NCBI GenBank assembly: GCA_018222965.1 | Contig: JAAEZH010000028.1 | Coordinates: 1-64,000, forward strand | Source of the DNA: Bacteroidota bacterium | Lineage (GTDB): Bacteria; Bacteroidota; Bacteroidia; Chitinophagales; Saprospiraceae | Length of the DNA stretch: 64,000 nucleotides | Direction of reading: 5' to 3' | Part shown: positions 1 through 64,000 of the stretch, piece after piece | Layout of the letters: every line of letters begins with the position of its first letter | Numbering within the stretch: the stretch's first letter is position 1 | Notes under the pieces: model-generated | What the model was told of the DNA's origin: nothing | What the model saw: the letters and a program-made list of their open reading frames with translations, nothing else | Database searches by the model: none | Position numbers and translations under genes: made by a program

Positions 1-305
1 CGTATTTTCGGGAAAAACGGAACAAACGGAAAGAACCATTACACCCTACACCATTCCACCAGTACACTATCCTGGTTGAGGTCGGTCTTTCGCTTCGCTC
101 TGTCCCTCCGGGGGAGGTCAGTTGGGAATCGTGGATTCCTTCCTTCCGGGAGAGTCATCCGCCTTCAGCAGATGGTGGGTTGAGCAAAGCCACTTACGTA
201 CTACGTTTCACGTATTTTCGGGAAAAACGGAAAGAACGGTATCAACGGTATCAACGGTATCAACGGAAAGAACGGAACAAACCATTTCACCAATCCACCA
301 CCCCC
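1..305. repeat. Intergenic repeat region: two copies of a composite repeat with 9-bp tandem units
   Basis: No gene is seen here. A 20-bp string (CGTATTTTCGGGAAAAACGG) occurs at 1-20 and again, identical, at 211-230. In both copies it runs into 9-bp units of the form AACGGNNNN. The second copy has the units AACGGAAAG, three AACGGTATC, AACGGAAAG and AACGGAACA (about 226-279). Both copies then end in a related AACCATTNCACC...CCACC segment (36-64 and 280-304). The first copy is cut by the window edge. A small dyad (GGAATC/GATTCC, 125-139) lies between them. The same 9-bp unit reappears inverted at 35781-35822, so this is a dispersed family. Function unknown. Confidence 0.7.
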
Positions 306-1925
306 CTACTCCCCAACCAGCAACTGAATACTTACAATAGGAGCTTCCGCGGAAGGATATGCAGCCTGTAAGTCTTTGGCCGGCTCCAAACCAGCGATGG
401 CAGCTGCTTCCAGAAATACGGGCAATTCCAGGATATACTGGTCGGAAAAGCCGTGAGTAGCATCATAGGCAGTAACGGCCGTTTGGCCAATACTCCCGGC
501 AGCAAATTGGGGATCGATGGTGTGCAACTCCAATAACAGCAGGCCAAATTTGCGTACGTAGGGTGCCCATTTCCGGAGATGATCCACCAGGTTTTGTTGG
601 ACCAATTCATTGGGGATTCGCTTGCCGCGAAAAGCAAATGCGCCACTGGATCTTTTTTCGAATTGGTCAGTCACTTTTGCCGGAAACTGAAAGATGCGAT
701 TGTGATCCAGAAAAGACCGCATATTGAGTAAATCTCCAAGCTGGATATTGTATTTCTCTTTTAATTCGGAGGCCAACTGATCCGGATCGCTGATGTCTCC
801 CCAAACGACCTTTGCCCATATATCGGCTTTGAGCAGGGTTTTACGGGTTGCCTGCAAGGCGGCCTGGTTATAATCGGCACCAATGATGAACAGCGGATGA
901 TCGCTGAGTACTTTCCCTCGTGCTGTTTGCTTCCAAATTACATCAAATACATGCTCAATCAGTGCCCCGTTGCCACAGCCCATGTCCAGAAAACCGGCGG
1001 GTTGTTCTGCCAGTGGTCTGTTGAAAATATCAATGATAATTTCATCGATCTTTTTGAAATAGGTGCTGTGTGCTCCCCCTGAACCCCAGACATTCATGGC
1101 TCTGTCGACATGGATTTCGGGCGAACCGGCGGGTCGATTCCAGAATATGCCGGGATCACCGAATATCAATTCTTCGACCTTACCAAACATGGGCAGGTAG
1201 GAAACCGTAACGCCATAAGCAGCGGCGCGGCGGGCCAGGAAAACCCCTTCTTCGGTAAAATTGAAGATGCCGTCCTTTTCGAGCATCCAGTTCAGCTCCG
1301 TAAAAAACCGCAGGATGGCCCGCAATTCGGTATCATACAGGCTATATTCTTCCACCCGAAAAGGAGCTACACTAAAATAATTGTGAAACAATCCCCGGAT
1401 TCCCAGGCTGACAATCAGCGGACCGGCGATCAGGCCTTCCAGATGTCCTCTAACCTGCGCTTCCAGTTCTTCGGGAAGGTCATCGGGAAGTTCCCAGCCC
1501 TTTCGATGTAAATCGAATAAAGCAGAAAGGCGGTTGAATGCACCCACATCAAATCCCTTGACAATGTAATTCTGAAGGTGTACAGCATCTTTTATAAAAG
1601 CGACGGGAAGTTGATAAAAGGGAGCCAGCTTAAAAGCGGCCTCGCTTGCAGCAGTCAGCGAATAAGTAATCGCATCGGTTTTGTGGTTGATATCCTGCTG
1701 CAACCAGCCTTGCGAACAAAGAATTCGCAAAGCCACATTCAGGTATCCTTCATTCGCATGCAGCTCTTTGGCAAAGCTTTCCAAATTTACCGTTTTCTGT
1801 TGCAGCAGTTTGTCCAGTACCTGCCTTCGGTGTAATACATCCAAAACAGGACCCGTAGCCAGGCCATCCAGATGACGGAAAATCATAGCACGCAAAGCTG
1901 CTTTTCTCGAGCGATCAAGCATCAT
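306..1925 (-). CDS. SAM-dependent methyltransferase with duplicated winged-helix N-terminus, polyketide-type
   Basis: 539 residues. A class I SAM-binding core lies in the C-terminal half: motif I (FLDMGCGNG, residues 312-320) and the acidic end of strand 2 (GADYN, about 349-353). The N-terminal half looks like two related winged-helix units, about 20-95 and 160-235, each opening with a similar helix (ATGPVLDVL and IAGPLIVSL). That architecture recalls O-methyltransferases and the stand-alone or embedded methyltransferases of AprA-type polyketide systems; this assignment is from memory of the family. The substrate is unknown and no polyketide or peptide synthase gene is nearby. The first two codons are both ATG (1925 and 1922). 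It is divergent from the hydrolase gene at 1993, with a 67-bp shared upstream region. No signal peptide, so cytoplasmic. The methyltransferase call is firm; the pathway is not. Confidence 0.75.
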   Translation of the reverse strand: MMLDRSRKAALRAMIFRHLDGLATGPVLDVLHRRQVLDKLLQQKTVNLESFAKELHANEGYLNVALRILCSQGWLQQDINHKTDAITYSLTAASEAAFKLAPFYQLPVAFIKDAVHLQNYIVKGFDVGAFNRLSALFDLHRKGWELPDDLPEELEAQVRGHLEGLIAGPLIVSLGIRGLFHNYFSVAPFRVEEYSLYDTELRAILRFFTELNWMLEKDGIFNFTEEGVFLARRAAAYGVTVSYLPMFGKVEELIFGDPGIFWNRPAGSPEIHVDRAMNVWGSGGAHSTYFKKIDEIIIDIFNRPLAEQPAGFLDMGCGNGALIEHVFDVIWKQTARGKVLSDHPLFIIGADYNQAALQATRKTLLKADIWAKVVWGDISDPDQLASELKEKYNIQLGDLLNMRSFLDHNRIFQFPAKVTDQFEKRSSGAFAFRGKRIPNELVQQNLVDHLRKWAPYVRKFGLLLLELHTIDPQFAAGSIGQTAVTAYDATHGFSDQYILELPVFLEAAAIAGLEPAKDLQAAYPSAEAPIVSIQLLVGE

Positions 1926-1992
1926 AAAATTTGGTTTAATTTGGTATATTGACAGAGTAGATCATCGATCATCTCATGACAAGCTTAAGATA

Positions 1993-3009
1993 ATGAACCC
2001 TTTACACTTCCTGCAATTCCTTTCCATTTTATGTCTCATCACTTTCATACAATGTACGCAACCGGCTCCGCAGACTGACTGCCCGGAAGCAGATTATTTT
2101 TCCTTTGAAACAGCAGGTGCCTACCAAATGGCCGGCATTCAAATGATCGAATTGGAAGAAGGTTATGAGGTTTGGACCAAGCGATTTGGAAATAATCCGG
2201 ATATTAAGGTGCTGTTGCTGCATGGCGGTCCGGCTGCCACGCATGAGTACATGGAGTGTTTTGAAAGTTTTTTCCCGCAAGCAGGCATTGAGTTTTATCA
2301 CTACGATCAATTGGGATCCTACTATTCCGATCAGCCCGATAACGACAGCCTTTGGACCATCGACCGATTTGTAGAAGAAGTGGAGCAGGTACGGAAGGCA
2401 CTGGGACTTGGCAAGGACAATTTCTTTCTGCTGGGGAATTCCTGGGGCGGTATACTGGCTATGGAATACGCCTTGAAATATCAGGAAAATCTGAAAGGAT
2501 TGGTGGTTTGTAATATGACTGCCGACTTTGATAAATACGAAGCCTACAATGCTTATTTGCGTTCTCAAATGCGGCAAAGCCTGATCGACTCCCTATCCTA
2601 TTTTGAAGAACAGGAGGACTACCAGAACGAGACCTACCTCGATCTGGTCTTTGAAGAATATTACCGGAAGCACATCTGCCGCACCGAAGTCTGGCCCGAG
2701 TCCGTTGGCAGAAGTTTCGGCCATACCAATCAGCATGTGTATGAATACATGCAAGGACCCAGCGAATTTGTCCCGGGAGGCATTCTCAAAGGCTGGAGCG
2801 TTTGGGAAGAGCTTGCTCAGATTGAAGTCCCCACCTTGATGGTTGGGGCAAAATACGACACCATGAAGCCGGAAGAAATGGAAGAAATGAGCGGCCTTGT
2901 TCAAAACGGACAGTATCTTTATTGCCCCAATGGCAGTCACCTGGCCATGTGGGATGATCAAAAAGTATTTATGGAAGGGGTGATCGACTTTATAAAATCT
3001 ACAAAGTAA
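1993..3009 (+). CDS. Proline iminopeptidase-like alpha/beta hydrolase lipoprotein (S33 type)
   Basis: 338 residues. The N-terminus is hydrophobic and ends in a Cys at residue 21 (TFIQC), an acceptable lipobox, so it is probably exported and membrane anchored. The fold is an alpha/beta hydrolase: oxyanion loop HGGP (77-80), a YDQLGS stretch (104-109) like the D-Q-x-G-x-G-x-S stretch of prolyl aminopeptidases, nucleophile elbow GNSWGG with Ser150, probable acid Asp289 (KYDTM) and His316 (GSHLAMW). These are hallmarks of peptidase family S33, which removes N-terminal proline from peptides; related enzymes hydrolyse other amides and esters. The stop is one base before the ATG of the cupin gene, so the two are almost certainly translated together. 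Substrate preference is inference. Confidence 0.82.
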   Translation: MNPLHFLQFLSILCLITFIQCTQPAPQTDCPEADYFSFETAGAYQMAGIQMIELEEGYEVWTKRFGNNPDIKVLLLHGGPAATHEYMECFESFFPQAGIEFYHYDQLGSYYSDQPDNDSLWTIDRFVEEVEQVRKALGLGKDNFFLLGNSWGGILAMEYALKYQENLKGLVVCNMTADFDKYEAYNAYLRSQMRQSLIDSLSYFEEQEDYQNETYLDLVFEEYYRKHICRTEVWPESVGRSFGHTNQHVYEYMQGPSEFVPGGILKGWSVWEELAQIEVPTLMVGAKYDTMKPEEMEEMSGLVQNGQYLYCPNGSHLAMWDDQKVFMEGVIDFIKSTK

Positions 3010-3010
3010 T

Positions 3011-3340
3011 ATGGAGCATTTACATTTGTTTGACGGGATAGAAAGCCACGAATTAATGCCTGGTTTCCACGGCAAATTTGTGCACACGGAGGGTATGACC
3101 CTTGTGCTTTGGGAGATTGAAGCCGGGGCTAAACTTCCCGAGCACAGCCATCCTCAGGAACAAGTTACCCTGATGTTGAGCGGCGCTTTTGAAATGACCA
3201 TCGATGGGAACACCTGTACTTGCAAAGCAGGTGGCATGCTTACCATTCCATCCAATGCCGTTCATTCCGGGAAAGCCCTCAGTCCGGTCACTTTATTTGA
3301 CGTATTTCGGCCTGGTAGAGATGATTTCCCGGGGAAATAA
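3011..3340 (+). CDS. Small single-domain cupin
   Basis: 109 residues forming one cupin barrel. Motif 1 is visible as HSHPQEQ (residues about 42-48), with two His and a Glu placed as metal ligands. Motif 2 is around IPSNAVHSG, with a His as the fourth ligand. No other domain or signal peptide. It starts one base after the stop of the hydrolase gene (TAATATG), so it is the second gene of a tight two-gene operon. Cupins of this size can be metal-dependent isomerases, dioxygenases or small-molecule sensors, and the sequence alone does not decide. The ligand pattern suggests it binds metal. After its stop there are 46 bases before the helicase gene and no clear terminator. Confidence 0.8.
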   Translation: MEHLHLFDGIESHELMPGFHGKFVHTEGMTLVLWEIEAGAKLPEHSHPQEQVTLMLSGAFEMTIDGNTCTCKAGGMLTIPSNAVHSGKALSPVTLFDVFRPGRDDFPGK

Positions 3341-3386
3341 ATAATTACATAGTTGAAGTCCCAAAATAATACGACCTTAGCGAACC

Positions 3387-4625
3387 ATGCGATTTACTGA
3401 ATTAGAACTCAATGAGCAATTACTCGAAGCCCTTTACTATATGGGATTTGAGGAAGCCACTCCCATCCAGGAACAAGCGATTCCATTAATTTTAGACCAC
3501 AAAGATCTGATTGCCTGCGCACAGACAGGTACCGGAAAAACGGCGGCCTTCATATTGCCGGTTCTGGATCAGATTGCCCGAAACCCTCAGCCGGGCACCA
3601 GTGCATTGGTTATTGTTCCCACCCGCGAATTGGCCTTACAGATTGATCAGCAGATCCAGGGCTTCGCTTACTTTGTAGGCGTTAGTTCGCTCCCCATTTA
3701 TGGTGGTGGAGACGGAATAGAATTTGATCAGCAAAAAAAGGCTTTAAAGGCCGGTGCCAACATTGTTGTTGCTACGCCCGGAAAGCTCATTTCCCACCTT
3801 AATATGGGGTATGCCAAGTTTGACAACATCAAGCATCTTATTCTCGATGAAGCAGACCGCATGTTGGATATGGGATTCATGGAAGACATTAATAAGATTC
3901 TGTCTTACCTGCCCAAGGAGCGTCAGAATCTGATGTTTAGTGCGACCATGCCATCAAAGATTCGCAAGTTTGCCAATGATATCCTGCACGAGCCGGAGGA
4001 GATAACCATTGCACTTTCCAAACCGGCCGAAGGGGTACTGCAGGCAGCCTATCTGGCTTACGATACGCAAAAGGCAGATTTGTTGAATTACCTGATCGCA
4101 GACAAACCCAATTATAAGAGCATCCTGATATTCAGTTCGACCAAGCGTAAAGTGTTTGACATTGTACGCTCCCTAAAGAGAAAAGGATTTCAGGCAGACG
4201 GGATTTCCAGCGATCTCGACCAGAAAGGACGGGAGGAAGTGTTGAGTAAATTCCGCGCCAAGAAAACCCGAATACTCGTTGCCACAGATGTTTTGAGCCG
4301 TGGTATCGACATCAAGGATATCAATCTGGTGATCAACTACGATGTTCCCGGCAATGCCGAGGATTACGTACACCGTATTGGTCGTACGGCCCGGGCAGAC
4401 ACGACCGGTGTAGCCCTCACCCTCATCAATGAAAAAGACATGGCCGATTTTTCGCAGATCGAGCAATTGATCGAGCGCGAAGTGATGAAAGTACCCATTC
4501 CACCCGAGTTGGGAGAAAGTCCAAAATGGAATCCAAAGTCCAGAGGCGGTGGTCGCGGTTACAGCCGGGGAAGAGGTCATGGTGGCAAACGCGGCGGTGG
4601 AAGAAATCATCGAAACAAGCGCTAA
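3387..4625 (+). CDS. DEAD-box ATP-dependent RNA helicase (RhlE-like)
   Basis: 412 residues with the full DEAD-box motif set in order: Q motif (FTELELNE...TPIQEQAIP), motif I AQTGTGKT, Ia PTRELAL, GG, Ib TPGKL, II DEAD (in DEADRMLDMGF), III SAT, then in the second RecA domain IFSSTKR, SRGIDI (motif V) and HRIGRTARA (motif VI). The tail from about residue 385 is rich in Arg and Gly (RGGGRGYSRGRGHGGKRGGG), an RNA-binding tail typical of RhlE and cold-shock DEAD proteins in Bacteroidota. Expected role: ATP-driven remodelling of RNA duplexes in ribosome assembly or mRNA turnover. It probably has its own promoter, but no clear TAnnTTTG was found in the 46-base gap upstream. The exact subfamily (RhlE rather than CsdA or SrmB) is inference from tail and length. 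Confidence 0.93.
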   Translation: MRFTELELNEQLLEALYYMGFEEATPIQEQAIPLILDHKDLIACAQTGTGKTAAFILPVLDQIARNPQPGTSALVIVPTRELALQIDQQIQGFAYFVGVSSLPIYGGGDGIEFDQQKKALKAGANIVVATPGKLISHLNMGYAKFDNIKHLILDEADRMLDMGFMEDINKILSYLPKERQNLMFSATMPSKIRKFANDILHEPEEITIALSKPAEGVLQAAYLAYDTQKADLLNYLIADKPNYKSILIFSSTKRKVFDIVRSLKRKGFQADGISSDLDQKGREEVLSKFRAKKTRILVATDVLSRGIDIKDINLVINYDVPGNAEDYVHRIGRTARADTTGVALTLINEKDMADFSQIEQLIEREVMKVPIPPELGESPKWNPKSRGGGRGYSRGRGHGGKRGGGRNHRNKR

Positions 4626-4714
4626 CAACCTGTTGCGCTTTACCGGTTTGATCTTCCTGGCCAAACCCAAAAGATGCTTCTCCTTATTGTCTTTTGAAAA
4701 ACTTTACCTAAGTA

Positions 4715-4746
4715 TTTGCAATCCCTTTTTCCACAATGTATCTTTG
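4715..4746 (+). promoter_or_regulatory. Promoter of the tRNA-Val gene
   Basis: TTTG at 4715-4718 and TATCTTTG at 4739-4746 are separated by 20 bases. This fits the Bacteroidota consensus (TTTG, about 19-21 bases, TAnnTTTG). The predicted start is near 4753, about 30 bases upstream of the tRNA. It is the best promoter match seen in the window. Confidence 0.72.
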
Positions 4747-4784
4747 CAGGCCGCGCAGCTGAAAGCAGTTGCAGGGCGACCTCA

Positions 4785-4859
4785 GGGTGATTAGCTCAGT
4801 TGGTTTAGAGCGCATGCTTGACAGGCATGAGGTCGGCGGTTCGAATCCGCCATTACCCA
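4785..4859 (+). tRNA. tRNA-Val (anticodon GAC)
   Basis: Cloverleaf of 75 bases. The acceptor stem GGGTGAT pairs with ATTACCC using one G-T pair. The anticodon stem CATGC/GCATG carries loop TTGACAG, with GAC at 4820-4822. The T arm is GGCGG-TTCGAAT-CCGCC. The discriminator is A, and the CCA tail is not encoded (the genome reads CTA). Confidence 0.97.
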
Positions 4860-4871
4860 CTATGGTGAGTT

Positions 4872-4896
4872 TGTCCCGATAGCTATCGGGATGAGT
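4872..4896. repeat. Left copy of a 25-bp inverted repeat around an 18-bp palindrome
   Basis: The core at 4874-4891 is a perfect palindrome (TCCCGATAGCTATCGGGA). The 25 bases 4872-4896 occur inverted at 5310-5334. It is followed by G/T-rich sequence (TTTGGG-type tandem units, 4894-4912) that is mirrored by C/A-rich units on the right side. It starts 13 bases after the tRNA-Val gene. Confidence 0.85.
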
Positions 4897-4935
4897 TTGG
4901 GTTTGGGTTTGAATAATTGAAATGATTTGAGGAAG

Positions 4936-5298
4936 ATGGAAAGTGTGGAGTTGTTTGATTTTCAAAAGCTAATTGTCTATCAACGAATACGATCGTTGAA
5001 CAAAGAGATTTTGCCCTTGATTTACAATGATCTAGCCAAAAAATTACCTTTTTTGGCCGATCAGCTTAAACGCGCAACAAAAAGTATTGCCCTTAATTTG
5101 GCAGAAGGAGTAGGAAGAACCTCTCCCGCAGATAAGCGAAGGTTCTACGTTATGAGTAGGAGTTCATTGTATGAATGTGTTGCCAGTTTGGATATCTTCT
5201 TAGATTTAGAAATAATAGACCAAAGGCAATACGATGAGTTGATAAAAAGGTACACAGAGGTGTCAAAAATGTTATATGGTCTCCAAAAAAAGACTTAA
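4936..5298 (+). CDS. Four-helix-bundle protein of the 23S rRNA intervening-sequence (IVP/Avd-like) family
   Basis: About 120 residues, mostly amphipathic helix. The pattern resembles the four-helix-bundle family first seen as proteins encoded inside 23S rRNA intervening sequences and related to the Avd subunit of diversity-generating retroelements: an opening F-x-K-L-x-V-Y-Q helix, then LADQLKRATKSIALNLAEG (residues about 39-57), then a Y-V-M-S-R-S-S-L-Y-E helix. Family function is not settled; a basic face suggests nucleic acid binding. The ATG at 4936 is preferred over an in-frame TTG at 4927; AGGAAG immediately precedes it. The gene sits between two tRNA genes and is flanked by inverted copies of a palindromic repeat. 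No reverse transcriptase or variable repeat is nearby, so it is not part of a DGR here. Confidence 0.82.
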   Translation: MESVELFDFQKLIVYQRIRSLNKEILPLIYNDLAKKLPFLADQLKRATKSIALNLAEGVGRTSPADKRRFYVMSRSSLYECVASLDIFLDLEIIDQRQYDELIKRYTEVSKMLYGLQKKT

Positions 5299-5309
5299 AC
5301 GACCCTCAC

Positions 5310-5334
5310 ACTCATCCCGATAGCTATCGGGACA
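5310..5334. repeat. Right copy of the 25-bp inverted repeat
   Basis: Exact inverted copy of 4872-4896, again centred on the TCCCGATAGCTATCGGGA palindrome (5315-5332). It begins 11 bases after the stop of the four-helix-bundle gene. It is followed by CAAACT-type tandem units (about 5337-5375) that mirror the GTTTGG-type units on the left. Together they frame the gene as one cassette. Either palindrome could fold as RNA and terminate or protect a transcript. Confidence 0.85.
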
Positions 5335-5379
5335 CCCTCAAACTCAAACTCAAACTCACACTCAAACCCAAACTAACCC

Positions 5380-5453
5380 CGGGATGTAGCGCAGTCCGGT
5401 AGCGCACACGGCTGGGGGCCGTGCGGTCGCAGGTTCAAATCCTGTCATCCCGA
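5380..5453 (+). tRNA. tRNA-Pro (anticodon GGG)
   Basis: 74-base cloverleaf. Acceptor stem CGGGATG/CATCCCG, anticodon stem CACGG/CCGTG with loop CTGGGGG and anticodon GGG at 5414-5416. The T arm reads GCAGG-TTCAAAT-CCTGT. The discriminator is A and CCA is not encoded. No promoter is visible in the 81 bases between the four-helix gene and this tRNA, so it may depend on the tRNA-Val promoter upstream. Confidence 0.96.
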
Positions 5454-5454
5454 C

Positions 5455-5496
5455 AAAGCCCGTCTTTATTGTGAAAGCAATCGAAGGCGGGCTTTT
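5455..5496. terminator. Bidirectional terminator between tRNA-Pro and the TonB receptor gene
   Basis: The 12-bp arms AAAGCCCGTCTT (5455-5466) and AAGGCGGGCTTT (5484-5495) pair with one G-T pair around a 17-base loop. TTTTC follows on the plus strand. It begins one base after the tRNA and ends one base before the receptor stop codon (5497-5499), so it can serve both convergent units. Confidence 0.75.
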
Positions 5497-7779
5497 CTAA
5501 TTTAAGGACTTGCTGATCTTTAATCCGGCAAACCAGTTGCGGGGAAGCCCCGGGTAATAATACCTGGGCGGAGCACCAAATGAAGGCGCATTGATCAGGA
5601 TCATGGAAGCGTAATGCTCGTTTAAAAGATTCTGAATTCCACCGAAAACATCCAGCTGCCAACCTTTGTTTAAGTCAATTTTATATCCAGCCTTAAGATG
5701 CAGCAGGGAATAAGGATCTGAGTTCACGCTGTTATCATCCCGCATCGGAAAGGCAGAACGGTATTCATAATTTACAAATGCATACAGCTTATCCTGCCAT
5801 TGCAGATCAAAACCACAAAACAACTGGTGTGGAGCTACGCCAGTCAGTCTGTTTCCTGAATAATCCTGGTCCAGATCTTCAAATTCAATAAAGCGATAGT
5901 TGGTGAAGGTGTAGGTTAGATGCGGACGAAGGACCCAATCTGACCAGGTTTTTCGATAATCCAGAAATACTTCCAGGCCGTCGTGCCGTGTTTTCCCGGC
6001 ATTTACTCCAACATATTGATCCGCACTAATCCGCCGGGCTACCAGCAGATCTTCGACCCACATCCGATAAACAGATACTTCATAATGGAAGGAATTAAAG
6101 ATCAATCCACGGGTGCCGGCTTCCAGGCTCCAGCCTTTTTCAGGTTGGATATCCGGATTGATGCTTCCATCCGGGGTCAGGGTTTCCTCCAGAGACGGGG
6201 CGGAGAACCCGTGGCTGATGTTACCGAAAAAACTAAAGCGGTCTTCCATCGTATAGGATATGGCCAGCCGGGGAGAAACTACGGGATCGAAATCATAATC
6301 TCCCGATAAGTCCAGGCTGTCGGCTGAATACAGATCTGAATAAGAATATTTTGTCTGGTTTAGATTCAAACCACTCGAGATAAAAAACGGGCCCAACTGC
6401 AAATCACTCTTCAGAAATACATTCACATAGGTGCGCGTTTCGCGATTGTTGCTCAGGATCGCTCCCGGACTGCGATTAAGGGTCTCGAAGGTCTGCCATT
6501 CCACTTTGTCGCGAAACAATTCAGTGCCCAGGCTTAGCAATGTCCTTTTTCGGGAATGATAAGGTCTTTCAATCAGAGACAGGGTTGTTCTGCCTCCCAT
6601 TGCCTGTCGGTTGTCATCCAGAATATTAAACGGACGCAATTCATAGCCGTCATAGGAAGAAGTAAACAAACTGGAAACCAGCACTAAATTCCGATTAAAC
6701 AAGCTTCCAAAACTATGCTCGAGCGACAGCCCCGCATGCAGTTTTTCGTAATCCTCGAACCCTCTTACCGCTTGCCAGTTGGAAGCGGCTATTGTTGGCT
6801 GGTTTTCAAAATCATTTTCATTCAGGGAGCTTGGAATAAAAGCTTTCAATTTGCTGTAAACCACCAGATACTGGAAAATGGAATTGCTTCCCAGGTAATT
6901 CTCCCCATAAAGATTCAACCCTTCTCTGCGGAAACCGCTATTGTCCCGGTAACCATCGCTTCGGCTCAAATGGTAGTTGGCTTTCATCCATCCATTGCTG
7001 CCTATTTGGGTGTTAAAACCTGTACTGTTTCTGAACAAGCCAAAAGAACCGACGGTGCTCTTACTGAAAATGGATCCGGCTTCACGCTGTTTTGCCTTCA
7101 AATGAATAAGCCCTCCCAGGGGTGCCCCATAAGCCACAGCGCCCGGCCCCTTCAAAACATCAGCCTGATCAATGATACTCATATCAATATCCTCGATGCT
7201 GCTATTGCCCGAGCCGTCGGTAAGGGGGATGTGGTTTAAATAAACCCGCAATTTGGAAGTACCATAAAGCGATCGACTTCCAATGCCTCGTATGCTTATG
7301 CGATTGGTATTGAGATTGCCTGTCTGCATGTGTAATCCCGGTACCCGGTTGAGTGCGGGTAACAAGCTGATATCTAAATCTCTGTTTAATTGAGAGGCCC
7401 TCAACTGCATGGCAGGCACCGGATTTCTAATTTGGATGGGAACATCCCGAATGACAGGACCGGTTACATAATCAATTACTTTTTCGAGGTATACCTCGTT
7501 AAGCTCCCTTTTTTGCAACTCAACTTCCTGGTCCTGATATCCGACATAAGAGATCTTTACAAGGGCTTTCGCCGAAAGGTTTATGCGGAAACGGCCATCC
7601 TCATCGGCAATTACACCCGATCCGCTTGCTTCATGGTAGACGCTCACATAGGGCAAGGGTTCCCCGGTATCCAAATCCCGAACGACTCCGGTATAGGAAT
7701 CCTGGGCAGATAATAAAGAGGAGAAAAAAAGTCCATATAAAAGTAAAAGCAATAATCGCATTAGCCGGGTATTTGCCAT
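5497..7779 (-). CDS. TonB-dependent outer-membrane receptor with carboxypeptidase-like N-terminal domain
   Basis: 760 residues. A signal peptide (hydrophobic run to SAQ, about residue 25) is followed by a carboxypeptidase-regulatory-like beta domain (YTGVVRDLDTGEPLPYVSV, about 29-105). Next come a plug domain (about 115-230, with RGIGSRSLYGTSK and DVLKGPGAVAYGA) and a 22-strand barrel ending in aromatic-rich sequence. It lacks the STN signalling domain of the receptor at 28575. Plug and barrel resemble siderophore, haem or cobalamin receptors rather than SusC, and there is no SusD partner. The ligand cannot be told from sequence. It lies just upstream, on the same strand, of nothing else; the TonB-like/Exb genes that probably energise it are transcribed towards it. 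Outer membrane. Confidence 0.9.
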   Translation of the reverse strand: MANTRLMRLLLLLLYGLFFSSLLSAQDSYTGVVRDLDTGEPLPYVSVYHEASGSGVIADEDGRFRINLSAKALVKISYVGYQDQEVELQKRELNEVYLEKVIDYVTGPVIRDVPIQIRNPVPAMQLRASQLNRDLDISLLPALNRVPGLHMQTGNLNTNRISIRGIGSRSLYGTSKLRVYLNHIPLTDGSGNSSIEDIDMSIIDQADVLKGPGAVAYGAPLGGLIHLKAKQREAGSIFSKSTVGSFGLFRNSTGFNTQIGSNGWMKANYHLSRSDGYRDNSGFRREGLNLYGENYLGSNSIFQYLVVYSKLKAFIPSSLNENDFENQPTIAASNWQAVRGFEDYEKLHAGLSLEHSFGSLFNRNLVLVSSLFTSSYDGYELRPFNILDDNRQAMGGRTTLSLIERPYHSRKRTLLSLGTELFRDKVEWQTFETLNRSPGAILSNNRETRTYVNVFLKSDLQLGPFFISSGLNLNQTKYSYSDLYSADSLDLSGDYDFDPVVSPRLAISYTMEDRFSFFGNISHGFSAPSLEETLTPDGSINPDIQPEKGWSLEAGTRGLIFNSFHYEVSVYRMWVEDLLVARRISADQYVGVNAGKTRHDGLEVFLDYRKTWSDWVLRPHLTYTFTNYRFIEFEDLDQDYSGNRLTGVAPHQLFCGFDLQWQDKLYAFVNYEYRSAFPMRDDNSVNSDPYSLLHLKAGYKIDLNKGWQLDVFGGIQNLLNEHYASMILINAPSFGAPPRYYYPGLPRNWFAGLKISKSLN

Positions 7780-7912
7780 GAAGTTAAGAAGTGCTACCCA
7801 CAGGAGTTATCCATTTCATAACAAACAGCATGCATTATGTTGTTGATACTCCCATAAAAAATCCCCGCCACGAAAAACATGACAGGGAATAGGGGGATAA
7901 GTATTAAAAAGG

Positions 7913-8707
7913 CTATTGCACCTTAAAGTCATATACAATTTTTCCGCACTGCAGGCTTCTTGAACTCGAATTAAACTTCCAGTTACAGGCGTTGGCTTCT
8001 GCCAGTTGCTTTAGATAGGTAGAGGCCATGGTACCAGCCTGGGTATAATCGGCTCGAATCACTTCTCCCCGGTCATTGATACAAATTCGAATAACCACGC
8101 GGCCATTTTCCCGTATGGCTTCCTTGATTTCCGGGCTAATTAGCGGATACCTTCCATCCATGCCTTGTACAGAAAATCCTGATTTAAGAATATCATTGTC
8201 GAGGCCTGGTAGTGACGGACTGGGTCCGGAGGTTGCATTGCCTCCTCCCCCGCTGTCGGGGACCTCTTGTCCGAGTGCATTAATGTATTTCGCTTTCGCG
8301 GAATGGGTACTTTTTTTCGGAGCTTCTGTTTTCACTGCTTTGGGGGCAGCATCAACCACGGCATCTTCCAGTGGATTGGAGATCAGTTCCTCTGCCGTTT
8401 CCCGGCTTGATTCTGAATCTTTGGCCCGTTTTTCTTTTGGGGCTTCTTCTTCCTTTTCTTCTTTTTCAGCATCTTCCTCCTCCTTTTCTACCTCTACAGG
8501 CAGGTGGGGAATTCCAAGCGCTGACTGATCTACCTGTACGACAAACTCATTATTGTTGCCGCCTTCCTGCAAACCAAGATCAGACAAATCCAGATTTGAC
8601 AAAAGGGGAAGGAAAATCACTACCAATACCAGGGTGTGAATTACAACAGTTAGTATCAGGCTTATTTGCCTTCGATTCTTTGATTTTCTCTCGGTTCTCG
8701 GTTCCAT
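7913..8707 (-). CDS. TonB/TolA-like energy transducer, paralogue 1
   Basis: 264 residues. A short basic N-terminus and a single membrane anchor (LILTVVIHTLVLVVIFLPLL, about residues 16-35) are followed by a periplasmic linker rich in Glu and Lys (about 70-150), then a Gly/Pro stretch. The C-terminal domain of about 85 residues (NGRVVIRICINDRGEV to the end) has the pattern of the TonB C-terminal domain: a conserved strand, N-D-R-G turn, and W-K-F near the end. Two Cys (in RICIN and in LQCGK) sit at the same places as in the paralogue at 9121, so a disulfide is likely. It is separated from that paralogue by a terminator and a 413-bp gap, so it probably has its own promoter. Role inferred: carrying the ExbBD proton-motive force to outer-membrane receptors. 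Confidence 0.78.
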   Translation of the reverse strand: MEPRTERKSKNRRQISLILTVVIHTLVLVVIFLPLLSNLDLSDLGLQEGGNNNEFVVQVDQSALGIPHLPVEVEKEEEDAEKEEKEEEAPKEKRAKDSESSRETAEELISNPLEDAVVDAAPKAVKTEAPKKSTHSAKAKYINALGQEVPDSGGGGNATSGPSPSLPGLDNDILKSGFSVQGMDGRYPLISPEIKEAIRENGRVVIRICINDRGEVIRADYTQAGTMASTYLKQLAEANACNWKFNSSSRSLQCGKIVYDFKVQ

Positions 8708-9120
8708 ACTCCGGGGTTTTGATGATTATCAAACTTTCGCTTTACAATGAAAATCATTGCTGCGATGCACAGATACACCCCTGGGATTAGATTGCTTTAG
8801 TAAATAGTACTTCCTCAATAACGCAAAATCGTTATTAGTAAATATCGGCATTTACCAAATTAAATTCTATACTACTCCCTGAATTATGCGATATCCTTTA
8901 TTAAGCGGTAGAATCTTTCGTTGCTGTATCCAGAAAAAATGAGAAAGCGGTTTGAGAATTAGCCACTTCAAAAAAAGTAAAAATGTCGTCTTACATACAG
9001 GATAACGAAAGCCGCTTCGGGCAGGCTTTGGCATTTTGGGGACTGCTACACCTGTAAATAACACAGGGGAGCAGATTGTTACCTGCTCCCCCGGTCCTTT
9101 TCTTTATAGGATCTTAAGAT
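8708..9120. promoter_or_regulatory. Gap between the two TonB-like genes, with dyads and a terminator
   Basis: No gene is seen. A dyad with 7-bp arms (AATAACG/CGTTATT, 6-base spacer) lies at 8817-8836. A second with 6-bp arms (GTAAAT/ATTTAC) follows at 8838-8855. The 10-mer TTAGTAAATA occurs twice in direct orientation, 8797-8806 and 8835-8844. These lie 90-150 bases upstream of the 7913-8707 gene and could be its control region. No good TAnnTTTG was found. A terminator hairpin is at 9066-9091. Confidence 0.4.
9066..9091 (-). terminator. Terminator hairpin after TonB-like paralogue 2
   Basis: Perfect 9-bp stem GGGGAGCAG/CTGCTCCCC (9066-9074 and 9083-9091) with an 8-base loop, 30 bases after the stop of the 9121-10038 gene. 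On the minus strand it is followed by a weak T-rich tail (TGTGTTATTT). Confidence 0.6.
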
Positions 9121-10038
9121 CTATTGCACTTTAAAGTCGTAGCGGATGGTTCCACACTGTTTACTCACGCTACTCGATGTAAACTTCCATTTTTTAGCTG
9201 CACTAATGGCAATTGAACGCAATTGTGAGTCGGTGGTAGTAGAACCTGCCTGAGTCCATTCAGCGGAAATCACTTTTCCATTACTGTCGACACAAACTTT
9301 TACGACTATGATTCCCTGCTTTTGGGAATTATCACGCACAGTAGGTTTGTATGAAACGCCCCGGCTTCCGAGTCCGCCACCAACCTGACCGGTACCCGTA
9401 CTTACGCCTTCCAGGGCAGAGGCATCGGGATCGCCATTGGCATCACCCTGATTTCCGGATTGCCCGGTCTCTCCTTTGCCTTCGCCATCATCGCCTCCAA
9501 AGGCACCGGAGTACTTACTTTTTGTTTCATTGTATTTTGCTTCCTCTTCCAGGCGCTTGCGTTCGGCTTCTTCGGCTTCCCGTTTTTTCCGGGCGGCTTC
9601 TTCCGCTTCGCGGCGGATGCGGTCTTGCTCGGCTTCCCGTTTTTTACGGGCTTCCTCCTCTTTTTGTTTCTGCAGTGCAATGGCCTCCGGATCTTCAGTG
9701 GTTACCACTTCGCGATCAGGAGTGGGTTGATCCTCCACTTCCGGCTCATCGATTTCTGCAACATCCGGATCGGGATCCGTGGCAGCTTCTACTTCTTCTT
9801 CGGGATTGGTTTCATCTACCGGTTCTGCAACCGCTTCAGAAGGTTCGGGAGCATTTTCATCTCCCTGGCCAAAGTCGGCGCCCAGATTTACCAGGATACC
9901 TTCCTGGCCTGGAGGCGGATCCGGGAACGTAAGCAGGGGTAAAAGGATGAGGGTAAGCAGAAGGGTGTGGATAACGATACTCGTTATCAGTCCTTTGCGT
10001 TTGTTTTCTTGTTCTTGTTTATCCAGTACAACGTCCAT
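9121..10038 (-). CDS. TonB/TolA-like energy transducer, paralogue 2
   Basis: 305 residues from the ATG at 10038 (a TTG two codons upstream is less likely). Cytoplasmic basic start, one membrane span (LITSIVIHTLLLTLILLPLL, about 17-36), then an acidic Pro/Glu/Asp linker. From about residue 125 to 175 there is a charged repeat of the EAARKKREAEEAERKR kind, which should form a long helix as in TolA. A Gly/Asn/Gln-rich stretch then leads into an 80-residue TonB-like C-terminal domain ending in CGTIRYDFKVQ. Conserved Cys occur in VKVCVD and KQCGT, matching paralogue 1. It lies 163 bases after the second exbD in the same direction, so it probably belongs to the exbB-exbD-exbD operon. Spans the periplasm from the inner membrane; function inferred from domain and context. 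Confidence 0.82.
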   Translation of the reverse strand: MDVVLDKQEQENKRKGLITSIVIHTLLLTLILLPLLTFPDPPPGQEGILVNLGADFGQGDENAPEPSEAVAEPVDETNPEEEVEAATDPDPDVAEIDEPEVEDQPTPDREVVTTEDPEAIALQKQKEEEARKKREAEQDRIRREAEEAARKKREAEEAERKRLEEEAKYNETKSKYSGAFGGDDGEGKGETGQSGNQGDANGDPDASALEGVSTGTGQVGGGLGSRGVSYKPTVRDNSQKQGIIVVKVCVDSNGKVISAEWTQAGSTTTDSQLRSIAISAAKKWKFTSSSVSKQCGTIRYDFKVQ

Positions 10039-10201
10039 AATCAATGGATTTTGAGGTAATGCGATACATTGTATTACCTGTGGTTCAACGTGCCAGATGT
10101 AGAGAAGATTCTATTTGGCGGGAACCAAAGTGCATTTTAACACTTTTTTAGCTTCCAAACCAGTCTAAACAGCCTTCCGGGTTAAAAAATCTGCATCAAG
10201 C

Positions 10202-10603
10202 TTAATCTACTTCGGCAGCCAGGATGGCATCGATTTTTCGCCGCAAGGCAATATCCATAACGCGAACGACAGACTCAGTAGGTGCCTGAGGGGAAGGGGA
10301 AATTGTAATAGACAATTTTCGGCTGCTGGCCCGGGCTTTATTGGCCAATTCGCCATCCAGTTCATTCCAGCTAAGGCGGCGTCCGTTGAGGTAGTAGTCG
10401 CCGGAGCTTGAAATGCGCACATTGTCCAGTTTGGAAGATACCGTGCTGGGTACTTTACTGGTACCCGGTAATTTCAAATTCAGGGAGTTAGGAGCAACCA
10501 GGGAGGAGGTGAGCATAAAGAAGATGAGCAACAGGAAGATAATGTCTGTCAATGAAGACATGCTAAATTCTGCGCTAACCTTACTTCTTTTTTTAATACC
10601 CAT
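10202..10603 (-). CDS. exbD: Biopolymer transport protein ExbD/TolR, copy 2
   Basis: 133 residues. The start is placed at MGIKKRSK (10603) because it matches copy 1 exactly; a longer frame to 10645 would run into the upstream gene. One membrane helix (LTDIIFLLLIFFMLTSSLV) carries the proton-path Asp at residue 20. A periplasmic domain follows. The first 40 residues are nearly identical to copy 1, but the periplasmic part has diverged, which suggests a functional ExbD heteromer or separate partners. It starts 16 bases after the stop of copy 1. Confidence 0.93.
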   Translation of the reverse strand: MGIKKRSKVSAEFSMSSLTDIIFLLLIFFMLTSSLVAPNSLNLKLPGTSKVPSTVSSKLDNVRISSSGDYYLNGRRLSWNELDGELANKARASSRKLSITISPSPQAPTESVVRVMDIALRRKIDAILAAEVD

Positions 10604-10619
10604 TTGAAATGTAGTTTTC

Positions 10620-11024
10620 TCAACCCTGTCGGGGCTTGGTAGCAATAATGGCCTTCACGCGCAAGCGTCCGGCTATTTCCATGATCCGTTCAACTTTTTC
10701 AAACGGAACCCCTTTATCTGCAACGATGGTTATCGTTACGCTCTCCCGGGATTCTCTGGTCGGCCATTCCGAGCGCAGGCTCGATTCGATCGATGACAAA
10801 GAAGCCGGGACATTATTCAGCGAGTAGGTACCATCTGGTGTTATTCCCACAAGCGCTGATGTAGGTGCCACCGTTTTGGAATCCGATTCAGGCAGATCTA
10901 CAGGTTGTGTGATCTTGACCAAAGTCGAGGTGAGCATAAAGAAGATGAGCAACAGAAAGATAATGTCTGTCAATGAAGACATACTAAATTCTGCACTAAT
11001 CTTATTTCGCTTTTTTAATCCCAT
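10620..11024 (-). CDS. exbD: Biopolymer transport protein ExbD/TolR, copy 1
   Basis: 134 residues. Cytoplasmic N-terminus MGLKKRNKISAEFSMSS, then one membrane helix with the conserved Asp20 (SLTDIIFLLLIFFML), then a periplasmic domain with the VPFEKVERIMEIA pattern usual for ExbD. With ExbB it should form the inner-membrane proton channel that powers TonB-like proteins. Twenty bases separate it from exbB upstream and 16 from the second exbD downstream, so these three genes are one operon. Confidence 0.94.
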   Translation of the reverse strand: MGLKKRNKISAEFSMSSLTDIIFLLLIFFMLTSTLVKITQPVDLPESDSKTVAPTSALVGITPDGTYSLNNVPASLSSIESSLRSEWPTRESRESVTITIVADKGVPFEKVERIMEIAGRLRVKAIIATKPRQG

Positions 11025-11044
11025 AACGGTGACAAATATTTAGA

Positions 11045-11743
11045 TCAGGCAGTTGGTTCCTGCAGCAGATCCATAAATTCAACAGTAGTGCGTTCCATGT
11101 GGAAAACCACTTTCTCGACATTGGCTACCAGGATGTTATATCCTACAAACGCCAGGATGCCGATAAACAGTCCGAGAGCTGTAGTGATAAGTGCCTGATA
11201 GATACCGCCGGCGAGAATATCCGGAGTAACATTTTGCTCGGTTGCCATTCGATAGAAGGCCAGGATCATACCTGTCACTGTACCAAAGAAACCGATCATT
11301 GGAGCGGCACCGGCGATACTGGCCAGTGTGGAGAGGTTCTTCTCCAGCTTAAAGATCTCCAGGTTGCCCACGTTTTCGATAGCTGCATCGATATCACGTA
11401 GTGGTTTGCCAATCCGCATAAGCCCTTTTTCGACCATCCGGGCGACCGGAGAATCGGTAGACTGGCACAAAGCTTTGGCAGCGGCAATATTTCCGGAACC
11501 AACATTTGCGCGGATGTTGTGGATAAAACTCTGATCAACGCGGGTAGCTCGCTTGATTGTCAGATAGCGTTCGACGAAGATATACAAAGCGATGATCGAC
11601 AAGGCGAGGAGTACAACTACGATGAGAATACCCAACGGCCCTCCTTCGATAATAATATCAAACAGGCTTTGCGATCCTACGCCCTCCTCCCCTTCACGTA
11701 CAATATCCGTGGATTGAAAGAGCAAGAGCACGTTCTGAAACAT
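11045..11743 (-). CDS. exbB: MotA/TolQ/ExbB proton-channel protein
   Basis: 232 residues with three predicted membrane helices: about 34-58, 136-165 (ASIAGAAPMIGFFGTVTGMI, the conserved channel signature) and 178-204 (ALITTALGLFIGILAF). A cytoplasmic loop lies between the first two. This is the ExbB/TolQ architecture; the second and third helices line the proton path with ExbD. It is the first gene of the minus-strand operon exbB-exbD-exbD, probably with the TonB-like gene at 9121. Upstream is a 356-bp region shared with the divergent beta-oxidation operon. Confidence 0.94.
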   Translation of the reverse strand: MFQNVLLLFQSTDIVREGEEGVGSQSLFDIIIEGGPLGILIVVVLLALSIIALYIFVERYLTIKRATRVDQSFIHNIRANVGSGNIAAAKALCQSTDSPVARMVEKGLMRIGKPLRDIDAAIENVGNLEIFKLEKNLSTLASIAGAAPMIGFFGTVTGMILAFYRMATEQNVTPDILAGGIYQALITTALGLFIGILAFVGYNILVANVEKVVFHMERTTVEFMDLLQEPTA

Positions 11744-12099
11744 AGTTTCGGTTTTAAGTTTTGAAATGCTGCAAATTCACGACAGCGTTCATTGCGGGAT
11801 GCAAATTATCAATTGGTGACAAAATATGAAAGGTTTTGCCCGATTAATGATCCAAGGATGTAGAAACGGGCTACTTCTGCCTAATATTGGACCAATTCCG
11901 GAAAAATTCGGTAATACTTTTCCGCCATTCGCGTCAAGCAAACACAAAATCACACCTATTTAGCATTTAAAGCTGCTTTTCTTCAAAAATTAGCGAAAAT
12001 TCGCTAAACTTGTTGCCCCGGGAAACAGTTGATAAAAAGACGAAGGTTCCCAACACGTACAATCTCCGTTATTCCAAATAAATTCCGAAAATTTCGTTC
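11744..12099. promoter_or_regulatory. Divergent intergenic region with an 18-bp dyad, probable operator
   Basis: No gene is seen in this 356-bp region between exbB (minus) and the beta-oxidation operon (plus). At 11990-12007 there is a dyad with perfect 8-bp arms (TTAGCGAA/TTCGCTAA) and a 2-base centre. It overlaps TAAACTTG (12005-12012), one base off the TAnnTTTG promoter element, about 90 bases upstream of the 12100 start. A TetR- or GntR-type repressor of fatty-acid genes would fit such a site; this is inference. Confidence 0.5.
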
Positions 12100-14490
12100 A
12101 TGAAAAGAATACGAAAAGTCGCAGTCCTTGGTTCCGGTATCATGGGCTCCGGCATTGCCTGCCATTTTGCTAATATCGGACTGGAGGTAATGATGCTGGA
12201 CATCCTGCCCCGCGAATTGCCCGAAAACCAGAAAGACAGTCCGGAAGCTCGAAATCAAGTAGCTGCTCAGGCGCTGAAAAATGCGCTCAAAGCAAAACCG
12301 GCCGCTTTGTATAAAAAAGAATTTGCTTCCAGAATCACCATTGGAAACTTTGAAGACGATTTTGAAAAGATCAGCGATTGCGACTGGGTAATTGAAGTGG
12401 TGATTGAGAACCTCAAGATCAAAAAGCAGGTTTTCGAAAAAGTCGACCAGTACCGCAAAAAAGGCTCCCTGATCACTTCCAATACATCAGGGATACCTAT
12501 CAATTTGATGGCCGAAGGAAGAACAGAAGATTTCCGCAAGCACTTCTGCGGCACACACTTTTTTAATCCGCCTCGTTACCTGCGTCTCTTTGAGATCATT
12601 CCGGGTCCGGATACCGATCAGGAGGTACTCGACTTCTTTTACGATTATGCCGACCGCTATCTGGGCAAACAACCTATTGAAGCTAAGGACACGCCCGCAT
12701 TTATCGGTAACCGAATAGGTATTTACTCCTCCGTAGCACTTTTTAACCTCACCGAAGAATTGGGGCTCCGCCTGGAAGAGGTAGATAAGATCACCGGTGC
12801 GCCAATTGGCTGGCCAAAGACGGCTACTTTCCGACTGGGAGATCTCGTTGGGTTGGACACTGCCGTAAAAGTTGCCCGGGGTATACAGGAAAACTGTCCC
12901 GATGATCAGGTGATGCAATCTTTCGACATTCCGAAATATGTGCAGTACCTGCTCGAAAATGAATATTACGGAGATAAATCCGGCCAGGGATTTTATAAGA
13001 AAACCGACAAGCGGGACGAAAACGGCCGTCGCATCATCCAGGTCCTCAATACGGAAACACTGGAGTATGAGCCAACCCAAAAGGTCAAACTGGACAGCCT
13101 CGATTTGGTTAAGCAGGTTGATGAAAAAGAAAAGAAATTCAAGCTGATCTTCGATCACGAAGACAAAGGCGGCCAACTGGTACGCAAATACATGCTGGGC
13201 CTTTTCTCCTACGCTTCCAACCGCATTCCGGAAATATCCGATACCATTTACAATATCGATAATGCCATGAAAACAGGCTACGCCTGGAGTTTTGGCCCCT
13301 TTGAATATTGGGATATTATCGGGGTGAAAAATGGTGCCGAGCTATGTAAAAAGGCCGGACATACCGTTCCGGACTGGGTAGAAGAAATGCTAAACGCAGG
13401 CGTTGAGAAATTCTATAAGCGCGAAGGAGGCAAGAAATATTACTACGACATCGACCAGAAAAAATACCTGGTAGTACCGGGAACTTCTGAATTTGTCATC
13501 CTGGATAATTACCGCGATAAAAAACCGGTACATACTACCGGTGAAACCATCCTCCACGATATTGGAGACGGCGTACTTTGCCTCGAATTCACCTCCAAGT
13601 CCAACGCGATGGGCGAAGGCGTTTTGCGCGGCATGAACGATGCCATACAGATTGCGGAAGAGGGAGACTGGAAAGGACTCGTGATCGGAAATGATGCCAC
13701 CAACTTTACGGTAGGCGCCAACCTGATGATGATTGCCATGATGGCTTATCAGCAGGAATTCGATGAACTGAACATGGCTGTAAACCTCTTCCAGCAAACC
13801 ACCATGCGTTGCCGCTACTCAGCCATTCCGGTTGTTGCCGCTACGCAGGGCTATGTTTTCGGCGGCGGTTGCGAAACGATCATGCACTGTGATGCCGCTG
13901 TTGTAGCTGCGGAGTCCTACGTCGGACTGGTAGAGGTTGGAGTCGGATTGATTCCCGGTGGTGGCGGAACCAAAGAGTTTGCCCTCCGAGCCAGCGATTC
14001 CTTCTTCGAAGGGGACGTTATGATTCCTACCCTGATTGAGAAGTTTAAAACCATTGCATTGGCCAATGTAGCTACTTCTGCCCATCAGGCATTCGACTAT
14101 GGCTATTTATTGCCGCAGAAAGATATGGTGGAAATTAATTTGAATCGGCGCATTGCCCGGGCTAAGCACGAGGTACTGGATCTTGCTGACAACTATACGC
14201 AACCCTTACAACGGGAAGACATTACCGTATTGGGACGCACCGGTCTGGGAGCCCTTTATGTTGCTGCCAATGAATTGAAACTGGGTAAATATGCCAGTGA
14301 GCACGACATTAAGATTGCTCAAAAAGTGGCCTGGGTGCTTTGTGGAGGTGATCTGACCGGCAGCCAGCAGGTAAGCGAACAATACCTGCTCGATCTGGAA
14401 CGCGAAGCCTTCCTGAGCTTGTGTGGTGAGCAAAAAACGCTGGAACGCATTCAGCACATGCTTACGACCAACAAACCTTTGCGCAATTAA
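12100..14490 (+). CDS. Bifunctional 3-hydroxyacyl-CoA dehydrogenase / enoyl-CoA hydratase
   Basis: 796 residues. The N-terminal half is a 3-hydroxyacyl-CoA dehydrogenase: NAD-binding GxGxxG at residues 11-16 (GSGIMG), the FCGTHFFNPP active-site His region near 150-160, and a C-terminal dehydrogenase domain with GYAWSFGPFEYWD. The crotonase (enoyl-CoA hydratase) domain follows from about residue 470. It has FTVGANL (oxyanion loop), GYVFGGGCE near 583-591 and VEVGVGLIPGGGGT near 611-624, where the Glu should be catalytic. The dehydrogenase-then-hydratase order is the reverse of E. coli FadB/FadJ and is the form common in Bacteroidota. It carries out the middle two steps of fatty-acid beta-oxidation. 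The thiolase gene follows after 43 bases. Cytoplasmic. Confidence 0.94.
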   Translation: MKRIRKVAVLGSGIMGSGIACHFANIGLEVMMLDILPRELPENQKDSPEARNQVAAQALKNALKAKPAALYKKEFASRITIGNFEDDFEKISDCDWVIEVVIENLKIKKQVFEKVDQYRKKGSLITSNTSGIPINLMAEGRTEDFRKHFCGTHFFNPPRYLRLFEIIPGPDTDQEVLDFFYDYADRYLGKQPIEAKDTPAFIGNRIGIYSSVALFNLTEELGLRLEEVDKITGAPIGWPKTATFRLGDLVGLDTAVKVARGIQENCPDDQVMQSFDIPKYVQYLLENEYYGDKSGQGFYKKTDKRDENGRRIIQVLNTETLEYEPTQKVKLDSLDLVKQVDEKEKKFKLIFDHEDKGGQLVRKYMLGLFSYASNRIPEISDTIYNIDNAMKTGYAWSFGPFEYWDIIGVKNGAELCKKAGHTVPDWVEEMLNAGVEKFYKREGGKKYYYDIDQKKYLVVPGTSEFVILDNYRDKKPVHTTGETILHDIGDGVLCLEFTSKSNAMGEGVLRGMNDAIQIAEEGDWKGLVIGNDATNFTVGANLMMIAMMAYQQEFDELNMAVNLFQQTTMRCRYSAIPVVAATQGYVFGGGCETIMHCDAAVVAAESYVGLVEVGVGLIPGGGGTKEFALRASDSFFEGDVMIPTLIEKFKTIALANVATSAHQAFDYGYLLPQKDMVEINLNRRIARAKHEVLDLADNYTQPLQREDITVLGRTGLGALYVAANELKLGKYASEHDIKIAQKVAWVLCGGDLTGSQQVSEQYLLDLEREAFLSLCGEQKTLERIQHMLTTNKPLRN

Positions 14491-14533
14491 TTAAAGAACT
14501 CCCGGGGAGCGATCCCCTTCTAATAAAATTATC

Positions 14534-15706
14534 ATGGAAGCATATATTGTAAAAGCATATCGATCGGCTGTTGGCAAAGCCAAAAAAGGCGGATTCCGAA
14601 ATTTTCGGTCCGATGACCTGGCTGTTCGGATCATCAAAAAAATGCTGGAGGATACGCCTGAACTGGACCCTGCCCTGGTAGATGACTGCATCGTGGGCTG
14701 TGCCAATCCGGAAGGCGAACAAGGCCTTCAAATTGGTCGCATGATCTCTGTGCGTGCGCTTGGTAAACCCGTTCCGGGCATGACCGTAAATCGCTATTGT
14801 GCCAGTGGCCTCGAAACCATTTCCATCGCTGTGGCGAAAATACGTGCAGGGATGGGTCAGGTATATGTCGCTGGAGGAACGGAAAGCATGAGCATGATCC
14901 CCATGACGGGATACAAATTGGCTCCTTCCTATGAAGTGGCCAATCATACACCAAACTATGTAGCGAGTATGGGGCTCACTGCGGAGGCGGTAGCCAATAA
15001 ATACAAAATCAGCCGGGATGCATCCGACGAGTTTGCTTTGCGATCACATACTCTGGCAGCAAAAGCCATTGATGGCGGCAAGTTTGATGAGGAAATTATC
15101 CCCATTGAAGTACCTGATGTCTATGTGAAAGATGGCAAGAAAGTCGAAGGCAGTCATACGGTTGCCATGGATGAGGGGGTTCGCCGATCCACCAGCAAAG
15201 AAGCACTGGGCAGACTCCGTCCGGTATTTGCCCAGGGCGGGGTGGTAACGGCAGGAAACTCTTCCCAAACATCTGACGGTGCTGCCTTTACGCTTGTAAT
15301 GAGCGAGGAAATGGTTAAAAAACTAAATCTGGAGCCCATTGCACGTCTGGTTAGCTGCTCGGTAGCCGGTGTAGATCCGCTTTACATGGGTATTGGTCCT
15401 TGCGTGGCTATTCCCAAAGCACTGAGCCAGGCCGGACTGAAGTTGAATGACATCAACCTCATTGAATTGAATGAAGCTTTTGCGGCTCAGTCCCTGGCAG
15501 TTATTCAGGAAGCCGGTTTAGATCCGGATATAGTAAACGTAAATGGTGGTGCAATCGCACTCGGACACCCACTGGGTTGTACCGGTGCAAAACTGACAAC
15601 GCAAATCATCAGTGAATTGCGCAGACGCAACCAGAAATACGGAATGGTTACAGCCTGTGTGGGCGGTGGCCAGGGAATTGCCGGGATCATTGAGCGCTTG
15701 AATTAA
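14534..15706 (+). CDS. Acetyl-CoA acyltransferase (thiolase, beta-oxidation)
   Basis: 390 residues, normal length for a thiolase. The nucleophilic Cys is C89 (NRYCASGLE), the catalytic His is H345 ([10 protein letters not shown]) and the second Cys is C375 (TACVGGGQG). The loop [11 protein letters not shown] is also typical. It cleaves 3-ketoacyl-CoA with CoA to acetyl-CoA and a shortened acyl-CoA, the last step of beta-oxidation, completing the set begun by the upstream gene. The two genes form an operon (43-base gap) ended by a strong terminator at 15731. The context favours a degradative FadA-type role over an acetoacetyl-CoA-forming one. Confidence 0.94.
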
Positions 15707-15730
15707 GGATTTAATGTCCGACAATAATAA

Positions 15731-15767
15731 AGCCGCATTCGGAACATTCCGGATGCGGCTCTTTTTT
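15731..15767. terminator. Strong bidirectional terminator
   Basis: The arms AGCCGCAT-T-CGGAA and TTCCG-G-ATGCGGCT (15731-15760) make a long stem with one mismatch and a 2-4 base loop. Seven T follow on the plus strand. It sits between the thiolase stop and the stop of the minus-strand T9SS gene, so it serves both. Confidence 0.85.
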
Positions 15768-15784
15768 TGGCTTTCGCCGAATGG

Positions 15785-18700
15785 TTAATTCGTCAGGAGA
15801 ATATCCCCTTTGACAATTTCTGTTACTCCATCGATGAATTCTACTTCAGCCATGAAAACGTATATCCCCGACTGGCCCATGCGCCCGCGGATCATACCGT
15901 TCCAGCCCGCTGATTCATCGCCCGCTTTGAAGCTGTCAGCCTGATACACCATCGCTCCATACCGGTCAAACACCTGTAGTGTTTTGATCTGGTTTATGAT
16001 CGGTCCGCCATAAATGGTAAACACGTCATTGATCCCGTCAAAATTCGGAGAGAAAGCATTTGGGGTATAGACGTTCCGGATCTTGGATACTTCGATAAAC
16101 ACCTCATCGGCGGCCGTACATTGGTTTACTGTATCCAGTACGCTTACGAGTATGTTTACATTGTCTACAGGCAGCAATTGGATTTGGTCACAGGATGCTG
16201 TCAGGCATTCCTCACTTAAGCCCGGGATGGTCCACGTATACACCAAATCATTGTTGTTGGTGGCTGTCGCCGAAAGATTGATCGTCTCACCGAGTGTAAT
16301 GAACTGGTCGGGGCCAAGGTCTACAGTCAAATCCGGCGGGCCTTCAATTTCAAAGTCGAAAGTTTCCACACAGCCATTCGCATCTTGTACATAAAGTTGA
16401 TAAGCTCCGGCTGTCAGTCCGTCGATCATTGTTTCAGTGGTGTACACAGAACCGTCTGCCGAATACATGTATGGGTCCATTCCTCCGCTTGTACTTTCCA
16501 CATTTATGATGCCTGCGTCTTCTGCAGTCAGGCAGGTAACCGCTTCGGTACTGAAAGTTGCCTGTATCTCATCGGGTTCGTCCAGCATGAAATTCGCGGA
16601 AGCGGAACAACCGGCTTCATTGGTAACCGTCACTGAATAACTTCCGGGGCCATATCCTCCGGCTGTAGAACCGGCGGAAGCGTTGGAAGTCCAATCGTAG
16701 GTAAAAGAGGTGCCTGGCCCGGTAACTACCGCTTCAACCAGCCCATCTGCCGCTTCAAAGCAGGATATCTCCTGAAGGACATTAACGCTTACCGCAACCG
16801 GAGCTGCCGGTTCGGTCACTTCAACCGAAGCTGTTGCTTCACAGCCATCCGTACCGATAACTGTAACGGCATAGAATCCGGCGGGGAGGTTATTCAGGGT
16901 CGCCATATCGCCGCCATTATCCCAATCGTAAGCAGCATCCGAGCCATTTGTGGAAACGGTGATGGAGGCATCTGCTCCTCCAAAGCAACTCACCTGATTA
17001 TTGACGGTGATGGTAGCGATGTATTCAGGGGGTTGATTGATTGTGTAGGTTTCAATGGCTTCACAAGCATTTGCATCGGTTAGGGTAAGGGTGTAATCGC
17101 CGGCACATAAATTCGTAAGATCAGCCATGCCGGATCCATTACTCCAGGAGAATTGGTAAGGCGGTACACCTCCCATGCCTTCCACGCTGAGCAATCCATC
17201 ACATTCGCCAAAGCAACTGGCATCCTCCAAATCCAGCAGAGCTATGACCAGTTCAGCCGGCTGTGTTATGGCTGCGCTTACTATGGTATCATTTATGCCA
17301 TCTGTAATCGTAAAAGAATAATCACCGGCGGGAAGATTTGGAACCTGAACCAAATCGCCCTCATTAGCGATAGTGCCATTCCCCGAAAGGGTGAAATCAG
17401 CATTTTCCCAATTGTAATCATAAGGCGGCTGCCCGTTTTCAACACTCAGATCAATTACGCCGTCTGAGTCGCCAAAGCAATCCAACAGGTCTCCGGTAAT
17501 CGTTGGAATCGGGACCGTGGAATAGGGCATCACAAAACAAGTATCATCGGTACACCCCAGGTCATCGGTAACCGTGAGGCAATACAGATCATCGCCAATA
17601 AGGCCATTCGCGAAAGCGCCCATTTGGCCATCTGACCACTGGTAGGTATAATTTCCTGTACCACCGCTGGCACTTCCCATCAATTCTCCGTCTGCTACGC
17701 CAATATTTGTAGCATAACTTACTATGTCAAAGGAGGCAACCACCGGATCAAGGACCGTGAGGTTGGTATTTACAATACTGTCACAACCACCAGGCAATGC
17801 GAGCGTATCTGAATACATACCCGTGGTATTGTAGATGCTGGAACCGGCGGAGAAGGAGTCGCCTGCACAAATAGTTATATCCTGATCAAAAACCGGGGTA
17901 TCGTCTCCAAGGTCGGTTATGGAAATCACAAAGATCCCTTCGGTATCATCTCCGGCACCGTCGATAAGGATCCAATAGGGTCTGGTCGGATCCAGGCAGG
18001 ACAGCTCCATACTTTCATTCAGGTCAGCAGCCGTATAAACGCTTTCCTGCTCGAAGAAGAAGCCCGTACAGCTGTTGGTGCTGGAGCGATAAACCGCTAA
18101 TTGAAGATCAATGGAATTGTAGCCCGTTGGAGGGGGCAAGTCACTTATTGCCTGAATCAAAACATGGCCCGAAACGGGTGGTACAAAGGAGAACCAAACC
18201 GACTTTTGGGAAACAAAGGCTGAAACAAATGGATCGCCAAAGCTACCGGCACATTGGTTGGATCGCGGTCCGGGAGTAGCAATCATTCCACCATCCGGGA
18301 CGGTACCCAGGTCTTCCGCTTCACATCTTAAGTCTCCTCCTTCCAGCACATCATAGGCATCGATCTGTATTCCGAATAAGCCGACAGCCTGATCAGGTGT
18401 AAAAGCGGCGCCATCAATTAACAGAAAGTAGGTCGTATTTGGCAGGAGGCAATTCAATTGAAAAACCTCATCATAGGAGGCATTTTCATATTGGTCGGAG
18501 ATCATGGTCATTGGCGTATTACAAGTTCCATCTGCCGATGTAAAAAGGGCCACCTGCAGGTTTACCGGATCGCCGAGGTTCTGTGGATCAGACAAGACCT
18601 GAAAATCGGCGTAAGGAAGCGTATTGGGACCGGTGGTAAATGTAAACCAGACACCGGTGCTGTTGTTCCAGTTGGCGCCAAAGTCGCCGGGATTGGGCTC

Positions 18701-19288
18701 ATTGGCTGGCGTTGCGCAATGGTTGTTGTAATTACTTAATGCAGCATTCCCCAGGCTGCTTCCCTGACTAAGGAGGCCCAGGTCTATCGGGGCACAAATA
18801 TCGTCATTGGGTGTATCCAGTGTCATACCGGATGCACTAATGGTAAAATCGAGGGTACCACCGGATGATTGTCCGTTTGGCAGAGACAAGGTATAGTCTA
18901 CACTGGTACCCGAAGCCGGAACCGGAAAGTTTTGGCAAATGGTTTCTTCGCAACTGGCTTGAATATCGCAGGGAAGGATGTTGTCATTTTCAAATACCCG
19001 AAAGCAAACATTGATCATATTAGGCACATCGGCTGTGCAAATGAAGCTTTCGCTGTACTGTACATTTGGCGGGTTTGTGTAACAGCCTCCCGCTTGTGGG
19101 TAAGTAACATAGCCCTGGTACTGTACTTCGGCGCGCCAGAAGATATCCGGATCGCTAAAAACATCGTCGCAGGTAGAAGTAGCGGATGCTCCGTTGATGG
19201 TAACCTCAACGTTTAGCTGAGCTGAAAGCCCAAGGGGCAGAAGCCCAACAAACAAAAGGATTGCATTACGAACTAACCAATGGTTCAT
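15785..19288 (-). CDS. Giant secreted SprB-repeat protein with T9SS type-B sorting domain
   Basis: 1167 residues. A signal peptide ends near LGLSAQ (residue 24), then a Cys-rich N-terminal beta module (to about 150). Two related beta modules of about 150 residues follow; both carry a V-W-F-x-F core (GVWFTFTTG, SVWFSFVPP) and an I-L/L-L-I-D-G-A stretch (about 160-480), like pre-peptidase C-terminal domains. Next are five or six SprB repeats (SCFG..DG...Y.W...LTDANAC type, about 520-980). The C-terminus (NAFSPNFDGINDVFTIYGG ... FDRYGAMVYQ ... GIYVFMAEVEF) is the gliding-motility type-B T9SS signal domain. Expected: crosses the outer membrane by T9SS and works at the surface as an adhesin. No PorP/SprF gene is next to it. 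Monocistronic by spacing (328 bp to the next gene, which has its own terminator). Confidence 0.88.
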   Translation of the reverse strand: MNHWLVRNAILLFVGLLPLGLSAQLNVEVTINGASATSTCDDVFSDPDIFWRAEVQYQGYVTYPQAGGCYTNPPNVQYSESFICTADVPNMINVCFRVFENDNILPCDIQASCEETICQNFPVPASGTSVDYTLSLPNGQSSGGTLDFTISASGMTLDTPNDDICAPIDLGLLSQGSSLGNAALSNYNNHCATPANEPNPGDFGANWNNSTGVWFTFTTGPNTLPYADFQVLSDPQNLGDPVNLQVALFTSADGTCNTPMTMISDQYENASYDEVFQLNCLLPNTTYFLLIDGAAFTPDQAVGLFGIQIDAYDVLEGGDLRCEAEDLGTVPDGGMIATPGPRSNQCAGSFGDPFVSAFVSQKSVWFSFVPPVSGHVLIQAISDLPPPTGYNSIDLQLAVYRSSTNSCTGFFFEQESVYTAADLNESMELSCLDPTRPYWILIDGAGDDTEGIFVISITDLGDDTPVFDQDITICAGDSFSAGSSIYNTTGMYSDTLALPGGCDSIVNTNLTVLDPVVASFDIVSYATNIGVADGELMGSASGGTGNYTYQWSDGQMGAFANGLIGDDLYCLTVTDDLGCTDDTCFVMPYSTVPIPTITGDLLDCFGDSDGVIDLSVENGQPPYDYNWENADFTLSGNGTIANEGDLVQVPNLPAGDYSFTITDGINDTIVSAAITQPAELVIALLDLEDASCFGECDGLLSVEGMGGVPPYQFSWSNGSGMADLTNLCAGDYTLTLTDANACEAIETYTINQPPEYIATITVNNQVSCFGGADASITVSTNGSDAAYDWDNGGDMATLNNLPAGFYAVTVIGTDGCEATASVEVTEPAAPVAVSVNVLQEISCFEAADGLVEAVVTGPGTSFTYDWTSNASAGSTAGGYGPGSYSVTVTNEAGCSASANFMLDEPDEIQATFSTEAVTCLTAEDAGIINVESTSGGMDPYMYSADGSVYTTETMIDGLTAGAYQLYVQDANGCVETFDFEIEGPPDLTVDLGPDQFITLGETINLSATATNNNDLVYTWTIPGLSEECLTASCDQIQLLPVDNVNILVSVLDTVNQCTAADEVFIEVSKIRNVYTPNAFSPNFDGINDVFTIYGGPIINQIKTLQVFDRYGAMVYQADSFKAGDESAGWNGMIRGRMGQSGIYVFMAEVEFIDGVTEIVKGDILLTN

Positions 19289-19616
19289 GGATGGATCTTT
19301 TAATTTCCCGGTATGAGGTCTGCCGGAGCGGGCCTCAAAGGTGTTTTAAGGAGCCTGAAAAATCAGGATCACCAAGTAATACGCTAAAATTTCGGCGAAT
19401 ATTGTATTCACCATAGGTGAGCCAATATACAGGCAGATTCCACAAATCGGGAGTACTTTTAGATTTCCTTAAGATATTCTCCGACAATAAAAACGAAATG
19501 GAGGAAAGGTCTGCGGCCTTATGGAGATAAGAAAGGGCTCCTTAGAGTGTCGGATAAAAAACAAAAAGCCCGAAGCGGATGCTTCGGGCCTTTCTGTTTT
19601 GGATTGCTACTATAAT
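19289..19616. terminator. Gap with a strong minus-strand terminator (19563-19600)
   Basis: No gene is seen. The hairpin GCCCGAAGC/GCTTCGGGC (19568-19576, 19581-19589; tetraloop GGAT) is followed on the minus strand by TTTTTGTTTTTT. It ends transcription of the 19617-25202 gene. The rest holds the upstream region of the gene that starts at 19288; a small dyad (TCACC/GGTGA) lies near 19414, and no clear TAnnTTTG was found. Confidence 0.85.
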
Positions 19617-22600
19617 TTATCTGATGATGGTTACATCACCTCGTACAATTTCTGATTCACCCACATCCAGCAGGAGTACGTAATAATAGGTACCCTGAGG
19701 GAGGTCCTGGCCTTCCATATTGGTTCCTCTCCAATCGTTCTGATAGGGTTGTGCTTCGTATACGGTATCCCCCCAGCGGTTGAAAATCACGATACGTGCT
19801 TCCGGATAATCTTCCGGATTGAGCAAGAGTTGGTCGAAGACCAGGGCATCGTTTTTGCCATCGTCGTTTGGAGTAATGCCGTTGGGTTTGATGTTCACTT
19901 CTTCTCTGTTGATATTTACCAGCACCAGGGCTGTATCACAAAGATTTGGACAAACATCGCTGCAGAGTTCGTAGTAGAACTCAATTTCGCCGCCTGCAGT
20001 AAGTGGTGCAGAGTAGGTAAAGATTCCGTTTACCGGACCTGTAACACTACCGATCACCGGAGGCGTGGAGATCATCAGAGACATTCCGGAGTTTCCATTT
20101 AGGAAGTCGTTGTCCAGAACGGCGATGTCAATACTGGTTTCGTCCTCTGCCATTTCGGCATTATCATTATTGGCCAGCGGGAAAGATTCTACAAAGAGCG
20201 TATCCGAGAATGAACTGTAATCCGGACAACCATCTGCTGAAAGCGTCCAGGTAACCACATTGATGCCTGGTTGCAGGCTGGTGATCAGGGTACTTTCCAC
20301 ATCGGGCATTTCAATGATTGCGTTGGTATTTACGGTCCAAACGCCGCTAACTCCTTCTCCAATCGAACCGAAGAGCATAGCTTCATCCGTACAATCTTCC
20401 TGATCGTAAGTAAAGGAAGCCTGTGTGAGCGTTCCCAAACCACTGATCACTTCTACGGTATCCATTGCCGTACAGCCTGTAATTCCGTCAATGACAGTCA
20501 ATACGAAAGTCCCTTCGCTGGTCGCAACGGCATTTTGCAAGTCAATGGTGGCAGGATCCAGCGTACCGCTGATGGCCATCCATTCGTAAGAAATATCAGG
20601 TCCTTCTGAGGACATATCGTTGATGATGGTCACCATGTCTTCGCTACAGCCCAGTTCTGTTTCTTCAACGGCATCAGCTATTGGTGGAGCGGCCTCTTGC
20701 AGGTTTGTGGTATCGGTAGAGGAACAACCATTTACACCAAACACTTCGAGCACATACTCACCGGCTTCATCAGCCAAAAGCATATCGGTTGTGGCACCAG
20801 CTACAGCCGTTCCATTGAAATACCATTGATAGGTATCTACATCCGGACCAGACTGGCTGCCGTCGAGGGTAATTTCCGGTTGGTTACAAGTAAGCTGAAC
20901 ATCACCGACTACAATGGCTAAAGGCGGAATCGTATCGGCCATTACAAGTGCTGAACCGGTCACAAAACAACCGTTTGTTGTATCTGTAACTACAAGTCCA
21001 TATACACCAGGTGCACAAATTTCAGGAGAAAGTGAATTTGCTCCGGCATTGATCACCCCATTCCCGGCGGGAATCGGCGTCCATGCGTAGGTATAATCCG
21101 TTCCCACGGATGTTCCGGTTGCATCCAGATTGAAGCAATCGTCGTTACAGGTGTAGGTATCGTCATTGGTTACAATGACCGGATCTTCCGTGTCTTCTAC
21201 AACCGTAACAGATGCAGTAGCCGAACAGCCTGTTGAGGTATCTGTTACTTCCAGGGTAAATGTACCTGCACAATTAACCGTCGGACTAAGCGGATTTGAA
21301 GTATTGATACATGGGTTACCTGACCAGGAATAAACAATATTGTTTCCTGCTGAGGAGGCTGTTGCATCCAGCGTAACAAGACCTACCAAACAGGTCAGTG
21401 TATCAGCCATTTCGATGCTGGCTGAAACATTATCCTGAAGATCTGTAATCAATACAGAATCCAGGGAGGTACAACCATTGAAAGCATCCGTTACTTCGAT
21501 GTAATAGGTTCCACCGGCGTCTACTTCCGGCATTAGTGTTGTTTCATTTATAATGGTACCAGGACCAGTCCAGAGGTAAGTATACTCACCCGGAGCTCCT
21601 GCTGAAGAACCCGTTCCGTCCAATTGCAGGGTAGGGACATCGCAGGTAACAGTATCTGTCACACCTGCTTCAGCTATCGGCGCTTCAATATCTTCAATCA
21701 CAAAAACAGTGGTAACCGCGTCGCAACCATTGCCTGTATCAGTAACTGTAAGCTGGTATTCACCCGGCTGGTCAGTCTGAGCAACCATCATTGTTTCTGT
21801 ACCGGGAATAAGCGCACCGCTAAGTGCTACCCACTGGTAAGAAAAGTCAATGCCCTGAGAAGAACCCGTTCCATCCAGATCAACGGTATCTGCCAAACAG
21901 GTAATAAATTGATCTGCTCCTGCATTAGCGGTTGGCAGTTGCAGGTCACCTACTATTTCAACACTATCTGTATTCGTACATCCGGAAGCCGTATTGGTAA
22001 CTGTCAGTGTATAGATTCCGATATCCGAAGCAGTGATGGTGGCGGTTGATCCGGCCATACCACCCATTGGATCTGCCCATGCATAGGTAATTGTCGGACC
22101 GGAATCTGAATTACTACCATCCAGGGTTGCTGTATTGGAAGTACAATCGATTACCTGATCCATACCGGCATCGGCAATTGGGGCAATGGTATCGACCTGC
22201 ACGAATGCCGAATCGGTAGACATACAATCGTTATTAATATTGGTGACCGTCAGGAAGTACCATCCTTCTCCGGTCACCAGAGCTGTTACTTCTGTTTCTG
22301 TGCCTGGAACAATTGAACCGTCTACGGTGGTCCACTCATACTCAAAATCAGCTCCTACAGATGATCCGAGGCTGGAAAGAGAAACAGTATCTACTGTACA
22401 ATCGATGGAGTCAAGTGCTTCCACTTCCACACCGGGAACTACAGCTGCTTCTACAAAGACTGTATCAAACACGGTACAGCCAGTTGTTTCATCAGTTACC
22501 ATCAGTTCGTAATTACCTGGTCCGAAGATGGTTGGCATAAGCAATTCTTCATCACCCGGTTGTACAGAGCCTCCGTCCAGTCCGGTCCACAGGTAGGTGT

Positions 22601-25202
22601 ATTGTCCTACACCTTGTGAAGAACCGGTACCATCCAGGTCCAGCAGCGAAGAACCACAAGGCAGTGAAACATCCTCACCGGCATCTGCAACTGGTGCAAA
22701 ACCAGATAGGGGCACTTCAAATTGTTGCTCGACAAATACGTTGGGATTGTCGGCATCTGTTACCACCAGGTTGTATGTTGTATTGGTCAGACCAGTTTGA
22801 TCTTCCTGATCTGTGAGAATTCCAGGTTGTGGATTCCAAGCATACGTATAGTTGCCCGATCCTCCCGTTACAGTAATGTCGATAGCGCCTGTATTATCTC
22901 CCGGACAATCAACTCCTGTGATGGAAGCCGAAACGCTCAGGCTTTCGATGATACAAATCTCTCCGTCGAGGGCATTCATACCAATATTGATTCCGCCGGA
23001 GTTTGCCGGCACGACATTGATCGGTGTTGGGTTGTTGGTTATGGTAATGTCTTCGCAATTTCCTTCATCTCCGATTAATTCGAAACAAAGGGTGAAGATC
23101 ACAGTCCCGTTGGGAATACTGTTACCATTTATCGTTTGGCTATCCCAGTCTACGGAAACACTACCAATACTTCCGTTGCTATCGTCGTAGCTGCTTACGG
23201 TAAAGTTTGGAAGGTTGAAGGGGTTCATCAGTTGGGTATATTCCAACTGGGTTGGGTTCCAGTTTACTGAGAATTCAAGTTGCTCCAGACTTACAAAGTT
23301 CTCTACGGTAATATCCACACAAACTTCATCACCGAGATTTCCATTGTTTTCAGAAATGTCGACAATAAAGTTGAATGGATTATTGACACAAACTTCGCCC
23401 GGCTGAGAGGTTAGGCCAACGTTTACTCCGGATGATTCCGTAGTTGTAACATTGAGGCCACAAGGGAAGTCCGTGAAGTTGATCAGGGAGCAATCGTAAG
23501 GATCGCCGACCACTGTAAAGCAAAGTTCAAAGAATACAGCATCATCGGCCAGCGTGGCTCCCGAACCGGACATATCCGACCATTCCAGACACATAGCGCC
23601 AAAGGCAGAGAAGGAATCGTCAAAATTGGCAGCGGTTAAACCCGGTATTCCGAAGTTTTGTACGCCGTTATATTGCAGCACACTTGTTTCCCACTCAATG
23701 GTGAAAAGCAGGTCTTCAATATTAGTAAAGTTTTGAACCGTTACCGGAATACAAATATCTTCTCCCGGATCGAGGTCGTAATCGCCTGCTGAAACCACAA
23801 TGCCATCCGGACATACGATTTCTACCAGTCCGTTGAAAGTGTTGATCCCAATATGATCTCCGCCACACTGGTCTAATACATTTATTTCCTGCGGATTGCT
23901 GGTAATGGTAACTGGTGAATTGACACAACCTCCAATTGCCGTAAAGCAGAGGGTAGATAATATATCACCATCGGGTAAGTCGTCGCCAAAACAGGAGGGG
24001 TCATTCCAGCTTACGGTAAGAATTCCGTTGGAAGCCTGGCTTTGATCCCAGTTGCCGGCATTGAAAAAGAAAAGATCGTTATTGATGTTCTGGAAGCCGT
24101 TGAACTGAAGCAGATCCGGGTTCCAGTTTACAGAATATGAAAATTCAACAAGGCCATCGAAGTTTTCAACGGTCATGTCGAGGCAGAAGTCCTCACCCGG
24201 TGAAACGTTAGCACTTTCGACTTCAACGGTCAATCCGTCCGGATCGAAGCAATTGATGGCTACCTGTCCCTGACCGGCGAGGAAACCGATATCTGTTCCG
24301 GGATCTGATTCGTTGGTAATTTCAATAGGTGTTGGCTCGTCAATGATGTTGACGACGGAAGTTTCTCCGCAGCCTCCGATCACATTAAAACAAAGCTGGA
24401 TGATGGCAGTACCATCATCGAGGGTAATTCCATCGGGTGTATTAAACCAGGAAACGGTCATGAGGCCATCTGCCGGTAAGGGGTTTATCCCTGAAAAGTT
24501 GGGCAGGTTTTGCCCGGTAGCAGAAACAAATTCCAATACCGTTTCATCCCAATCTACGGTAAACTGAAAACTCACGATATCTACAAAGTCGTTTACGGTA
24601 AAGTCCAGACAAACCTGTTCGCCTTCGTTGGCATTTACGAAGGGTACATCCAGGGTAATGGGCAGGTTGTCGACAGCGATGAAACCGTTATCCGTAAACA
24701 TCATGATATCTGTACAGTCGGTATTTGACCGTGTTACATATTGTTCTACCGGATCATCTGTGATTTCCACATGGGTATAGCTGGTAATCCCGGTAAAGTT
24801 TACAGAAAAAAGTGGATCCCCACCATTCTGCCAGTCCTCCAGAGTTACATCAACTTGTGAATCACAATCGAGCGGTGTCATGACTTCCCAATCAAAGACC
24901 AACCAGCCTTCATCAAGGTCGTAGGTTACATCTGTTGCCAGGTCCAGATTGGTAAGGAGTGGGTTGCCATTAAAAATATCGGTAGGAGGGTCTGCAATGG
25001 TAACGGCATCCGGATCCCAGCGCACGGAAAAGCGCATGGCCTGGATGTCTGTAAAGTCTTTCACATCAAAATCAACCTGGGCTTCATCACCGGCAGTGAT
25101 GAGTTGGAAGTCCGGATTGACGTAAACGGTTGGCTGGGCATATACCTTGGATATTCCCACAAGGGTCATAGCACAGACAAGGGATAGGATATATTTTTTC
25201 AT
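19617..25202 (-). CDS. Giant secreted protein: five cohesin-like modules, nine Ig/PKD-like repeats, T9SS type-B domain
   Basis: 1861 residues from MKKYILSL at 25202. That start gives a proper signal peptide (to VYAQ); an upstream in-frame ATG at 25259 would overlap the preceding gene. Five modules of about 140-155 residues fill 26-751. Each has G-x-x-x-x-C/V-x-x-x-V-x-x-F then F-x-V-x-W-x-x-x-x-L, then L-C-F-x-x-I/V-G and an ending like INIGMNALDGEICI. This is the pattern of cohesin-type beta sandwiches. One SprB repeat (about 760-850) follows, then nine Ig/PKD-like repeats (ADAGxD...LDGTGSSxG...YxW, about 850-1620), a spacer, and the T9SS type-B domain (NGITPNDDGKNDALVF ... FNRWGDTVYEA). The PorP/SprF gene lies 46 bases upstream in the same operon. 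Cohesins elsewhere bind dockerins; whether these do is unknown. Confidence 0.88.
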   Translation of the reverse strand: MKKYILSLVCAMTLVGISKVYAQPTVYVNPDFQLITAGDEAQVDFDVKDFTDIQAMRFSVRWDPDAVTIADPPTDIFNGNPLLTNLDLATDVTYDLDEGWLVFDWEVMTPLDCDSQVDVTLEDWQNGGDPLFSVNFTGITSYTHVEITDDPVEQYVTRSNTDCTDIMMFTDNGFIAVDNLPITLDVPFVNANEGEQVCLDFTVNDFVDIVSFQFTVDWDETVLEFVSATGQNLPNFSGINPLPADGLMTVSWFNTPDGITLDDGTAIIQLCFNVIGGCGETSVVNIIDEPTPIEITNESDPGTDIGFLAGQGQVAINCFDPDGLTVEVESANVSPGEDFCLDMTVENFDGLVEFSYSVNWNPDLLQFNGFQNINNDLFFFNAGNWDQSQASNGILTVSWNDPSCFGDDLPDGDILSTLCFTAIGGCVNSPVTITSNPQEINVLDQCGGDHIGINTFNGLVEIVCPDGIVVSAGDYDLDPGEDICIPVTVQNFTNIEDLLFTIEWETSVLQYNGVQNFGIPGLTAANFDDSFSAFGAMCLEWSDMSGSGATLADDAVFFELCFTVVGDPYDCSLINFTDFPCGLNVTTTESSGVNVGLTSQPGEVCVNNPFNFIVDISENNGNLGDEVCVDITVENFVSLEQLEFSVNWNPTQLEYTQLMNPFNLPNFTVSSYDDSNGSIGSVSVDWDSQTINGNSIPNGTVIFTLCFELIGDEGNCEDITITNNPTPINVVPANSGGINIGMNALDGEICIIESLSVSASITGVDCPGDNTGAIDITVTGGSGNYTYAWNPQPGILTDQEDQTGLTNTTYNLVVTDADNPNVFVEQQFEVPLSGFAPVADAGEDVSLPCGSSLLDLDGTGSSQGVGQYTYLWTGLDGGSVQPGDEELLMPTIFGPGNYELMVTDETTGCTVFDTVFVEAAVVPGVEVEALDSIDCTVDTVSLSSLGSSVGADFEYEWTTVDGSIVPGTETEVTALVTGEGWYFLTVTNINNDCMSTDSAFVQVDTIAPIADAGMDQVIDCTSNTATLDGSNSDSGPTITYAWADPMGGMAGSTATITASDIGIYTLTVTNTASGCTNTDSVEIVGDLQLPTANAGADQFITCLADTVDLDGTGSSQGIDFSYQWVALSGALIPGTETMMVAQTDQPGEYQLTVTDTGNGCDAVTTVFVIEDIEAPIAEAGVTDTVTCDVPTLQLDGTGSSAGAPGEYTYLWTGPGTIINETTLMPEVDAGGTYYIEVTDAFNGCTSLDSVLITDLQDNVSASIEMADTLTCLVGLVTLDATASSAGNNIVYSWSGNPCINTSNPLSPTVNCAGTFTLEVTDTSTGCSATASVTVVEDTEDPVIVTNDDTYTCNDDCFNLDATGTSVGTDYTYAWTPIPAGNGVINAGANSLSPEICAPGVYGLVVTDTTNGCFVTGSALVMADTIPPLAIVVGDVQLTCNQPEITLDGSQSGPDVDTYQWYFNGTAVAGATTDMLLADEAGEYVLEVFGVNGCSSTDTTNLQEAAPPIADAVEETELGCSEDMVTIINDMSSEGPDISYEWMAISGTLDPATIDLQNAVATSEGTFVLTVIDGITGCTAMDTVEVISGLGTLTQASFTYDQEDCTDEAMLFGSIGEGVSGVWTVNTNAIIEMPDVESTLITSLQPGINVVTWTLSADGCPDYSSFSDTLFVESFPLANNDNAEMAEDETSIDIAVLDNDFLNGNSGMSLMISTPPVIGSVTGPVNGIFTYSAPLTAGGEIEFYYELCSDVCPNLCDTALVLVNINREEVNIKPNGITPNDDGKNDALVFDQLLLNPEDYPEARIVIFNRWGDTVYEAQPYQNDWRGTNMEGQDLPQGTYYYVLLLDVGESEIVRGDVTIIR

Positions 25203-25248
25203 GACGGTATTAAACGTTTTGGGATACTCTTGAAAGGGCATGGATGGA

Positions 25249-26205
25249 TCAATAATCAAATGAATAGCTGATGTTTATTTCATGAGTCCCACCTGCAGGC
25301 GGACCAACGATGGTAAAGGAGTAGTCAAAGCCGTATCCGATACGGAAGGCATTACCATACTCCACATCTCCGATCAGGAAACCTGTTTCGAGATGTAAAT
25401 TCCCCGAAAGGGAAGATCCTGCTCCAATCCAAAAATTGGGGGCGAGTTGGTATCGCAGGTTAACGTCGATATTTATGGGTGCGTTAGGTGCGTATTTTAC
25501 CCAGACGGATGGTTCAATAAATCTTCCATCCCGGAAGAACTTGATGAATCCAAGATTACCAAATACGTGTTGTACACGTTTGGTTGAAAAGTCGCCACTA
25601 TCATTGCGGAAGGTCAGATCAAGGCCGAGGATCTGAGGAACTGAAACGCCTCCATAGATCAATGAGCCCTGTCTCCAGCGGGAGCCTTCAAAGCGTTTGT
25701 ACCCGAAAATGCCGAATCCTAAATCCGGCGAGATGACACTCTGGTCAGTCTCACCCAGAATATCGCCCGGATCTCTCAGGGTAATCTCTGAAGCATTGAC
25801 GCGGTATTGTACCGCTCCGGCACTCAATGCCAGACCGATACCCCCGTAATAGGGATCTCCGGCAATCATGCCGCCGAATTTTCCATAGACCCCCGTAAAT
25901 CCGGTTGGGCCTGTTTGATCATTGATCAGATAACCTCCAGTCAAAAAATTAAAAGCACCTCTTTCCTTATAGAGAAAAGATCCTCTTAATGTTTGAGTAG
26001 TAGGAGATCCCGGAAAATCGGTCCACTGTTTTCGATACGTTGCACCGAATGACAGATTCTGGTCGTAAGCCAGATATTCTGTCGGCAAAGCAGCCGGATT
26101 GATAATGTCTATATTTTCCCGGTACTGGGTAAATAGGGAGAGTTGTTGCGCCTGGGCAAAAGTCGTGCACAGCAGGAGCGCGAAAAGTAAACGTAACCTG
26201 TTCAT
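25249..26205 (-). CDS. PorP/SprF-family type IX secretion outer-membrane protein, copy 1
   Basis: 318 residues. Signal peptide (to AQAQ, residue 20), then the family's opening LSLFTQYRENIDIINPAALP (the Q-Y..N...INPA signature) and about a dozen beta strands with aromatic ends, finishing ISYSFDY. PorP/SprF proteins sit in the outer membrane and are needed for secretion or surface retention of individual T9SS type-B adhesins; SprF serves SprB in Flavobacterium johnsoniae. Here it directly precedes the cohesin-repeat adhesin (46-base gap), so the two probably work as a pair. A promoter candidate with a dyad lies just upstream. Confidence 0.92.
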   Translation of the reverse strand: MNRLRLLFALLLCTTFAQAQQLSLFTQYRENIDIINPAALPTEYLAYDQNLSFGATYRKQWTDFPGSPTTQTLRGSFLYKERGAFNFLTGGYLINDQTGPTGFTGVYGKFGGMIAGDPYYGGIGLALSAGAVQYRVNASEITLRDPGDILGETDQSVISPDLGFGIFGYKRFEGSRWRQGSLIYGGVSVPQILGLDLTFRNDSGDFSTKRVQHVFGNLGFIKFFRDGRFIEPSVWVKYAPNAPINIDVNLRYQLAPNFWIGAGSSLSGNLHLETGFLIGDVEYGNAFRIGYGFDYSFTIVGPPAGGTHEINISYSFDY

Positions 26206-26564
26206 GGGATAAGCAAATTTTGCTTAAACAAAGTTATAAAAAAACACCTAGCAGGTGTAACATTCGGAGCGATGATAACGGCTTTCCAGAGCATGGAGCC
26301 GTTAAAAAAGCTCCCTTTGTTTTAAATTATACACTCATTTTCAAGTGCTTAAACCAATTCTGGAAAAGCGCGACAAATATAGGAACTTTTGACCTTTTAG
26401 GCACGCCTCTCACCGAATAAGAAAGGGAAAACAGGTAGTTTAACATTTGATAATCAACGAAAAAGAAGGAGCCCCGGACGGATTACACAAGGAGCGGGTA
26501 ATTGCTGTACAGGAACGTATTGGAAAAGCCAAGAAACGGGAAAGGATGATTTTTTACAAAAAAA
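26206..26564 (-). promoter_or_regulatory. Promoter and possible operator of the sprF-like/cohesin-adhesin operon
   Basis: On the minus strand TAACTTTG (plus 26229-26236) matches TAnnTTTG and lies 24 bases from the ATG at 26205. Just upstream of it, at 26244-26258, is a perfect dyad ACACCT-AGC-AGGTGT, covering roughly positions -20 to -36, where a repressor or activator could act. No convincing TTTG lies at the -33 position. The rest of the region shows nothing gene-like. Confidence 0.5.
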
Positions 26565-26595
26565 AAGAGGCTATTCGAAAATCGGATAGCCTCTT
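26550..26595 (-). terminator. Terminator of the Crp-like gene
   Basis: The hairpin arms AAGAGGCTAT-T-CG and CG-G-ATAGCCTCTT (26565-26595) form a stem with one mismatch and a 5-base loop. On the minus strand a run of about ten T follows, then GTAAAAAA. It lies 63 bases after the stop at 26658. A classic intrinsic terminator. Confidence 0.9.
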
Positions 26596-26657
26596 GCCAC
26601 TTGAGAACACACTGTATGAATTATTAAACTTAAATCAAGTAGATATTTTTTTATGTC

Positions 26658-27338
26658 TTATGCCAATTTTGCCATATCGCGAACCAGAATTTTGCCCCGG
26701 TTGAAATAAATCAGATCTGACTTCCGCAGTTCGTTCAAAACCAGGGTAACGGTTTGACGACTGGTGCAGGTAATATTGGCAATATCCTGATGCGTCAGGG
26801 AGTGTTTTAAAAGCATTTCGTATCCGATGCGACGGCCACGCTTTTCAACAGAGTCTTTAATAAACTCAATGATACGGGTACGGGCATCTTTGAAAATGAG
26901 CGACTCGAGTTTGTTCTCCGCGCGGAGCAGTCGTCCGCCAAAGATGGTCATAACCCGGTCTGAAAGCTCAAAGTTTTGACGCATCAAACGTTTGAAGTCT
27001 GTTACTTTGATACAATAAATGTGGACCTCCTCCTTCAATGCCTGGGCAAAGTCCTGGCGATGAGTCTCGCCAATCAACCCCAGCTCACCAAACATCGCCT
27101 GAGGATGGATGAGTGATTTAATGACTTCTTTACCATCGGTTGAATGCGTTCCGATCTTAATGGTTCCTTTTGCGAGGAAGAAAATGGTATCGGAAACCTC
27201 ATCAGGCAGGTAGATAAAGTTATAGCGATTTTTCACCCTAAACTCCAGCATGTCTGCCAGACGGTCTTTCTCAACATCGCTGAGAATCTGAAAGAGGGGA
27301 AATTCATTGATAAATTGTGTTTTGGCTACTGTATCCAT
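26658..27338 (-). CDS. Crp/Fnr-family transcriptional regulator
   Basis: 226 residues from MDTVAKTQ at 27338; the reading frame stays open further upstream, but that part overlaps the DUF4249 gene and has no coding character. N-terminal cyclic-nucleotide-binding-type beta barrel (about 20-135, with ...FGELGLIGETHRQDFA... in the phosphate-cassette position). Then a long dimer helix and a winged helix-turn-helix (LTHQDIANITCTSRQTVTLVLNEL, about 170-195). The phosphate cassette lacks the exact Arg-Ser pair of E. coli CRP, so the ligand is uncertain. Downstream of the sigma/FecR/TonB receptor set in the same direction, but with 103 bases before it and its own terminator, so it may be an independent unit. 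Confidence 0.9.
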   Translation of the reverse strand: MDTVAKTQFINEFPLFQILSDVEKDRLADMLEFRVKNRYNFIYLPDEVSDTIFFLAKGTIKIGTHSTDGKEVIKSLIHPQAMFGELGLIGETHRQDFAQALKEEVHIYCIKVTDFKRLMRQNFELSDRVMTIFGGRLLRAENKLESLIFKDARTRIIEFIKDSVEKRGRRIGYEMLLKHSLTHQDIANITCTSRQTVTLVLNELRKSDLIYFNRGKILVRDMAKLA

Positions 27339-27441
27339 GAGTGACTTCTTTTTATTTGCCGAATTCACTAATAAGACACAGAAAAAAAGGCACCCCCCTA
27401 CGCGCACCAAAGATTTTTTGAAAAAAAAATCAGAAAGGCGT

Positions 27442-28410
27442 CTACTCTTCGGAATCGAGCAGGTAAAAGCGGGAAATGAATCCGGCAAAAATGCCGCATC
27501 CGTTTTCAATATTGTTGAAAATGATAACCGGATCCGAGAATGGATCCAGGTTGGATTGATACTGACGCGCCAGCGAGGTATGATACAAATAATACTCCCG
27601 GCTAACCGTTCGGAGTTCCACAATAAATTCTCCGAGAAGCTGATCATTGCTGCGGTACAGAAAGCTGCCTTCTAAACTTAACACCACAGGCGCTTCGCCA
27701 TCCATATTTTCATCACTCATCAAAACGCCCCGTCTGTCGATATAGGGAACCAGTGGCACATCGCCCCCCAGCTCCTCTACAGCCAGCGGAAGGGAGAAAA
27801 AGGATTGCCGGATGGTATCCCCCATGGTATCGATCTTATAATCAAAACCTTCCTGGTAAAAACTCAGGTGGTAATAATTATCCACATTGGGAATATCATC
27901 AATACTTAGATCTACCTGAAAATTCACTTTATTAAAAGTCAGATCCTGCGGCACGATTTCCTGAGTAAGAAAAAGGGAATTGGAGTCCAAATCAGCGGAT
28001 TCGGGGATCGCATTGATGGCCCGAACTGTATCATAACCTGGTGCAGATACTTCTATGGTATAAATTTCGCCAACTTCCGGTACCAAAAATTTGGATCGAT
28101 AATAAGACGGGAAAATATCATCATCAATAGGAATATATTCCAGCGATTCCAGGTAATCGTCTCCCCGGTAGATATCCACCTTTGCATTGGATATGTAATT
28201 CACCGAACCATCATCAAGGGCTGACTGTCCTTCACTTACAACGACTTCCAGTGTATCCAGATCTGAAAAGTTGCTTATCACCACCAGCTTGGGTTGATTG
28301 AGTTCGATCCCCAGGTCCACCGGATCTTCGCAGGCTCCCAATAGAAGCAGGAAGAAAAACAGTGGCAAAGAATAAGTGGCGATTTTCATCAATAACAAGC
28401 TTTTTTTCAA
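27442..28410 (-). CDS. DUF4249 lipoprotein, TonB receptor partner
   Basis: 322 residues. Lipoprotein signal: a hydrophobic core ending LLLGAC with the lipid Cys at residue 27 (or 20 if the second ATG at 28389 is the start). The body fits DUF4249: a first beta domain (KLVVISNFSDLDTLEVVVSEG) carrying an Ig/transthyretin-like unit, and the C-terminal IIFNNIENGCGIFAGFIS motif that closes this family. DUF4249 genes usually follow a TonB receptor whose N-terminus has a carboxypeptidase-like domain, as here (28575-31265). The partner is thought to be a surface or periplasmic accessory; its substrate is unknown. Same direction as the receptor, 164-base gap. Confidence 0.85.
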   Translation of the reverse strand: MKKSLLLMKIATYSLPLFFFLLLLGACEDPVDLGIELNQPKLVVISNFSDLDTLEVVVSEGQSALDDGSVNYISNAKVDIYRGDDYLESLEYIPIDDDIFPSYYRSKFLVPEVGEIYTIEVSAPGYDTVRAINAIPESADLDSNSLFLTQEIVPQDLTFNKVNFQVDLSIDDIPNVDNYYHLSFYQEGFDYKIDTMGDTIRQSFFSLPLAVEELGGDVPLVPYIDRRGVLMSDENMDGEAPVVLSLEGSFLYRSNDQLLGEFIVELRTVSREYYLYHTSLARQYQSNLDPFSDPVIIFNNIENGCGIFAGFISRFYLLDSEE

Positions 28411-28574
28411 TGAGTTACAACAGGAATTGTTAAAAATACGAGTTAGAAAAGAGAAATGCTGCTTACCAATATCCCTAAACCAAATTGGATTTATGATAGT
28501 CTTCGGGCTGTATTAAGTATAAGACGTTTGAACCGCCGTTTTGGTTGGGTCAAACGCCCTTCCATATCTCCCGT

Positions 28575-31265
28575 TTACTTTTCCCGGTTTGAGAAAAACG
28601 AGATTCTATAGCGCAGGCTGGGCAAAAAGGGAAGGAATGAAAACTGTACATACTGCGACTTAAGCACCCCATTCTCATCTGGCCGACGCACCAAACTGTA
28701 ATACCAGGGATTCCTGCGTAAATAGGCATTGTACACACCAAAACTCAGGGTGTGTTCTGTACGGGGGCGTTCAAACCGATATTGAAAGTTTAGATCCAGT
28801 CGATGATAAGGCGGAAGCTTTACCGAGTTTTTAGTGCCGTTATCAAAAACTTCAAAGTAAAACGGAAACTGCGGCGGGAAATCCGAATACAGCAGGTTTA
28901 GCTGATTGTACTGATAGGTGGCCTGAGGCAAAGTTGTGCGTTCGCCGGAGCGAAAAGTAAAATTCGCGGAAGCGCTCCACTTATTATTTATGGTCCAGAG
29001 AAGTGCCAATCCGACATTGTGTCTCCGGTCAAGTTTGAAAGGGAATGTCTCTCCTAAATTTTCTTCCGGAAACGTTCGGTCGGCATATCCGAGGGTATAG
29101 GAAAGCCAACCTGTCCATCGGCCCGCCTTTTTTTGTACGGATGCTTCCAGTCCATAGGAACGACCGCTTCCAACGACAACCAGGTTCTGCCAATTGGTAC
29201 CATCTATGTCTGCGAGGACGCCTTCCTGAAAACTGAGCAGGTTATCCATGGTTTTATAATAGCCTTCCAACAAGGCGCTCCATCCCTGGGTGTTTTGCCA
29301 GCCCAGTCCCATGGTGTATTGCCAGGACTGGATGGGACGGATTCTTTCTGTGGCAGACACCCACAAATCTCGGGGCAGGCCAATCCCCGAATTACTCAGC
29401 AGGTGTAAACTTTGCGTGGATCGGCCGGCAGCCAGCCTCAGGTCCAGATTGGGTTTGATCCAATAACGCAACTGAAAACGAGGCTGGGGAGAGAAATACC
29501 ATTTTTCATTGATATTAAGCGTATTGATTCTAAGCCCCACATTCATCCACCATTTTTCGCTGAGGCGAATTTCATCCTCCACATACAGATCAAGCTCATT
29601 GGTCAGCAGGGGGTTTTTGGTCAACTGGACACCAATAGATTCTTCGGAGATGGTATCGACCAGAATCGTCTCATCAAAAACCACCGCTCCCGGTTGAAAA
29701 CGGTGCCGGGTAAAATTGAGTCCGAAACGGAAGTAATGATCGGTGGAAGGAGAATAATCAAAGTCCAGTTTGGCAGCCAAATCCTGATTGTTGGAGGCAT
29801 ATTGATAAAACAGAAAATCTCTGGTTATAATATTGCCTTTAAAGAGCCGATTGATATCGAGTTCTTCCTGACTGGTATAATAAAAGCGGCTAAAAGTCAG
29901 GGTGGTATTTAAAAAGAGTTTTTTGCCAAAAAGGTGATTCCAGCGAAAGGAAGCAATCGTATTGCCCCAGTTTAGCATTTGCTGGGCTTCTTCAATTAAT
30001 GCGGTATCCTGAATAAGAGCCGATGCCAGTTCGGTATTTTCGAAGGTGTCTCCGCCATTGTAAAAGCTCAGAAAAAAGCGATCCCGCTTGCCGGCAGAGA
30101 CATTTACCTTTGCATTAAAATCGTAAAAGAAATATCCCAGTTCTCCTTCTATATCATTGGCCGCACGGATAGTTCGGCTCAGCGGCCGGGTATACAAATC
30201 GATAAACGATCGGCGTCCGGTAATCATGTAAGAGCTCTTAGAACCCGGCAGAGGTCCCTCCAGGGTAAACTTCCCGGAGGTAAGTCCGGCGTCTACTTCC
30301 AGCATAGGCTCTTTTAAATTTCCTTCTTTGGTTCTCACATCCAATACAGAAGAAGCTCTCCCTCCGTAACGCGCCGGCATCACCCCCTTGTACAGGGTTG
30401 AAGAGTGTACGGCACTTGAATTAAAGACGGAGTATACCCCTAATAAGTGGGTCGCATTATAAACCGGCACCCCATCCAATAAGTACAGATTTTGATCTAC
30501 ATTGCCTCCCCGCACGGAAATGCCTCCAAATCCGTCTGCTCCGGTTTGAACTCCCGGAAGGAAGTAGCTGGTTCGAAGTACATCCACTTCACCGCCCAGG
30601 GCTGGCAAGCGATCGAGCTCAGATACGACGAAGTGTTCTTTGCCTATTACCGCGGTGCCGATATCTCCACTTTCTTCCGGGGCCGTAATCACGACCTCCT
30701 GCAATGTAAGTGAAGGGTCCAACTCTATATCGAGACTAAGGTCCTGTCGCAATTCGATCTCTTCCTTCTGACTTTGATACCCCAGATAAGAGAAAACAAT
30801 GTTCCAGTCCCCTTCTTCCAAAGTCAGGCTGTAAAAACCATAGTCATTGGTAGATGTGCCTCTGTTTCTACCGCTCAGATAAACATTTGCTCCGATCAGG
30901 GGCTCTCCGGTTTTAGCATCTGTCAGATATCCCCGGATGGTATATTTATTCAAGATGGGCTTTGCGGTTACAACCACTATTCGGCCTGCCAGTTGAAACT
31001 GAAGATTGTGTTCATCCAAAAGGCGGCGAAGGACATTTCGCAGGCTTTCATCTTCGGCTCTGATGATACTGAATTTCCCTTCTACCAGGTCGGCATTAAA
31101 AGTGATGCTCACATTGGTTTGAGCACTTAGGTCAAATAGTACTTGTTGAAGGGGGAGGTTGTTGGCAGTATAGGTCACAGACTGATCCAGGGGGCCCTGT
31201 GCATGCAAGAGGCTTAGAGAGCAGCTAAACAAAATCAAGAGTAAAAAGTGACGCATACCCAACAT
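28575..31265 (-). CDS. Signalling TonB-dependent receptor with STN domain (FecA-like)
   Basis: 896 residues. Signal peptide to LLHAQ; starts at ATG 31265 or 31256 are both possible. An STN (secretin/TonB N-terminal) domain follows (about 27-105, LPLQQVLFDLSAQTNVSI...). Next come a carboxypeptidase-like beta domain (YTIRGYLTDAKTGEPLIGANVY, about 110-190), a plug (about 215-325, VSVRGGNVDQNLYLLDGVPVYN) and a barrel ending in FFSNREK. The STN domain is the part that talks to FecR-type anti-sigma factors in FecA/FpvA systems. Sigma factor and FecR genes are directly upstream in the same direction, and the DUF4249 lipoprotein directly downstream. Inference: ligand uptake at this receptor activates the local sigma factor. 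Ligand unknown; no SusD-type partner. Confidence 0.9.
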   Translation of the reverse strand: MLGMRHFLLLILFSCSLSLLHAQGPLDQSVTYTANNLPLQQVLFDLSAQTNVSITFNADLVEGKFSIIRAEDESLRNVLRRLLDEHNLQFQLAGRIVVVTAKPILNKYTIRGYLTDAKTGEPLIGANVYLSGRNRGTSTNDYGFYSLTLEEGDWNIVFSYLGYQSQKEEIELRQDLSLDIELDPSLTLQEVVITAPEESGDIGTAVIGKEHFVVSELDRLPALGGEVDVLRTSYFLPGVQTGADGFGGISVRGGNVDQNLYLLDGVPVYNATHLLGVYSVFNSSAVHSSTLYKGVMPARYGGRASSVLDVRTKEGNLKEPMLEVDAGLTSGKFTLEGPLPGSKSSYMITGRRSFIDLYTRPLSRTIRAANDIEGELGYFFYDFNAKVNVSAGKRDRFFLSFYNGGDTFENTELASALIQDTALIEEAQQMLNWGNTIASFRWNHLFGKKLFLNTTLTFSRFYYTSQEELDINRLFKGNIITRDFLFYQYASNNQDLAAKLDFDYSPSTDHYFRFGLNFTRHRFQPGAVVFDETILVDTISEESIGVQLTKNPLLTNELDLYVEDEIRLSEKWWMNVGLRINTLNINEKWYFSPQPRFQLRYWIKPNLDLRLAAGRSTQSLHLLSNSGIGLPRDLWVSATERIRPIQSWQYTMGLGWQNTQGWSALLEGYYKTMDNLLSFQEGVLADIDGTNWQNLVVVGSGRSYGLEASVQKKAGRWTGWLSYTLGYADRTFPEENLGETFPFKLDRRHNVGLALLWTINNKWSASANFTFRSGERTTLPQATYQYNQLNLLYSDFPPQFPFYFEVFDNGTKNSVKLPPYHRLDLNFQYRFERPRTEHTLSFGVYNAYLRRNPWYYSLVRRPDENGVLKSQYVQFSFLPFLPSLRYRISFFSNREK

Positions 31266-31390
31266 GGCTTTTTGACACGATGGAAAATAGGATTTAATCT
31301 TTAACGCTGCAAGTAGTTAAAGCGTGTAGTGGTATGCCGTAGAAATGTTTATTTATGTGAAGCCGAAGCCCCTTCCGTAATATCCGTAAA

Positions 31391-31450
31391 ACAACCGGCG
31401 ACCACAATTTGAAAAAACGCTCCAAAACCCTAAAGGGCAGGACGCCGGTT
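31391..31450 (-). other. Structured leader between fecR and the TonB receptor gene
   Basis: Within the 275-bp gap, arms CAACCGGCG (31391-31399) and CGCCGGTTG (31442-31450) are perfectly complementary and enclose 42 bases that contain a second small hairpin CCCT-AA-AGGG (31427-31436). No T run follows. It could be an attenuator, an mRNA stability element or a weak terminator that lowers receptor expression relative to the regulators. Confidence 0.4.
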
Positions 31451-31540
31451 GCCTCCCAAATGTACTGCTCTTTTGGCAGCAAAACAAAAGGAAGGGTATT
31501 CTACCCGTTTGGAAAGGTAATGGATTGCTACTGTACCGGA

Positions 31541-32542
31541 TTATTTACAGGTTCCTCCCGTGAGGACATACTGGTTTGGATTTACTTCTTCAAGACTTGC
31601 GTCGAATGAAAGGCTGATTGCTGCCAGGATCTCTTCAGCTGAAGGATGGTTTGGAAAACTGCCTGAGACTTTACACTTTAGAATTTGCTCCATTTTATCC
31701 ATTTGGAATGACAGGCCAAAGTTTTGTTCCAGAACCTTCAAAACATCCTCCAGGACTACGCCGGAAAAATTGTAATCACCGGTAAACCAGGCCAGTGCAT
31801 TAAAGGAAGCATTTGTAGATTTGACAGCTTCATGGGCAGCCTGATCATAAACTACTTTGTCTCCTTTCCGGAGGATAAAGGCTTCTTTTTCGGGAAGTTG
31901 GTATTTTACTTTGCCGGTTTTGACAAGTACTTCTTCTTCTCCGTTGCCGGCATAAGAGCGTACCATAAAAGAAGTACCTAATACTTCAATCGTACCATGA
32001 GATGCTTCGATTACAAAAGGGCTTTCCGGATTATGTGCTACTTCAAAAAATGCTTTTCCACTAAGTTTTACATCACGGGTTTCTCCCTCAAAGTTTTCGG
32101 GATAGGTGAGCAGGGAGTTTTCTGCAAGGGTGATTTGAGTGCCGTCTGGTAAGCTGATTATTTGTTGCTGGTCAGCTGCTGTAGAAACCGTTGCCATTGC
32201 TGCCGGCCGTGGCTGCGTATATTGCCAAACAGACCAGGCTGAAACCAAAAGGAGGAGTGCTGCAGCTACCCGCATGATGTTGCGACGCCATAAGGGGCGC
32301 ATCGGGGCCGGGACAGGTTGATCGTCCATCTTCTCTTTAAACTGAAGCCAGGCTTTATCTACATTCGGCTGGAAGCTATTGGGATAACTTCCGCTGGTTT
32401 CCCAGATCCGGCTGATCAGCTGACTTTCCTTTTCCTGCTTTTCCCCTGATTTCATCAAACGATTATATTCTCGCCTGTCGCTGTCGGTCAATCGACCCGT
32501 CAGGCGTTTGTGTAGTAGTAGTATTCGATCAATATGGTTCAT
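31541..32542 (-). CDS. FecR-family anti-sigma factor
   Basis: 333 residues. A cytoplasmic N-terminal part (1-88) with a DUF4880-like segment (LTGRLTDSDRREYNRLM), one membrane span (about 90-107), and a periplasmic FecR domain (about 115-215: ISLPDGTQITLAENSLLTYP ... VKLSGKAFFEVAH ... IEVLGTSFMVRSY). A C-terminal DUF4974-like STN-interacting domain (about 255-325: FSGVVLEDVLKVLEQNFGL) completes it. It holds the ECF sigma factor inactive until the receptor signals across the envelope. It starts 43 bases after the sigma gene ends. This architecture is standard for Bacteroidota sigma/FecR/TonB systems. Confidence 0.93.
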   Translation of the reverse strand: MNHIDRILLLHKRLTGRLTDSDRREYNRLMKSGEKQEKESQLISRIWETSGSYPNSFQPNVDKAWLQFKEKMDDQPVPAPMRPLWRRNIMRVAAALLLLVSAWSVWQYTQPRPAAMATVSTAADQQQIISLPDGTQITLAENSLLTYPENFEGETRDVKLSGKAFFEVAHNPESPFVIEASHGTIEVLGTSFMVRSYAGNGEEEVLVKTGKVKYQLPEKEAFILRKGDKVVYDQAAHEAVKSTNASFNALAWFTGDYNFSGVVLEDVLKVLEQNFGLSFQMDKMEQILKCKVSGSFPNHPSAEEILAAISLSFDASLEEVNPNQYVLTGGTCK

Positions 32543-32585
32543 AAAACCCGATTCAATTAGGAGACACGATAAAAAGCGAGTACCC

Positions 32586-33185
32586 CTATCCGCCGAGCAG
32601 AAAAATCAGAAAAAGTAAAACTCCCAGGTTTTTGTCTGTGTAGGGAGCCAGTGCTTTTCGCAATAGTTTCAGCGCTTTGGAGATTTGGTTTTCTACTGTT
32701 TTTACTGAAATATCGAGTTTTTCTGCGATTTCAGCATAAGTAAGCTCTTCAAATCTGCTAAGCACGAAGACCAATCTGCATCGGTCGGGCAGGTTTTCAA
32801 TTGCCTGATCGATCTGTTTTTCCAAATCTTTGGATTCGAGCAGGGCTACTGCTTTGGCATCCTCGCCGCTGTCATTGATGGCATCTTCGCCCTCTTTCAG
32901 CTTTAGTCGTTGATCCCGGATGTAATTTAAGGCGCGATTTACGACTGCCCGCCTCAAATAGGCAGATATTGATCCGGAAATATGCAATTCGTCGCGCCGC
33001 CGCCAAAGTTCCAGCAAAACATCCTGTGCGAGGTCTTCTGCTACAGCGGGGTCGGGCAGGATTCGGTAAGCGGCCTGACAAATTCCCGTGTAGTATTTTC
33101 GGAAAATGACTTCCATAGCCTCTTCCTGGCCCTTGGCCAGTGCACGCATTAGTTCCTGATCTGTTGCTTTATTGGGGAGCGACAT
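32586..33185 (-). CDS. ECF RNA polymerase sigma factor (FecI-like)
   Basis: 199 residues. Sigma region 2 (EVIFRKYYTGICQAAYRI ... AEDLAQDVLLELWRRR, about 25-70) and region 4 (LPDRCRLVFVLSRFEELTYAEIAEKL ... VKTVENQISKAL, about 133-180) are present, and region 3 is absent, as in ECF factors. The C-terminus ends in a hydrophobic stretch (VLLFLIFLLGG), which could dock on the membrane; similar tails occur in other Bacteroidota FecI-type factors. It is the first gene of the minus-strand unit sigma-fecR-receptor-DUF4249. A CAAAAATA string (33302-33309; minus strand TATTTTTG) matches the promoter element about 117 bases upstream, at low confidence. Confidence 0.94.
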   Translation of the reverse strand: MSLPNKATDQELMRALAKGQEEAMEVIFRKYYTGICQAAYRILPDPAVAEDLAQDVLLELWRRRDELHISGSISAYLRRAVVNRALNYIRDQRLKLKEGEDAINDSGEDAKAVALLESKDLEKQIDQAIENLPDRCRLVFVLSRFEELTYAEIAEKLDISVKTVENQISKALKLLRKALAPYTDKNLGVLLFLIFLLGG

Positions 33186-33442
33186 TAACGTTTTTTAAAT
33201 GCTGTAAAAAGTGGTTTTCCACTAAACAGCACTATTGATTCGGGTGAAGTATTCGCCGAAAGGCAATCAAAAAAATGGAATATCGGCCAATTCCACATTG
33301 CCAAAAATAGTATTTCCGGCACAATCTTTTGATTAAATAAAAATATCGAAATATCTTCCCGTTTTCATTGGCAGTTGCAAGGACCGGTATTCCGGCCTTT
33401 TCTATCTGGCAATTGCTCATTCGTTAAACCCAAAACTCTGTC

Positions 33443-34972
33443 ATGAGAAAATCTCTCATTCTGTTTCTTGTCAGCTTGCTGGCACCTATCCTAACGTTTG
33501 CCCAGGCTGAAGCTGAGGGTGGCGGGCTGGACGAAAAGATCAATGATTTTATTGAACCGGCAGCCAATGCAGTTGGCAGCGTGGTTTTCTATTCGGTTCA
33601 ACTGGGCGAATCAGCATCCAGTGCCATGCCGTTGGTAATCATACTGCTTTTACTGGCAGCTACCATATTCACGGTCTACTTCAAATTTATCAATATCACC
33701 GGTTTTAAACTGGCGATAAATACCGTTCGCGGAAAGTATACAGATCCCAACGACAAAGGGGAAGTTAGTCACTTTCAGGCATTGACGGCTGCTCTTTCGG
33801 GAACGGTAGGTCTCGGGAATATCGCCGGTGTCGCCATCGCGATTTCGCTGGGTGGTCCGGGAGCAACTTTCTGGATGATCATTGCCGGCCTGTTGGGTAT
33901 GTCTTCCAAATTTGTGGAATGTACACTCGGTGTGCGCTATCGCGACATTGGTCCTGATGGCACGGTTTACGGCGGCCCCATGTATTATCTCTCTCGCGGA
34001 TTGAAGGAGAAAGGCTTTACCGGCCTTGGTAAATTCCTGGCCGTATTTTTTGCCATCATGTGTATCGGAGGATCTTTTGGAGGCGGTAATATGTTTCAGG
34101 CCAATCAGGCAGCTCAGCAGTTTAACGACATGGTTGGTGCAACGGCCGGGTACTCCGGGTTCCTCTTCGGTTTGCTTATGGCCTGTATAGTTGCTGTAGT
34201 GATCATTGGTGGTATCAAGCGTATCGGACGGGTGACTGAAAAGATCGTTCCATCTATGGTGGGTATTTATATTGCAGCAGCACTCATCATCCTTGGCGCA
34301 AACTTCTCTCAAATTCCAAATGCGTTTGGGCAGATCATTAGCGGAGCCTTTACACCACTCGGTATTGCCGGTGGTTTTGTCGGAGTACTTGTCCAGGGAT
34401 TCCGTCGGGCGGCATTCTCCAATGAGGCGGGTGTTGGTTCGGCTGCGATTGCACACTCAGCTGTAAAAACCAATTACGCCGCCAGTGAGGGTATCGTAGC
34501 CCTGCTGGAGCCATTTATTGATACGGTAGTTGTTTGTACGATGACCGCGCTTGTAATCATCATTACCAATGGTGATGGAAGCATTATGACATATGGAGAA
34601 GCAGCTTCAGATGGTGTTTTAGCAACATCCAAAGCGTTTGCCTCTGTTTTGCCGTGGTTCCCGTTTATCCTTACCATTGCTGTAGTACTATTTGCATTTT
34701 CTACCATGTTGTCGTGGTCTTACTACGGCTTGCAGGCCTGGAAGTACCTTTTTGGCCGCTCCAGAGCTTCTGATTTAAGCTACAAATTGTTGTTTTGTAT
34801 CTTTATCATAGTTGGATCTGCGATTCAGTTGGGCGCTGTGATATCATTCTCAGATGCCATGATATTCGCGATGGTCTTGCCGAATGTAGTGGGATTGTTT
34901 ATCTTGCTACCTGAAGTAAGAAAAGCGTTAAATAAATATAAGGGCGATATTAAGTCCGGAAAATTGGGATAA
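33443..34972 (+). CDS. Alanine or glycine:cation symporter (AGCS family)
   Basis: 509 residues with about 11 membrane helices. The family signature is clear: [26 protein letters not shown] (about 116-141), [19 protein letters not shown], and [22 protein letters not shown] near residues 310-335. AGCS proteins import alanine or glycine with sodium. The first 25 residues look like a cleavable signal peptide ending [10 protein letters not shown] before the first transport helix; such extensions are known in Bacteroidota AGCS members. Inner membrane. Monocistronic: a hairpin follows at 35013 and the sigma operon upstream is divergent (257-bp gap). Confidence 0.93.
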
Positions 34973-35012
34973 AAAGTCGCTTAAAGAAACAATTTTTTTG
35001 GTTAGAGACTCG

Positions 35013-35040
35013 GGGCCTGTTCGCTTTTGCGAATGGGCCT
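35013..35040 (+). terminator. Terminator-like hairpin after the symporter gene
   Basis: GGGCC-TG-TTCGC-TTTT-GCGAA-TG-GGCC pairs through two stem segments with a small internal loop, 40 bases after the stop. A weak T-rich tail (TTTGAGTTTG) follows. Moderate terminator. Confidence 0.55.
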
Positions 35041-35116
35041 TTGAGTTTGTAGCTGAGATACTAAAAACAACAGGCGCAACTTTATTAAAATCCCGGACGT
35101 TTGTTATATCGCCCTT

Positions 35117-35277
35117 AGAGTATGTCTAAATTTCCATCAATCGGCTACAATCGGCAAATATTATCCTGTCATTCGTTAAAAAGCCTCGCCGATGCTATGG
35201 CATCGCCTGTGTTTTTTGCCTCGGACAGAAAAACATTTGTTCGCTTTCGCTCAATCATAGAATTTCAGACATACTCT
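35117..35277. mobile_element. MITE-like element with terminal inverted repeats
   Basis: A 161-bp piece is bounded by inverted repeats: AGAGTATGTCT at 35117-35127 and its complement at 35267-35277 (11 bp perfect, with a further partly matching A/T stretch inside). The interior has a dyad GCCGATGC...GGCATCGCC (about 35189-35208) and no coding capacity. This is the form of a small non-autonomous transposable element or a dispersed hairpin repeat. It ends 18 bases before the ATG at 35296 and so may have replaced or altered that gene's promoter. No transposase in this window carries these ends. Confidence 0.5.
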
Positions 35278-35295
35278 TATATTTATAATCCTTAA

Positions 35296-35760
35296 ATGAT
35301 CATAGTGAGAAAAGGTTTACCATTCTACGTAATTTTTTTGTTAGGATTTTCAGGACTGCATGCTCAAAGCAGTCCGGGTTTTGATCACCGGCCCGATATT
35401 CCACACTGCATGCTGATCATTTTAAGCGAGAAGTGGGCGGAGCCCGGTGAGATTAGTGCCAGCGTGGTAAAATACAATCTGGACAATCACCGCTCTGACA
35501 AACTGAAAGTTTCGCTGCTCCGAATGCCATACTTAAGCAATCTGCCTGTGATCTATGTGCGTGAGTTTCGCAATGAATCGCATGTGCTGTGGTATTATCG
35601 CCAGCTGGAGAGTGTCAAACCCGACTTCATGCAGATGAATATAGTGGATATGCTCATTCCGCTTTCAAATGCAAACTATAATCAAATTCTGCTGCAGGAA
35701 AGCCTGGAGGGTTATATGGCTTTCTTCAATCGTTTTTATCGGTCGAAGGTGGAACGGTAG
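35296..35760 (+). CDS. Small secreted protein of unknown function, SPOR-like C-terminal part
   Basis: 154 residues. A signal peptide (MIIVRKGLPFYVIFLLGFSGLHAQ, about 24 residues) points to export. The remainder has alternating strands and helices: LPVIYVREFRNESHVLWYYRQ (about 87-108), then DMLIPLSNANYNQILL, and a closing helix SLEGYMAFFNRFY. That last 70-residue pattern resembles the short C-terminal module found at the end of some Bacteroidota TPR and T9SS-related lipoproteins (inference from memory, not certain). I do not recognise the protein itself. It lies alone between the MITE-like element and a repeat run; expression depends on sequence within or next to the MITE. Confidence 0.62.
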   Translation: MIIVRKGLPFYVIFLLGFSGLHAQSSPGFDHRPDIPHCMLIILSEKWAEPGEISASVVKYNLDNHRSDKLKVSLLRMPYLSNLPVIYVREFRNESHVLWYYRQLESVKPDFMQMNIVDMLIPLSNANYNQILLQESLEGYMAFFNRFYRSKVER

Positions 35761-35780
35761 GGTTGGTTTGTTCGTTCTTT

Positions 35781-35822
35781 CCGTTTGTTCCGTTTGTTCC
35801 GTTTGTTCCGTTTGTTCCGTTT
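35781..35822. repeat. 9-bp tandem repeat (CCGTTTGTT, 4.7 copies)
   Basis: Units start at 35781, 35790, 35799 and 35808, with a partial one at 35817. The inverse complement of the unit, AACAAACGG, is the same unit type seen at the window start (AACGGAACA phase). It lies in the short convergent gap between the 35296 gene and the hydrolase gene, 21 bases after the stop at 35760. Confidence 0.9.
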
Positions 35823-35845
35823 AATAAAAAATTAAACCCTAAAAA

Positions 35846-36757
35846 TTAAGAATTAACAAACTCCCCAACCGCTTTAATTACATCCGGATTTTTCATCAAT
35901 CGGAAATGGCCGTATCCATTGGTTTCAAGCAATCTGGCCTTGTCCCAGTTATTGATAAATTCTTCAGCGGATTGGAAAGGTACAACCTGATCCTTGCGAT
36001 CGTGCACCACCAACACATCATCTACCTTAATTCGATTGAGGGTGTCGGGATGATCAATTTCCTCCAGGCTTCGGTTGGCAATACCCTCCATCTTTTTCCG
36101 GAAACGCGAAGCAACATTCGGCGGAAGCCCTAAAGTCTTAACCGCATTGAGGTACACTCGCTTAATGCTGGCCGGTACTGCGATCATCACGATCTTATTG
36201 ATATGAATATCGTTATCCAGAAAAGAGAAGGCATAATTTGCAGAAGCGCCGCCAAAGGAGTGAGAAATCAGTGCATGCACCTCCCCTATTTGATTGATAA
36301 CCGCTCTCACAGAGCCTCCAAACTGATGGATATTGGTGCGTTTGCCATCTGAGTTCCCGTGTGCGGGTCCGTCGAAAGCGACTACCTTATATCCCAGTTG
36401 GGTCAAAAGCGGTACAAAGGAACGCATGGCAGTGCCCCGCGACTCCCATCCATGCACCAGGAGCACCGTTTTATCGCCATTGCCCCATTCATAGCATTTC
36501 AGCATTTGCTTGCCGTAGAGCACCTCAAAAATGCGGGCACTTTCCAAAATCGGATCAGAAACCCGGTGTTTGGCACGCGTGATGGGTGTCATGAAAAGGC
36601 GCAAAGCAATATCGCTGGCTTTGCCGGGAAATAAACGGCCCAGGGTGCGAAAAGCAAAACGAACAAAAGGCAATATGGAAGGCATTTCCCGAGGCCTTTC
36701 CGGCGTCGAATCTTGCCAATCGGACTGTAATTTTTCGTGTTTGGCGATCATAAGCAT
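35846..36757 (-). CDS. Alpha/beta hydrolase
   Basis: 303 residues. An alpha/beta hydrolase core from about residue 95: LLVHGWESRG (oxyanion loop, about 98-107), FDGPAHGNSDG, nucleophile elbow SHSFGGAS (Ser about 168), acid in HDRKDQVVP (about 253-261) and catalytic His in GYGHFRLM (about 285). The first 60 residues are a basic amphipathic extension (PFVRFAFRTLGRLFPGKASDIAL) without a cleavable signal, perhaps for membrane contact. The substrate is unknown: esterase, thioesterase or lipase. It starts 14 bases after the TetR gene, so the two form an operon and the repressor probably controls it. ATG at 36751 is an alternative start. Confidence 0.85.
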   Translation of the reverse strand: MLMIAKHEKLQSDWQDSTPERPREMPSILPFVRFAFRTLGRLFPGKASDIALRLFMTPITRAKHRVSDPILESARIFEVLYGKQMLKCYEWGNGDKTVLLVHGWESRGTAMRSFVPLLTQLGYKVVAFDGPAHGNSDGKRTNIHQFGGSVRAVINQIGEVHALISHSFGGASANYAFSFLDNDIHINKIVMIAVPASIKRVYLNAVKTLGLPPNVASRFRKKMEGIANRSLEEIDHPDTLNRIKVDDVLVVHDRKDQVVPFQSAEEFINNWDKARLLETNGYGHFRLMKNPDVIKAVGEFVNS

Positions 36758-36771
36758 AGAACAGGCGGTTT

Positions 36772-37380
36772 TTAGTTGTGGTTATTCTGACGGAAGCTTT
36801 CAAGCTCTTTCAAGACCGGAGCCGTAAGCAAATCGTAAGGGGTTTCGGTTCCTTTGATGCGGGCCATTAGGATGCCACCTTCAATAGCGGCGATAAAATG
36901 AACCGTAAATGCATTGACGTCAATGTGGGGACTTATTTCTCCTCTTTCAATGCCTTTTTTCAGGGTGTATGCTACCCGGCTTTCCCAGTCTTTTACCGCC
37001 CTTTTTACACGATCGTAAATGGCCGGATGTAAGTCATCGGCTTCTACCGAGAAATTCTGGATCACACAGCCGCCCTCAATAGGTGGTTTAAAAAGGTGCT
37101 CGCGGTAAAAGGCAATCACTTCGATCAGTTTGTCCAGGGTGTTTTTTATGGGGTGGGTGCGAAAACCAATCAGTTCATAGGTCAAACCAACGGCATAATC
37201 AAAAGCAGCGATGGCCAGTTCATCTTTGCCTCCGCGAAAATGGCCGTACAAGCCTCCTTTCGACAGGCCGGTTGCATCCAGGATATCCGATAAAGAAGTC
37301 CCGGAAAAGCCCTTTTGATTAAACAAGCTTGCTGCTTCTGCAACGATCTGCTTTTTGGTTCGTTCAGCCTTTGCGCCCAT
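36772..37380 (-). CDS. TetR/AcrR-family transcriptional repressor
   Basis: 202 residues from MGAKAERT at 37380; an in-frame ATG at 37428 is less likely because it lies inside the palindrome at 37424-37437. N-terminal HTH (TKKQIVAEAASLFNQKGFSGTSLSDILDATGLSKGGLYGHF, about 7-50) is a textbook TetR domain with the GGLYGHF recognition helix. The ligand domain has CVIQNFSVEADD and a TetR_C-like end; similar proteins respond to small electrophiles or lipids. An operator-like palindrome lies 44 bases upstream of the start. The hydrolase follows in the same unit. Confidence 0.92.
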   Translation of the reverse strand: MGAKAERTKKQIVAEAASLFNQKGFSGTSLSDILDATGLSKGGLYGHFRGGKDELAIAAFDYAVGLTYELIGFRTHPIKNTLDKLIEVIAFYREHLFKPPIEGGCVIQNFSVEADDLHPAIYDRVKRAVKDWESRVAYTLKKGIERGEISPHIDVNAFTVHFIAAIEGGILMARIKGTETPYDLLTAPVLKELESFRQNNHN

Positions 37381-37423
37381 ATTTTCTTTTTTTGCCTTGC
37401 GGCGAATGACATTACAAAAATAT

Positions 37424-37437
37424 ACCAACCGGTCGGT
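37424..37437. promoter_or_regulatory. TetR-type operator palindrome
   Basis: ACCAACCGGTCGGT is a near-perfect 14-bp palindrome (ACCnACC-GGTnGGT), the shape of many TetR-family operators. It lies between the TetR gene (start 37380) and the divergent folK (37540), so it could repress both directions. Confidence 0.65.
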
Positions 37438-37539
37438 TTTTACAAGTAATTCGGAAAATTTCCAAAAAAATGGCCATTATTATTCTTTTTACGGTCGCGG
37501 CAAGCGAAATTCGCGGACAGCCTTTTTGGCGGCTTTATT

Positions 37540-38037
37540 ATGGAAAAACAGGAGCAGGTATTTCTTTTATTGGGCAGCAATCAGCAGCAGCCATTACATC
37601 AACTGGCGGAAGCCAGAAGACGGATAGCGTCGCAAATTGGCCCCATCCAAAGAGCCAGCAGTTTATACCTCACCGAAGCCTGGGGGGTAGAAGATCAGGA
37701 TGATTTTATCAATCAGGCGATATGCGTGCAAACCCGGCTTTCGCCGAAAGGCTTATTGCAGACCATCCATCAGATTGAAGGAGCTATGGGACGTGTGCGC
37801 AAAGACCGCTGGGGCCCAAGACCCATTGATATTGATATCCTGTTTTACGGAGAGCAGGTCATTGAAGAAGAAAATCTGAGCATCCCGCATCCAGGTATTC
37901 CGGATCGGAATTTCACCCTGATCCCGCTACTGGAAATTGCGCCGGACCTGATACATCCCGTTTTGCAAACAGACATGGAGCATTTGTACTGGGAAAGCAA
38001 GGACAATCTCGAAGTAATCCTACTCGAAGAAAAATGA
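37540..38037 (+). CDS. folK: 6-hydroxymethyl-7,8-dihydropterin pyrophosphokinase (HPPK)
   Basis: 165 residues. LLLGSN near the N-terminus (substrate loop), W-G-V-E-D-Q-D-D-F-I-N-Q for the pterin pocket, then the signature GRVRKDRWGPRPIDIDILFYG (about 86-106) with the two Mg-binding Asp. It transfers pyrophosphate from ATP to 6-hydroxymethyl-dihydropterin in folate synthesis. Its stop codon overlaps the start of the next gene (ATGA at 38034-38037), so the two are translationally coupled. This folK/deoxynucleoside-kinase pairing is known in Bacteroidota. Monofunctional, since no dihydroneopterin aldolase domain is attached. Cytoplasmic. Confidence 0.96.
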   Translation: MEKQEQVFLLLGSNQQQPLHQLAEARRRIASQIGPIQRASSLYLTEAWGVEDQDDFINQAICVQTRLSPKGLLQTIHQIEGAMGRVRKDRWGPRPIDIDILFYGEQVIEEENLSIPHPGIPDRNFTLIPLLEIAPDLIHPVLQTDMEHLYWESKDNLEVILLEEK

Positions 38038-38687
38038 CCCAAAAAGCAGACATACCACATCGTTTTGTAGCCATTGAGGGCAATATAGGAGCCGGCAAGA
38101 CCACCTTTTCCAAAATGCTCGCCGATGATTATTCTTGTGAACTGGTTCTGGAGCAGTTTACCGACAACCCCTTCCTACCCTTCTTTTACGACCATCCGGA
38201 GCGATATGCTTTTCCGGTGGAGCTGTTTTTCATGACCGAGCGGCATAAGCAATTGCAGGAACACTTTGGGTCCCCTTCCCTCTTCGGTCAGACAACCGTT
38301 TCAGACTATTTCTTTGTAAAGACCCTGCTTTTTGCCCGCAACAACCTGAATGAAGTAGAATTTCGATTGTTTCAACGGCTCTTTCACGTACTAAACAATC
38401 AGTTTCCAAATCCGGATCTGCTGGTTTACCTCTACCGCCCCATTGATGATCTGTTGAAGAACATCAAAAAACGCGGGCGGGAATACGAGCAGGACATAAA
38501 AGGGGAATACCTGGAATCCATTCAGAAAGCCTATTTATCCTATTTCAGGAACTTAACAGACATACCGGTTTTGATCCTCGACATCTCCGGGGTATCCTTT
38601 TGGGAAAATCGGGATGCCTACACCGAAATGGTACGCATCATTTCTCAGAAATACACAGTCGGCTACCATCAACTTCAATTAGCCTGA
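38034..38687 (+). CDS. Deoxynucleoside kinase (deoxyadenosine/deoxyguanosine kinase family)
   Basis: 217 residues. P-loop GNIGAGKTT (about 16-24), an acidic LEQFTDNPFLPFFYDHPERYAF region that binds the nucleoside, E-L-F-F-M-T-E-R-H (the ERS-like catalytic patch), and DLLKNIKKRGREYEQD lid (RGR type, about 140-155). This is the dNK family, which phosphorylates deoxynucleosides from ATP in DNA-precursor salvage. The exact base preference is not visible. The start overlaps the folK stop by 4 bases. Confidence 0.9.
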   Translation: MTQKADIPHRFVAIEGNIGAGKTTFSKMLADDYSCELVLEQFTDNPFLPFFYDHPERYAFPVELFFMTERHKQLQEHFGSPSLFGQTTVSDYFFVKTLLFARNNLNEVEFRLFQRLFHVLNNQFPNPDLLVYLYRPIDDLLKNIKKRGREYEQDIKGEYLESIQKAYLSYFRNLTDIPVLILDISGVSFWENRDAYTEMVRIISQKYTVGYHQLQLA

Positions 38688-38789
38688 CATCCAGCCGTCA
38701 TTCGCAGCGTCTTTTTTGACCAGTCCTGCCGGGGTTTAACGGATTTACTGTATTTTCCATCCAATCTTTACACAATTACATTGCATTCT

Positions 38790-41700
38790 ATGACGCTCAG
38801 ATCTACCATTGCCAGCCTCGTGTTGGTACTTTCTGCTATTGGCATAGCAACCGGACAGGCCATACCCAATTACGAAATCCTAAAAAGCGGAGAGCGATTT
38901 CAGGTCTCCGAAAATATAGAAGCATTTATCGCACAGGGCAAGCTGGATAAATCGGAAGAGATAAACGGCACCTATTACCGACTCCTACAGTTCTATTTCC
39001 TTCCGGATCGTGCTTTAAAGACTAAACTTGAAAATGCAGGCATTCGATTGCTGGGCTACATTCCCAACAATGCCTACATCGCCTCTATCCCCGTTGATAC
39101 AGATCCTGAATTTCTGAAAGTACTTCAGGTACGCAGCATTCTTCCACTGAATGCAGCCTGGAAAGAGTCAAGACGGGTGCGCTTTGAAGATTATGGCGAC
39201 TGGGCTGTACACAAATCAGAAATAGAGTTATTGATCACCTATTTTTCCGATCTGGATCAAAGCAGCGTGCGCGCTTACTGTCGCGCAGACGATATCGAAG
39301 TAGTGCAGGGAAACGGACATACCAATGTGTTGCATGTACGGATTCCGCTGGACAGAATATCAGAACTGTCTTCCCTCCCTTACGTTTCCTGGGTAGACAT
39401 TATCCCTGAGCCGGGAGAACCGGAAGACACCAGAGGAAGAGCACTCCACCGGGCCAATGCCATCGACACCCGGTTTGAGGGTGGTCGAAAATACACCGGC
39501 GAAGGAATCAACATCCAGACACGGGATGATGGAGAGGTAGGCCCGCATATTGATTTCCAGGGCCGGGTGACGAATATTGTAAACGGTCCGCAGGGGGGTA
39601 CACATGGAGACGGCGTTTCCGGAATTTTCACCGGAGCCGGCAATCTGGATCCTTACATGCGCGGCATGGCTGCCGGGGCACATCTTTTTGTAACAAACTA
39701 CCAATCCAATTTTCTGGATACAACCCTGAATTTGCATTTAGAGCAGGACGTACTGGTAACCAACTCTTCATACGGCAATGGCTGTAATGCGGGTTATACC
39801 ACTACCTCCCAAACAGTCGATCAACAAGTGTATGAAAATCCAACTTATCTACACGTATTTTCAGCCGGCAACTCCGGCACCAGCGATTGCGGATACGGAG
39901 CCGGTTCTAACTGGGGCAATATCACAGGAGGACACAAACAAGGGACTAATGTAATTGCCACTGCCAATCTGGAGCAGGATTATTCCCTACGGAATTCCAG
40001 CAGCCGGGGTCCTGCCTATGACGGACGCATCAAACCGGATATTGCTGCCAACGGCCATGCACATCAGTCTACCAATCCGTACAACTCTTATATATCCTTC
40101 AGCGGAACCTCAGGTGCAGCTCCCGGAATTGCCGGGATTACAGCACAACTGCATCAGGCCTATCAGGAACATACCGGCGGCGAAACGGCAGAATCGGCCC
40201 TATTGAAAAGCATACTCCTCAATACGGCCAATGACCTGGGCAATCCAGGACCAGACTATAAATATGGCTGGGGCCATGTAAATGCATTGCGGGCAGCCAG
40301 AGTGATCGAAGAAGATCGCTTTTTCTCCGGTGTCGTGGATCAATTGGAACAAAACAACCACAGTTTCATCATTCCGCCGAATACCCGCCAGGCGAAAATC
40401 ATGGTATACTGGCATGACTTTCCGGCAGAACCCGAAGCTGAACAGGCCCTTGTAAATGACCTGGACGCCGTCCTGACCGATGTCATCGGAAACAGCTGGC
40501 AACCGATGGTGCTGGATACCTTTCCGAATGCTGCGCAACTTGATCTTCCCGCTCAACCCGGCGAAGATCACCTCAACAATATGGAGCAAATTATTCTCAC
40601 CGATCCGGATGACGGACTTTACTATTTGAATATTGAGGGCTTTAATGTTCCTATGGGGCCTGTAAAATATTGGGTTGTAACCGAATTCATAACCGATGAA
40701 GTAGAATTGATTTATCCTTATGGTGGAGAAGGTTTAGCGCCTGGAGAGGTGATTCGCATACACTGGGATGGATTTCCAAATGGCGAATTATTTGATTTGG
40801 AGTATTCGACCGACAATGGTCAAAGCTGGTCCGTTATATTTAGCGGATTGCAGGAGGATACACACCATTGGGATTGGCAGGTACCCGATGTACTTACGGG
40901 TGAGGCACTCATTCGCGTAAGCAGAGGAGGAGAAAGCGATGTTTGTGAAACCCCTTTCTCCATCATACCTACACCGGAGAACCTGGAGATCACCAAAGCC
41001 TGTCCGGAATTCATTCGCATGGAATGGGATGAAGTACCCGGAGCTACACATTACACGGTATATCAACTGGGAAATCGATACATGGATTCCGTGACAACGG
41101 TAGACTTTACCCTCTGGGATTTTCCAACCACAGATCTGAATCCAGGCCTGGAATACTGGTTCAGCGTGCGGGCAGAAGTACCGGATCAGGATATTGTAGG
41201 TGAACGAGCTATTGCCATACCTTATAATTCAGGCTTGTTGAATTGTGTTCAGGAGGTTGACATTTCTCTGTTATCGCTGGACAATCCAAATCAGGAAGCA
41301 TACACAATCTGTAGCTTCAATGATTTCCCAGTCACCATTAGTGGCATTAATCAGGGGATGACCGTGCAATCAAATGTAGAAGTAGGATATGCCTTTAATG
41401 GCGATGTATTTACCGAGATGCTTCCCAATACGCTAGCGGTGGGAGAAAGCTTTACACATACGTTTAGCCAGCAACCCAACATCGATGCATCCGGAACCTT
41501 TGCGTTGACGACCTGGGTACATCTGGATGATGATTCTGCGATGTTTAATGATTCTACGGGAACCACGCTGAATATTAACTACTATCCGGGGACCGGGGAA
41601 GAGCTTCAAATTCAGGAGGACTGGGAGGTTCCGGGTTTGCAGCCATACTGGCAAATCGTCAGCGATGATGCCGGCATCACCTGGGAACCGATTGATTCCA

Positions 41701-42893
41701 TAATTGGGATAACGGGCGAATATACCCGCGCCTACTGGATGGATAACTACTCCTACCCCAGTGGTTCGGCTATAGATCGCATTATAACGGTTCCTATTGA
41801 TCTCACGGATCCAACGCTGGAGAGCCCCAGTTTACTATTTGATGTAAGTTATGCTCCATACCCCAGCGCCGATTACATCGATACTTTTCAGGTAGAGATA
41901 TACACAGATTGTCAATTGAATCTCGCGGCTATTCCCTATCAAAAGTGGGAGGACGATCTGGCTACGACAACAGGCACCTTCGCCGAATTTGAACCAACCA
42001 GCAGCAGCCATTGGCGTACAGAGGGGGTCGATCTTTCCCCATACATTGGTGAGGTGATCGTCATTCATTTTGTCAACAATACAGGCTATGGAAACAGCTT
42101 GTACCTCGACAATATCAATATCCTGGAACTGGTTCCGCCGATAGCTTATTTTGAACCGGCACCAGATACCCTTTGCCAGGGAGACAGCTGGACTTTTGAA
42201 GACGCTTCTACTGGAGACGTATCCAGTTATGAGTGGTACTTCAGCAATAACGCCAATCCAGTAGCTGCGAGCGGTCCCGGGCCGCATGAAGTGGTATTCG
42301 AACAGACCGGGGAAACCACGATCACACATATAGTTAGTAACTCGGTAGGAGGTGACACGCTTGAACAGGTTATATATGTGAATGCTCCGGCTTCCGCCGA
42401 ATTTAGCTATACTATAAGTGATTTGCAATTGAGTTTTTCCAACCTTTCGGTGAATGCAGACAACTATTCCTGGGATTTTGGAGACGGTTTGGGGCAGAGC
42501 ACGGAAGCGGAACCGGTATATGAGTACACCGCACCGGGAGAGTATATAGTAACGCTCCAGGCCACCAACGAATGCGGCACTTCGGAGTTTGAATTGACGA
42601 TAAGCCTTTCGGCTGATGGCATTAACAGCAAGCAGGCTGTTTGGGATTTGAGTCTGGCTCCCAATCCGAATGATGGTCAGTTTATTCTAAGCCTGGACAA
42701 TCCGGAAAAAAGACAATCTGTTGTTATTTCCATTTTGGATATTAGTGGGAAGTTGGTTTACGAAAATGATGTTTCAATCAATTCCGGCAATCAGCAATTC
42801 CAAATGGATGTCCGTAATTTTTCTTCCGGATTATACATTCTCAGGGTTTCTGACGGCACCCGGCAATCTCATCGAAAATTCGTTATAGAGTAA
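38790..42893 (+). CDS. Secreted subtilisin-like serine protease with PKD and T9SS type-A sorting domain
   Basis: 1367 residues from ATG 38790 (a TTG at 38781 is in frame but a poorer start). Signal peptide to ATGQA, a long pro-region (to about 200), then the S8 catalytic domain. The triad is Asp246 or Asp247 (TRDDGEVG), His272 (GGTHGDG) and Ser441 (FSGTSGAAPG). After about residue 520 come a P-domain-like or CARDB-like beta part, a fibronectin-like unit (about 730-810), a jelly-roll or MAM-like module (about 940-1110) and a PKD domain (YSWDFGDG ... YEYTAPGEYIVTLQA, about 1220-1280). The type-A sorting domain closes the protein (LAPNPNDGQFILSL ... SSGLYILRVS ... KFVIE). Expected to be exported by T9SS and cleaved or attached at the surface. 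Confidence 0.9.
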   Translation: MTLRSTIASLVLVLSAIGIATGQAIPNYEILKSGERFQVSENIEAFIAQGKLDKSEEINGTYYRLLQFYFLPDRALKTKLENAGIRLLGYIPNNAYIASIPVDTDPEFLKVLQVRSILPLNAAWKESRRVRFEDYGDWAVHKSEIELLITYFSDLDQSSVRAYCRADDIEVVQGNGHTNVLHVRIPLDRISELSSLPYVSWVDIIPEPGEPEDTRGRALHRANAIDTRFEGGRKYTGEGINIQTRDDGEVGPHIDFQGRVTNIVNGPQGGTHGDGVSGIFTGAGNLDPYMRGMAAGAHLFVTNYQSNFLDTTLNLHLEQDVLVTNSSYGNGCNAGYTTTSQTVDQQVYENPTYLHVFSAGNSGTSDCGYGAGSNWGNITGGHKQGTNVIATANLEQDYSLRNSSSRGPAYDGRIKPDIAANGHAHQSTNPYNSYISFSGTSGAAPGIAGITAQLHQAYQEHTGGETAESALLKSILLNTANDLGNPGPDYKYGWGHVNALRAARVIEEDRFFSGVVDQLEQNNHSFIIPPNTRQAKIMVYWHDFPAEPEAEQALVNDLDAVLTDVIGNSWQPMVLDTFPNAAQLDLPAQPGEDHLNNMEQIILTDPDDGLYYLNIEGFNVPMGPVKYWVVTEFITDEVELIYPYGGEGLAPGEVIRIHWDGFPNGELFDLEYSTDNGQSWSVIFSGLQEDTHHWDWQVPDVLTGEALIRVSRGGESDVCETPFSIIPTPENLEITKACPEFIRMEWDEVPGATHYTVYQLGNRYMDSVTTVDFTLWDFPTTDLNPGLEYWFSVRAEVPDQDIVGERAIAIPYNSGLLNCVQEVDISLLSLDNPNQEAYTICSFNDFPVTISGINQGMTVQSNVEVGYAFNGDVFTEMLPNTLAVGESFTHTFSQQPNIDASGTFALTTWVHLDDDSAMFNDSTGTTLNINYYPGTGEELQIQEDWEVPGLQPYWQIVSDDAGITWEPIDSIIGITGEYTRAYWMDNYSYPSGSAIDRIITVPIDLTDPTLESPSLLFDVSYAPYPSADYIDTFQVEIYTDCQLNLAAIPYQKWEDDLATTTGTFAEFEPTSSSHWRTEGVDLSPYIGEVIVIHFVNNTGYGNSLYLDNINILELVPPIAYFEPAPDTLCQGDSWTFEDASTGDVSSYEWYFSNNANPVAASGPGPHEVVFEQTGETTITHIVSNSVGGDTLEQVIYVNAPASAEFSYTISDLQLSFSNLSVNADNYSWDFGDGLGQSTEAEPVYEYTAPGEYIVTLQATNECGTSEFELTISLSADGINSKQAVWDLSLAPNPNDGQFILSLDNPEKRQSVVISILDISGKLVYENDVSINSGNQQFQMDVRNFSSGLYILRVSDGTRQSHRKFVIE

Positions 42894-42901
42894 CATTCGA
42901 T

Positions 42902-42929
42902 CCCCGTCGATCAGCATTCATCGACGGGG
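42902..42929 (+). terminator. Terminator-like hairpin after the subtilase gene
   Basis: Perfect 10-bp stem CCCCGTCGAT/ATCGACGGGG (42902-42911 and 42920-42929) with an 8-base loop, 9 bases after the stop codon. No T run follows, so Rho-dependent or processing roles are possible. Confidence 0.6.
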
Positions 42930-42959
42930 GGGTCGCACACTCGTTTTCGGTCTCTTGAT

Positions 42960-42967
42960 TATATTTG
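42960..42967 (+). promoter_or_regulatory. Promoter -7 element of the NDH-2 gene
   Basis: TATATTTG is an exact TAnnTTTG match 15 bases before the preferred ATG at 42983. That implies a very short leader. No clear TTTG lies at -33. Confidence 0.6.
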
Positions 42968-42982
42968 TCCAAATTGATTGAG

Positions 42983-44281
42983 ATGAGCATGTTTATTCCG
43001 GATAGCCCGAATGAGAGAGTAGTTATTGTAGGTGCAGGATTTGCCGGCCTGCATTTGGCCCGAAAACTCGCCAAACAATCCTTTCAGGTGGTGTTGCTGG
43101 ATAAAAACAACTATCACCAATTTCAACCCCTTTTCTATCAGGTGGCGATGGCGGGCCTTGAACCCAGTTCTATCGTATTTCCCCTTCGAAAGCTGTTTCA
43201 AAAAAATAAAAATGTGTTTATCCGGATGGCAGAAGTGCAATCCGTAAAAGCCGATCAGAAAATCCTCCAAACATCTATTGGCGAATTGCCCTACGACAAA
43301 CTCATCCTCGCCATGGGCGCCACCACCAATTTCTTCGGCAATAAAAAACTGGAGTCCATGGCTTTACCCATGAAAACCGTGGGAGAAGCCCTATGTATCC
43401 GAAATTCCATCCTCGAGGATTACGAATCCTCCATACTCACCGGTGATTACGACGATCGCCAGGGATTAATTGACATCGTTGTTGTTGGCGGAGGTCCGAC
43501 TGGTGTAGAAGTATGTGGCGCACTGGCAGAAATGAAGCGTTATGTACTGCCTAAGGATTTTAAAGAACTAAACAGCAGCGAGGTAGATATTCACCTCATT
43601 CAATCGTCTCCCGTATTACTCAAAGGCATGTCTGCAAAAGCTTCAAAGGCAGCCTATGACTTCCTGACTGATCTTGACGTGCACGTAAAACTCAATACCC
43701 GCGTTACAGATTTTGACGGAGATTATGTCTACATGAATGACGGAAGCCGCATTCGCTGCCAAAAACTTATCTGGGCTGCAGGCATCCGGGCTAACCAAAT
43801 TGAAGGCATCCCCGAAGTTAGTACCGGATCCGGAGGTCGTTTGAAAGTGGATGCCTACAATCAAATTACAGGCATGACTGATGTTTATGCCATTGGAGAT
43901 ATGGCCATCATGGAATCGGAAGCAACTCCTTATGGACACCCGCAAGTGGCACAGGTAGCCATACAGCAAGCTGATAATCTGGCTAAAAATCTAAAGGCAA
44001 CAAGAAGGGGTAAGCTAATGAAGGCCTTCGTTTACAAAGACCGGGGTGCTTTGGCGACCATTGGCAGACACCGGGCAGTCGCAGATCTGCCTGCCATGAA
44101 AATCAAGGGCGCATTTGCCTGGTTTATCTGGCTCTTTGTACACTTATTCAAAATCCTGGGATCAAAAAACAAGCTGTTTGTCTTTATAAACTGGATGTGG
44201 AATTACTTTACCTATGATCAATCTCTACGACTGATCATTCGCCCCACGAGGCGGCCAAAAAAGAAAGACCTCAATCCTTAA
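42983..44281 (+). CDS. ndh: Type II NADH:quinone oxidoreductase (NDH-2)
   Basis: 432 residues from ATG 42983; an in-frame TTG at 42965 lies inside the promoter element, so it is rejected. First Rossmann motif G17-A-G-F-A-G22 binds FAD; a second GGGPTGVEVCGAL (about 165-177) binds NADH. AIGDMA (about 310) is the FAD-pyrophosphate motif typical of NDH-2. The C-terminus has hydrophobic, amphipathic helices (FAWFIWLFVHLFKILG), which bind the membrane surface. It passes electrons from NADH to quinone without pumping protons. Its stop overlaps the convergent MarR gene's stop (TTAA at 44278-44281). Confidence 0.9.
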   Translation: MSMFIPDSPNERVVIVGAGFAGLHLARKLAKQSFQVVLLDKNNYHQFQPLFYQVAMAGLEPSSIVFPLRKLFQKNKNVFIRMAEVQSVKADQKILQTSIGELPYDKLILAMGATTNFFGNKKLESMALPMKTVGEALCIRNSILEDYESSILTGDYDDRQGLIDIVVVGGGPTGVEVCGALAEMKRYVLPKDFKELNSSEVDIHLIQSSPVLLKGMSAKASKAAYDFLTDLDVHVKLNTRVTDFDGDYVYMNDGSRIRCQKLIWAAGIRANQIEGIPEVSTGSGGRLKVDAYNQITGMTDVYAIGDMAIMESEATPYGHPQVAQVAIQQADNLAKNLKATRRGKLMKAFVYKDRGALATIGRHRAVADLPAMKIKGAFAWFIWLFVHLFKILGSKNKLFVFINWMWNYFTYDQSLRLIIRPTRRPKKKDLNP

Positions 44282-44733
44282 GAGCGGATTTTATCCAGAA
44301 TTCGGTTCATCTCCTTTGCTTCCTCATCTGTAATCTTATCAACCATCCGTTTCTGAATTTCCTGTTCGACGGCTGTTGAAGCCTGCTCCAGTAAATCCAG
44401 TCCCGCATCAGTGATAAACACATCCACCCGACGGCGATCAACTTCGCAGGTTTTTCGTTCGACCAACCCTTTCTTGACCAGTTTATCTACCAGGCGAGAA
44501 GCATTAGACATTTTGTCGATCATACGTTCGGTAAGAAGCTTAACGGTAGAGGGTTCCCCTTTTCTGCCACGGAGTATCCTTAGAATATTAAACTGCTGAA
44601 CAGTAATACCCAAAGGTTTTAATGACGAACTGGTAAATTGATTTAACCAGGCCGCAGTAAACAAAATGTTGATATGAGCTTTGTGGTGCGTGTGTACAAA
44701 CTCGCGTTGCTTAATAGCTTCTTCTATACGCAT
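44278..44733 (-). CDS. MarR-family transcriptional regulator
   Basis: 151 residues. A winged helix-turn-helix spans about 45-110: ITVQQFNILRILRG, TVKLLTERMIDKMSNASRLVDKL (recognition helix), and the wing around KTCEVDRRRVDVFIT, which has the D-R-R-R basic tip. Long N- and C-terminal helices make the dimer interface. The target is not visible. The gene converges on ndh and shares the TTAA stop bases, so it does not share a promoter with it. Confidence 0.92.
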   Translation of the reverse strand: MRIEEAIKQREFVHTHHKAHINILFTAAWLNQFTSSSLKPLGITVQQFNILRILRGRKGEPSTVKLLTERMIDKMSNASRLVDKLVKKGLVERKTCEVDRRRVDVFITDAGLDLLEQASTAVEQEIQKRMVDKITDEEAKEMNRILDKIRS

Positions 44734-44836
44734 GTCACTAATTTAATACAAAACAGGGGAATACCTCTAATCAAACGCTTTTAGAGCATTCTTTGATTCA
44801 ATAAACGAAAAAATACACTTTCAGTTCTAAATGAAA

Positions 44837-44868
44837 AGATGCGATTGGGAATAAATCCAATCGCATCT
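44837..44868 (-). terminator. Terminator of the 44896-50586 adhesin gene
   Basis: A perfect 12-bp stem AGATGCGATTGG/CCAATCGCATCT (44837-44848 and 44857-44868) with an 8-base loop lies 28 bases after the stop. On the minus strand TTTTCATTT follows. Confidence 0.8.
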
Positions 44869-44895
44869 CTCCAAATTTTCAGTATCCAACGGGAT

Positions 44896-47800
44896 TTATC
44901 GAAGCAAAGTCACACTACCCTTTAGGGATTCGCGACTTCCGTCTTCATAAATCACCTCCAGGTACCAGATGTAAACGCCACTTGACATTTCCTGTCCGCG
45001 GAAGTTTCCATCCCAACCAATTTGTGTTTGGTTTACCGGAAATCCTCCGGCCTGGTAAAGTAATTCCCCCCAACGGTCGAAAACCTGAATGCGCTCTACC
45101 TCTGTACCTTCTTTACCATGTACCAGAAGCAAATCGTTTTCGCCATCACCATTCGGCGAAAAGCCGGTAGGAACTTCTACAATGCGTTCTTTCTCAATCA
45201 GAATGCGCAATAAATCTTCAGCAATACAGCCATCCTCATTGGTTACGGCAACAAAAACAGTTGTCGCAAAGCCCATTGGGTCAACAATTGGATTGGGGCA
45301 ATCTGTACAATCCAGGGTGCCCGGACCAGACAACCACCAGTTGTAAGAAACCGGCATGTCCGGATTGGTGCTTAGATCCGGAATTTCAACCGTTTCCCCA
45401 TAATCCAACGTAATATCAGGTCCAACATTTACGGAGAATGCATCTGGCTCGTTGATGGTAACATCTCCGGTCTGGAATACACAACCATTATTGTCCTGAA
45501 CGTAAACACTGTATGTACCAGCTTCCAGCGCAACCAGGGTTGAACTTCCGGAGAAGGTCTGGTTATCCAGGCTGTAAGAATATGGAGGTGTCCCCCCTTC
45601 TGCCTGTACGCTAATGGTACCATCTTCCAGTCCAAAACAAGAAACATCCTTTCCGCCTCCAATCGCAGACACCGGTGCTTCCGGTTGGGTAACTTCAACA
45701 TCATCCACCAACAGACAGCCATTGGCATCTGTAAGGCTGAGTTGATAAATACCCGCCGGCAGATTATTGGTTGTATTGGTTTCAGATCCTGTAGACCATT
45801 CGAAAGCATAAGGGGAAACACCGCCCTCTGCATCGACAGCCGCAAATCCGGTTGCTTCTCCAAAACAGTTTACATCATCGACATCAAATTCAACATCCAG
45901 TGCCTGAGGTTGGATCAATGTAGCGGAGCCTGTCGTCTGACAACCATTCGCATCGGTTACAATTACATTATAAGTTCCTGCCTCCAGACCAATTGCTTCA
46001 TCGCCTGTCTGGCCACCAGTCGAAACGTCCCACTGATATTCGTAAGGTTCTGTTCCACCGGCTGCGGCAACAGAAGCCGTACCATCTGCACCTTCAAAAC
46101 AACTAACGTCTTGTGTACTTACATCGAGGATTTCCATCGGAGCCGGATTATCGACAGTGACGGTCTCTTCAATACTACATCCATTCGGGTCAGTGATGAT
46201 TACGGTATATGTCTGTCCGCCGGTAAGTCCGATCGCTGTGCTGCTATTTTGAGCCGGAACGGTACTCCAGCTAAAATCAAAATCATTAATAGAAGCAGGG
46301 GTATTGCCATACGTAATTTCCGATACCGTAGCACTTCCGTTATTGCCATCGTGGCAAAGCGATGCTGTTTGATCCAATTCTGCAAAAATCTGCTCCGGCT
46401 CTGTGATTTCAACCATATCCGTTGTTTCACAACCATTAAAGTCGGTGACTGTAACGGTATAAATGCCTGCCGGAACATCCCCAAGAATCGGGTTAGATGT
46501 ACCATTGCTCCAATCGTATTCGAATGGAGCCGTGCCGGTATCGATCAATATCGTGGCTTCTCCGTCTGCGCCGCCATTACAACTTACATCTGTGGATGAG
46601 ATTGATATGGCTACATCTTCCGGAGACACTAATTCTACATCGGTGACAAATTCACAATCATTGGCGTCTGTTACGGTCACATTATAATTTCCAGGTCCCA
46701 GATCAATTGCAGTTTGCGTGTCCTGCCCATCTTCCCAGGTATACGTATAGGGGCCTGTTCCTCCAGTCGGCGTAGCAGTGGCCGTACCATCCGGCGGTCC
46801 CTGACAACTAACTGGAGTAGATTCTGTATCCACACTCAGTTCAGCAGCTTCTCCCACAGAAATTGTAGCCGTTGCGGTACAATCATTGGCGTCTGTAACG
46901 ATCACCTGGTAGGTGCCTGCCTCAAGATCTATAGCGGTCGGGGTATCCTGTTGATCGCTGTCATTCCATTCGTAAATATAACCACCAGCTCCACCGGTTG
47001 GTGTTACTGTAGCGGTAGCTGAGTTGGCACCAAAACAGAGAGCATCCGTGCCATCGATTGTCAGTTCCAATTCGGTGGGTTGTTCAACTTCAATGGTGCC
47101 GGATTCCTGGCAACCATTGACATCTGTTACCGTGACACCGATCGTTCCGGCAGGCAAGCCGGTAGCGACCTGCGTATCCTGCGCATCATCCCATACATAG
47201 GAATATCCTCCGGATCCTCCTGTGGGGATGACAGAAGCAGTACCTGTTTGATCATCGAAGCAATCAACATCTGTTTTAATCAGTTCCAGGTCAATAGCCT
47301 CCGGCGCGTCAATATCAAAATCAATAATTTGCTGGCAACCATTGACATCCGTCACTGTGACAGTATGCGGTCCGGCGGCCAGATCATCGCGGTTTGGCTG
47401 GTTTGGTCCTCCATCACTCCATATATAGATGTAGTTAGGAGTTCCACCCATTACCGACACATCCGCTGTGCCGTCGATTGCATTTGCACATGAAACGGAA
47501 TCCACATCCAGCATGACTTCCATTTCGGTTGGCGCATCTACGGTCACGGTCGTTTCGGTTGCACAACCAAAGAGGTCTGTTACGGTTACCGAATAAGTCC
47601 CGGGTCCCAGATCTGAGGCTGTTGCCGTCACCTGATCATCGGCATTTGAATCCCACTGATAGGTGAAGATGCCAATTCCTCCGCCACTGGCAGAAACGGA
47701 AGCAGATCCGTCTAACACGCCGCTACAGGAAGCGTCTGTGGAGGCAGAATCCAATGTAATTTCAGAGTATTCCGTTACCTCAATCATTTCCGTTGCGCTA

Positions 47801-50586
47801 CAACCATTCACATCCGTTACTACTACTTCATAGGTGCCCGCAGAAAGGTTTACGGCTGTTGGGTCAATTTGATCGCCGGTATTGGCATCCCATTGATAAG
47901 TGAAGCCTCCGGCACCGCCACTAGCGGCAACAGTTGCGGTACCTGTGGTATCGCCAAAGCAGTTGATCTGTGTAGAACTAAGGTCCAGATCCAGCGCATC
48001 CGGTTCTTCAATGCTTACATTTTGCAGGGTCACACATCCAAGTGCATCGGTGATGAGCACAGAGTGCATCCCGCCATCCAATCCAACAGCTACCGAGTCA
48101 GCCTGAGCTCCTCCATCCCAGTTGTACGTATATGGATAGTTGCCGCCATCAACCGTAATGGTGGCCGAACCGTCGCCCAGACCGTTACAGCTTACATCAT
48201 TGATTACTACCGGTGAAACATCCAAAGGATCAGGCTCTGGGACTGTTACCGGAACATCAATCGAACATCCTTCTGAATCGGTAATCGTAACGGTATAGTC
48301 ATTCGCCGTAAGGCCGGAGAAAACACCGGTCATATTAGTTGTTACATCCAATGTATATTCGAATGGCGGAAAATCGCCGGTTGCGGAAACCTGAATTTCG
48401 CCATCATCGCCCCCGTTACAGGTAATGTTTATAATGTTATCTATGGATGGATTCAATGCCTGACAAGGCGGGGTGCTACAAGTCGCTTCCCCTACGGCTC
48501 CACTACAACCATCGAAGGCACGAACCAGAATCGTTACGGTTTCATCCAGGGACAATCCGCAAACTTCGTGCGACAAAGCTCCATTTGGTGTAATCCAGGT
48601 AACACCACCATCGAGGCTAACTTCATAACTTACTGCACCGAAGATGGCATTCCATTCGAAGGTGATGCAATCAGCGGTAATGGTGCCACAGAATACTTCC
48701 GGGGCAGGCAGTGCCTGGATAATGTCGATATTGATGGTATCAAACACTTCACATCCATAACTATCGTAGGCCCGCAAAATATAAGTTGTCGGTGTATCAA
48801 TATTGACCAGTGGATCCGGACAATCGGAACAACTCAGTCCGGTGGTTGGGGTCCACTCGTAAAAAATCTGATACAGAGGTTCGAAGGTGATGGTCCAGTC
48901 AAGCAGCGTACCTGTAAATCCGTTTGCGTCGTCAATAACGATCAGATTCCACTCTCCGTTGGTCGGATTCTCGGAAGCCCCCCAAAGGTCAGACCAGACG
49001 CCTTCCGGCGAAAAGTTGCCTGTATATGGCGCTCCTGATGCAGGAGGCATAACATAATCGATATCGGTTGGCGCGCCCGGCACAAAGCAGGTGTTGATAT
49101 AGTCATCGCCATTTGAGCCATTATCGGTACTCAGTTCCATAAAGGCTCCATTTGGTCCCTGCAGGAATAAGTCGAGGTCATCGAGCCAGTTGTGTTCTAT
49201 GTTGATACAAACAGATTGTATCACGCCATCTTCCAGTTGGAAGGGCTGCACACCAGCTACCGTTATCGGTGATAAAATTTCTACGCCTGTCGGCGAAATG
49301 GTATAATCGTTTGTATTGGTAAAACTTGGGGGCGGAGGCAATGGCACGTTTATGGTACCATCCAATTGTATTGTATCCGTTGAGCAGATCAGGGTATCGG
49401 GCCCGAGATCGGGCGGAATCAGCTGATTGTCTTTAATGTAAATGTAAAAGGTATCCCTGGTACAAATATCCCGCTGAATATCAAAGGCGAGGAATTCGGT
49501 TCCTTCGGGTATTCCGTCTTCGAATGCCTCCAGTGTCAGCGTAAGCACCGAGTCACCGGCAGGAATGATCAGGTCTGTAGGAATCTGTGTATAATCAACC
49601 CCATTTTCCGCGTCACCAAAGATGGTGAAGTCAATTACATAATCTTCATCTGTTGGGCTAACCAGCTCAAAATCCACTGAAGCGGTAGAACAACCTTCAG
49701 ACATTGCTCCATCGAGACTGGCTGTGGTTACATCCACATCAAGGCGGTTGGCACCGAAACTCTTTGCTTCCAGAAATACGCCGGAATCAAATACACTGTC
49801 ACCGGTATCACCGATCACCAGTCGGATGGTATACTCTTCACAAGGTGTTACGATGGCCTCCGCAATAAAGATATCGGTAAAACCATCATAAACGGGCTCA
49901 TTGGCCGAGCCGTTATTATCGTTGTAATATTGTTCATTTACAGGCGGGCAGCCTCCTCCGTTTTGAGGGTGCACATTATCGATCGTTACCGGAAGGCTGG
50001 TACCTGGCACCAAAGCGATATTCATAGAGTTATTGGAGTAAGGCCCGTTGATCCCGGGGCCGGAGATAAAGAACCCAAAAACATCATTGAAAGAAGAACA
50101 GGCATACTCCGGGTACTCTTCCGAAGCCCAGATGTATTTAAAGCGGAGGGTATCCCCTACCGGCACAAAGCTGATAATATACTCCGCAACATCATTTTGA
50201 GCCTGGCCACTGGGGGCTAGGTCTGGCAGATCGGGGTCCCCTGTACCGCCATTATTATTTGCACTCGCAAACGTACTGCCGGGGTTATCGGCTCCGGTGC
50301 CAACCGCATTCGACGCATTTCCGGTCGTCATGATAACTCCCCGGTCTACACCGATTTCATCAATGGCATTGACAAAATAGCCAACAGCACGGGGATCACC
50401 GTTGAATTCCACATTGGTGACCTCCAAACCTTCCCCAAGAAATACGTTGGTGATGAGGTTAATGGGATCCCACGGACTGGTTGCCGCATCGGTAACCTCA
50501 AGAGGTTGGGCAAGCAGCTGCGCAGAGAACAGCAAAGCACAGGCAATAAATAACAGTCTTTTAATTGGGTAAATGATACGCTCCAT
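44896..50586 (-). CDS. Giant adhesin: choice-of-anchor L, P-domain, 13 SprB repeats, T9SS type-B domain
   Basis: 1896 residues. Signal peptide to LLAQ (about 27), then a choice-of-anchor L-type domain (about 30-290, with YIWASEEYPEYACSSFNDVFGFFISG), a Calx-beta-like unit (about 295-385) and a P-domain (about 420-590, IQSVCINIEHNWLDDLDLFLQGPNG). A fibronectin-like unit (about 620-705) leads into 13 SprB repeats of about 75 residues each (SC.G..DG.A.V...GG...Y.Y.W ... L.AGTY.V.VTD.NGC). An Ig-like spacer and the type-B sorting domain (VPTGFSPNGDGENDLLLVHG ... FDRWGELLYQ) close it. Each repeat has a Cys near its start and one in D-x-N-G-C, so internal disulfides are likely. The last 250 residues are closely related to those of the 53742 gene. 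Alone in its unit, with no SprF beside it. Expected to be a surface adhesin. Confidence 0.9.
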   Translation of the reverse strand: MERIIYPIKRLLFIACALLFSAQLLAQPLEVTDAATSPWDPINLITNVFLGEGLEVTNVEFNGDPRAVGYFVNAIDEIGVDRGVIMTTGNASNAVGTGADNPGSTFASANNNGGTGDPDLPDLAPSGQAQNDVAEYIISFVPVGDTLRFKYIWASEEYPEYACSSFNDVFGFFISGPGINGPYSNNSMNIALVPGTSLPVTIDNVHPQNGGGCPPVNEQYYNDNNGSANEPVYDGFTDIFIAEAIVTPCEEYTIRLVIGDTGDSVFDSGVFLEAKSFGANRLDVDVTTASLDGAMSEGCSTASVDFELVSPTDEDYVIDFTIFGDAENGVDYTQIPTDLIIPAGDSVLTLTLEAFEDGIPEGTEFLAFDIQRDICTRDTFYIYIKDNQLIPPDLGPDTLICSTDTIQLDGTINVPLPPPPSFTNTNDYTISPTGVEILSPITVAGVQPFQLEDGVIQSVCINIEHNWLDDLDLFLQGPNGAFMELSTDNGSNGDDYINTCFVPGAPTDIDYVMPPASGAPYTGNFSPEGVWSDLWGASENPTNGEWNLIVIDDANGFTGTLLDWTITFEPLYQIFYEWTPTTGLSCSDCPDPLVNIDTPTTYILRAYDSYGCEVFDTINIDIIQALPAPEVFCGTITADCITFEWNAIFGAVSYEVSLDGGVTWITPNGALSHEVCGLSLDETVTILVRAFDGCSGAVGEATCSTPPCQALNPSIDNIINITCNGGDDGEIQVSATGDFPPFEYTLDVTTNMTGVFSGLTANDYTVTITDSEGCSIDVPVTVPEPDPLDVSPVVINDVSCNGLGDGSATITVDGGNYPYTYNWDGGAQADSVAVGLDGGMHSVLITDALGCVTLQNVSIEEPDALDLDLSSTQINCFGDTTGTATVAASGGAGGFTYQWDANTGDQIDPTAVNLSAGTYEVVVTDVNGCSATEMIEVTEYSEITLDSASTDASCSGVLDGSASVSASGGGIGIFTYQWDSNADDQVTATASDLGPGTYSVTVTDLFGCATETTVTVDAPTEMEVMLDVDSVSCANAIDGTADVSVMGGTPNYIYIWSDGGPNQPNRDDLAAGPHTVTVTDVNGCQQIIDFDIDAPEAIDLELIKTDVDCFDDQTGTASVIPTGGSGGYSYVWDDAQDTQVATGLPAGTIGVTVTDVNGCQESGTIEVEQPTELELTIDGTDALCFGANSATATVTPTGGAGGYIYEWNDSDQQDTPTAIDLEAGTYQVIVTDANDCTATATISVGEAAELSVDTESTPVSCQGPPDGTATATPTGGTGPYTYTWEDGQDTQTAIDLGPGNYNVTVTDANDCEFVTDVELVSPEDVAISISSTDVSCNGGADGEATILIDTGTAPFEYDWSNGTSNPILGDVPAGIYTVTVTDFNGCETTDMVEITEPEQIFAELDQTASLCHDGNNGSATVSEITYGNTPASINDFDFSWSTVPAQNSSTAIGLTGGQTYTVIITDPNGCSIEETVTVDNPAPMEILDVSTQDVSCFEGADGTASVAAAGGTEPYEYQWDVSTGGQTGDEAIGLEAGTYNVIVTDANGCQTTGSATLIQPQALDVEFDVDDVNCFGEATGFAAVDAEGGVSPYAFEWSTGSETNTTNNLPAGIYQLSLTDANGCLLVDDVEVTQPEAPVSAIGGGKDVSCFGLEDGTISVQAEGGTPPYSYSLDNQTFSGSSTLVALEAGTYSVYVQDNNGCVFQTGDVTINEPDAFSVNVGPDITLDYGETVEIPDLSTNPDMPVSYNWWLSGPGTLDCTDCPNPIVDPMGFATTVFVAVTNEDGCIAEDLLRILIEKERIVEVPTGFSPNGDGENDLLLVHGKEGTEVERIQVFDRWGELLYQAGGFPVNQTQIGWDGNFRGQEMSSGVYIWYLEVIYEDGSRESLKGSVTLLR

Positions 50587-51071
50587 ATCAGGCGAATTAA
50601 CTTTTTTATCGGAAAAATACTCCGTCTTAAGAAGGGGCTTTTTTGGGGCACCCTGGCTTTTGATGAATATAGGTGTTTACAAAATCGATCCTTTAGCCGC
50701 TGGTAAAATGCTTCCAACTGGATTTGCAGGCAGCTGAAAATTCAATCAAAAATACTTCCTGGTCTGGTTTTTCCGAAATGTCGGGCTTTTTTATATTGCC
50801 GAATGCTAAACAGGCTACACTTTACAGCTAAAAAAACAGACCGTTTTCTCTCGATTTGGAAAGGACTAATATTAGACACTACTACCCGCTTATCCGCTGC
50901 CTGACGGCTTAAAGAATATTGGTTCTTTGCTTTTATCCGTACAAGGCGGCTGTTTATCGAAAAAAGGCCGGGATTCGTGAATCCCTGATTACTTTTAGGC
51001 TGTTAAAGATCCAGGTATTCAAGCATTGATCCTGAATCTCGATTAAAATACTGAAAATACATTCCCGGAAC
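50587..51071. promoter_or_regulatory. Divergent gap between adhesin and sppA; low-confidence promoter
   Basis: No gene is seen in these 485 bases. On the minus strand TATTTTTG (plus 50747-50754) fits TAnnTTTG about 160 bases upstream of the adhesin start. A weak hairpin AAAGAA/TTCTTT (50911-50916, 50923-50928) is near. No convincing promoter for sppA was found. Confidence 0.3.
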
Positions 51072-52841
51072 ATGCGGAAGTTTTTAAAATCAATCCTGGC
51101 ATCCTGCCTGGGTGTCATTCTGGCTCTTGGCATTATAGTGCTTATTGGTATCGGTGTTATCTCGCGAATAGCCGACAAAGCCAGTCAGCCTCCAAAGATC
51201 GCTGCCAATACTATCCTGCACCTCAAATTTGACGAACCCATTCCCGAAAGGACCAACAACGTTGAGATGAACCCCTTCGACTTTGAGGATCAACGAACGC
51301 TTGGGCTCCAGGACATTATCCGGACCATTGAGTATGCATCAGAAGTCGATCAGATTCAGGGTATGTTTCTGGAATTACAGGGAGTTGCCATGGGACAGTC
51401 GACCATGCACGCCCTGCACGACGCTCTGAGTGCATTCAGCGAAAGCGGAAAAAAGATTGTAGCCTACGGCGATTACTTTAGCCAGGGAACCTATTATCTA
51501 TCCTCCGTATCTGACCAAATCTATGTAAATCCGGTTGGTGATTTTAATTTTAAAGGCTTTTCGGCTATCATTCCTTTTTTCAAAACCATGCTTGACAAGA
51601 TCGGTGTAAACATGCAGGTCTTTTATGCCGGGCAGTTTAAAAGTGCTACCGAGCCTTATCGCCTCAACGAAATGAGTGACGCCAACAAACTTCAGGTTCG
51701 TACCTTCCTGGAAGAATTATTCGAGATGTATTTGGCCGACATTTCTGTAGAGCGGGACATTCCCATATCTGAATTGCGTTCCATTTCTGATGATTTTAAG
51801 ATCCGTCAGGTAAATGATGCCTTACACTATGGCCTGGTAGATCAGTTGGGTTATCGCGACGATGCTGTAAACTGGCTCAAGAATCAGGTAGGGTTGGAAG
51901 CAGACGAAAAATTGCCGCTGGTAGATCTCGAAGACTACTACCTGACAGCCAAAGAGAATACTGATTTTTCGGAAAGAGATAAAATCGCTATCCTGTATGC
52001 GGAAGGCAACATCATCATGGGCCAGGGCGAGGCAGGTACCATCGGGGATGAGGATTATGTCCGCATGATTAAAAAGATCCGGGAAGATGATAATGTTAAA
52101 GCAGTGGTTCTGCGGGTAAACTCTCCGGGAGGAAGCGCACTTGCTTCCGAAAATATCTGGCGGGAACTGCAACTTACCAAAGACAATCATAAACCCCTGA
52201 TTGTTTCCATGGGAGATTATGCGGCATCCGGCGGATACTACATTGCCTGTCTGGCAGATTCTATTGTGGCCAGTCCGAGTACGCTTACTGGTTCGATTGG
52301 TGTATTCAATGTAATCCCCAATGCCAGTACCCTGCTCAACGACAAGATGGGCATCAGCTTTGATTCGGTTAAAACGGGAAGCAACTCTACCGGGCTAACG
52401 CCTTTCTTCGATCTTTCCCCCGAAGAAAAAGTTTGGATGCAGACCTCCGTGGATTCCATGTATGAGCATTTCTTAATGCGTGTCAGTCAGGGACGGGACC
52501 TATCCCGTGATGCGGTGCATGAAGTGGCACAGGGACGGGTTTGGACCGGGCAAAAAGCAGTGGAGATCGGGCTGGTGGATCAGCTGGGAGACCTGGATGA
52601 TGCCATTGACATGGCTGCTTACCTTGCCGGACTGGAAACCTATCGCCTCAGTGAGTATCCGGAGATCAAAGAACCATTCCAGCAGTTTATGGAAGAACTG
52701 ACCGGTCAGGAGTCTTCTATGCAGACCAGAATGATTAAAGAAAACCTGGGTGATTATTATCCTTATTTTCAAAACCTGAGTGAACTGAAACACCTCAAAG
52801 GCCCCCAGGCGAGGTTGCCTTTCCTGGTACTTCCTCAGTAA
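51072..52841 (+). CDS. sppA: Signal peptide peptidase SppA, 67K double-domain type
   Basis: 589 residues. One N-terminal membrane anchor (ILASCLGVILALGIIVLIGIGVI, about 8-30), then two tandem peptidase-S49 domains. The catalytic dyad is split as in E. coli SppA: Lys190 in the first domain (FKSATEPYRLN) and Ser386 in the second (DYAASGGYY). A SPGGSA oxyanion stretch is near residue 351. It degrades signal-peptide remnants and possibly other membrane peptides in the inner membrane facing the periplasm. Normal length for the long form. It has its own terminator (52863). Confidence 0.95.
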   Translation: MRKFLKSILASCLGVILALGIIVLIGIGVISRIADKASQPPKIAANTILHLKFDEPIPERTNNVEMNPFDFEDQRTLGLQDIIRTIEYASEVDQIQGMFLELQGVAMGQSTMHALHDALSAFSESGKKIVAYGDYFSQGTYYLSSVSDQIYVNPVGDFNFKGFSAIIPFFKTMLDKIGVNMQVFYAGQFKSATEPYRLNEMSDANKLQVRTFLEELFEMYLADISVERDIPISELRSISDDFKIRQVNDALHYGLVDQLGYRDDAVNWLKNQVGLEADEKLPLVDLEDYYLTAKENTDFSERDKIAILYAEGNIIMGQGEAGTIGDEDYVRMIKKIREDDNVKAVVLRVNSPGGSALASENIWRELQLTKDNHKPLIVSMGDYAASGGYYIACLADSIVASPSTLTGSIGVFNVIPNASTLLNDKMGISFDSVKTGSNSTGLTPFFDLSPEEKVWMQTSVDSMYEHFLMRVSQGRDLSRDAVHEVAQGRVWTGQKAVEIGLVDQLGDLDDAIDMAAYLAGLETYRLSEYPEIKEPFQQFMEELTGQESSMQTRMIKENLGDYYPYFQNLSELKHLKGPQARLPFLVLPQ

Positions 52842-52862
52842 GTGTTTTAATAAATAGAAAGA

Positions 52863-52903
52863 AAGCCTGCATTCGGAGTAATTCCAAATGCAGGCTTTTT
52901 TTT
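52863..52903 (+). terminator. Strong terminator after sppA
   Basis: The stem AAGCCTGCATT/AATGCAGGCTT (52863-52873 and 52887-52897), with inner GGA/TCC pairs, is followed by about eight T. It is 21 bases past the stop. A standard intrinsic terminator. Confidence 0.9.
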
Positions 52904-53020
52904 GCTCCAAAAACCAGAAACAGAAGCTAAAAGACAAAAATATAGGGCCTAAAAATGTTAATGTCGCTGATCAGGTAAATAAAACTGGGGGACTCAGTGG
53001 GGAAATCTGCCTGAAAAAAA

Positions 53021-53028
53021 TAAATTTG
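53021..53028 (+). promoter_or_regulatory. Promoter -7 element of the 53090 gene
   Basis: TAAATTTG is an exact TAnnTTTG match, giving a leader of about 60 bases to the ATG at 53090. No clear -33 TTTG. Confidence 0.5.
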
Positions 53029-53089
53029 CAATGCTTCCCGGTGAAGCAACGTACCTTAATCCCATGGCAATCCCAAAAAACAGTTTATT

Positions 53090-53491
53090 ATGATGAGAGC
53101 TTTAGCTGTTATTTTTGTTTTGTTTGCCGCTGTTAGTGTCCATGGGCAATCTGCTGTCGAAGCCGATCAGCGATTATTTGACGTTTTTGAAACCGATTAC
53201 CTCAATCGGATGCAAGCCGATCACCCGGTCATGCTGGCACGTTTAAATTTTTACCTCGATAACGCCTGGTTTATCACGGAATATCCGACTGAAAAGGGAA
53301 ATCCCGATCTGCCGGAAATTACCATTGAGGACTTCGATAATCTAAATATCCTTAAATTAGAAGCTGCATACGCCCTGTCCAGGGATTTTAACAAGCGTAT
53401 GATGTACAGTATAAAGGGTACGGATAAAGTCCTGGTCTATTATTCCGGAAAGGAATTTACGGAATCCTTTAACGCGTTTTACAGAAAGTAG
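53090..53491 (+). CDS. Small secreted protein of unknown function
   Basis: 133 residues. A signal peptide of about 20 residues (MMRALAVIFVLFAAVSVHGQ) is followed by a mostly helical and acidic mature part. Segments: EADQRLFDVFETDYLNRM, HPVMLARLNFYLDNAWFI, LPEITIEDFDNLNILKLEAAYAL. The last quarter (DKVLVYYSGKEFTESFNAFYRK) may be a strand-helix pair. I do not recognise the family. The C-terminal FTESFNAFY helix loosely recalls the end of the secreted protein at 35296 (LEGYMAFFNRFY), but the rest does not align. It lies 250 bases before the adhesin at 53742 in the same direction and could be a periplasmic helper, which is only a guess. Confidence 0.65.
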   Translation: MMRALAVIFVLFAAVSVHGQSAVEADQRLFDVFETDYLNRMQADHPVMLARLNFYLDNAWFITEYPTEKGNPDLPEITIEDFDNLNILKLEAAYALSRDFNKRMMYSIKGTDKVLVYYSGKEFTESFNAFYRK

Positions 53492-53741
53492 CAGAGCAAA
53501 CACACCGCGTTCAAATCTGATAACTTACCATTTAAGAACTGCGGATCGCACAAAGCGAAAGCCATTCAATCCATCATTTTGAAAACATTCTGAAAACCGT
53601 TTTTTCAAGGCTAATGTGCCTGCTAAACGGCTGTAAATTTCAGGCATGGATAAAAATATCCTATGCGCTGGCAACGAATATCGCTTAAACCAAGTCTTAG
53701 GAAACGAAAGCCTCGCATTCCCAACTTGTAATGCAGAATTC

Positions 53742-56700
53742 ATGAAGTGGACAATTACCCCGATATTATTTTTCTTTCTGGCAGTAGCCGGACTCAACGC
53801 ACAGTCCTATCCAATGGATGGCAGTCCGATCAATGACTGCTCCGGCTTCTTCACCGATAGCGGTGGAGCTGACTCGCCCTATGGACCAAACGAAAGTTTT
53901 GTTACGACCATTTGCTCTGATATGACAACTGGTACGCACGTGCAACTCAACTTTTCAGGTGTCGATATTGGCCCCGGAGACCAACTGTGCTTTTACGATG
54001 GAACAACAACAGGTGATCCTTTGCTCTCCTGCCACGATGATTTCCTGCCCGGAGCCCCGTTTATCATACAGGCAACAGCTGTAAATGCGACCGGGTGTTT
54101 GACCATTGAATTCATCTCTGATGGTACCGGCCAGGGAGATGGCTGGAGTGCTGCCATGGAGTGCATCCCTGCCTGCCAGCTTATCACTGCTGTACTGGAA
54201 TCTTCTACGCCGGCTGTTGAGCCGGTTGATACTGGATACATCGACATCTGCCCCGGAGACATTGTCTTTTTCTCCGGTATTGGCGAATATCCACAGGATG
54301 GTGCTGTTTACAACCACTCCGATCTGACTTCTTCCTTCCAGTGGGATTTTGGCGATGGTACATTTGGCATCGGGCCCAATGCTTCGCATGTGTATGACGA
54401 GCCGGGTGGATATACCGTTCAACTGACCATAACCGACCAATTTGGTTGTTACAATACAAACTTTATCAGCCAGCGGGTGCGGGTAGCTCCAAGACCTTCC
54501 TTCGCTTATGGAGGAGAAGTACCGGATCCGCTTTGTGCCGGAGATACGCTTAACTTAAATGCTGTCACCTACGGATTAGATACGACAGTTAACCTGTCCA
54601 TAAATCCAAATCCGGGATCCTTTGAGGTAGAAGGCGCGCGCTCTGACTCCCTTCCCTTACCGGATGGTACAGGGGTGGCTTACCAAACAGGCATCAGCTT
54701 TACCGAGTTCTCCCCCGGTCAGGTACTGACAAATATCAATGACCTGGAGAGCATCTGTGTAAACATCGAACACTCCTGGATGCGGGATCTGGAGATTTCC
54801 ATCGAATGTCCGAACGGAACCACTGTAATTCTGCACGATCACCCGGGCCCTATTGGGGGCGAAGTCTTCCTTGGTGTGCCTAATGAAGCAGACGAAGGAT
54901 TAGATCCGCCAATTCCTGGCATAGGTTATGACTATTGCTGGACACCCGATGCAACGGCCGGCACCTGGATTGAATATGCCAACGCCAACTTCCCGGCTAC
55001 ACTTCCGGAAGGCGATTACAATTCTTTTGAACCTATGACCGATTTACTCGGTTGTCCGCTCAATGGCGAATGGTCTATCAGTGTGGAGGACCTTTGGGGA
55101 ATTGATAATGGGTTTATTTTCTCCTGGAGCATCAACTTCAATCCAAACCTGTATCCGGATGTAGAGACCTTTACTGCAGAGCTTGTAGACTTCGGATGGA
55201 TTGATAATCCTACCATTTTTGACTACACCCAGGATTCAATCGGAGCTTCTCCTGTAAATGCAGGTACTGCCAGTTACGCCTACTACGTGGAGGATGAATT
55301 TGGCTGTTTGTGGGATACTTCCCTAAACATCAACGTTCTCCCTTATACGCATCCCGATTGTTACAATTGCACCGACATTCTTCAGCCGGAGCAGGATACT
55401 GCTGTTTGTGAAAATGAAATGGTACAACTCGATGTGGGAATAGATCTTACCGAAGAAATCCCGGTAACCTTTGAAGCCTTTCCATTCTATGAGTTTGGCT
55501 TTGGCAATCACCCACCGGGTGCCCCGTATAACTCCGTAATCAACGTAAACAGTATTTATCCGCTAACGGTGACCAATCCGCTGGTAGATATCCAATCCGT
55601 TTGCATAGATATTGAAACAGATTTCCTGTCGGATGTCAATGTATTCCTCGAGGCTCCCAACGGAAACATGCTCGAATTGACCACCAATAACGGAGGTGGC
55701 AGCGATTTCTATACCCAAACCTGCTTTACGCCTACTGCAGTAACTCCAATTACCGCAGGAGCGTCGCCTTATACCGGGGATTTCCTTCCGGAAGGCAATT
55801 TCAATTCCTTAAGCGGCACCAACATCAACGGCGATTGGACCTTACTCGTCTCAGACGGTTTCGGACCAACAGCATTTGGGACACTGAATTCCTGGTCGAT
55901 TACTTTCCGCTCAGTCAATGATGTTATCTATACCTGGTCTCCGGGTACGGATCTCGATTGTGTGATCTGTCCGGATCCGCTTGCATCTCCTTCTGCGGGA
56001 AGTTACACCTATACCGTAAGCGCGCAAGATATCCACGATTGTGTCCAGATGGATACCGTAGAGATAGAGGTGTTAAGTGCCTTTGAAGCTCCAGTGATCA
56101 CTTGTGATCAAAATAACAATGGCGAATTGACCTTTAGCTGGCCTGCGGTTGGAGGAATCATGGATTACCTGGTGAATGTCGACGGAATGGGCTGGGAGCC
56201 TGCAAATGGAGTCTTATCCCATACAATTACCGGTTTATCCAATGGCGACATGGTGAGCATCGAGGTTCAGGTGGATGTTCCGAATTCGCTTTGCCCGATA
56301 GAGATCGGACAAACGAGTTGCACCTATAATTTCTGTGGCATTATCTCAAACATCATTGATCAGGCAGATCCAAATTGCGCCGGTGAATGTACCGGATCGA
56401 TCAACATTGGCGCCGTTGGAGGTAATGGCGCCATAACTTACAACATCATGCATCTTGATGGTTTGTATGATTATGACCAGGCCGACGGTCAATTTGAAGA
56501 CCTTTGTGCCGGTGACCACATGGTTGTTATGGGGGACCCCACCGGTTGTTTGGATACCATTACATTCAGTCTGGTGGAACCCACACCAATAGGGACAAAT
56601 ATTTTTGTATCTCAACCTATTAGTTGTAATGGAGAGGACGACGGTCAGGTTACGGTAGAAGCTTCTGGTGGTTCAGGCAACTATTCTTACCTCTGGGATG

Positions 56701-58763
56701 ATCCCCTAATGCAAATTTTGCCGACTGCTTCTTTCCTCGAATCAGGTCCCATCAATGTTATTGTCACAGATGATAACGGATGTACCTCAACTGCCGGTCT
56801 CACCCTCTCCGAACCCGATCTACTTTTACTAAGTGAAGCGGTTACAGATATCAACTGCTTTGGAGAAACAACCGGCGAAGTTTCTGTCATCGTAAGTGGA
56901 GGCACCTACCCATACAGTTATGCCTGGAACGATCCCGGCATGAGTATGGATTCAGTGGTAACCGGTGTTTCAGCCAGCAATTATCAGGTAGTGGTAACCG
57001 ATATAAACGGATGTACAGAGACCCTCGACATGACTGTTACGGAACCGGCAACAGCCGTTTCTGCTTCAGCTGTACAAACAGATACAAGCTGCTTTAACGA
57101 AAACACCTCTACCGCTTTGGCTACCGGAATGGGAGGCACCGGTGGCTATGAATACAGTTGGAGCAATACCCAGCAAACACAAACGGCCTCTAATTTGCCT
57201 CCGGGCAATTATACCGTTACTATCACCGACGACAACGACTGCGAGTCTACTGCTACCGTAAATGTGATTCAGTATGACTCTATGGAAGTTTTGGTGATTT
57301 TTGATCCGCCTAGCTGTAATGGTTTTGAAGATGGCTCCCTAGCCGTAACAGATGTAGACGGAGGTACCGATAGTGGCATACTGGATTATTTCTGGGATGC
57401 AGATCCCAATACAAACGCAAGTGTAATTGGCGGCCTTCCCGGCGGACAACAATACAGCGTTACCGTTACAGATGATGCCGGATGTTCTGCTTCCCAGTCC
57501 ATCTTTATGACTGAACCGGAAGCTATGATCGTTTCCTTATCCGGGGAGAATATCCTCTGTCACGGAGACACAAGTGGTATAGCTACCGTGGTCAATGTTC
57601 AGAACGAAAATGGAGATGTTGAGTACTTATGGAGTACGAATGCAGATTCACAAACAACCATGGTTGCGATTGATCTGGCAGCAGATACTTACACCGTTAC
57701 AGTTACCGATGAAAACGGCTGTATCGGAACCGCTTCCATCGACATTACCCAGCCCAGCCCAATGGTCAATACGTTCGAGGTTGTTGAAAACGATTGTTTT
57801 GGAGATGCCAATGGCGTAATATCTGTTACCTCCAGCGGAGGAGAACCAAACTATACCTACGAATGGTCGAATGGTGAAGAAGGCGCCATCCTGGATAGCC
57901 TGCCGGTCGGCTGGTATGTTGTTAGTATCAAAGATGCCAATGGCTGTGAACAGATCGACAGCATTGAAATGACATCCCCCTCTCCTATTCTCCCTGCTTA
58001 TGAAACCCAGGATGTAAGCTGCTTTGGATATGGAGACGGAATGATCGTTGTGGAACCCTCAGGAGGAGCGGCTCCCTTCCAATATAGCCTGGACGGCGAG
58101 TTCTTTTCGGGTTCCAGTACCATAGTTGGACTGGAAGCCGGGGTATACAATGTGTTTACCCTGGATGCCAACGGCTGTGAATGGCTTTCTGAAGTAGAGA
58201 TTTCAGAGCCCCCGGCTATTGAGCTGGTGATTGTACAAGCACCGGAAGTTACCATTGATCTGGGTGAGACCATTGATTTATTTGCTTACGCGAATAATGA
58301 AATTGGTCCGGCATCCTACTTCTGGAATGAACCTTATGCCGGTACACTTGATTGCAATACATGCTTCAACCCTACCGTAACCACCCAGAATACCATTACT
58401 TATGAGGTCAGTGTGGTTGACTCGCTGGGTTGCACCGACACTCAATTTATTACGGTACGGGTTCAGAAAGATCGCGTAGTGCTTGTCCCAACCGGTTTCT
58501 CTCCAAATAGTGACGGGGAGAACGACCTGCTTCATGTGCACGGTAAAGACGGCACACTCGTCAACCTCTTCCGGGTTTACGACCGTTGGGGAGAATTGCT
58601 TTACGAAAACTCCGACTTTTTTGTCAATGACTTGTCAATTGGCTGGGATGGCCAGTTTAGAAGCCAACCTATGGGAAGTGGTGTTTATATTTGGTACATG
58701 GAAGTAACCTATGAAGACGGTGTAACCGAATCTTTCAAAGGAAGTACGACCCTGATTCGATAA
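53742..58763 (+). CDS. Giant adhesin: CUB-like, PKD, two P-domains, eight SprB repeats, T9SS type-B domain
   Basis: 1673 residues from ATG 53742. An in-frame ATG at 53646 adds 32 residues before a normal signal peptide (MKWTITPILFFFLAVAGLNAQ), so the later start is chosen. Order: a CUB-like domain (INDCSGFFTDSGG ... CFYDGTTTGDPLL, about 25-145), a PKD domain (SFQWDFGDGTFG, about 190-240) and two P-domains (about 290-480 and 570-735, each with SVCI-x-IE or SICVNIEHSW). A fibronectin-like unit precedes eight SprB repeats (about 835-1450). An Ig-like spacer and type-B sorting domain (VPTGFSPNSDGENDLLHVHG ... YDRWGELLYE) follow. The C-terminal 250 residues match the 44896 adhesin closely. A PorP/SprF gene follows after 55 bases, with a hairpin between. 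Confidence 0.9.
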   Translation: MKWTITPILFFFLAVAGLNAQSYPMDGSPINDCSGFFTDSGGADSPYGPNESFVTTICSDMTTGTHVQLNFSGVDIGPGDQLCFYDGTTTGDPLLSCHDDFLPGAPFIIQATAVNATGCLTIEFISDGTGQGDGWSAAMECIPACQLITAVLESSTPAVEPVDTGYIDICPGDIVFFSGIGEYPQDGAVYNHSDLTSSFQWDFGDGTFGIGPNASHVYDEPGGYTVQLTITDQFGCYNTNFISQRVRVAPRPSFAYGGEVPDPLCAGDTLNLNAVTYGLDTTVNLSINPNPGSFEVEGARSDSLPLPDGTGVAYQTGISFTEFSPGQVLTNINDLESICVNIEHSWMRDLEISIECPNGTTVILHDHPGPIGGEVFLGVPNEADEGLDPPIPGIGYDYCWTPDATAGTWIEYANANFPATLPEGDYNSFEPMTDLLGCPLNGEWSISVEDLWGIDNGFIFSWSINFNPNLYPDVETFTAELVDFGWIDNPTIFDYTQDSIGASPVNAGTASYAYYVEDEFGCLWDTSLNINVLPYTHPDCYNCTDILQPEQDTAVCENEMVQLDVGIDLTEEIPVTFEAFPFYEFGFGNHPPGAPYNSVINVNSIYPLTVTNPLVDIQSVCIDIETDFLSDVNVFLEAPNGNMLELTTNNGGGSDFYTQTCFTPTAVTPITAGASPYTGDFLPEGNFNSLSGTNINGDWTLLVSDGFGPTAFGTLNSWSITFRSVNDVIYTWSPGTDLDCVICPDPLASPSAGSYTYTVSAQDIHDCVQMDTVEIEVLSAFEAPVITCDQNNNGELTFSWPAVGGIMDYLVNVDGMGWEPANGVLSHTITGLSNGDMVSIEVQVDVPNSLCPIEIGQTSCTYNFCGIISNIIDQADPNCAGECTGSINIGAVGGNGAITYNIMHLDGLYDYDQADGQFEDLCAGDHMVVMGDPTGCLDTITFSLVEPTPIGTNIFVSQPISCNGEDDGQVTVEASGGSGNYSYLWDDPLMQILPTASFLESGPINVIVTDDNGCTSTAGLTLSEPDLLLLSEAVTDINCFGETTGEVSVIVSGGTYPYSYAWNDPGMSMDSVVTGVSASNYQVVVTDINGCTETLDMTVTEPATAVSASAVQTDTSCFNENTSTALATGMGGTGGYEYSWSNTQQTQTASNLPPGNYTVTITDDNDCESTATVNVIQYDSMEVLVIFDPPSCNGFEDGSLAVTDVDGGTDSGILDYFWDADPNTNASVIGGLPGGQQYSVTVTDDAGCSASQSIFMTEPEAMIVSLSGENILCHGDTSGIATVVNVQNENGDVEYLWSTNADSQTTMVAIDLAADTYTVTVTDENGCIGTASIDITQPSPMVNTFEVVENDCFGDANGVISVTSSGGEPNYTYEWSNGEEGAILDSLPVGWYVVSIKDANGCEQIDSIEMTSPSPILPAYETQDVSCFGYGDGMIVVEPSGGAAPFQYSLDGEFFSGSSTIVGLEAGVYNVFTLDANGCEWLSEVEISEPPAIELVIVQAPEVTIDLGETIDLFAYANNEIGPASYFWNEPYAGTLDCNTCFNPTVTTQNTITYEVSVVDSLGCTDTQFITVRVQKDRVVLVPTGFSPNSDGENDLLHVHGKDGTLVNLFRVYDRWGELLYENSDFFVNDLSIGWDGQFRSQPMGSGVYIWYMEVTYEDGVTESFKGSTTLIR

Positions 58764-58775
58764 TTTTGAAATCAT

Positions 58776-58799
58776 GTCTCCCGGAGCAATCCGGGAGAC
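58776..58799 (+). other. Hairpin between adhesin and porP/sprF-like gene
   Basis: A perfect 9-bp stem GTCTCCCGG/CCGGGAGAC with a 6-base loop lies 12 bases after the adhesin stop and 19 before the next ATG. No T run follows, so it is more likely an mRNA processing or stability hairpin that sets the relative amount of the two proteins than a full terminator. Confidence 0.6.
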
Positions 58800-58818
58800 T
58801 ATACATAACTAAACTACT

Positions 58819-59862
58819 ATGCGTAGCATATTTACACTCATTGCTCTTTGTTTCTTTGGCTTTCTGGCAGAAGCTCAGGATCCACATTATGCCCAGTTTT
58901 ATGCAGCTCCCCTGCAGACCAATCCGGCTATGACCGGTGTACACAGCGGGCGTTTCCGGGTAGCCCTGAATTACCGGGATCAATGGTCCAGCGTACTCGA
59001 CAACAATCCATTCCGAACCGTTGGTGCCAGTTTTGATATTCGTCACCGGGTAGGACGCAGCGATTACATCGCTTATGGGTTTAATGCCCTCCGCGATGAA
59101 GCAGGTCCGGCAAATTACACCCGTACATCCGGGCATTTGAACCTTGCCTTCCTCAAACAACTCAACGGCAGCCGTTACCGGACTAATGATCAGTTTCTGG
59201 TAGCAGGTGCTCAGGTTGGTCTGGGACAACATGCGCTGGATTACAACAACCTCTGGTTTAGCAACCAATTTGATACCGGTACCTCTTCTGTGGATCAAAG
59301 TCTGGCCTCCGGAGAAAATTTTGACCAAACCAGTTCTGCATACCTCGACATCAATGCGGGTTTGCTCTACTATGCCTTATTTGGAGATAATGCCAGTCTT
59401 TACATCGGAGGTGCCCTGCACCACATCAACGGACCGAACCTTTCTTTCAGACCAGGCCCGTCAGAGCCGATCTACATGCGTTGGCTTACCCAAATTGGTG
59501 GAGAAATCCCTTTCAGCGATGAAATGAGCCTGCTGCCTGCTGTGATCGTTCAGAGCCAGGGCCCTTCCTTCACCACTATCTTTGGAGCAAACCTGCGGTT
59601 TACCAATCGAGACTGGAGAGAAGTTGCCATCCGAGCCGGGGTGTGGACACAGCTTTCCAATGAACTGGATTCAGGTTCTGCCGTGCCAACTTATATCGTT
59701 ACTTCGATCCTCGAGATGGGACGTCTAAATATCGGACTTAGTTATGACGTGAATGCCGGTACGCTTTCTCAGCCTACCAATTCAAGAGGTGCATTCGAGA
59801 TTTCCCTGATCTACGTACATCCGTCTGAACGACGCGAGCGGGTTAAATGTCCGAAGTTTTAA
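58819..59862 (+). CDS. PorP/SprF-family type IX secretion outer-membrane protein, copy 2
   Basis: 347 residues. Signal peptide to LAEAQ (residue 20), then the family opening DPHYAQFYAAPLQTNPAMTG (the Q-F/Y..P...NPA signature). A long beta-barrel part follows, ending VHPSERRERVKCPKF, the K/C-P-K/R-F end typical of PorP/SprF proteins. It is the second gene after the SprB-repeat adhesin. At 25249 the SprF-like gene comes before its adhesin; here it comes after. Copies 1 and 2 differ in length and in most of their sequence, so each probably serves its own substrate. Outer membrane. Confidence 0.92.
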   Translation: MRSIFTLIALCFFGFLAEAQDPHYAQFYAAPLQTNPAMTGVHSGRFRVALNYRDQWSSVLDNNPFRTVGASFDIRHRVGRSDYIAYGFNALRDEAGPANYTRTSGHLNLAFLKQLNGSRYRTNDQFLVAGAQVGLGQHALDYNNLWFSNQFDTGTSSVDQSLASGENFDQTSSAYLDINAGLLYYALFGDNASLYIGGALHHINGPNLSFRPGPSEPIYMRWLTQIGGEIPFSDEMSLLPAVIVQSQGPSFTTIFGANLRFTNRDWREVAIRAGVWTQLSNELDSGSAVPTYIVTSILEMGRLNIGLSYDVNAGTLSQPTNSRGAFEISLIYVHPSERRERVKCPKF

Positions 59863-59863
59863 G

Positions 59864-59952
59864 GTTGGTTAGTTGGTTGGTCGGTTTGTTTGTTAGTTGG
59901 TTCTAAACCATGAAACTAACCAACCAGCAAACCGACCAACCAACTAACTAAC
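59864..59952. terminator. Bidirectional terminator or large hairpin of GGTT/AGTT tetramers
   Basis: The left arm starts one base after the PorP/SprF stop codon and is a run of NGTT tetramers. The right arm is its inverted copy. TTAGTTGGTTGGTCGGTTTG (59869-59888) pairs perfectly with 59928-59947 over 20 bp, and with wobble the stem reaches about 25 bp (59864 to 59952). The loop is about 39 bases. The right arm overlaps the stop codon of rlmI (59944-59946) on the minus strand. It lies between two convergent genes. Confidence 0.75.
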
Positions 59953-61143
59953 ATACAACACCAAACCTTTCAGATAGCGGCTTTCGGGATGAAACAGTTG
60001 GACCGGATGATCCGAAGGCTGAGAAAGCGAACGCATTACTCTTACGGAGCGTCCCGCCTCGATGGCAGCTGCAACGATCGTATCGTAAAACAACTTCCTG
60101 TCTACCACCTGGCTACAGGAAAAGGTAAACAAGATTCCGCCCGGAGCAATTTTTTTCAGCGCCAGCGCATTTAACCTTTTATAAGCCTGTACCGCATTAT
60201 GCCGCTTCTTCAGGCTTTTCGCGAAAGCGGGTGGATCCACGACCATTACCTCATATTCTTCTTCTGTATCCCGCATAAATTCCATAACATCCAATACCAT
60301 ACTGCGATGCCGGCCGGCTGGCAGTTCATTGATATTTACATTGCGGTCTGTCCAGGCAATGGCTTTTTCGGAGATATCTACAGAATGGACCATGGCTGCT
60401 CCGGCGGCTAAGGCATAAACCGAAAACCCTCCGGAATAACAAAAGGCATTCAGCACTTTTTTATCCTTCACATACTGGCTCAGCATATGGCGATTGTCCC
60501 GCTGATCCAGAAAGAAACCCGTTTTCTGGCCGGCTACCCAATCCACCAGAAAATGATGGCCGTGTTCTTTCACAACAGCAGTGGATTCGCTGCCATGTAA
60601 GAAACCATTTTGCACCCCTCTTCCGAAGTTGGAAGGAAGGGTTTCAGAACTCTTATCGAAAATTGTCTTTAAGGATTCGCCATATATTCGCCGTAAGGCT
60701 GCAGCTATATCTTTCCGGTCCCGAAACATACCAATAGAATGACATTGTACCACAGCTGTCGAGCCGTAGATATCAATAATCAAACCGGGCAACCCGTCCC
60801 CCTCTGCATGAATCAGACGATAACAATTGGTGGAGGAATTAGACAGATATCCGGCTCTTTTCCGATAACTCCAGGCCGCTTCTATTTTACGAAACCAAAA
60901 GTCCGGATCAATAGCTTCAGCTTCAAAAGAGATGAGCCGAATAGCAATACTACTATCCTGGTAGTGACCACTCGCCAGAAATTGCTCCTTTGAATCGTAT
61001 AATTCGATCAACTCTCCATCGGCAGGTTTTTCGTCCCATCGAGCAATAGCTCCGGAGAAAACCCATGGATGAAATCGTTTTACCGGACGTTCTTTGCCCG
61101 GTTTAAGAAAGATCTTTTTAATCTGCTCTGAAGCCATATGCAT
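59944..61143 (-). CDS. rlmI: RlmI-like class I SAM-dependent 23S rRNA methyltransferase
   Basis: 399 residues. An N-terminal PUA domain (KIFLKPGKERPVKRFHPWVFSGAI ..., about 8-80) is followed by a linker with RLIHAEGDGLPGLIID. The methyltransferase domain has motif I LNAFCYSGGFSVYAL (about 231-245), motif IV VVDPPAFAKS (about 301-310) and motif VI SCSQVV with the catalytic Cys (about 341-346). Members make 5-methylcytosine in 23S rRNA (C1962 in E. coli). The target base here is inferred from family. Starts at ATG 61143 or 61137 are both plausible. It runs in the same direction as lon, with 64 bases between them. Confidence 0.9.
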   Translation of the reverse strand: MHMASEQIKKIFLKPGKERPVKRFHPWVFSGAIARWDEKPADGELIELYDSKEQFLASGHYQDSSIAIRLISFEAEAIDPDFWFRKIEAAWSYRKRAGYLSNSSTNCYRLIHAEGDGLPGLIIDIYGSTAVVQCHSIGMFRDRKDIAAALRRIYGESLKTIFDKSSETLPSNFGRGVQNGFLHGSESTAVVKEHGHHFLVDWVAGQKTGFFLDQRDNRHMLSQYVKDKKVLNAFCYSGGFSVYALAAGAAMVHSVDISEKAIAWTDRNVNINELPAGRHRSMVLDVMEFMRDTEEEYEVMVVDPPAFAKSLKKRHNAVQAYKRLNALALKKIAPGGILFTFSCSQVVDRKLFYDTIVAAAIEAGRSVRVMRSLSQPSDHPVQLFHPESRYLKGLVLYVS

Positions 61144-61207
61144 CTAATGAGCCACCAAAATGCCAATAATTCGCCTGATCTAATAGCAATTCAGCAATGA
61201 GCTCAAA

Positions 61208-63637
61208 TTAATCTTTGTAAGCCACCTTGAGTACGTCTTCAAAATAATCGGCAAAATGGATGGTGAGCCCCTCCTTGATGTAATCCGGTAGCTCTTCAAA
61301 ATCACGCTGATTAGCTTCCGGAAAGATCAATTCGCTGATTCCTACCCGCCGTGCAGCTATCGTTTTTTCCTTTACTCCTCCGATCGGAAGGACCTTCCCC
61401 GTAAGGGTGAGTTCCCCGGTCATGGCCAGATTATCCTTCACCGGTTTGTCCTTGGCCAGGCTATACAGAGAAAGGGCCATGGTGATACCCGCAGACGGAC
61501 CATCCTTTGGGGTAGCACCCGCCGGAACGTGCATGTGGATCTTATAGGTGTCAAAAAATTCTGTTGCCGCTTTATCTTCTGATAGAAGTGAACGGATATA
61601 GCTATATGCAATTTCGGAAGACTCCTGCATCACGCTTCCCAACTGACCAGTGCGCTTGAAACCACCCGACTTGGATTTTACAGCCGATGATTCTATGTAA
61701 AGCGTTGCGCCTCCCAAAGAGGTGTAAGCCAGTCCCAGAACAACCCCCGGATGTGATCGGTCATACAGCTTTTCGGTACGGTAAATCACTTTTCCAAGCA
61801 ATTCAGAAACATCCTCTTTGGTAATTTCCTTATCCATTTCTCCGGATTCGGCCAGTTTGAGGGTTACTTTCCGAATGATCTTTCGAATTTGTTTTTCCAG
61901 GTTCCGAACCCCTGCCTCCCGGGCATACTTTTCTACAATGAGCATTAAAGCATCTTCGGTGAATTCGATTTCACCCGGTTCAAATCCATGCTCTCGCAAT
62001 TGCTTGGGAATGAGGTATTGCCGGGCAATTTCCACCTTCTCTTCCAGAATGTACCCAGACAAACGAATTACCTCCATCCGGTCCAACAATGGAGCCGGAA
62101 TGGTATCCAATTGATTGGCCGTAGTGATAAATAGCACATTCGACAAATCGTAAGGCACATCCAGATAATGGTCGAGGAAGGTAGCATTCTGTTCGGGATC
62201 CAATACCTCCAGCAAAGCAGAGGCCGGATCGCCCCGGAAGCTGGTTCCGATCTTGTCGATCTCATCCAGCATAATGACCGGATTGGAGGTACCCACTCTT
62301 TTCAAACTTTGGATCAATTTACCCGGCATCGCCCCGATGTAAGTGCGTCGGTGTCCCTTGATCTCCGCTTCATCGCGCATCCCGCCCACAGAAAAACGGA
62401 AGAACTGGCGATTCAATGCCTCGGCAACGGATTTACCAATAGAGGTTTTACCTACTCCGGGAGGGCCCACCAGACAGATAATTGATCCGGCAATTTTTCC
62501 CCGCTTGATCACCGCCGACAAGAACTCAAGGATCAATTCTTTTACGTCCTTTAGTCCATAGTGGCCTTCATCCAGAATCTCCCGGGCCCGTTTAATATCG
62601 TGGTTGTCGTCTGAAAAAAGTCCCCAGGGAAGATCGGCGATGGTTTCCAGATAGGATCTGGTTACATTAAACTCCGGAGATTGTACGTTGAGGGTTTTTA
62701 GCTTATTGAGTTCATCATGAACCGTCTTCATTACCTCCTTGGGCAACTTTTTATCGGCCAGTTTCTTTTCAATTTTTTCGACTTCGGTATCCTTGTCGTC
62801 TTTCTCTATGCCCAATTCCTTCTTAATCGCATCCAGCTGTTTGCGCAGGAAAAACTCTTTTTGCTGGTCGCTCACCGAATCTTCAATCTGATCCTGGATC
62901 TTCTTCTGGATCTTGGCCATCTCCAACTCTTCCCGGATCAGTCGAATCAGCATTTTTGCCCGATCCTGCAGATCAATGGTTTCCAGCAACTCCTGAAGTA
63001 CATCCCCTTCCGCACTAAGCAGGTTGGAAATAACATCCATAGTCAGGCCCGGCGCATCATAGTTTAGTTGGGAAACCACCAGGTTCACCTGCTCCTTAAA
63101 AAGTGGATTCAGTTTGAGGAGTGTTTTGATCTCGGAACTGACCGCCATCATATAGGCTTTCAGATCGGATGTTATTTTTTCTTTGGGTTCGAGGAGGTGT
63201 TTTACTTCCCACCGCATACTGGGTTTCACCAGAACAGAGCGCTCTTTGCGGAAACGGTTTACACCCTGCCCCAATATTTGAACGGTGCCCGGAGCCATTG
63301 GGACAACCCGAAGCACTTTGAAAACCGTTCCAATTTCATAAAGATCCGTTTCTCCGGCATCTTCGTCCTCCTCGTCTTCCGAATTCTTTCGGAGGACGAC
63401 CCCCATAAAACCATTTTCTTTTTCTACGATTTGCTTAATGCGCTTCAGACTGTCCTCCCCGGTAAAGGTAAGGGGTAGCGCCAGCCCCGGAAATACGGGC
63501 CGGGTGCTGAGTGGCATAATGCTTAAGACTTTGGGAAGGGCGTCTTCAATCGCCTGCAACTGAGTCTCGTCGGTTAGTCCGTTATCTTCCTGAAGGTCAG
63601 AAATTTCTTCTACGATGTCTTGATTGTCTTTGGCCAT
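61208..63637 (-). CDS. lon: ATP-dependent protease Lon
   Basis: 809 residues from MAKDNQDI at 63637 (a longer frame to 63727 begins inside a hairpin and is rejected). N-terminal substrate-binding domain (about 35-220, LSIMPLSTRPVFPGLALPL) with an acidic insert EDEEDEDAGETD near 88-99, a coiled-coil part (about 240-300), then the AAA+ domain: Walker A GPPGVGKT (391-398), Walker B VIMLDEID (about 454-461). The protease domain has the Ser715 (KDGPSAG) and Lys758 (GGVKEK) dyad. Lon degrades damaged and regulatory proteins in the cytoplasm. A dyad in the leader (63687-63717) may control it. Confidence 0.96.
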   Translation of the reverse strand: MAKDNQDIVEEISDLQEDNGLTDETQLQAIEDALPKVLSIMPLSTRPVFPGLALPLTFTGEDSLKRIKQIVEKENGFMGVVLRKNSEDEEDEDAGETDLYEIGTVFKVLRVVPMAPGTVQILGQGVNRFRKERSVLVKPSMRWEVKHLLEPKEKITSDLKAYMMAVSSEIKTLLKLNPLFKEQVNLVVSQLNYDAPGLTMDVISNLLSAEGDVLQELLETIDLQDRAKMLIRLIREELEMAKIQKKIQDQIEDSVSDQQKEFFLRKQLDAIKKELGIEKDDKDTEVEKIEKKLADKKLPKEVMKTVHDELNKLKTLNVQSPEFNVTRSYLETIADLPWGLFSDDNHDIKRAREILDEGHYGLKDVKELILEFLSAVIKRGKIAGSIICLVGPPGVGKTSIGKSVAEALNRQFFRFSVGGMRDEAEIKGHRRTYIGAMPGKLIQSLKRVGTSNPVIMLDEIDKIGTSFRGDPASALLEVLDPEQNATFLDHYLDVPYDLSNVLFITTANQLDTIPAPLLDRMEVIRLSGYILEEKVEIARQYLIPKQLREHGFEPGEIEFTEDALMLIVEKYAREAGVRNLEKQIRKIIRKVTLKLAESGEMDKEITKEDVSELLGKVIYRTEKLYDRSHPGVVLGLAYTSLGGATLYIESSAVKSKSGGFKRTGQLGSVMQESSEIAYSYIRSLLSEDKAATEFFDTYKIHMHVPAGATPKDGPSAGITMALSLYSLAKDKPVKDNLAMTGELTLTGKVLPIGGVKEKTIAARRVGISELIFPEANQRDFEELPDYIKEGLTIHFADYFEDVLKVAYKD

Positions 63638-63686
63638 CTGGTTGATTTTTCTTTTCAGCAGCTTTCGCTGAATAATATCGCTTCTG

Positions 63687-63717
63687 TTCAAACAGCCCTG
63701 ACGGGCTTTCTGTTGAA
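63687..63717 (-). promoter_or_regulatory. Interrupted hairpin in the lon leader
   Basis: Outer arms TTCAA/TTGAA and inner arms CAG.CCC/GGG..CTG form a stem broken by bulges around TGAC, 50-80 bases upstream of the lon start. It does not match the CIRCE heat-shock operator. It could instead end transcription from the proline dehydrogenase gene upstream; the T tail needed for that is poor. Confidence 0.35.
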
Positions 63718-63750
63718 CACAAACCAAAGAACCTACCCGATGTGGAAAAA

Positions 63751-64000
63751 TTAATCCAGTTTTCGCCGCTTGAGTTCGTCGGAGATCAACTGCAACTCCC
63801 GGCTCATATCCCCCGTTACAGCCGTATTTTCTTCAGCCCGACGAATCAGGTAGGGAACCACTTCCTTCACAGCGCCGTAAACCACGTATTTTGCGGTATT
63901 GTATCCGGCGGAAGCCAGATTAAAGGTCAGGTGATCACTCATACCTAACAACTGACAAAAGTTGAGATTGGGATGATTCTTAGGTAGTCCTCGCTCGTGT
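63751..64000 (-). CDS. Proline dehydrogenase, C-terminal end (gene runs off the window)
   Basis: The last 82 residues or so; the 5' part lies beyond the window edge. Reading on from the edge gives ERGLPKNHPNLNFCQLLG, then MSDHLTFNLASAGYNTAKYV, VYGAVKEVVPYLIRRAEENTAV and an end SRELQLISDELKRRKLD. The order Q-L-x-G-M-S-D-x-x-x-F-N-L, A-G-Y-N-x-A-K-Y, Y-G-x-V-K-E-V-x-P-Y-L-x-R-R-x-x-E-N-T is that of the proline dehydrogenase (PutA-type TIM barrel) end used by Bacteroidota, where RR and EN hold the proline carboxylate and FAD. It oxidises proline to pyrroline-5-carboxylate at the membrane. The stop codon is TAA or TAG at 63751. Same strand as lon, 113 bases upstream of its start. Confidence 0.8.
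   Translation of the reverse strand, partial: HERGLPKNHPNLNFCQLLGMSDHLTFNLASAGYNTAKYVVYGAVKEVVPYLIRRAEENTAVTGDMSRELQLISDELKRRKLD

Follow-up and report, generated by a model that had tools for sequence, protein, structure and literature searches.

The tRNA-Val and tRNA-Pro genes of the window (the whole 64-kb stretch of DNA under analysis) are separated by what is probably a small mobile cassette, in which an IVP gene is enclosed between inverted arms composed of tandem arrays, and which is proposed to have inserted between genes of one transcription unit and to be looped out of the host RNA. The arrangement described in the initial annotation, namely tRNA-Val, a 25-bp repeat, the IVP gene, an exact inverted copy of the repeat, and tRNA-Pro, was reproduced by ARAGORN, by profile searches, and by the exact 25-bp match, and comprises the following features.

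4715-4746, + strand: Bacteroidota-type promoter pattern TTTG-N20-TATCTTTG, 38 bp 5' of tRNA-Val
4785-4860, + strand: tRNA-Val(gac), identified by ARAGORN
4861-5379, + strand: putative inserted cassette, i.e., the 519-bp spacer (13 to 65 bp in five relatives)
4866-4912, + strand: 5' arm, with an inverted repeat at 4866-4899 (palindrome at 4874-4891) followed by a hexamer array at 4895-4912
4872-4896, + strand: left copy of the 25-bp exact inverted repeat, from sequence comparison
4936-5298, + strand: IVP gene (PF05635/TIGR02436), ATG at 4936, TAA at 5298, alternative start TTG at 4927
5307-5373, + strand: 3' arm, with an inverted repeat at 5307-5340 (palindrome at 5315-5332) followed by an array at 5338-5373
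5310-5334, - strand: right copy of the 25-bp exact inverted repeat, from sequence comparison
5380-5454, + strand: tRNA-Pro(ggg), identified by ARAGORN, on the same strand as tRNA-Val
5455-5495, + strand: terminator-like hairpin 3' of tRNA-Pro (-23.3 kcal/mol, z -5.7)

Membership of the window gene in the IVP family was established by matches above the curated cut-offs across nearly the full length of two profiles, PF05635 (E = 1.8e-25; 89.7 bits, cut-off 33.8; profile positions 1-106 of 106) and TIGR02436 (E = 4.7e-23; 81.5 bits, cut-off 24; profile positions 1-107 of 109). The sole Pfam family detected in the cassette at an E value of ≤0.001 was 23S_rRNA_IVP, and no transposase was found there. 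The 34-nt arms at 4866-4899 and 5307-5340 are 91% complementary, and their 25-bp exact inverted core contains the palindrome TCCCGATAGCTATCGGGA, for which two matches (≤2 mismatches) were obtained in the 64-kb window versus none in 100 shuffles. The hexamer arrays at 4895-4912 and 5338-5373 are also mirrored.

The promoter consensus of the Bacteroidota is TTTG-N17-23-TAnnTTTG. This pattern occurs three times in the window when both strands are considered, and its single occurrence within 4500-5600, at 4715-4746, agrees with the previous statement that the only good promoter lies upstream of tRNA-Val. A strong promoter belonging to tRNA-Pro had been regarded as an argument against insertion; the scan for the Bacteroidota pattern revealed none before this gene. 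A sigma-70 scan returned a single weak site, located within the IVP gene and not above shuffles. By sequence, tRNA-Val, the IVP gene, and tRNA-Pro read as one transcription unit with one promoter and one terminator-like hairpin. In the predicted fold of 4785-5454 (z -4.8, 20 shuffles), positions 4894-4912 are paired with 5356-5374, while the minimum-energy structure misfolds tRNA-Val, the first bases of which pair with 5376-5379.

The suggestion that a cassette had been inserted into a former tRNA operon gained support from the corresponding spacers of relatives. The tRNA-Val and tRNA-Pro genes lie side by side in 10 genomes, three of which possess a spacer filled with an IVP gene and its arms (519 bp in G000, 569 bp in G001, and 571 bp in G019), as opposed to spacers of 13 to 65 bp in five others; the remaining two spacers are longer (201 and 271 bp) and are without an IVP gene among the matches listed. 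Together with the single promoter and terminator, this distribution indicates that the spacer at 4861-5379 represents a cassette insertion into a former tRNA operon. Moreover, the relatives that carry the gene at this position do have mirrored repeats, the lack of which had been proposed as a sign against insertion. A second spacer, between tRNA-Ser and tRNA-Pro(tgg), yields a comparable series: the pair is present at 25 of the 30 loci examined, where two spacers are filled (G006, 450 bp; G080, 760 bp), one, that of the window's own genome, is hollow and holds inverted arrays within 112 bp, two, of 96 and 98 bp, contain arrays that look degenerate by eye, and another 20 measure 4 to 135 bp with no arrays seen. 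All five filled tRNA spacers exhibit inverted G/T arms, with arm scores (defined below) of 17.0 to 26.5, and the four other tRNA-spacer IVPs are 43 to 63% identical to that of the window, compared to 29 to 31% for two IVPs from elsewhere. The palindrome, initially viewed as a key part of the cassette, was rejected as its core because it is a dispersed 18-mer that is absent from three of the five filled tRNA spacers (G019, G006, and G080) and from all but the present one of the nine IVP loci of the window's own genome.

To assess inverted arms around IVP genes in general, 350 bp upstream of each gene was scored against the reverse-complemented 350 bp on the downstream side, with loci oriented by the IVP gene. 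The sample consisted of 78 IVP loci from the own genome and its relatives up to the level of order, being high-scoring or full-length among the matches listed rather than a random draw; three (L023, L075, and L106) were dropped due to flanks of <120 bp, leaving 75 usable loci from 30 genomes. The threshold of 15.5, representing the 99th percentile of 5,364 flank pairs from different genomes, was reached by 39 of the 75 loci; with one locus re-oriented, the percentile becomes 15.0, a value reached by 40 loci, and 15.5 is again reached by 39. Control open reading frames (ORFs), drawn from the window and 20 further stretches (18 from relatives, two from the own genome) with the window IVP gene removed from both counts, reached 15.5 in 2 of 221 cases overall and in 1 of 53 cases with at least 100 bp of intergenic sequence on both sides (Fisher test, 2.3e-25 and 7.9e-11, respectively), and one of the two was, by eye, a transposase-like ORF with terminal inverted repeats. 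Certain loci are not independent, namely the three G019 copies, the tandem duplicate L019/L020, and L069/L074, which occupy the same operon junction. The other 36 loci fell below the threshold, and four of the eight usable loci of the own genome reached it.

The arms are mostly short tandem arrays of varying unit (TTAATGG, GGTCGAT, GAGGAAT, AAGTCGT, and AGGTGTC, for example), those of L018 and L095 being composed of longer palindromic units instead, and the upstream arm is richer in G than in C on the coding strand at 38 of the 39 armed loci. The top arm score of the set, 77.5, belongs to L095 (G001:C7), with its GGCCTTTGGCC-like palindromic units. Direct instead of inverted flanking repeats were observed at L019, L020, L022, and L065 (direct scores of 136.5, 253, 139, and 76, respectively); L019/L020 (own genome, C90:53030-53955) represents a tandem duplication of an IVP gene with a 614-bp period. 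In a second set of named loci, found by sequence and measured solely against the threshold and controls obtained for the first set, 13 of 22 usable new loci reached 15.5 (two further loci duplicated the first set and were excluded, as was one whose flank was too short), and the titles of the armed loci include Terriglobia, Elusimicrobia, Omnitrophota, Epsilonproteobacteria, and Pseudomonas. The IVP genes of cyanobacterial plasmids (n = 4) did not qualify as armed cassettes, with scores of 10, 9.5, 14.5, and 8. No description of IVP genes between inverted arrays was found in openly licensed papers, which constitutes a weak negative.

Stable RNA genes had been suspected to be a special home for such cassettes, a notion which the survey did not bear out, as most armed cassettes with a readable upstream ORF follow a protein gene. 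An upstream ORF was readable at 33 of the 39 armed loci and was co-directional with the IVP gene at 26; in 24 of these 26 cases the arm lies within 60 bp of the upstream stop codon, the exceptions (238 and 240 bp) being tRNA sites. The downstream ORF is co-directional at 21 of 37 armed loci. Even the cassette at L114, which is antisense to its neighbors, is situated between the stop of one gene and the start of the next (by eye). Host pairs, based on Pfam domains with gene names assigned by eye, include enoyl-CoA hydratase and thiolase (L058), kynureninase and an FAD-binding enzyme (L059), a PAPS-reductase domain protein and an EF-Tu-type GTPase resembling cysD/cysN (L064), carboxyl transferase and biotin carboxylase (L069), and an HPPD-like member of the glyoxalase superfamily and homogentisate dioxygenase (L077). 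Location between the genes of other operons suggests a wider class of mobile elements, of which rRNA insertions would be one form.

Certain junctions recur. A cysD/cysN-like junction with an IVP gene was observed at L064, L085, and L272 (G016, G010, and a Pseudomonas, respectively, the last read by eye), i.e., in two phyla, the arm score of L085 being 12.5 and below the threshold. An HPPD-like gene adjoins an IVP gene in four genomes (L023, L113, L082, and L077), on differing sides, reflecting either repeated insertion or rearrangement. In two strains of Flavobacterium columnare, a four helix bundle gene is located between the guanylate kinase and nicotinic acid mononucleotide adenylyltransferase genes and, in the portion of PMC5524665 concerned with it, is classed within a phage region; this gene may be another cassette.

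Copies within a single genome are consistent with mobility. In G019, one cassette, arrays included, is present at three unrelated sites, L077 sharing 96% identity with one of the other two copies and 86% with the other, and the homology stops at the arrays. Among the matches listed, four other genomes of the same genus gave no match in the array part of L077; the L077 host genes are far apart on one contig in G060 and on separate contigs in the drafts G062 and G063, and one of the two was matched in G061.

The arm repeats also occur apart from the IVP genes. In the own genome, the 18-mer palindrome was found at 48 places (≤1 mismatch) in several contexts, and three consecutive copies of the hexamer GTKTGR gave 71 forward and 71 reverse overlapping matches, a count for which the backward pattern is invalid as a control because reversing a tandem array can leave it matching that pattern. 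Neither repeat is, therefore, peculiar to the tRNA-Val/tRNA-Pro spacer; both are dispersed in the genome. Many solo copies start with TAGTTTGAG and follow closely on a stop codon, in the orientation that makes G/T the sense strand, and 13 of 31 array clusters of the own genome start from -20 to +30 relative to the stop of a co-directional ORF (351 of 13,600 random positions). This preference of solo arrays for starting after a co-directional stop was seen in G019 as well (10 of 14 clusters versus 147 of 5,600 random positions) but not in the Pseudomonas genome, where only one of five clusters conformed, an IVP arm being among the five.

The identity of the array unit varies with the genome. 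Among 40 genomes, the threefold TTAATGG pattern (≤1 mismatch) was detected in G019 (106 overlapping matches on one strand and 120 on the other) and G008 (three matches), in both of which it forms IVP arms (L077, L112, and L114 in G019; L103 in G008). Similarly, threefold GGTCGAW was confined to G004 (168 and 153 matches) and G001 (13 matches) and is found at an IVP gene in each (L069 and L086, respectively). Counting against such a coupling, G015 has a related arm at L074 yet gave no match to the GGTCGAW pattern. In Pseudomonas sp. KNUC1026, CAAGCTGCAAGCTGCAAG yielded 23 matches (≤1 mismatch), two of them beside the IVP gene, and the backward pattern yielded none. For the units tested, TTAATGG and GGTCGAW, these counts indicate that array unit and genome are coupled.

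This coupling is open to a second explanation, which we consider unlikely overall but the strongest of the competitors: the arrays would be host or otherwise independent dispersed repeats that often form inverted pairs in intergenic positions, and IVP genes would be passengers which recombine into them, such that the arms match the arrays of the genome because they are the arrays of the genome. The arrays could indeed predate the cassettes rather than follow them, and both the unit shared by the three G019 IVP loci and the gene-less inverted pairs of the own genome (L186 between tRNA-Ser and tRNA-Pro, L187 between tRNA-Gly and tRNA-Tyr, L031 between tRNA-Arg and tRNA-Lys, and L188) are in keeping with this. 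However, the three G019 copies carry their arrays along (although recombination at shared arrays could imitate such behavior), the G019 tRNA cassette has G/T arms rather than the TTAATGG of that genome, and genes of other kinds seldom have arms (1 of 53).

A driver acting in trans is improbable. Under this model, a RAYT-like Y1 transposase would move the palindromes and arrays, or a reverse transcriptase would copy the hairpin RNA; the hairpin ends resemble the REPIN substrates described in the relevant part of PMC3116915, two Y1 transposase genes are present in the own genome, and 18 of 40 genomes contain an RVT_1 match. Both candidates are weakened by the own genome, in which neither of the two Y1 loci holds the palindrome or a hexamer array and which, though rated 100% complete, gave no RVT_1 match. 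One of these Y1 genes (L220, C87:71917-72261) has inverted flanks of its own (score 22) that differ from the hexamer and the palindrome, and looks like an ordinary RAYT locus. Least probable is a stable host feature, in which a conserved gene of the tRNA operon would act as an RNA chaperone or in processing and its flanking hairpins would serve as processing sites, since, although the tRNA-spacer IVPs of five genomes form a related group (43 to 63% identity to that of the window), most tRNA pairs are without an IVP gene (3 of 10 and 2 of 25 filled), the gene occurs in two different tRNA spacers, and family relatives reside in unrelated operons.

We return to the mobile IVP cassette, a proposal founded on what can be read from sequence: the anatomy, the insertion, the dispersed copies in one genome, the coupling of array unit to genome for the units tested, the position behind stop codons, and one 23S insert of like anatomy. 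The cassette is envisaged to insert between adjacent genes of one unit, having here split a tRNA-Val/tRNA-Pro operon, and would be transcribed together with the host operon. The arms are presumed to pair in the cell, so that the IVP gene would lie in a loop closed by a long RNA stem, the host genes on both sides would stay usable, and the cassette, as an RNA loop, would be tolerated inside operons. In mRNA hosts, looping would bring the upstream stop and the downstream start together, while in rRNA and tRNA units the loop could be excised, RNase III being the most likely nuclease. The arm sequence would also spread alone, as single arrays and gene-less hairpins, in the manner of REP and REPIN sequences beside a RAYT gene, and the IVP protein may help the arms or the cassette to spread.

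A broader formulation is offered tentatively, with the balance judged to lie somewhat against it: IVP proteins may be the spreading factors of a large, unrecognized class of transposase-less mobile elements, in which each IVP lineage amplifies its own tandem repeat and inserts between genes of transcription units in either orientation, harmlessly by virtue of looping. The 23S inserts and many of the unexplained heptamer arrays seen between genes would then belong to this class or be relics of it. This would offer the heptamer arrays a means of spread, none being evident in the pertinent part of PMC4679880. Cassettes in tRNA and protein operons, present in multiple copies and with genome-matched arms, would provide a common, testable explanation for the IVP protein and the arrays, and would represent a design that lets a mobile gene sit inside an operon without breaking it.

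Among known systems, diversity-generating retroelements encode Avd, which belongs to a related four-helix-bundle family. The window element differs from these in that its genome is without an RVT_1 match; elsewhere, at G039:C24:2609-4667, two IVP matches adjoin a match to reverse transcriptase in what may be a diversity-generating retroelement-like unit. It differs from an insertion sequence in that the cassette encodes no transposase. The IVP family is also represented by 18 genes in cas loci reported in PMC3936711, to which L196 (Picosynechococcus sp. PCC 7003 plasmid, 1486-1842) is comparable, being an IVP gene within a type III-B CRISPR module, where cas10 and a gene of the Cmr3 family flank it; its arm score of 14.5 is below the threshold.

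Intergenic heptamer arrays such as TAACTGA resemble the arms in that, according to the part of PMC4679880 describing them, 7-bp units lie between genes near starts and stops with a patchy distribution across phyla, but in the main genome there 169 sets are direct and a single repeat is inverted; the term S23 has no occurrence in the text of that paper. The resemblance to REP/REPIN/RAYT systems, as portrayed in the corresponding part of PMC3116915, lies in a genome-specific repeat type and in repeats that are scattered through intergenic DNA, both singly and as inverted pairs, and that also accompany one gene. Repeat dispersal is accordingly shared, whereas a Y1 gene flanked by the repeat was not found: the flanked gene encodes an IVP, not a Y1 transposase, and short tandem arrays replace fixed palindromes.

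The closest likeness is to 23S rRNA intervening sequences. That of Coxiella burnetii, as presented in the applicable part of PMC4990558, has a 28-bp stem that is cut by RNase III in vitro, and a transposition remnant and a mobile element are among the hypotheses given there for its origin; it shares with the cassette the protein family, the complementary ends, and an ORF in the loop. In the window, such a stem of complementary ends enclosing the ORF is represented by the arms and the predicted fold. Differences from the Coxiella insert are the location, between tRNA genes here and between protein genes in relatives, and arms consisting of arrays whose unit is also dispersed in the genome. The parallel drawn initially with such inserts proved to extend further than proposed: in plasmid AZO_p2 of Azospirillum lipoferum, a single LSU rRNA match (RF02541, L198 283-3336) encloses an IVP ORF, and the stem of this insert is an inverted GAGGACGGA-type array with a score of 23.5, from which it follows, on the one case examined, that the rRNA insert and the free-standing cassettes share their anatomy. 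By the features tested, the location of the window element, between tRNA-Val and tRNA-Pro rather than within a 23S rRNA gene, sets it apart from 23S rRNA inserts, and the element is neither a RAYT nor an insertion sequence nor a diversity-generating retroelement; it is best read as a free-standing, mobile generalization of the 23S rRNA intervening sequence, equipped with REPIN-like dispersed arms and devoid of a transposase.
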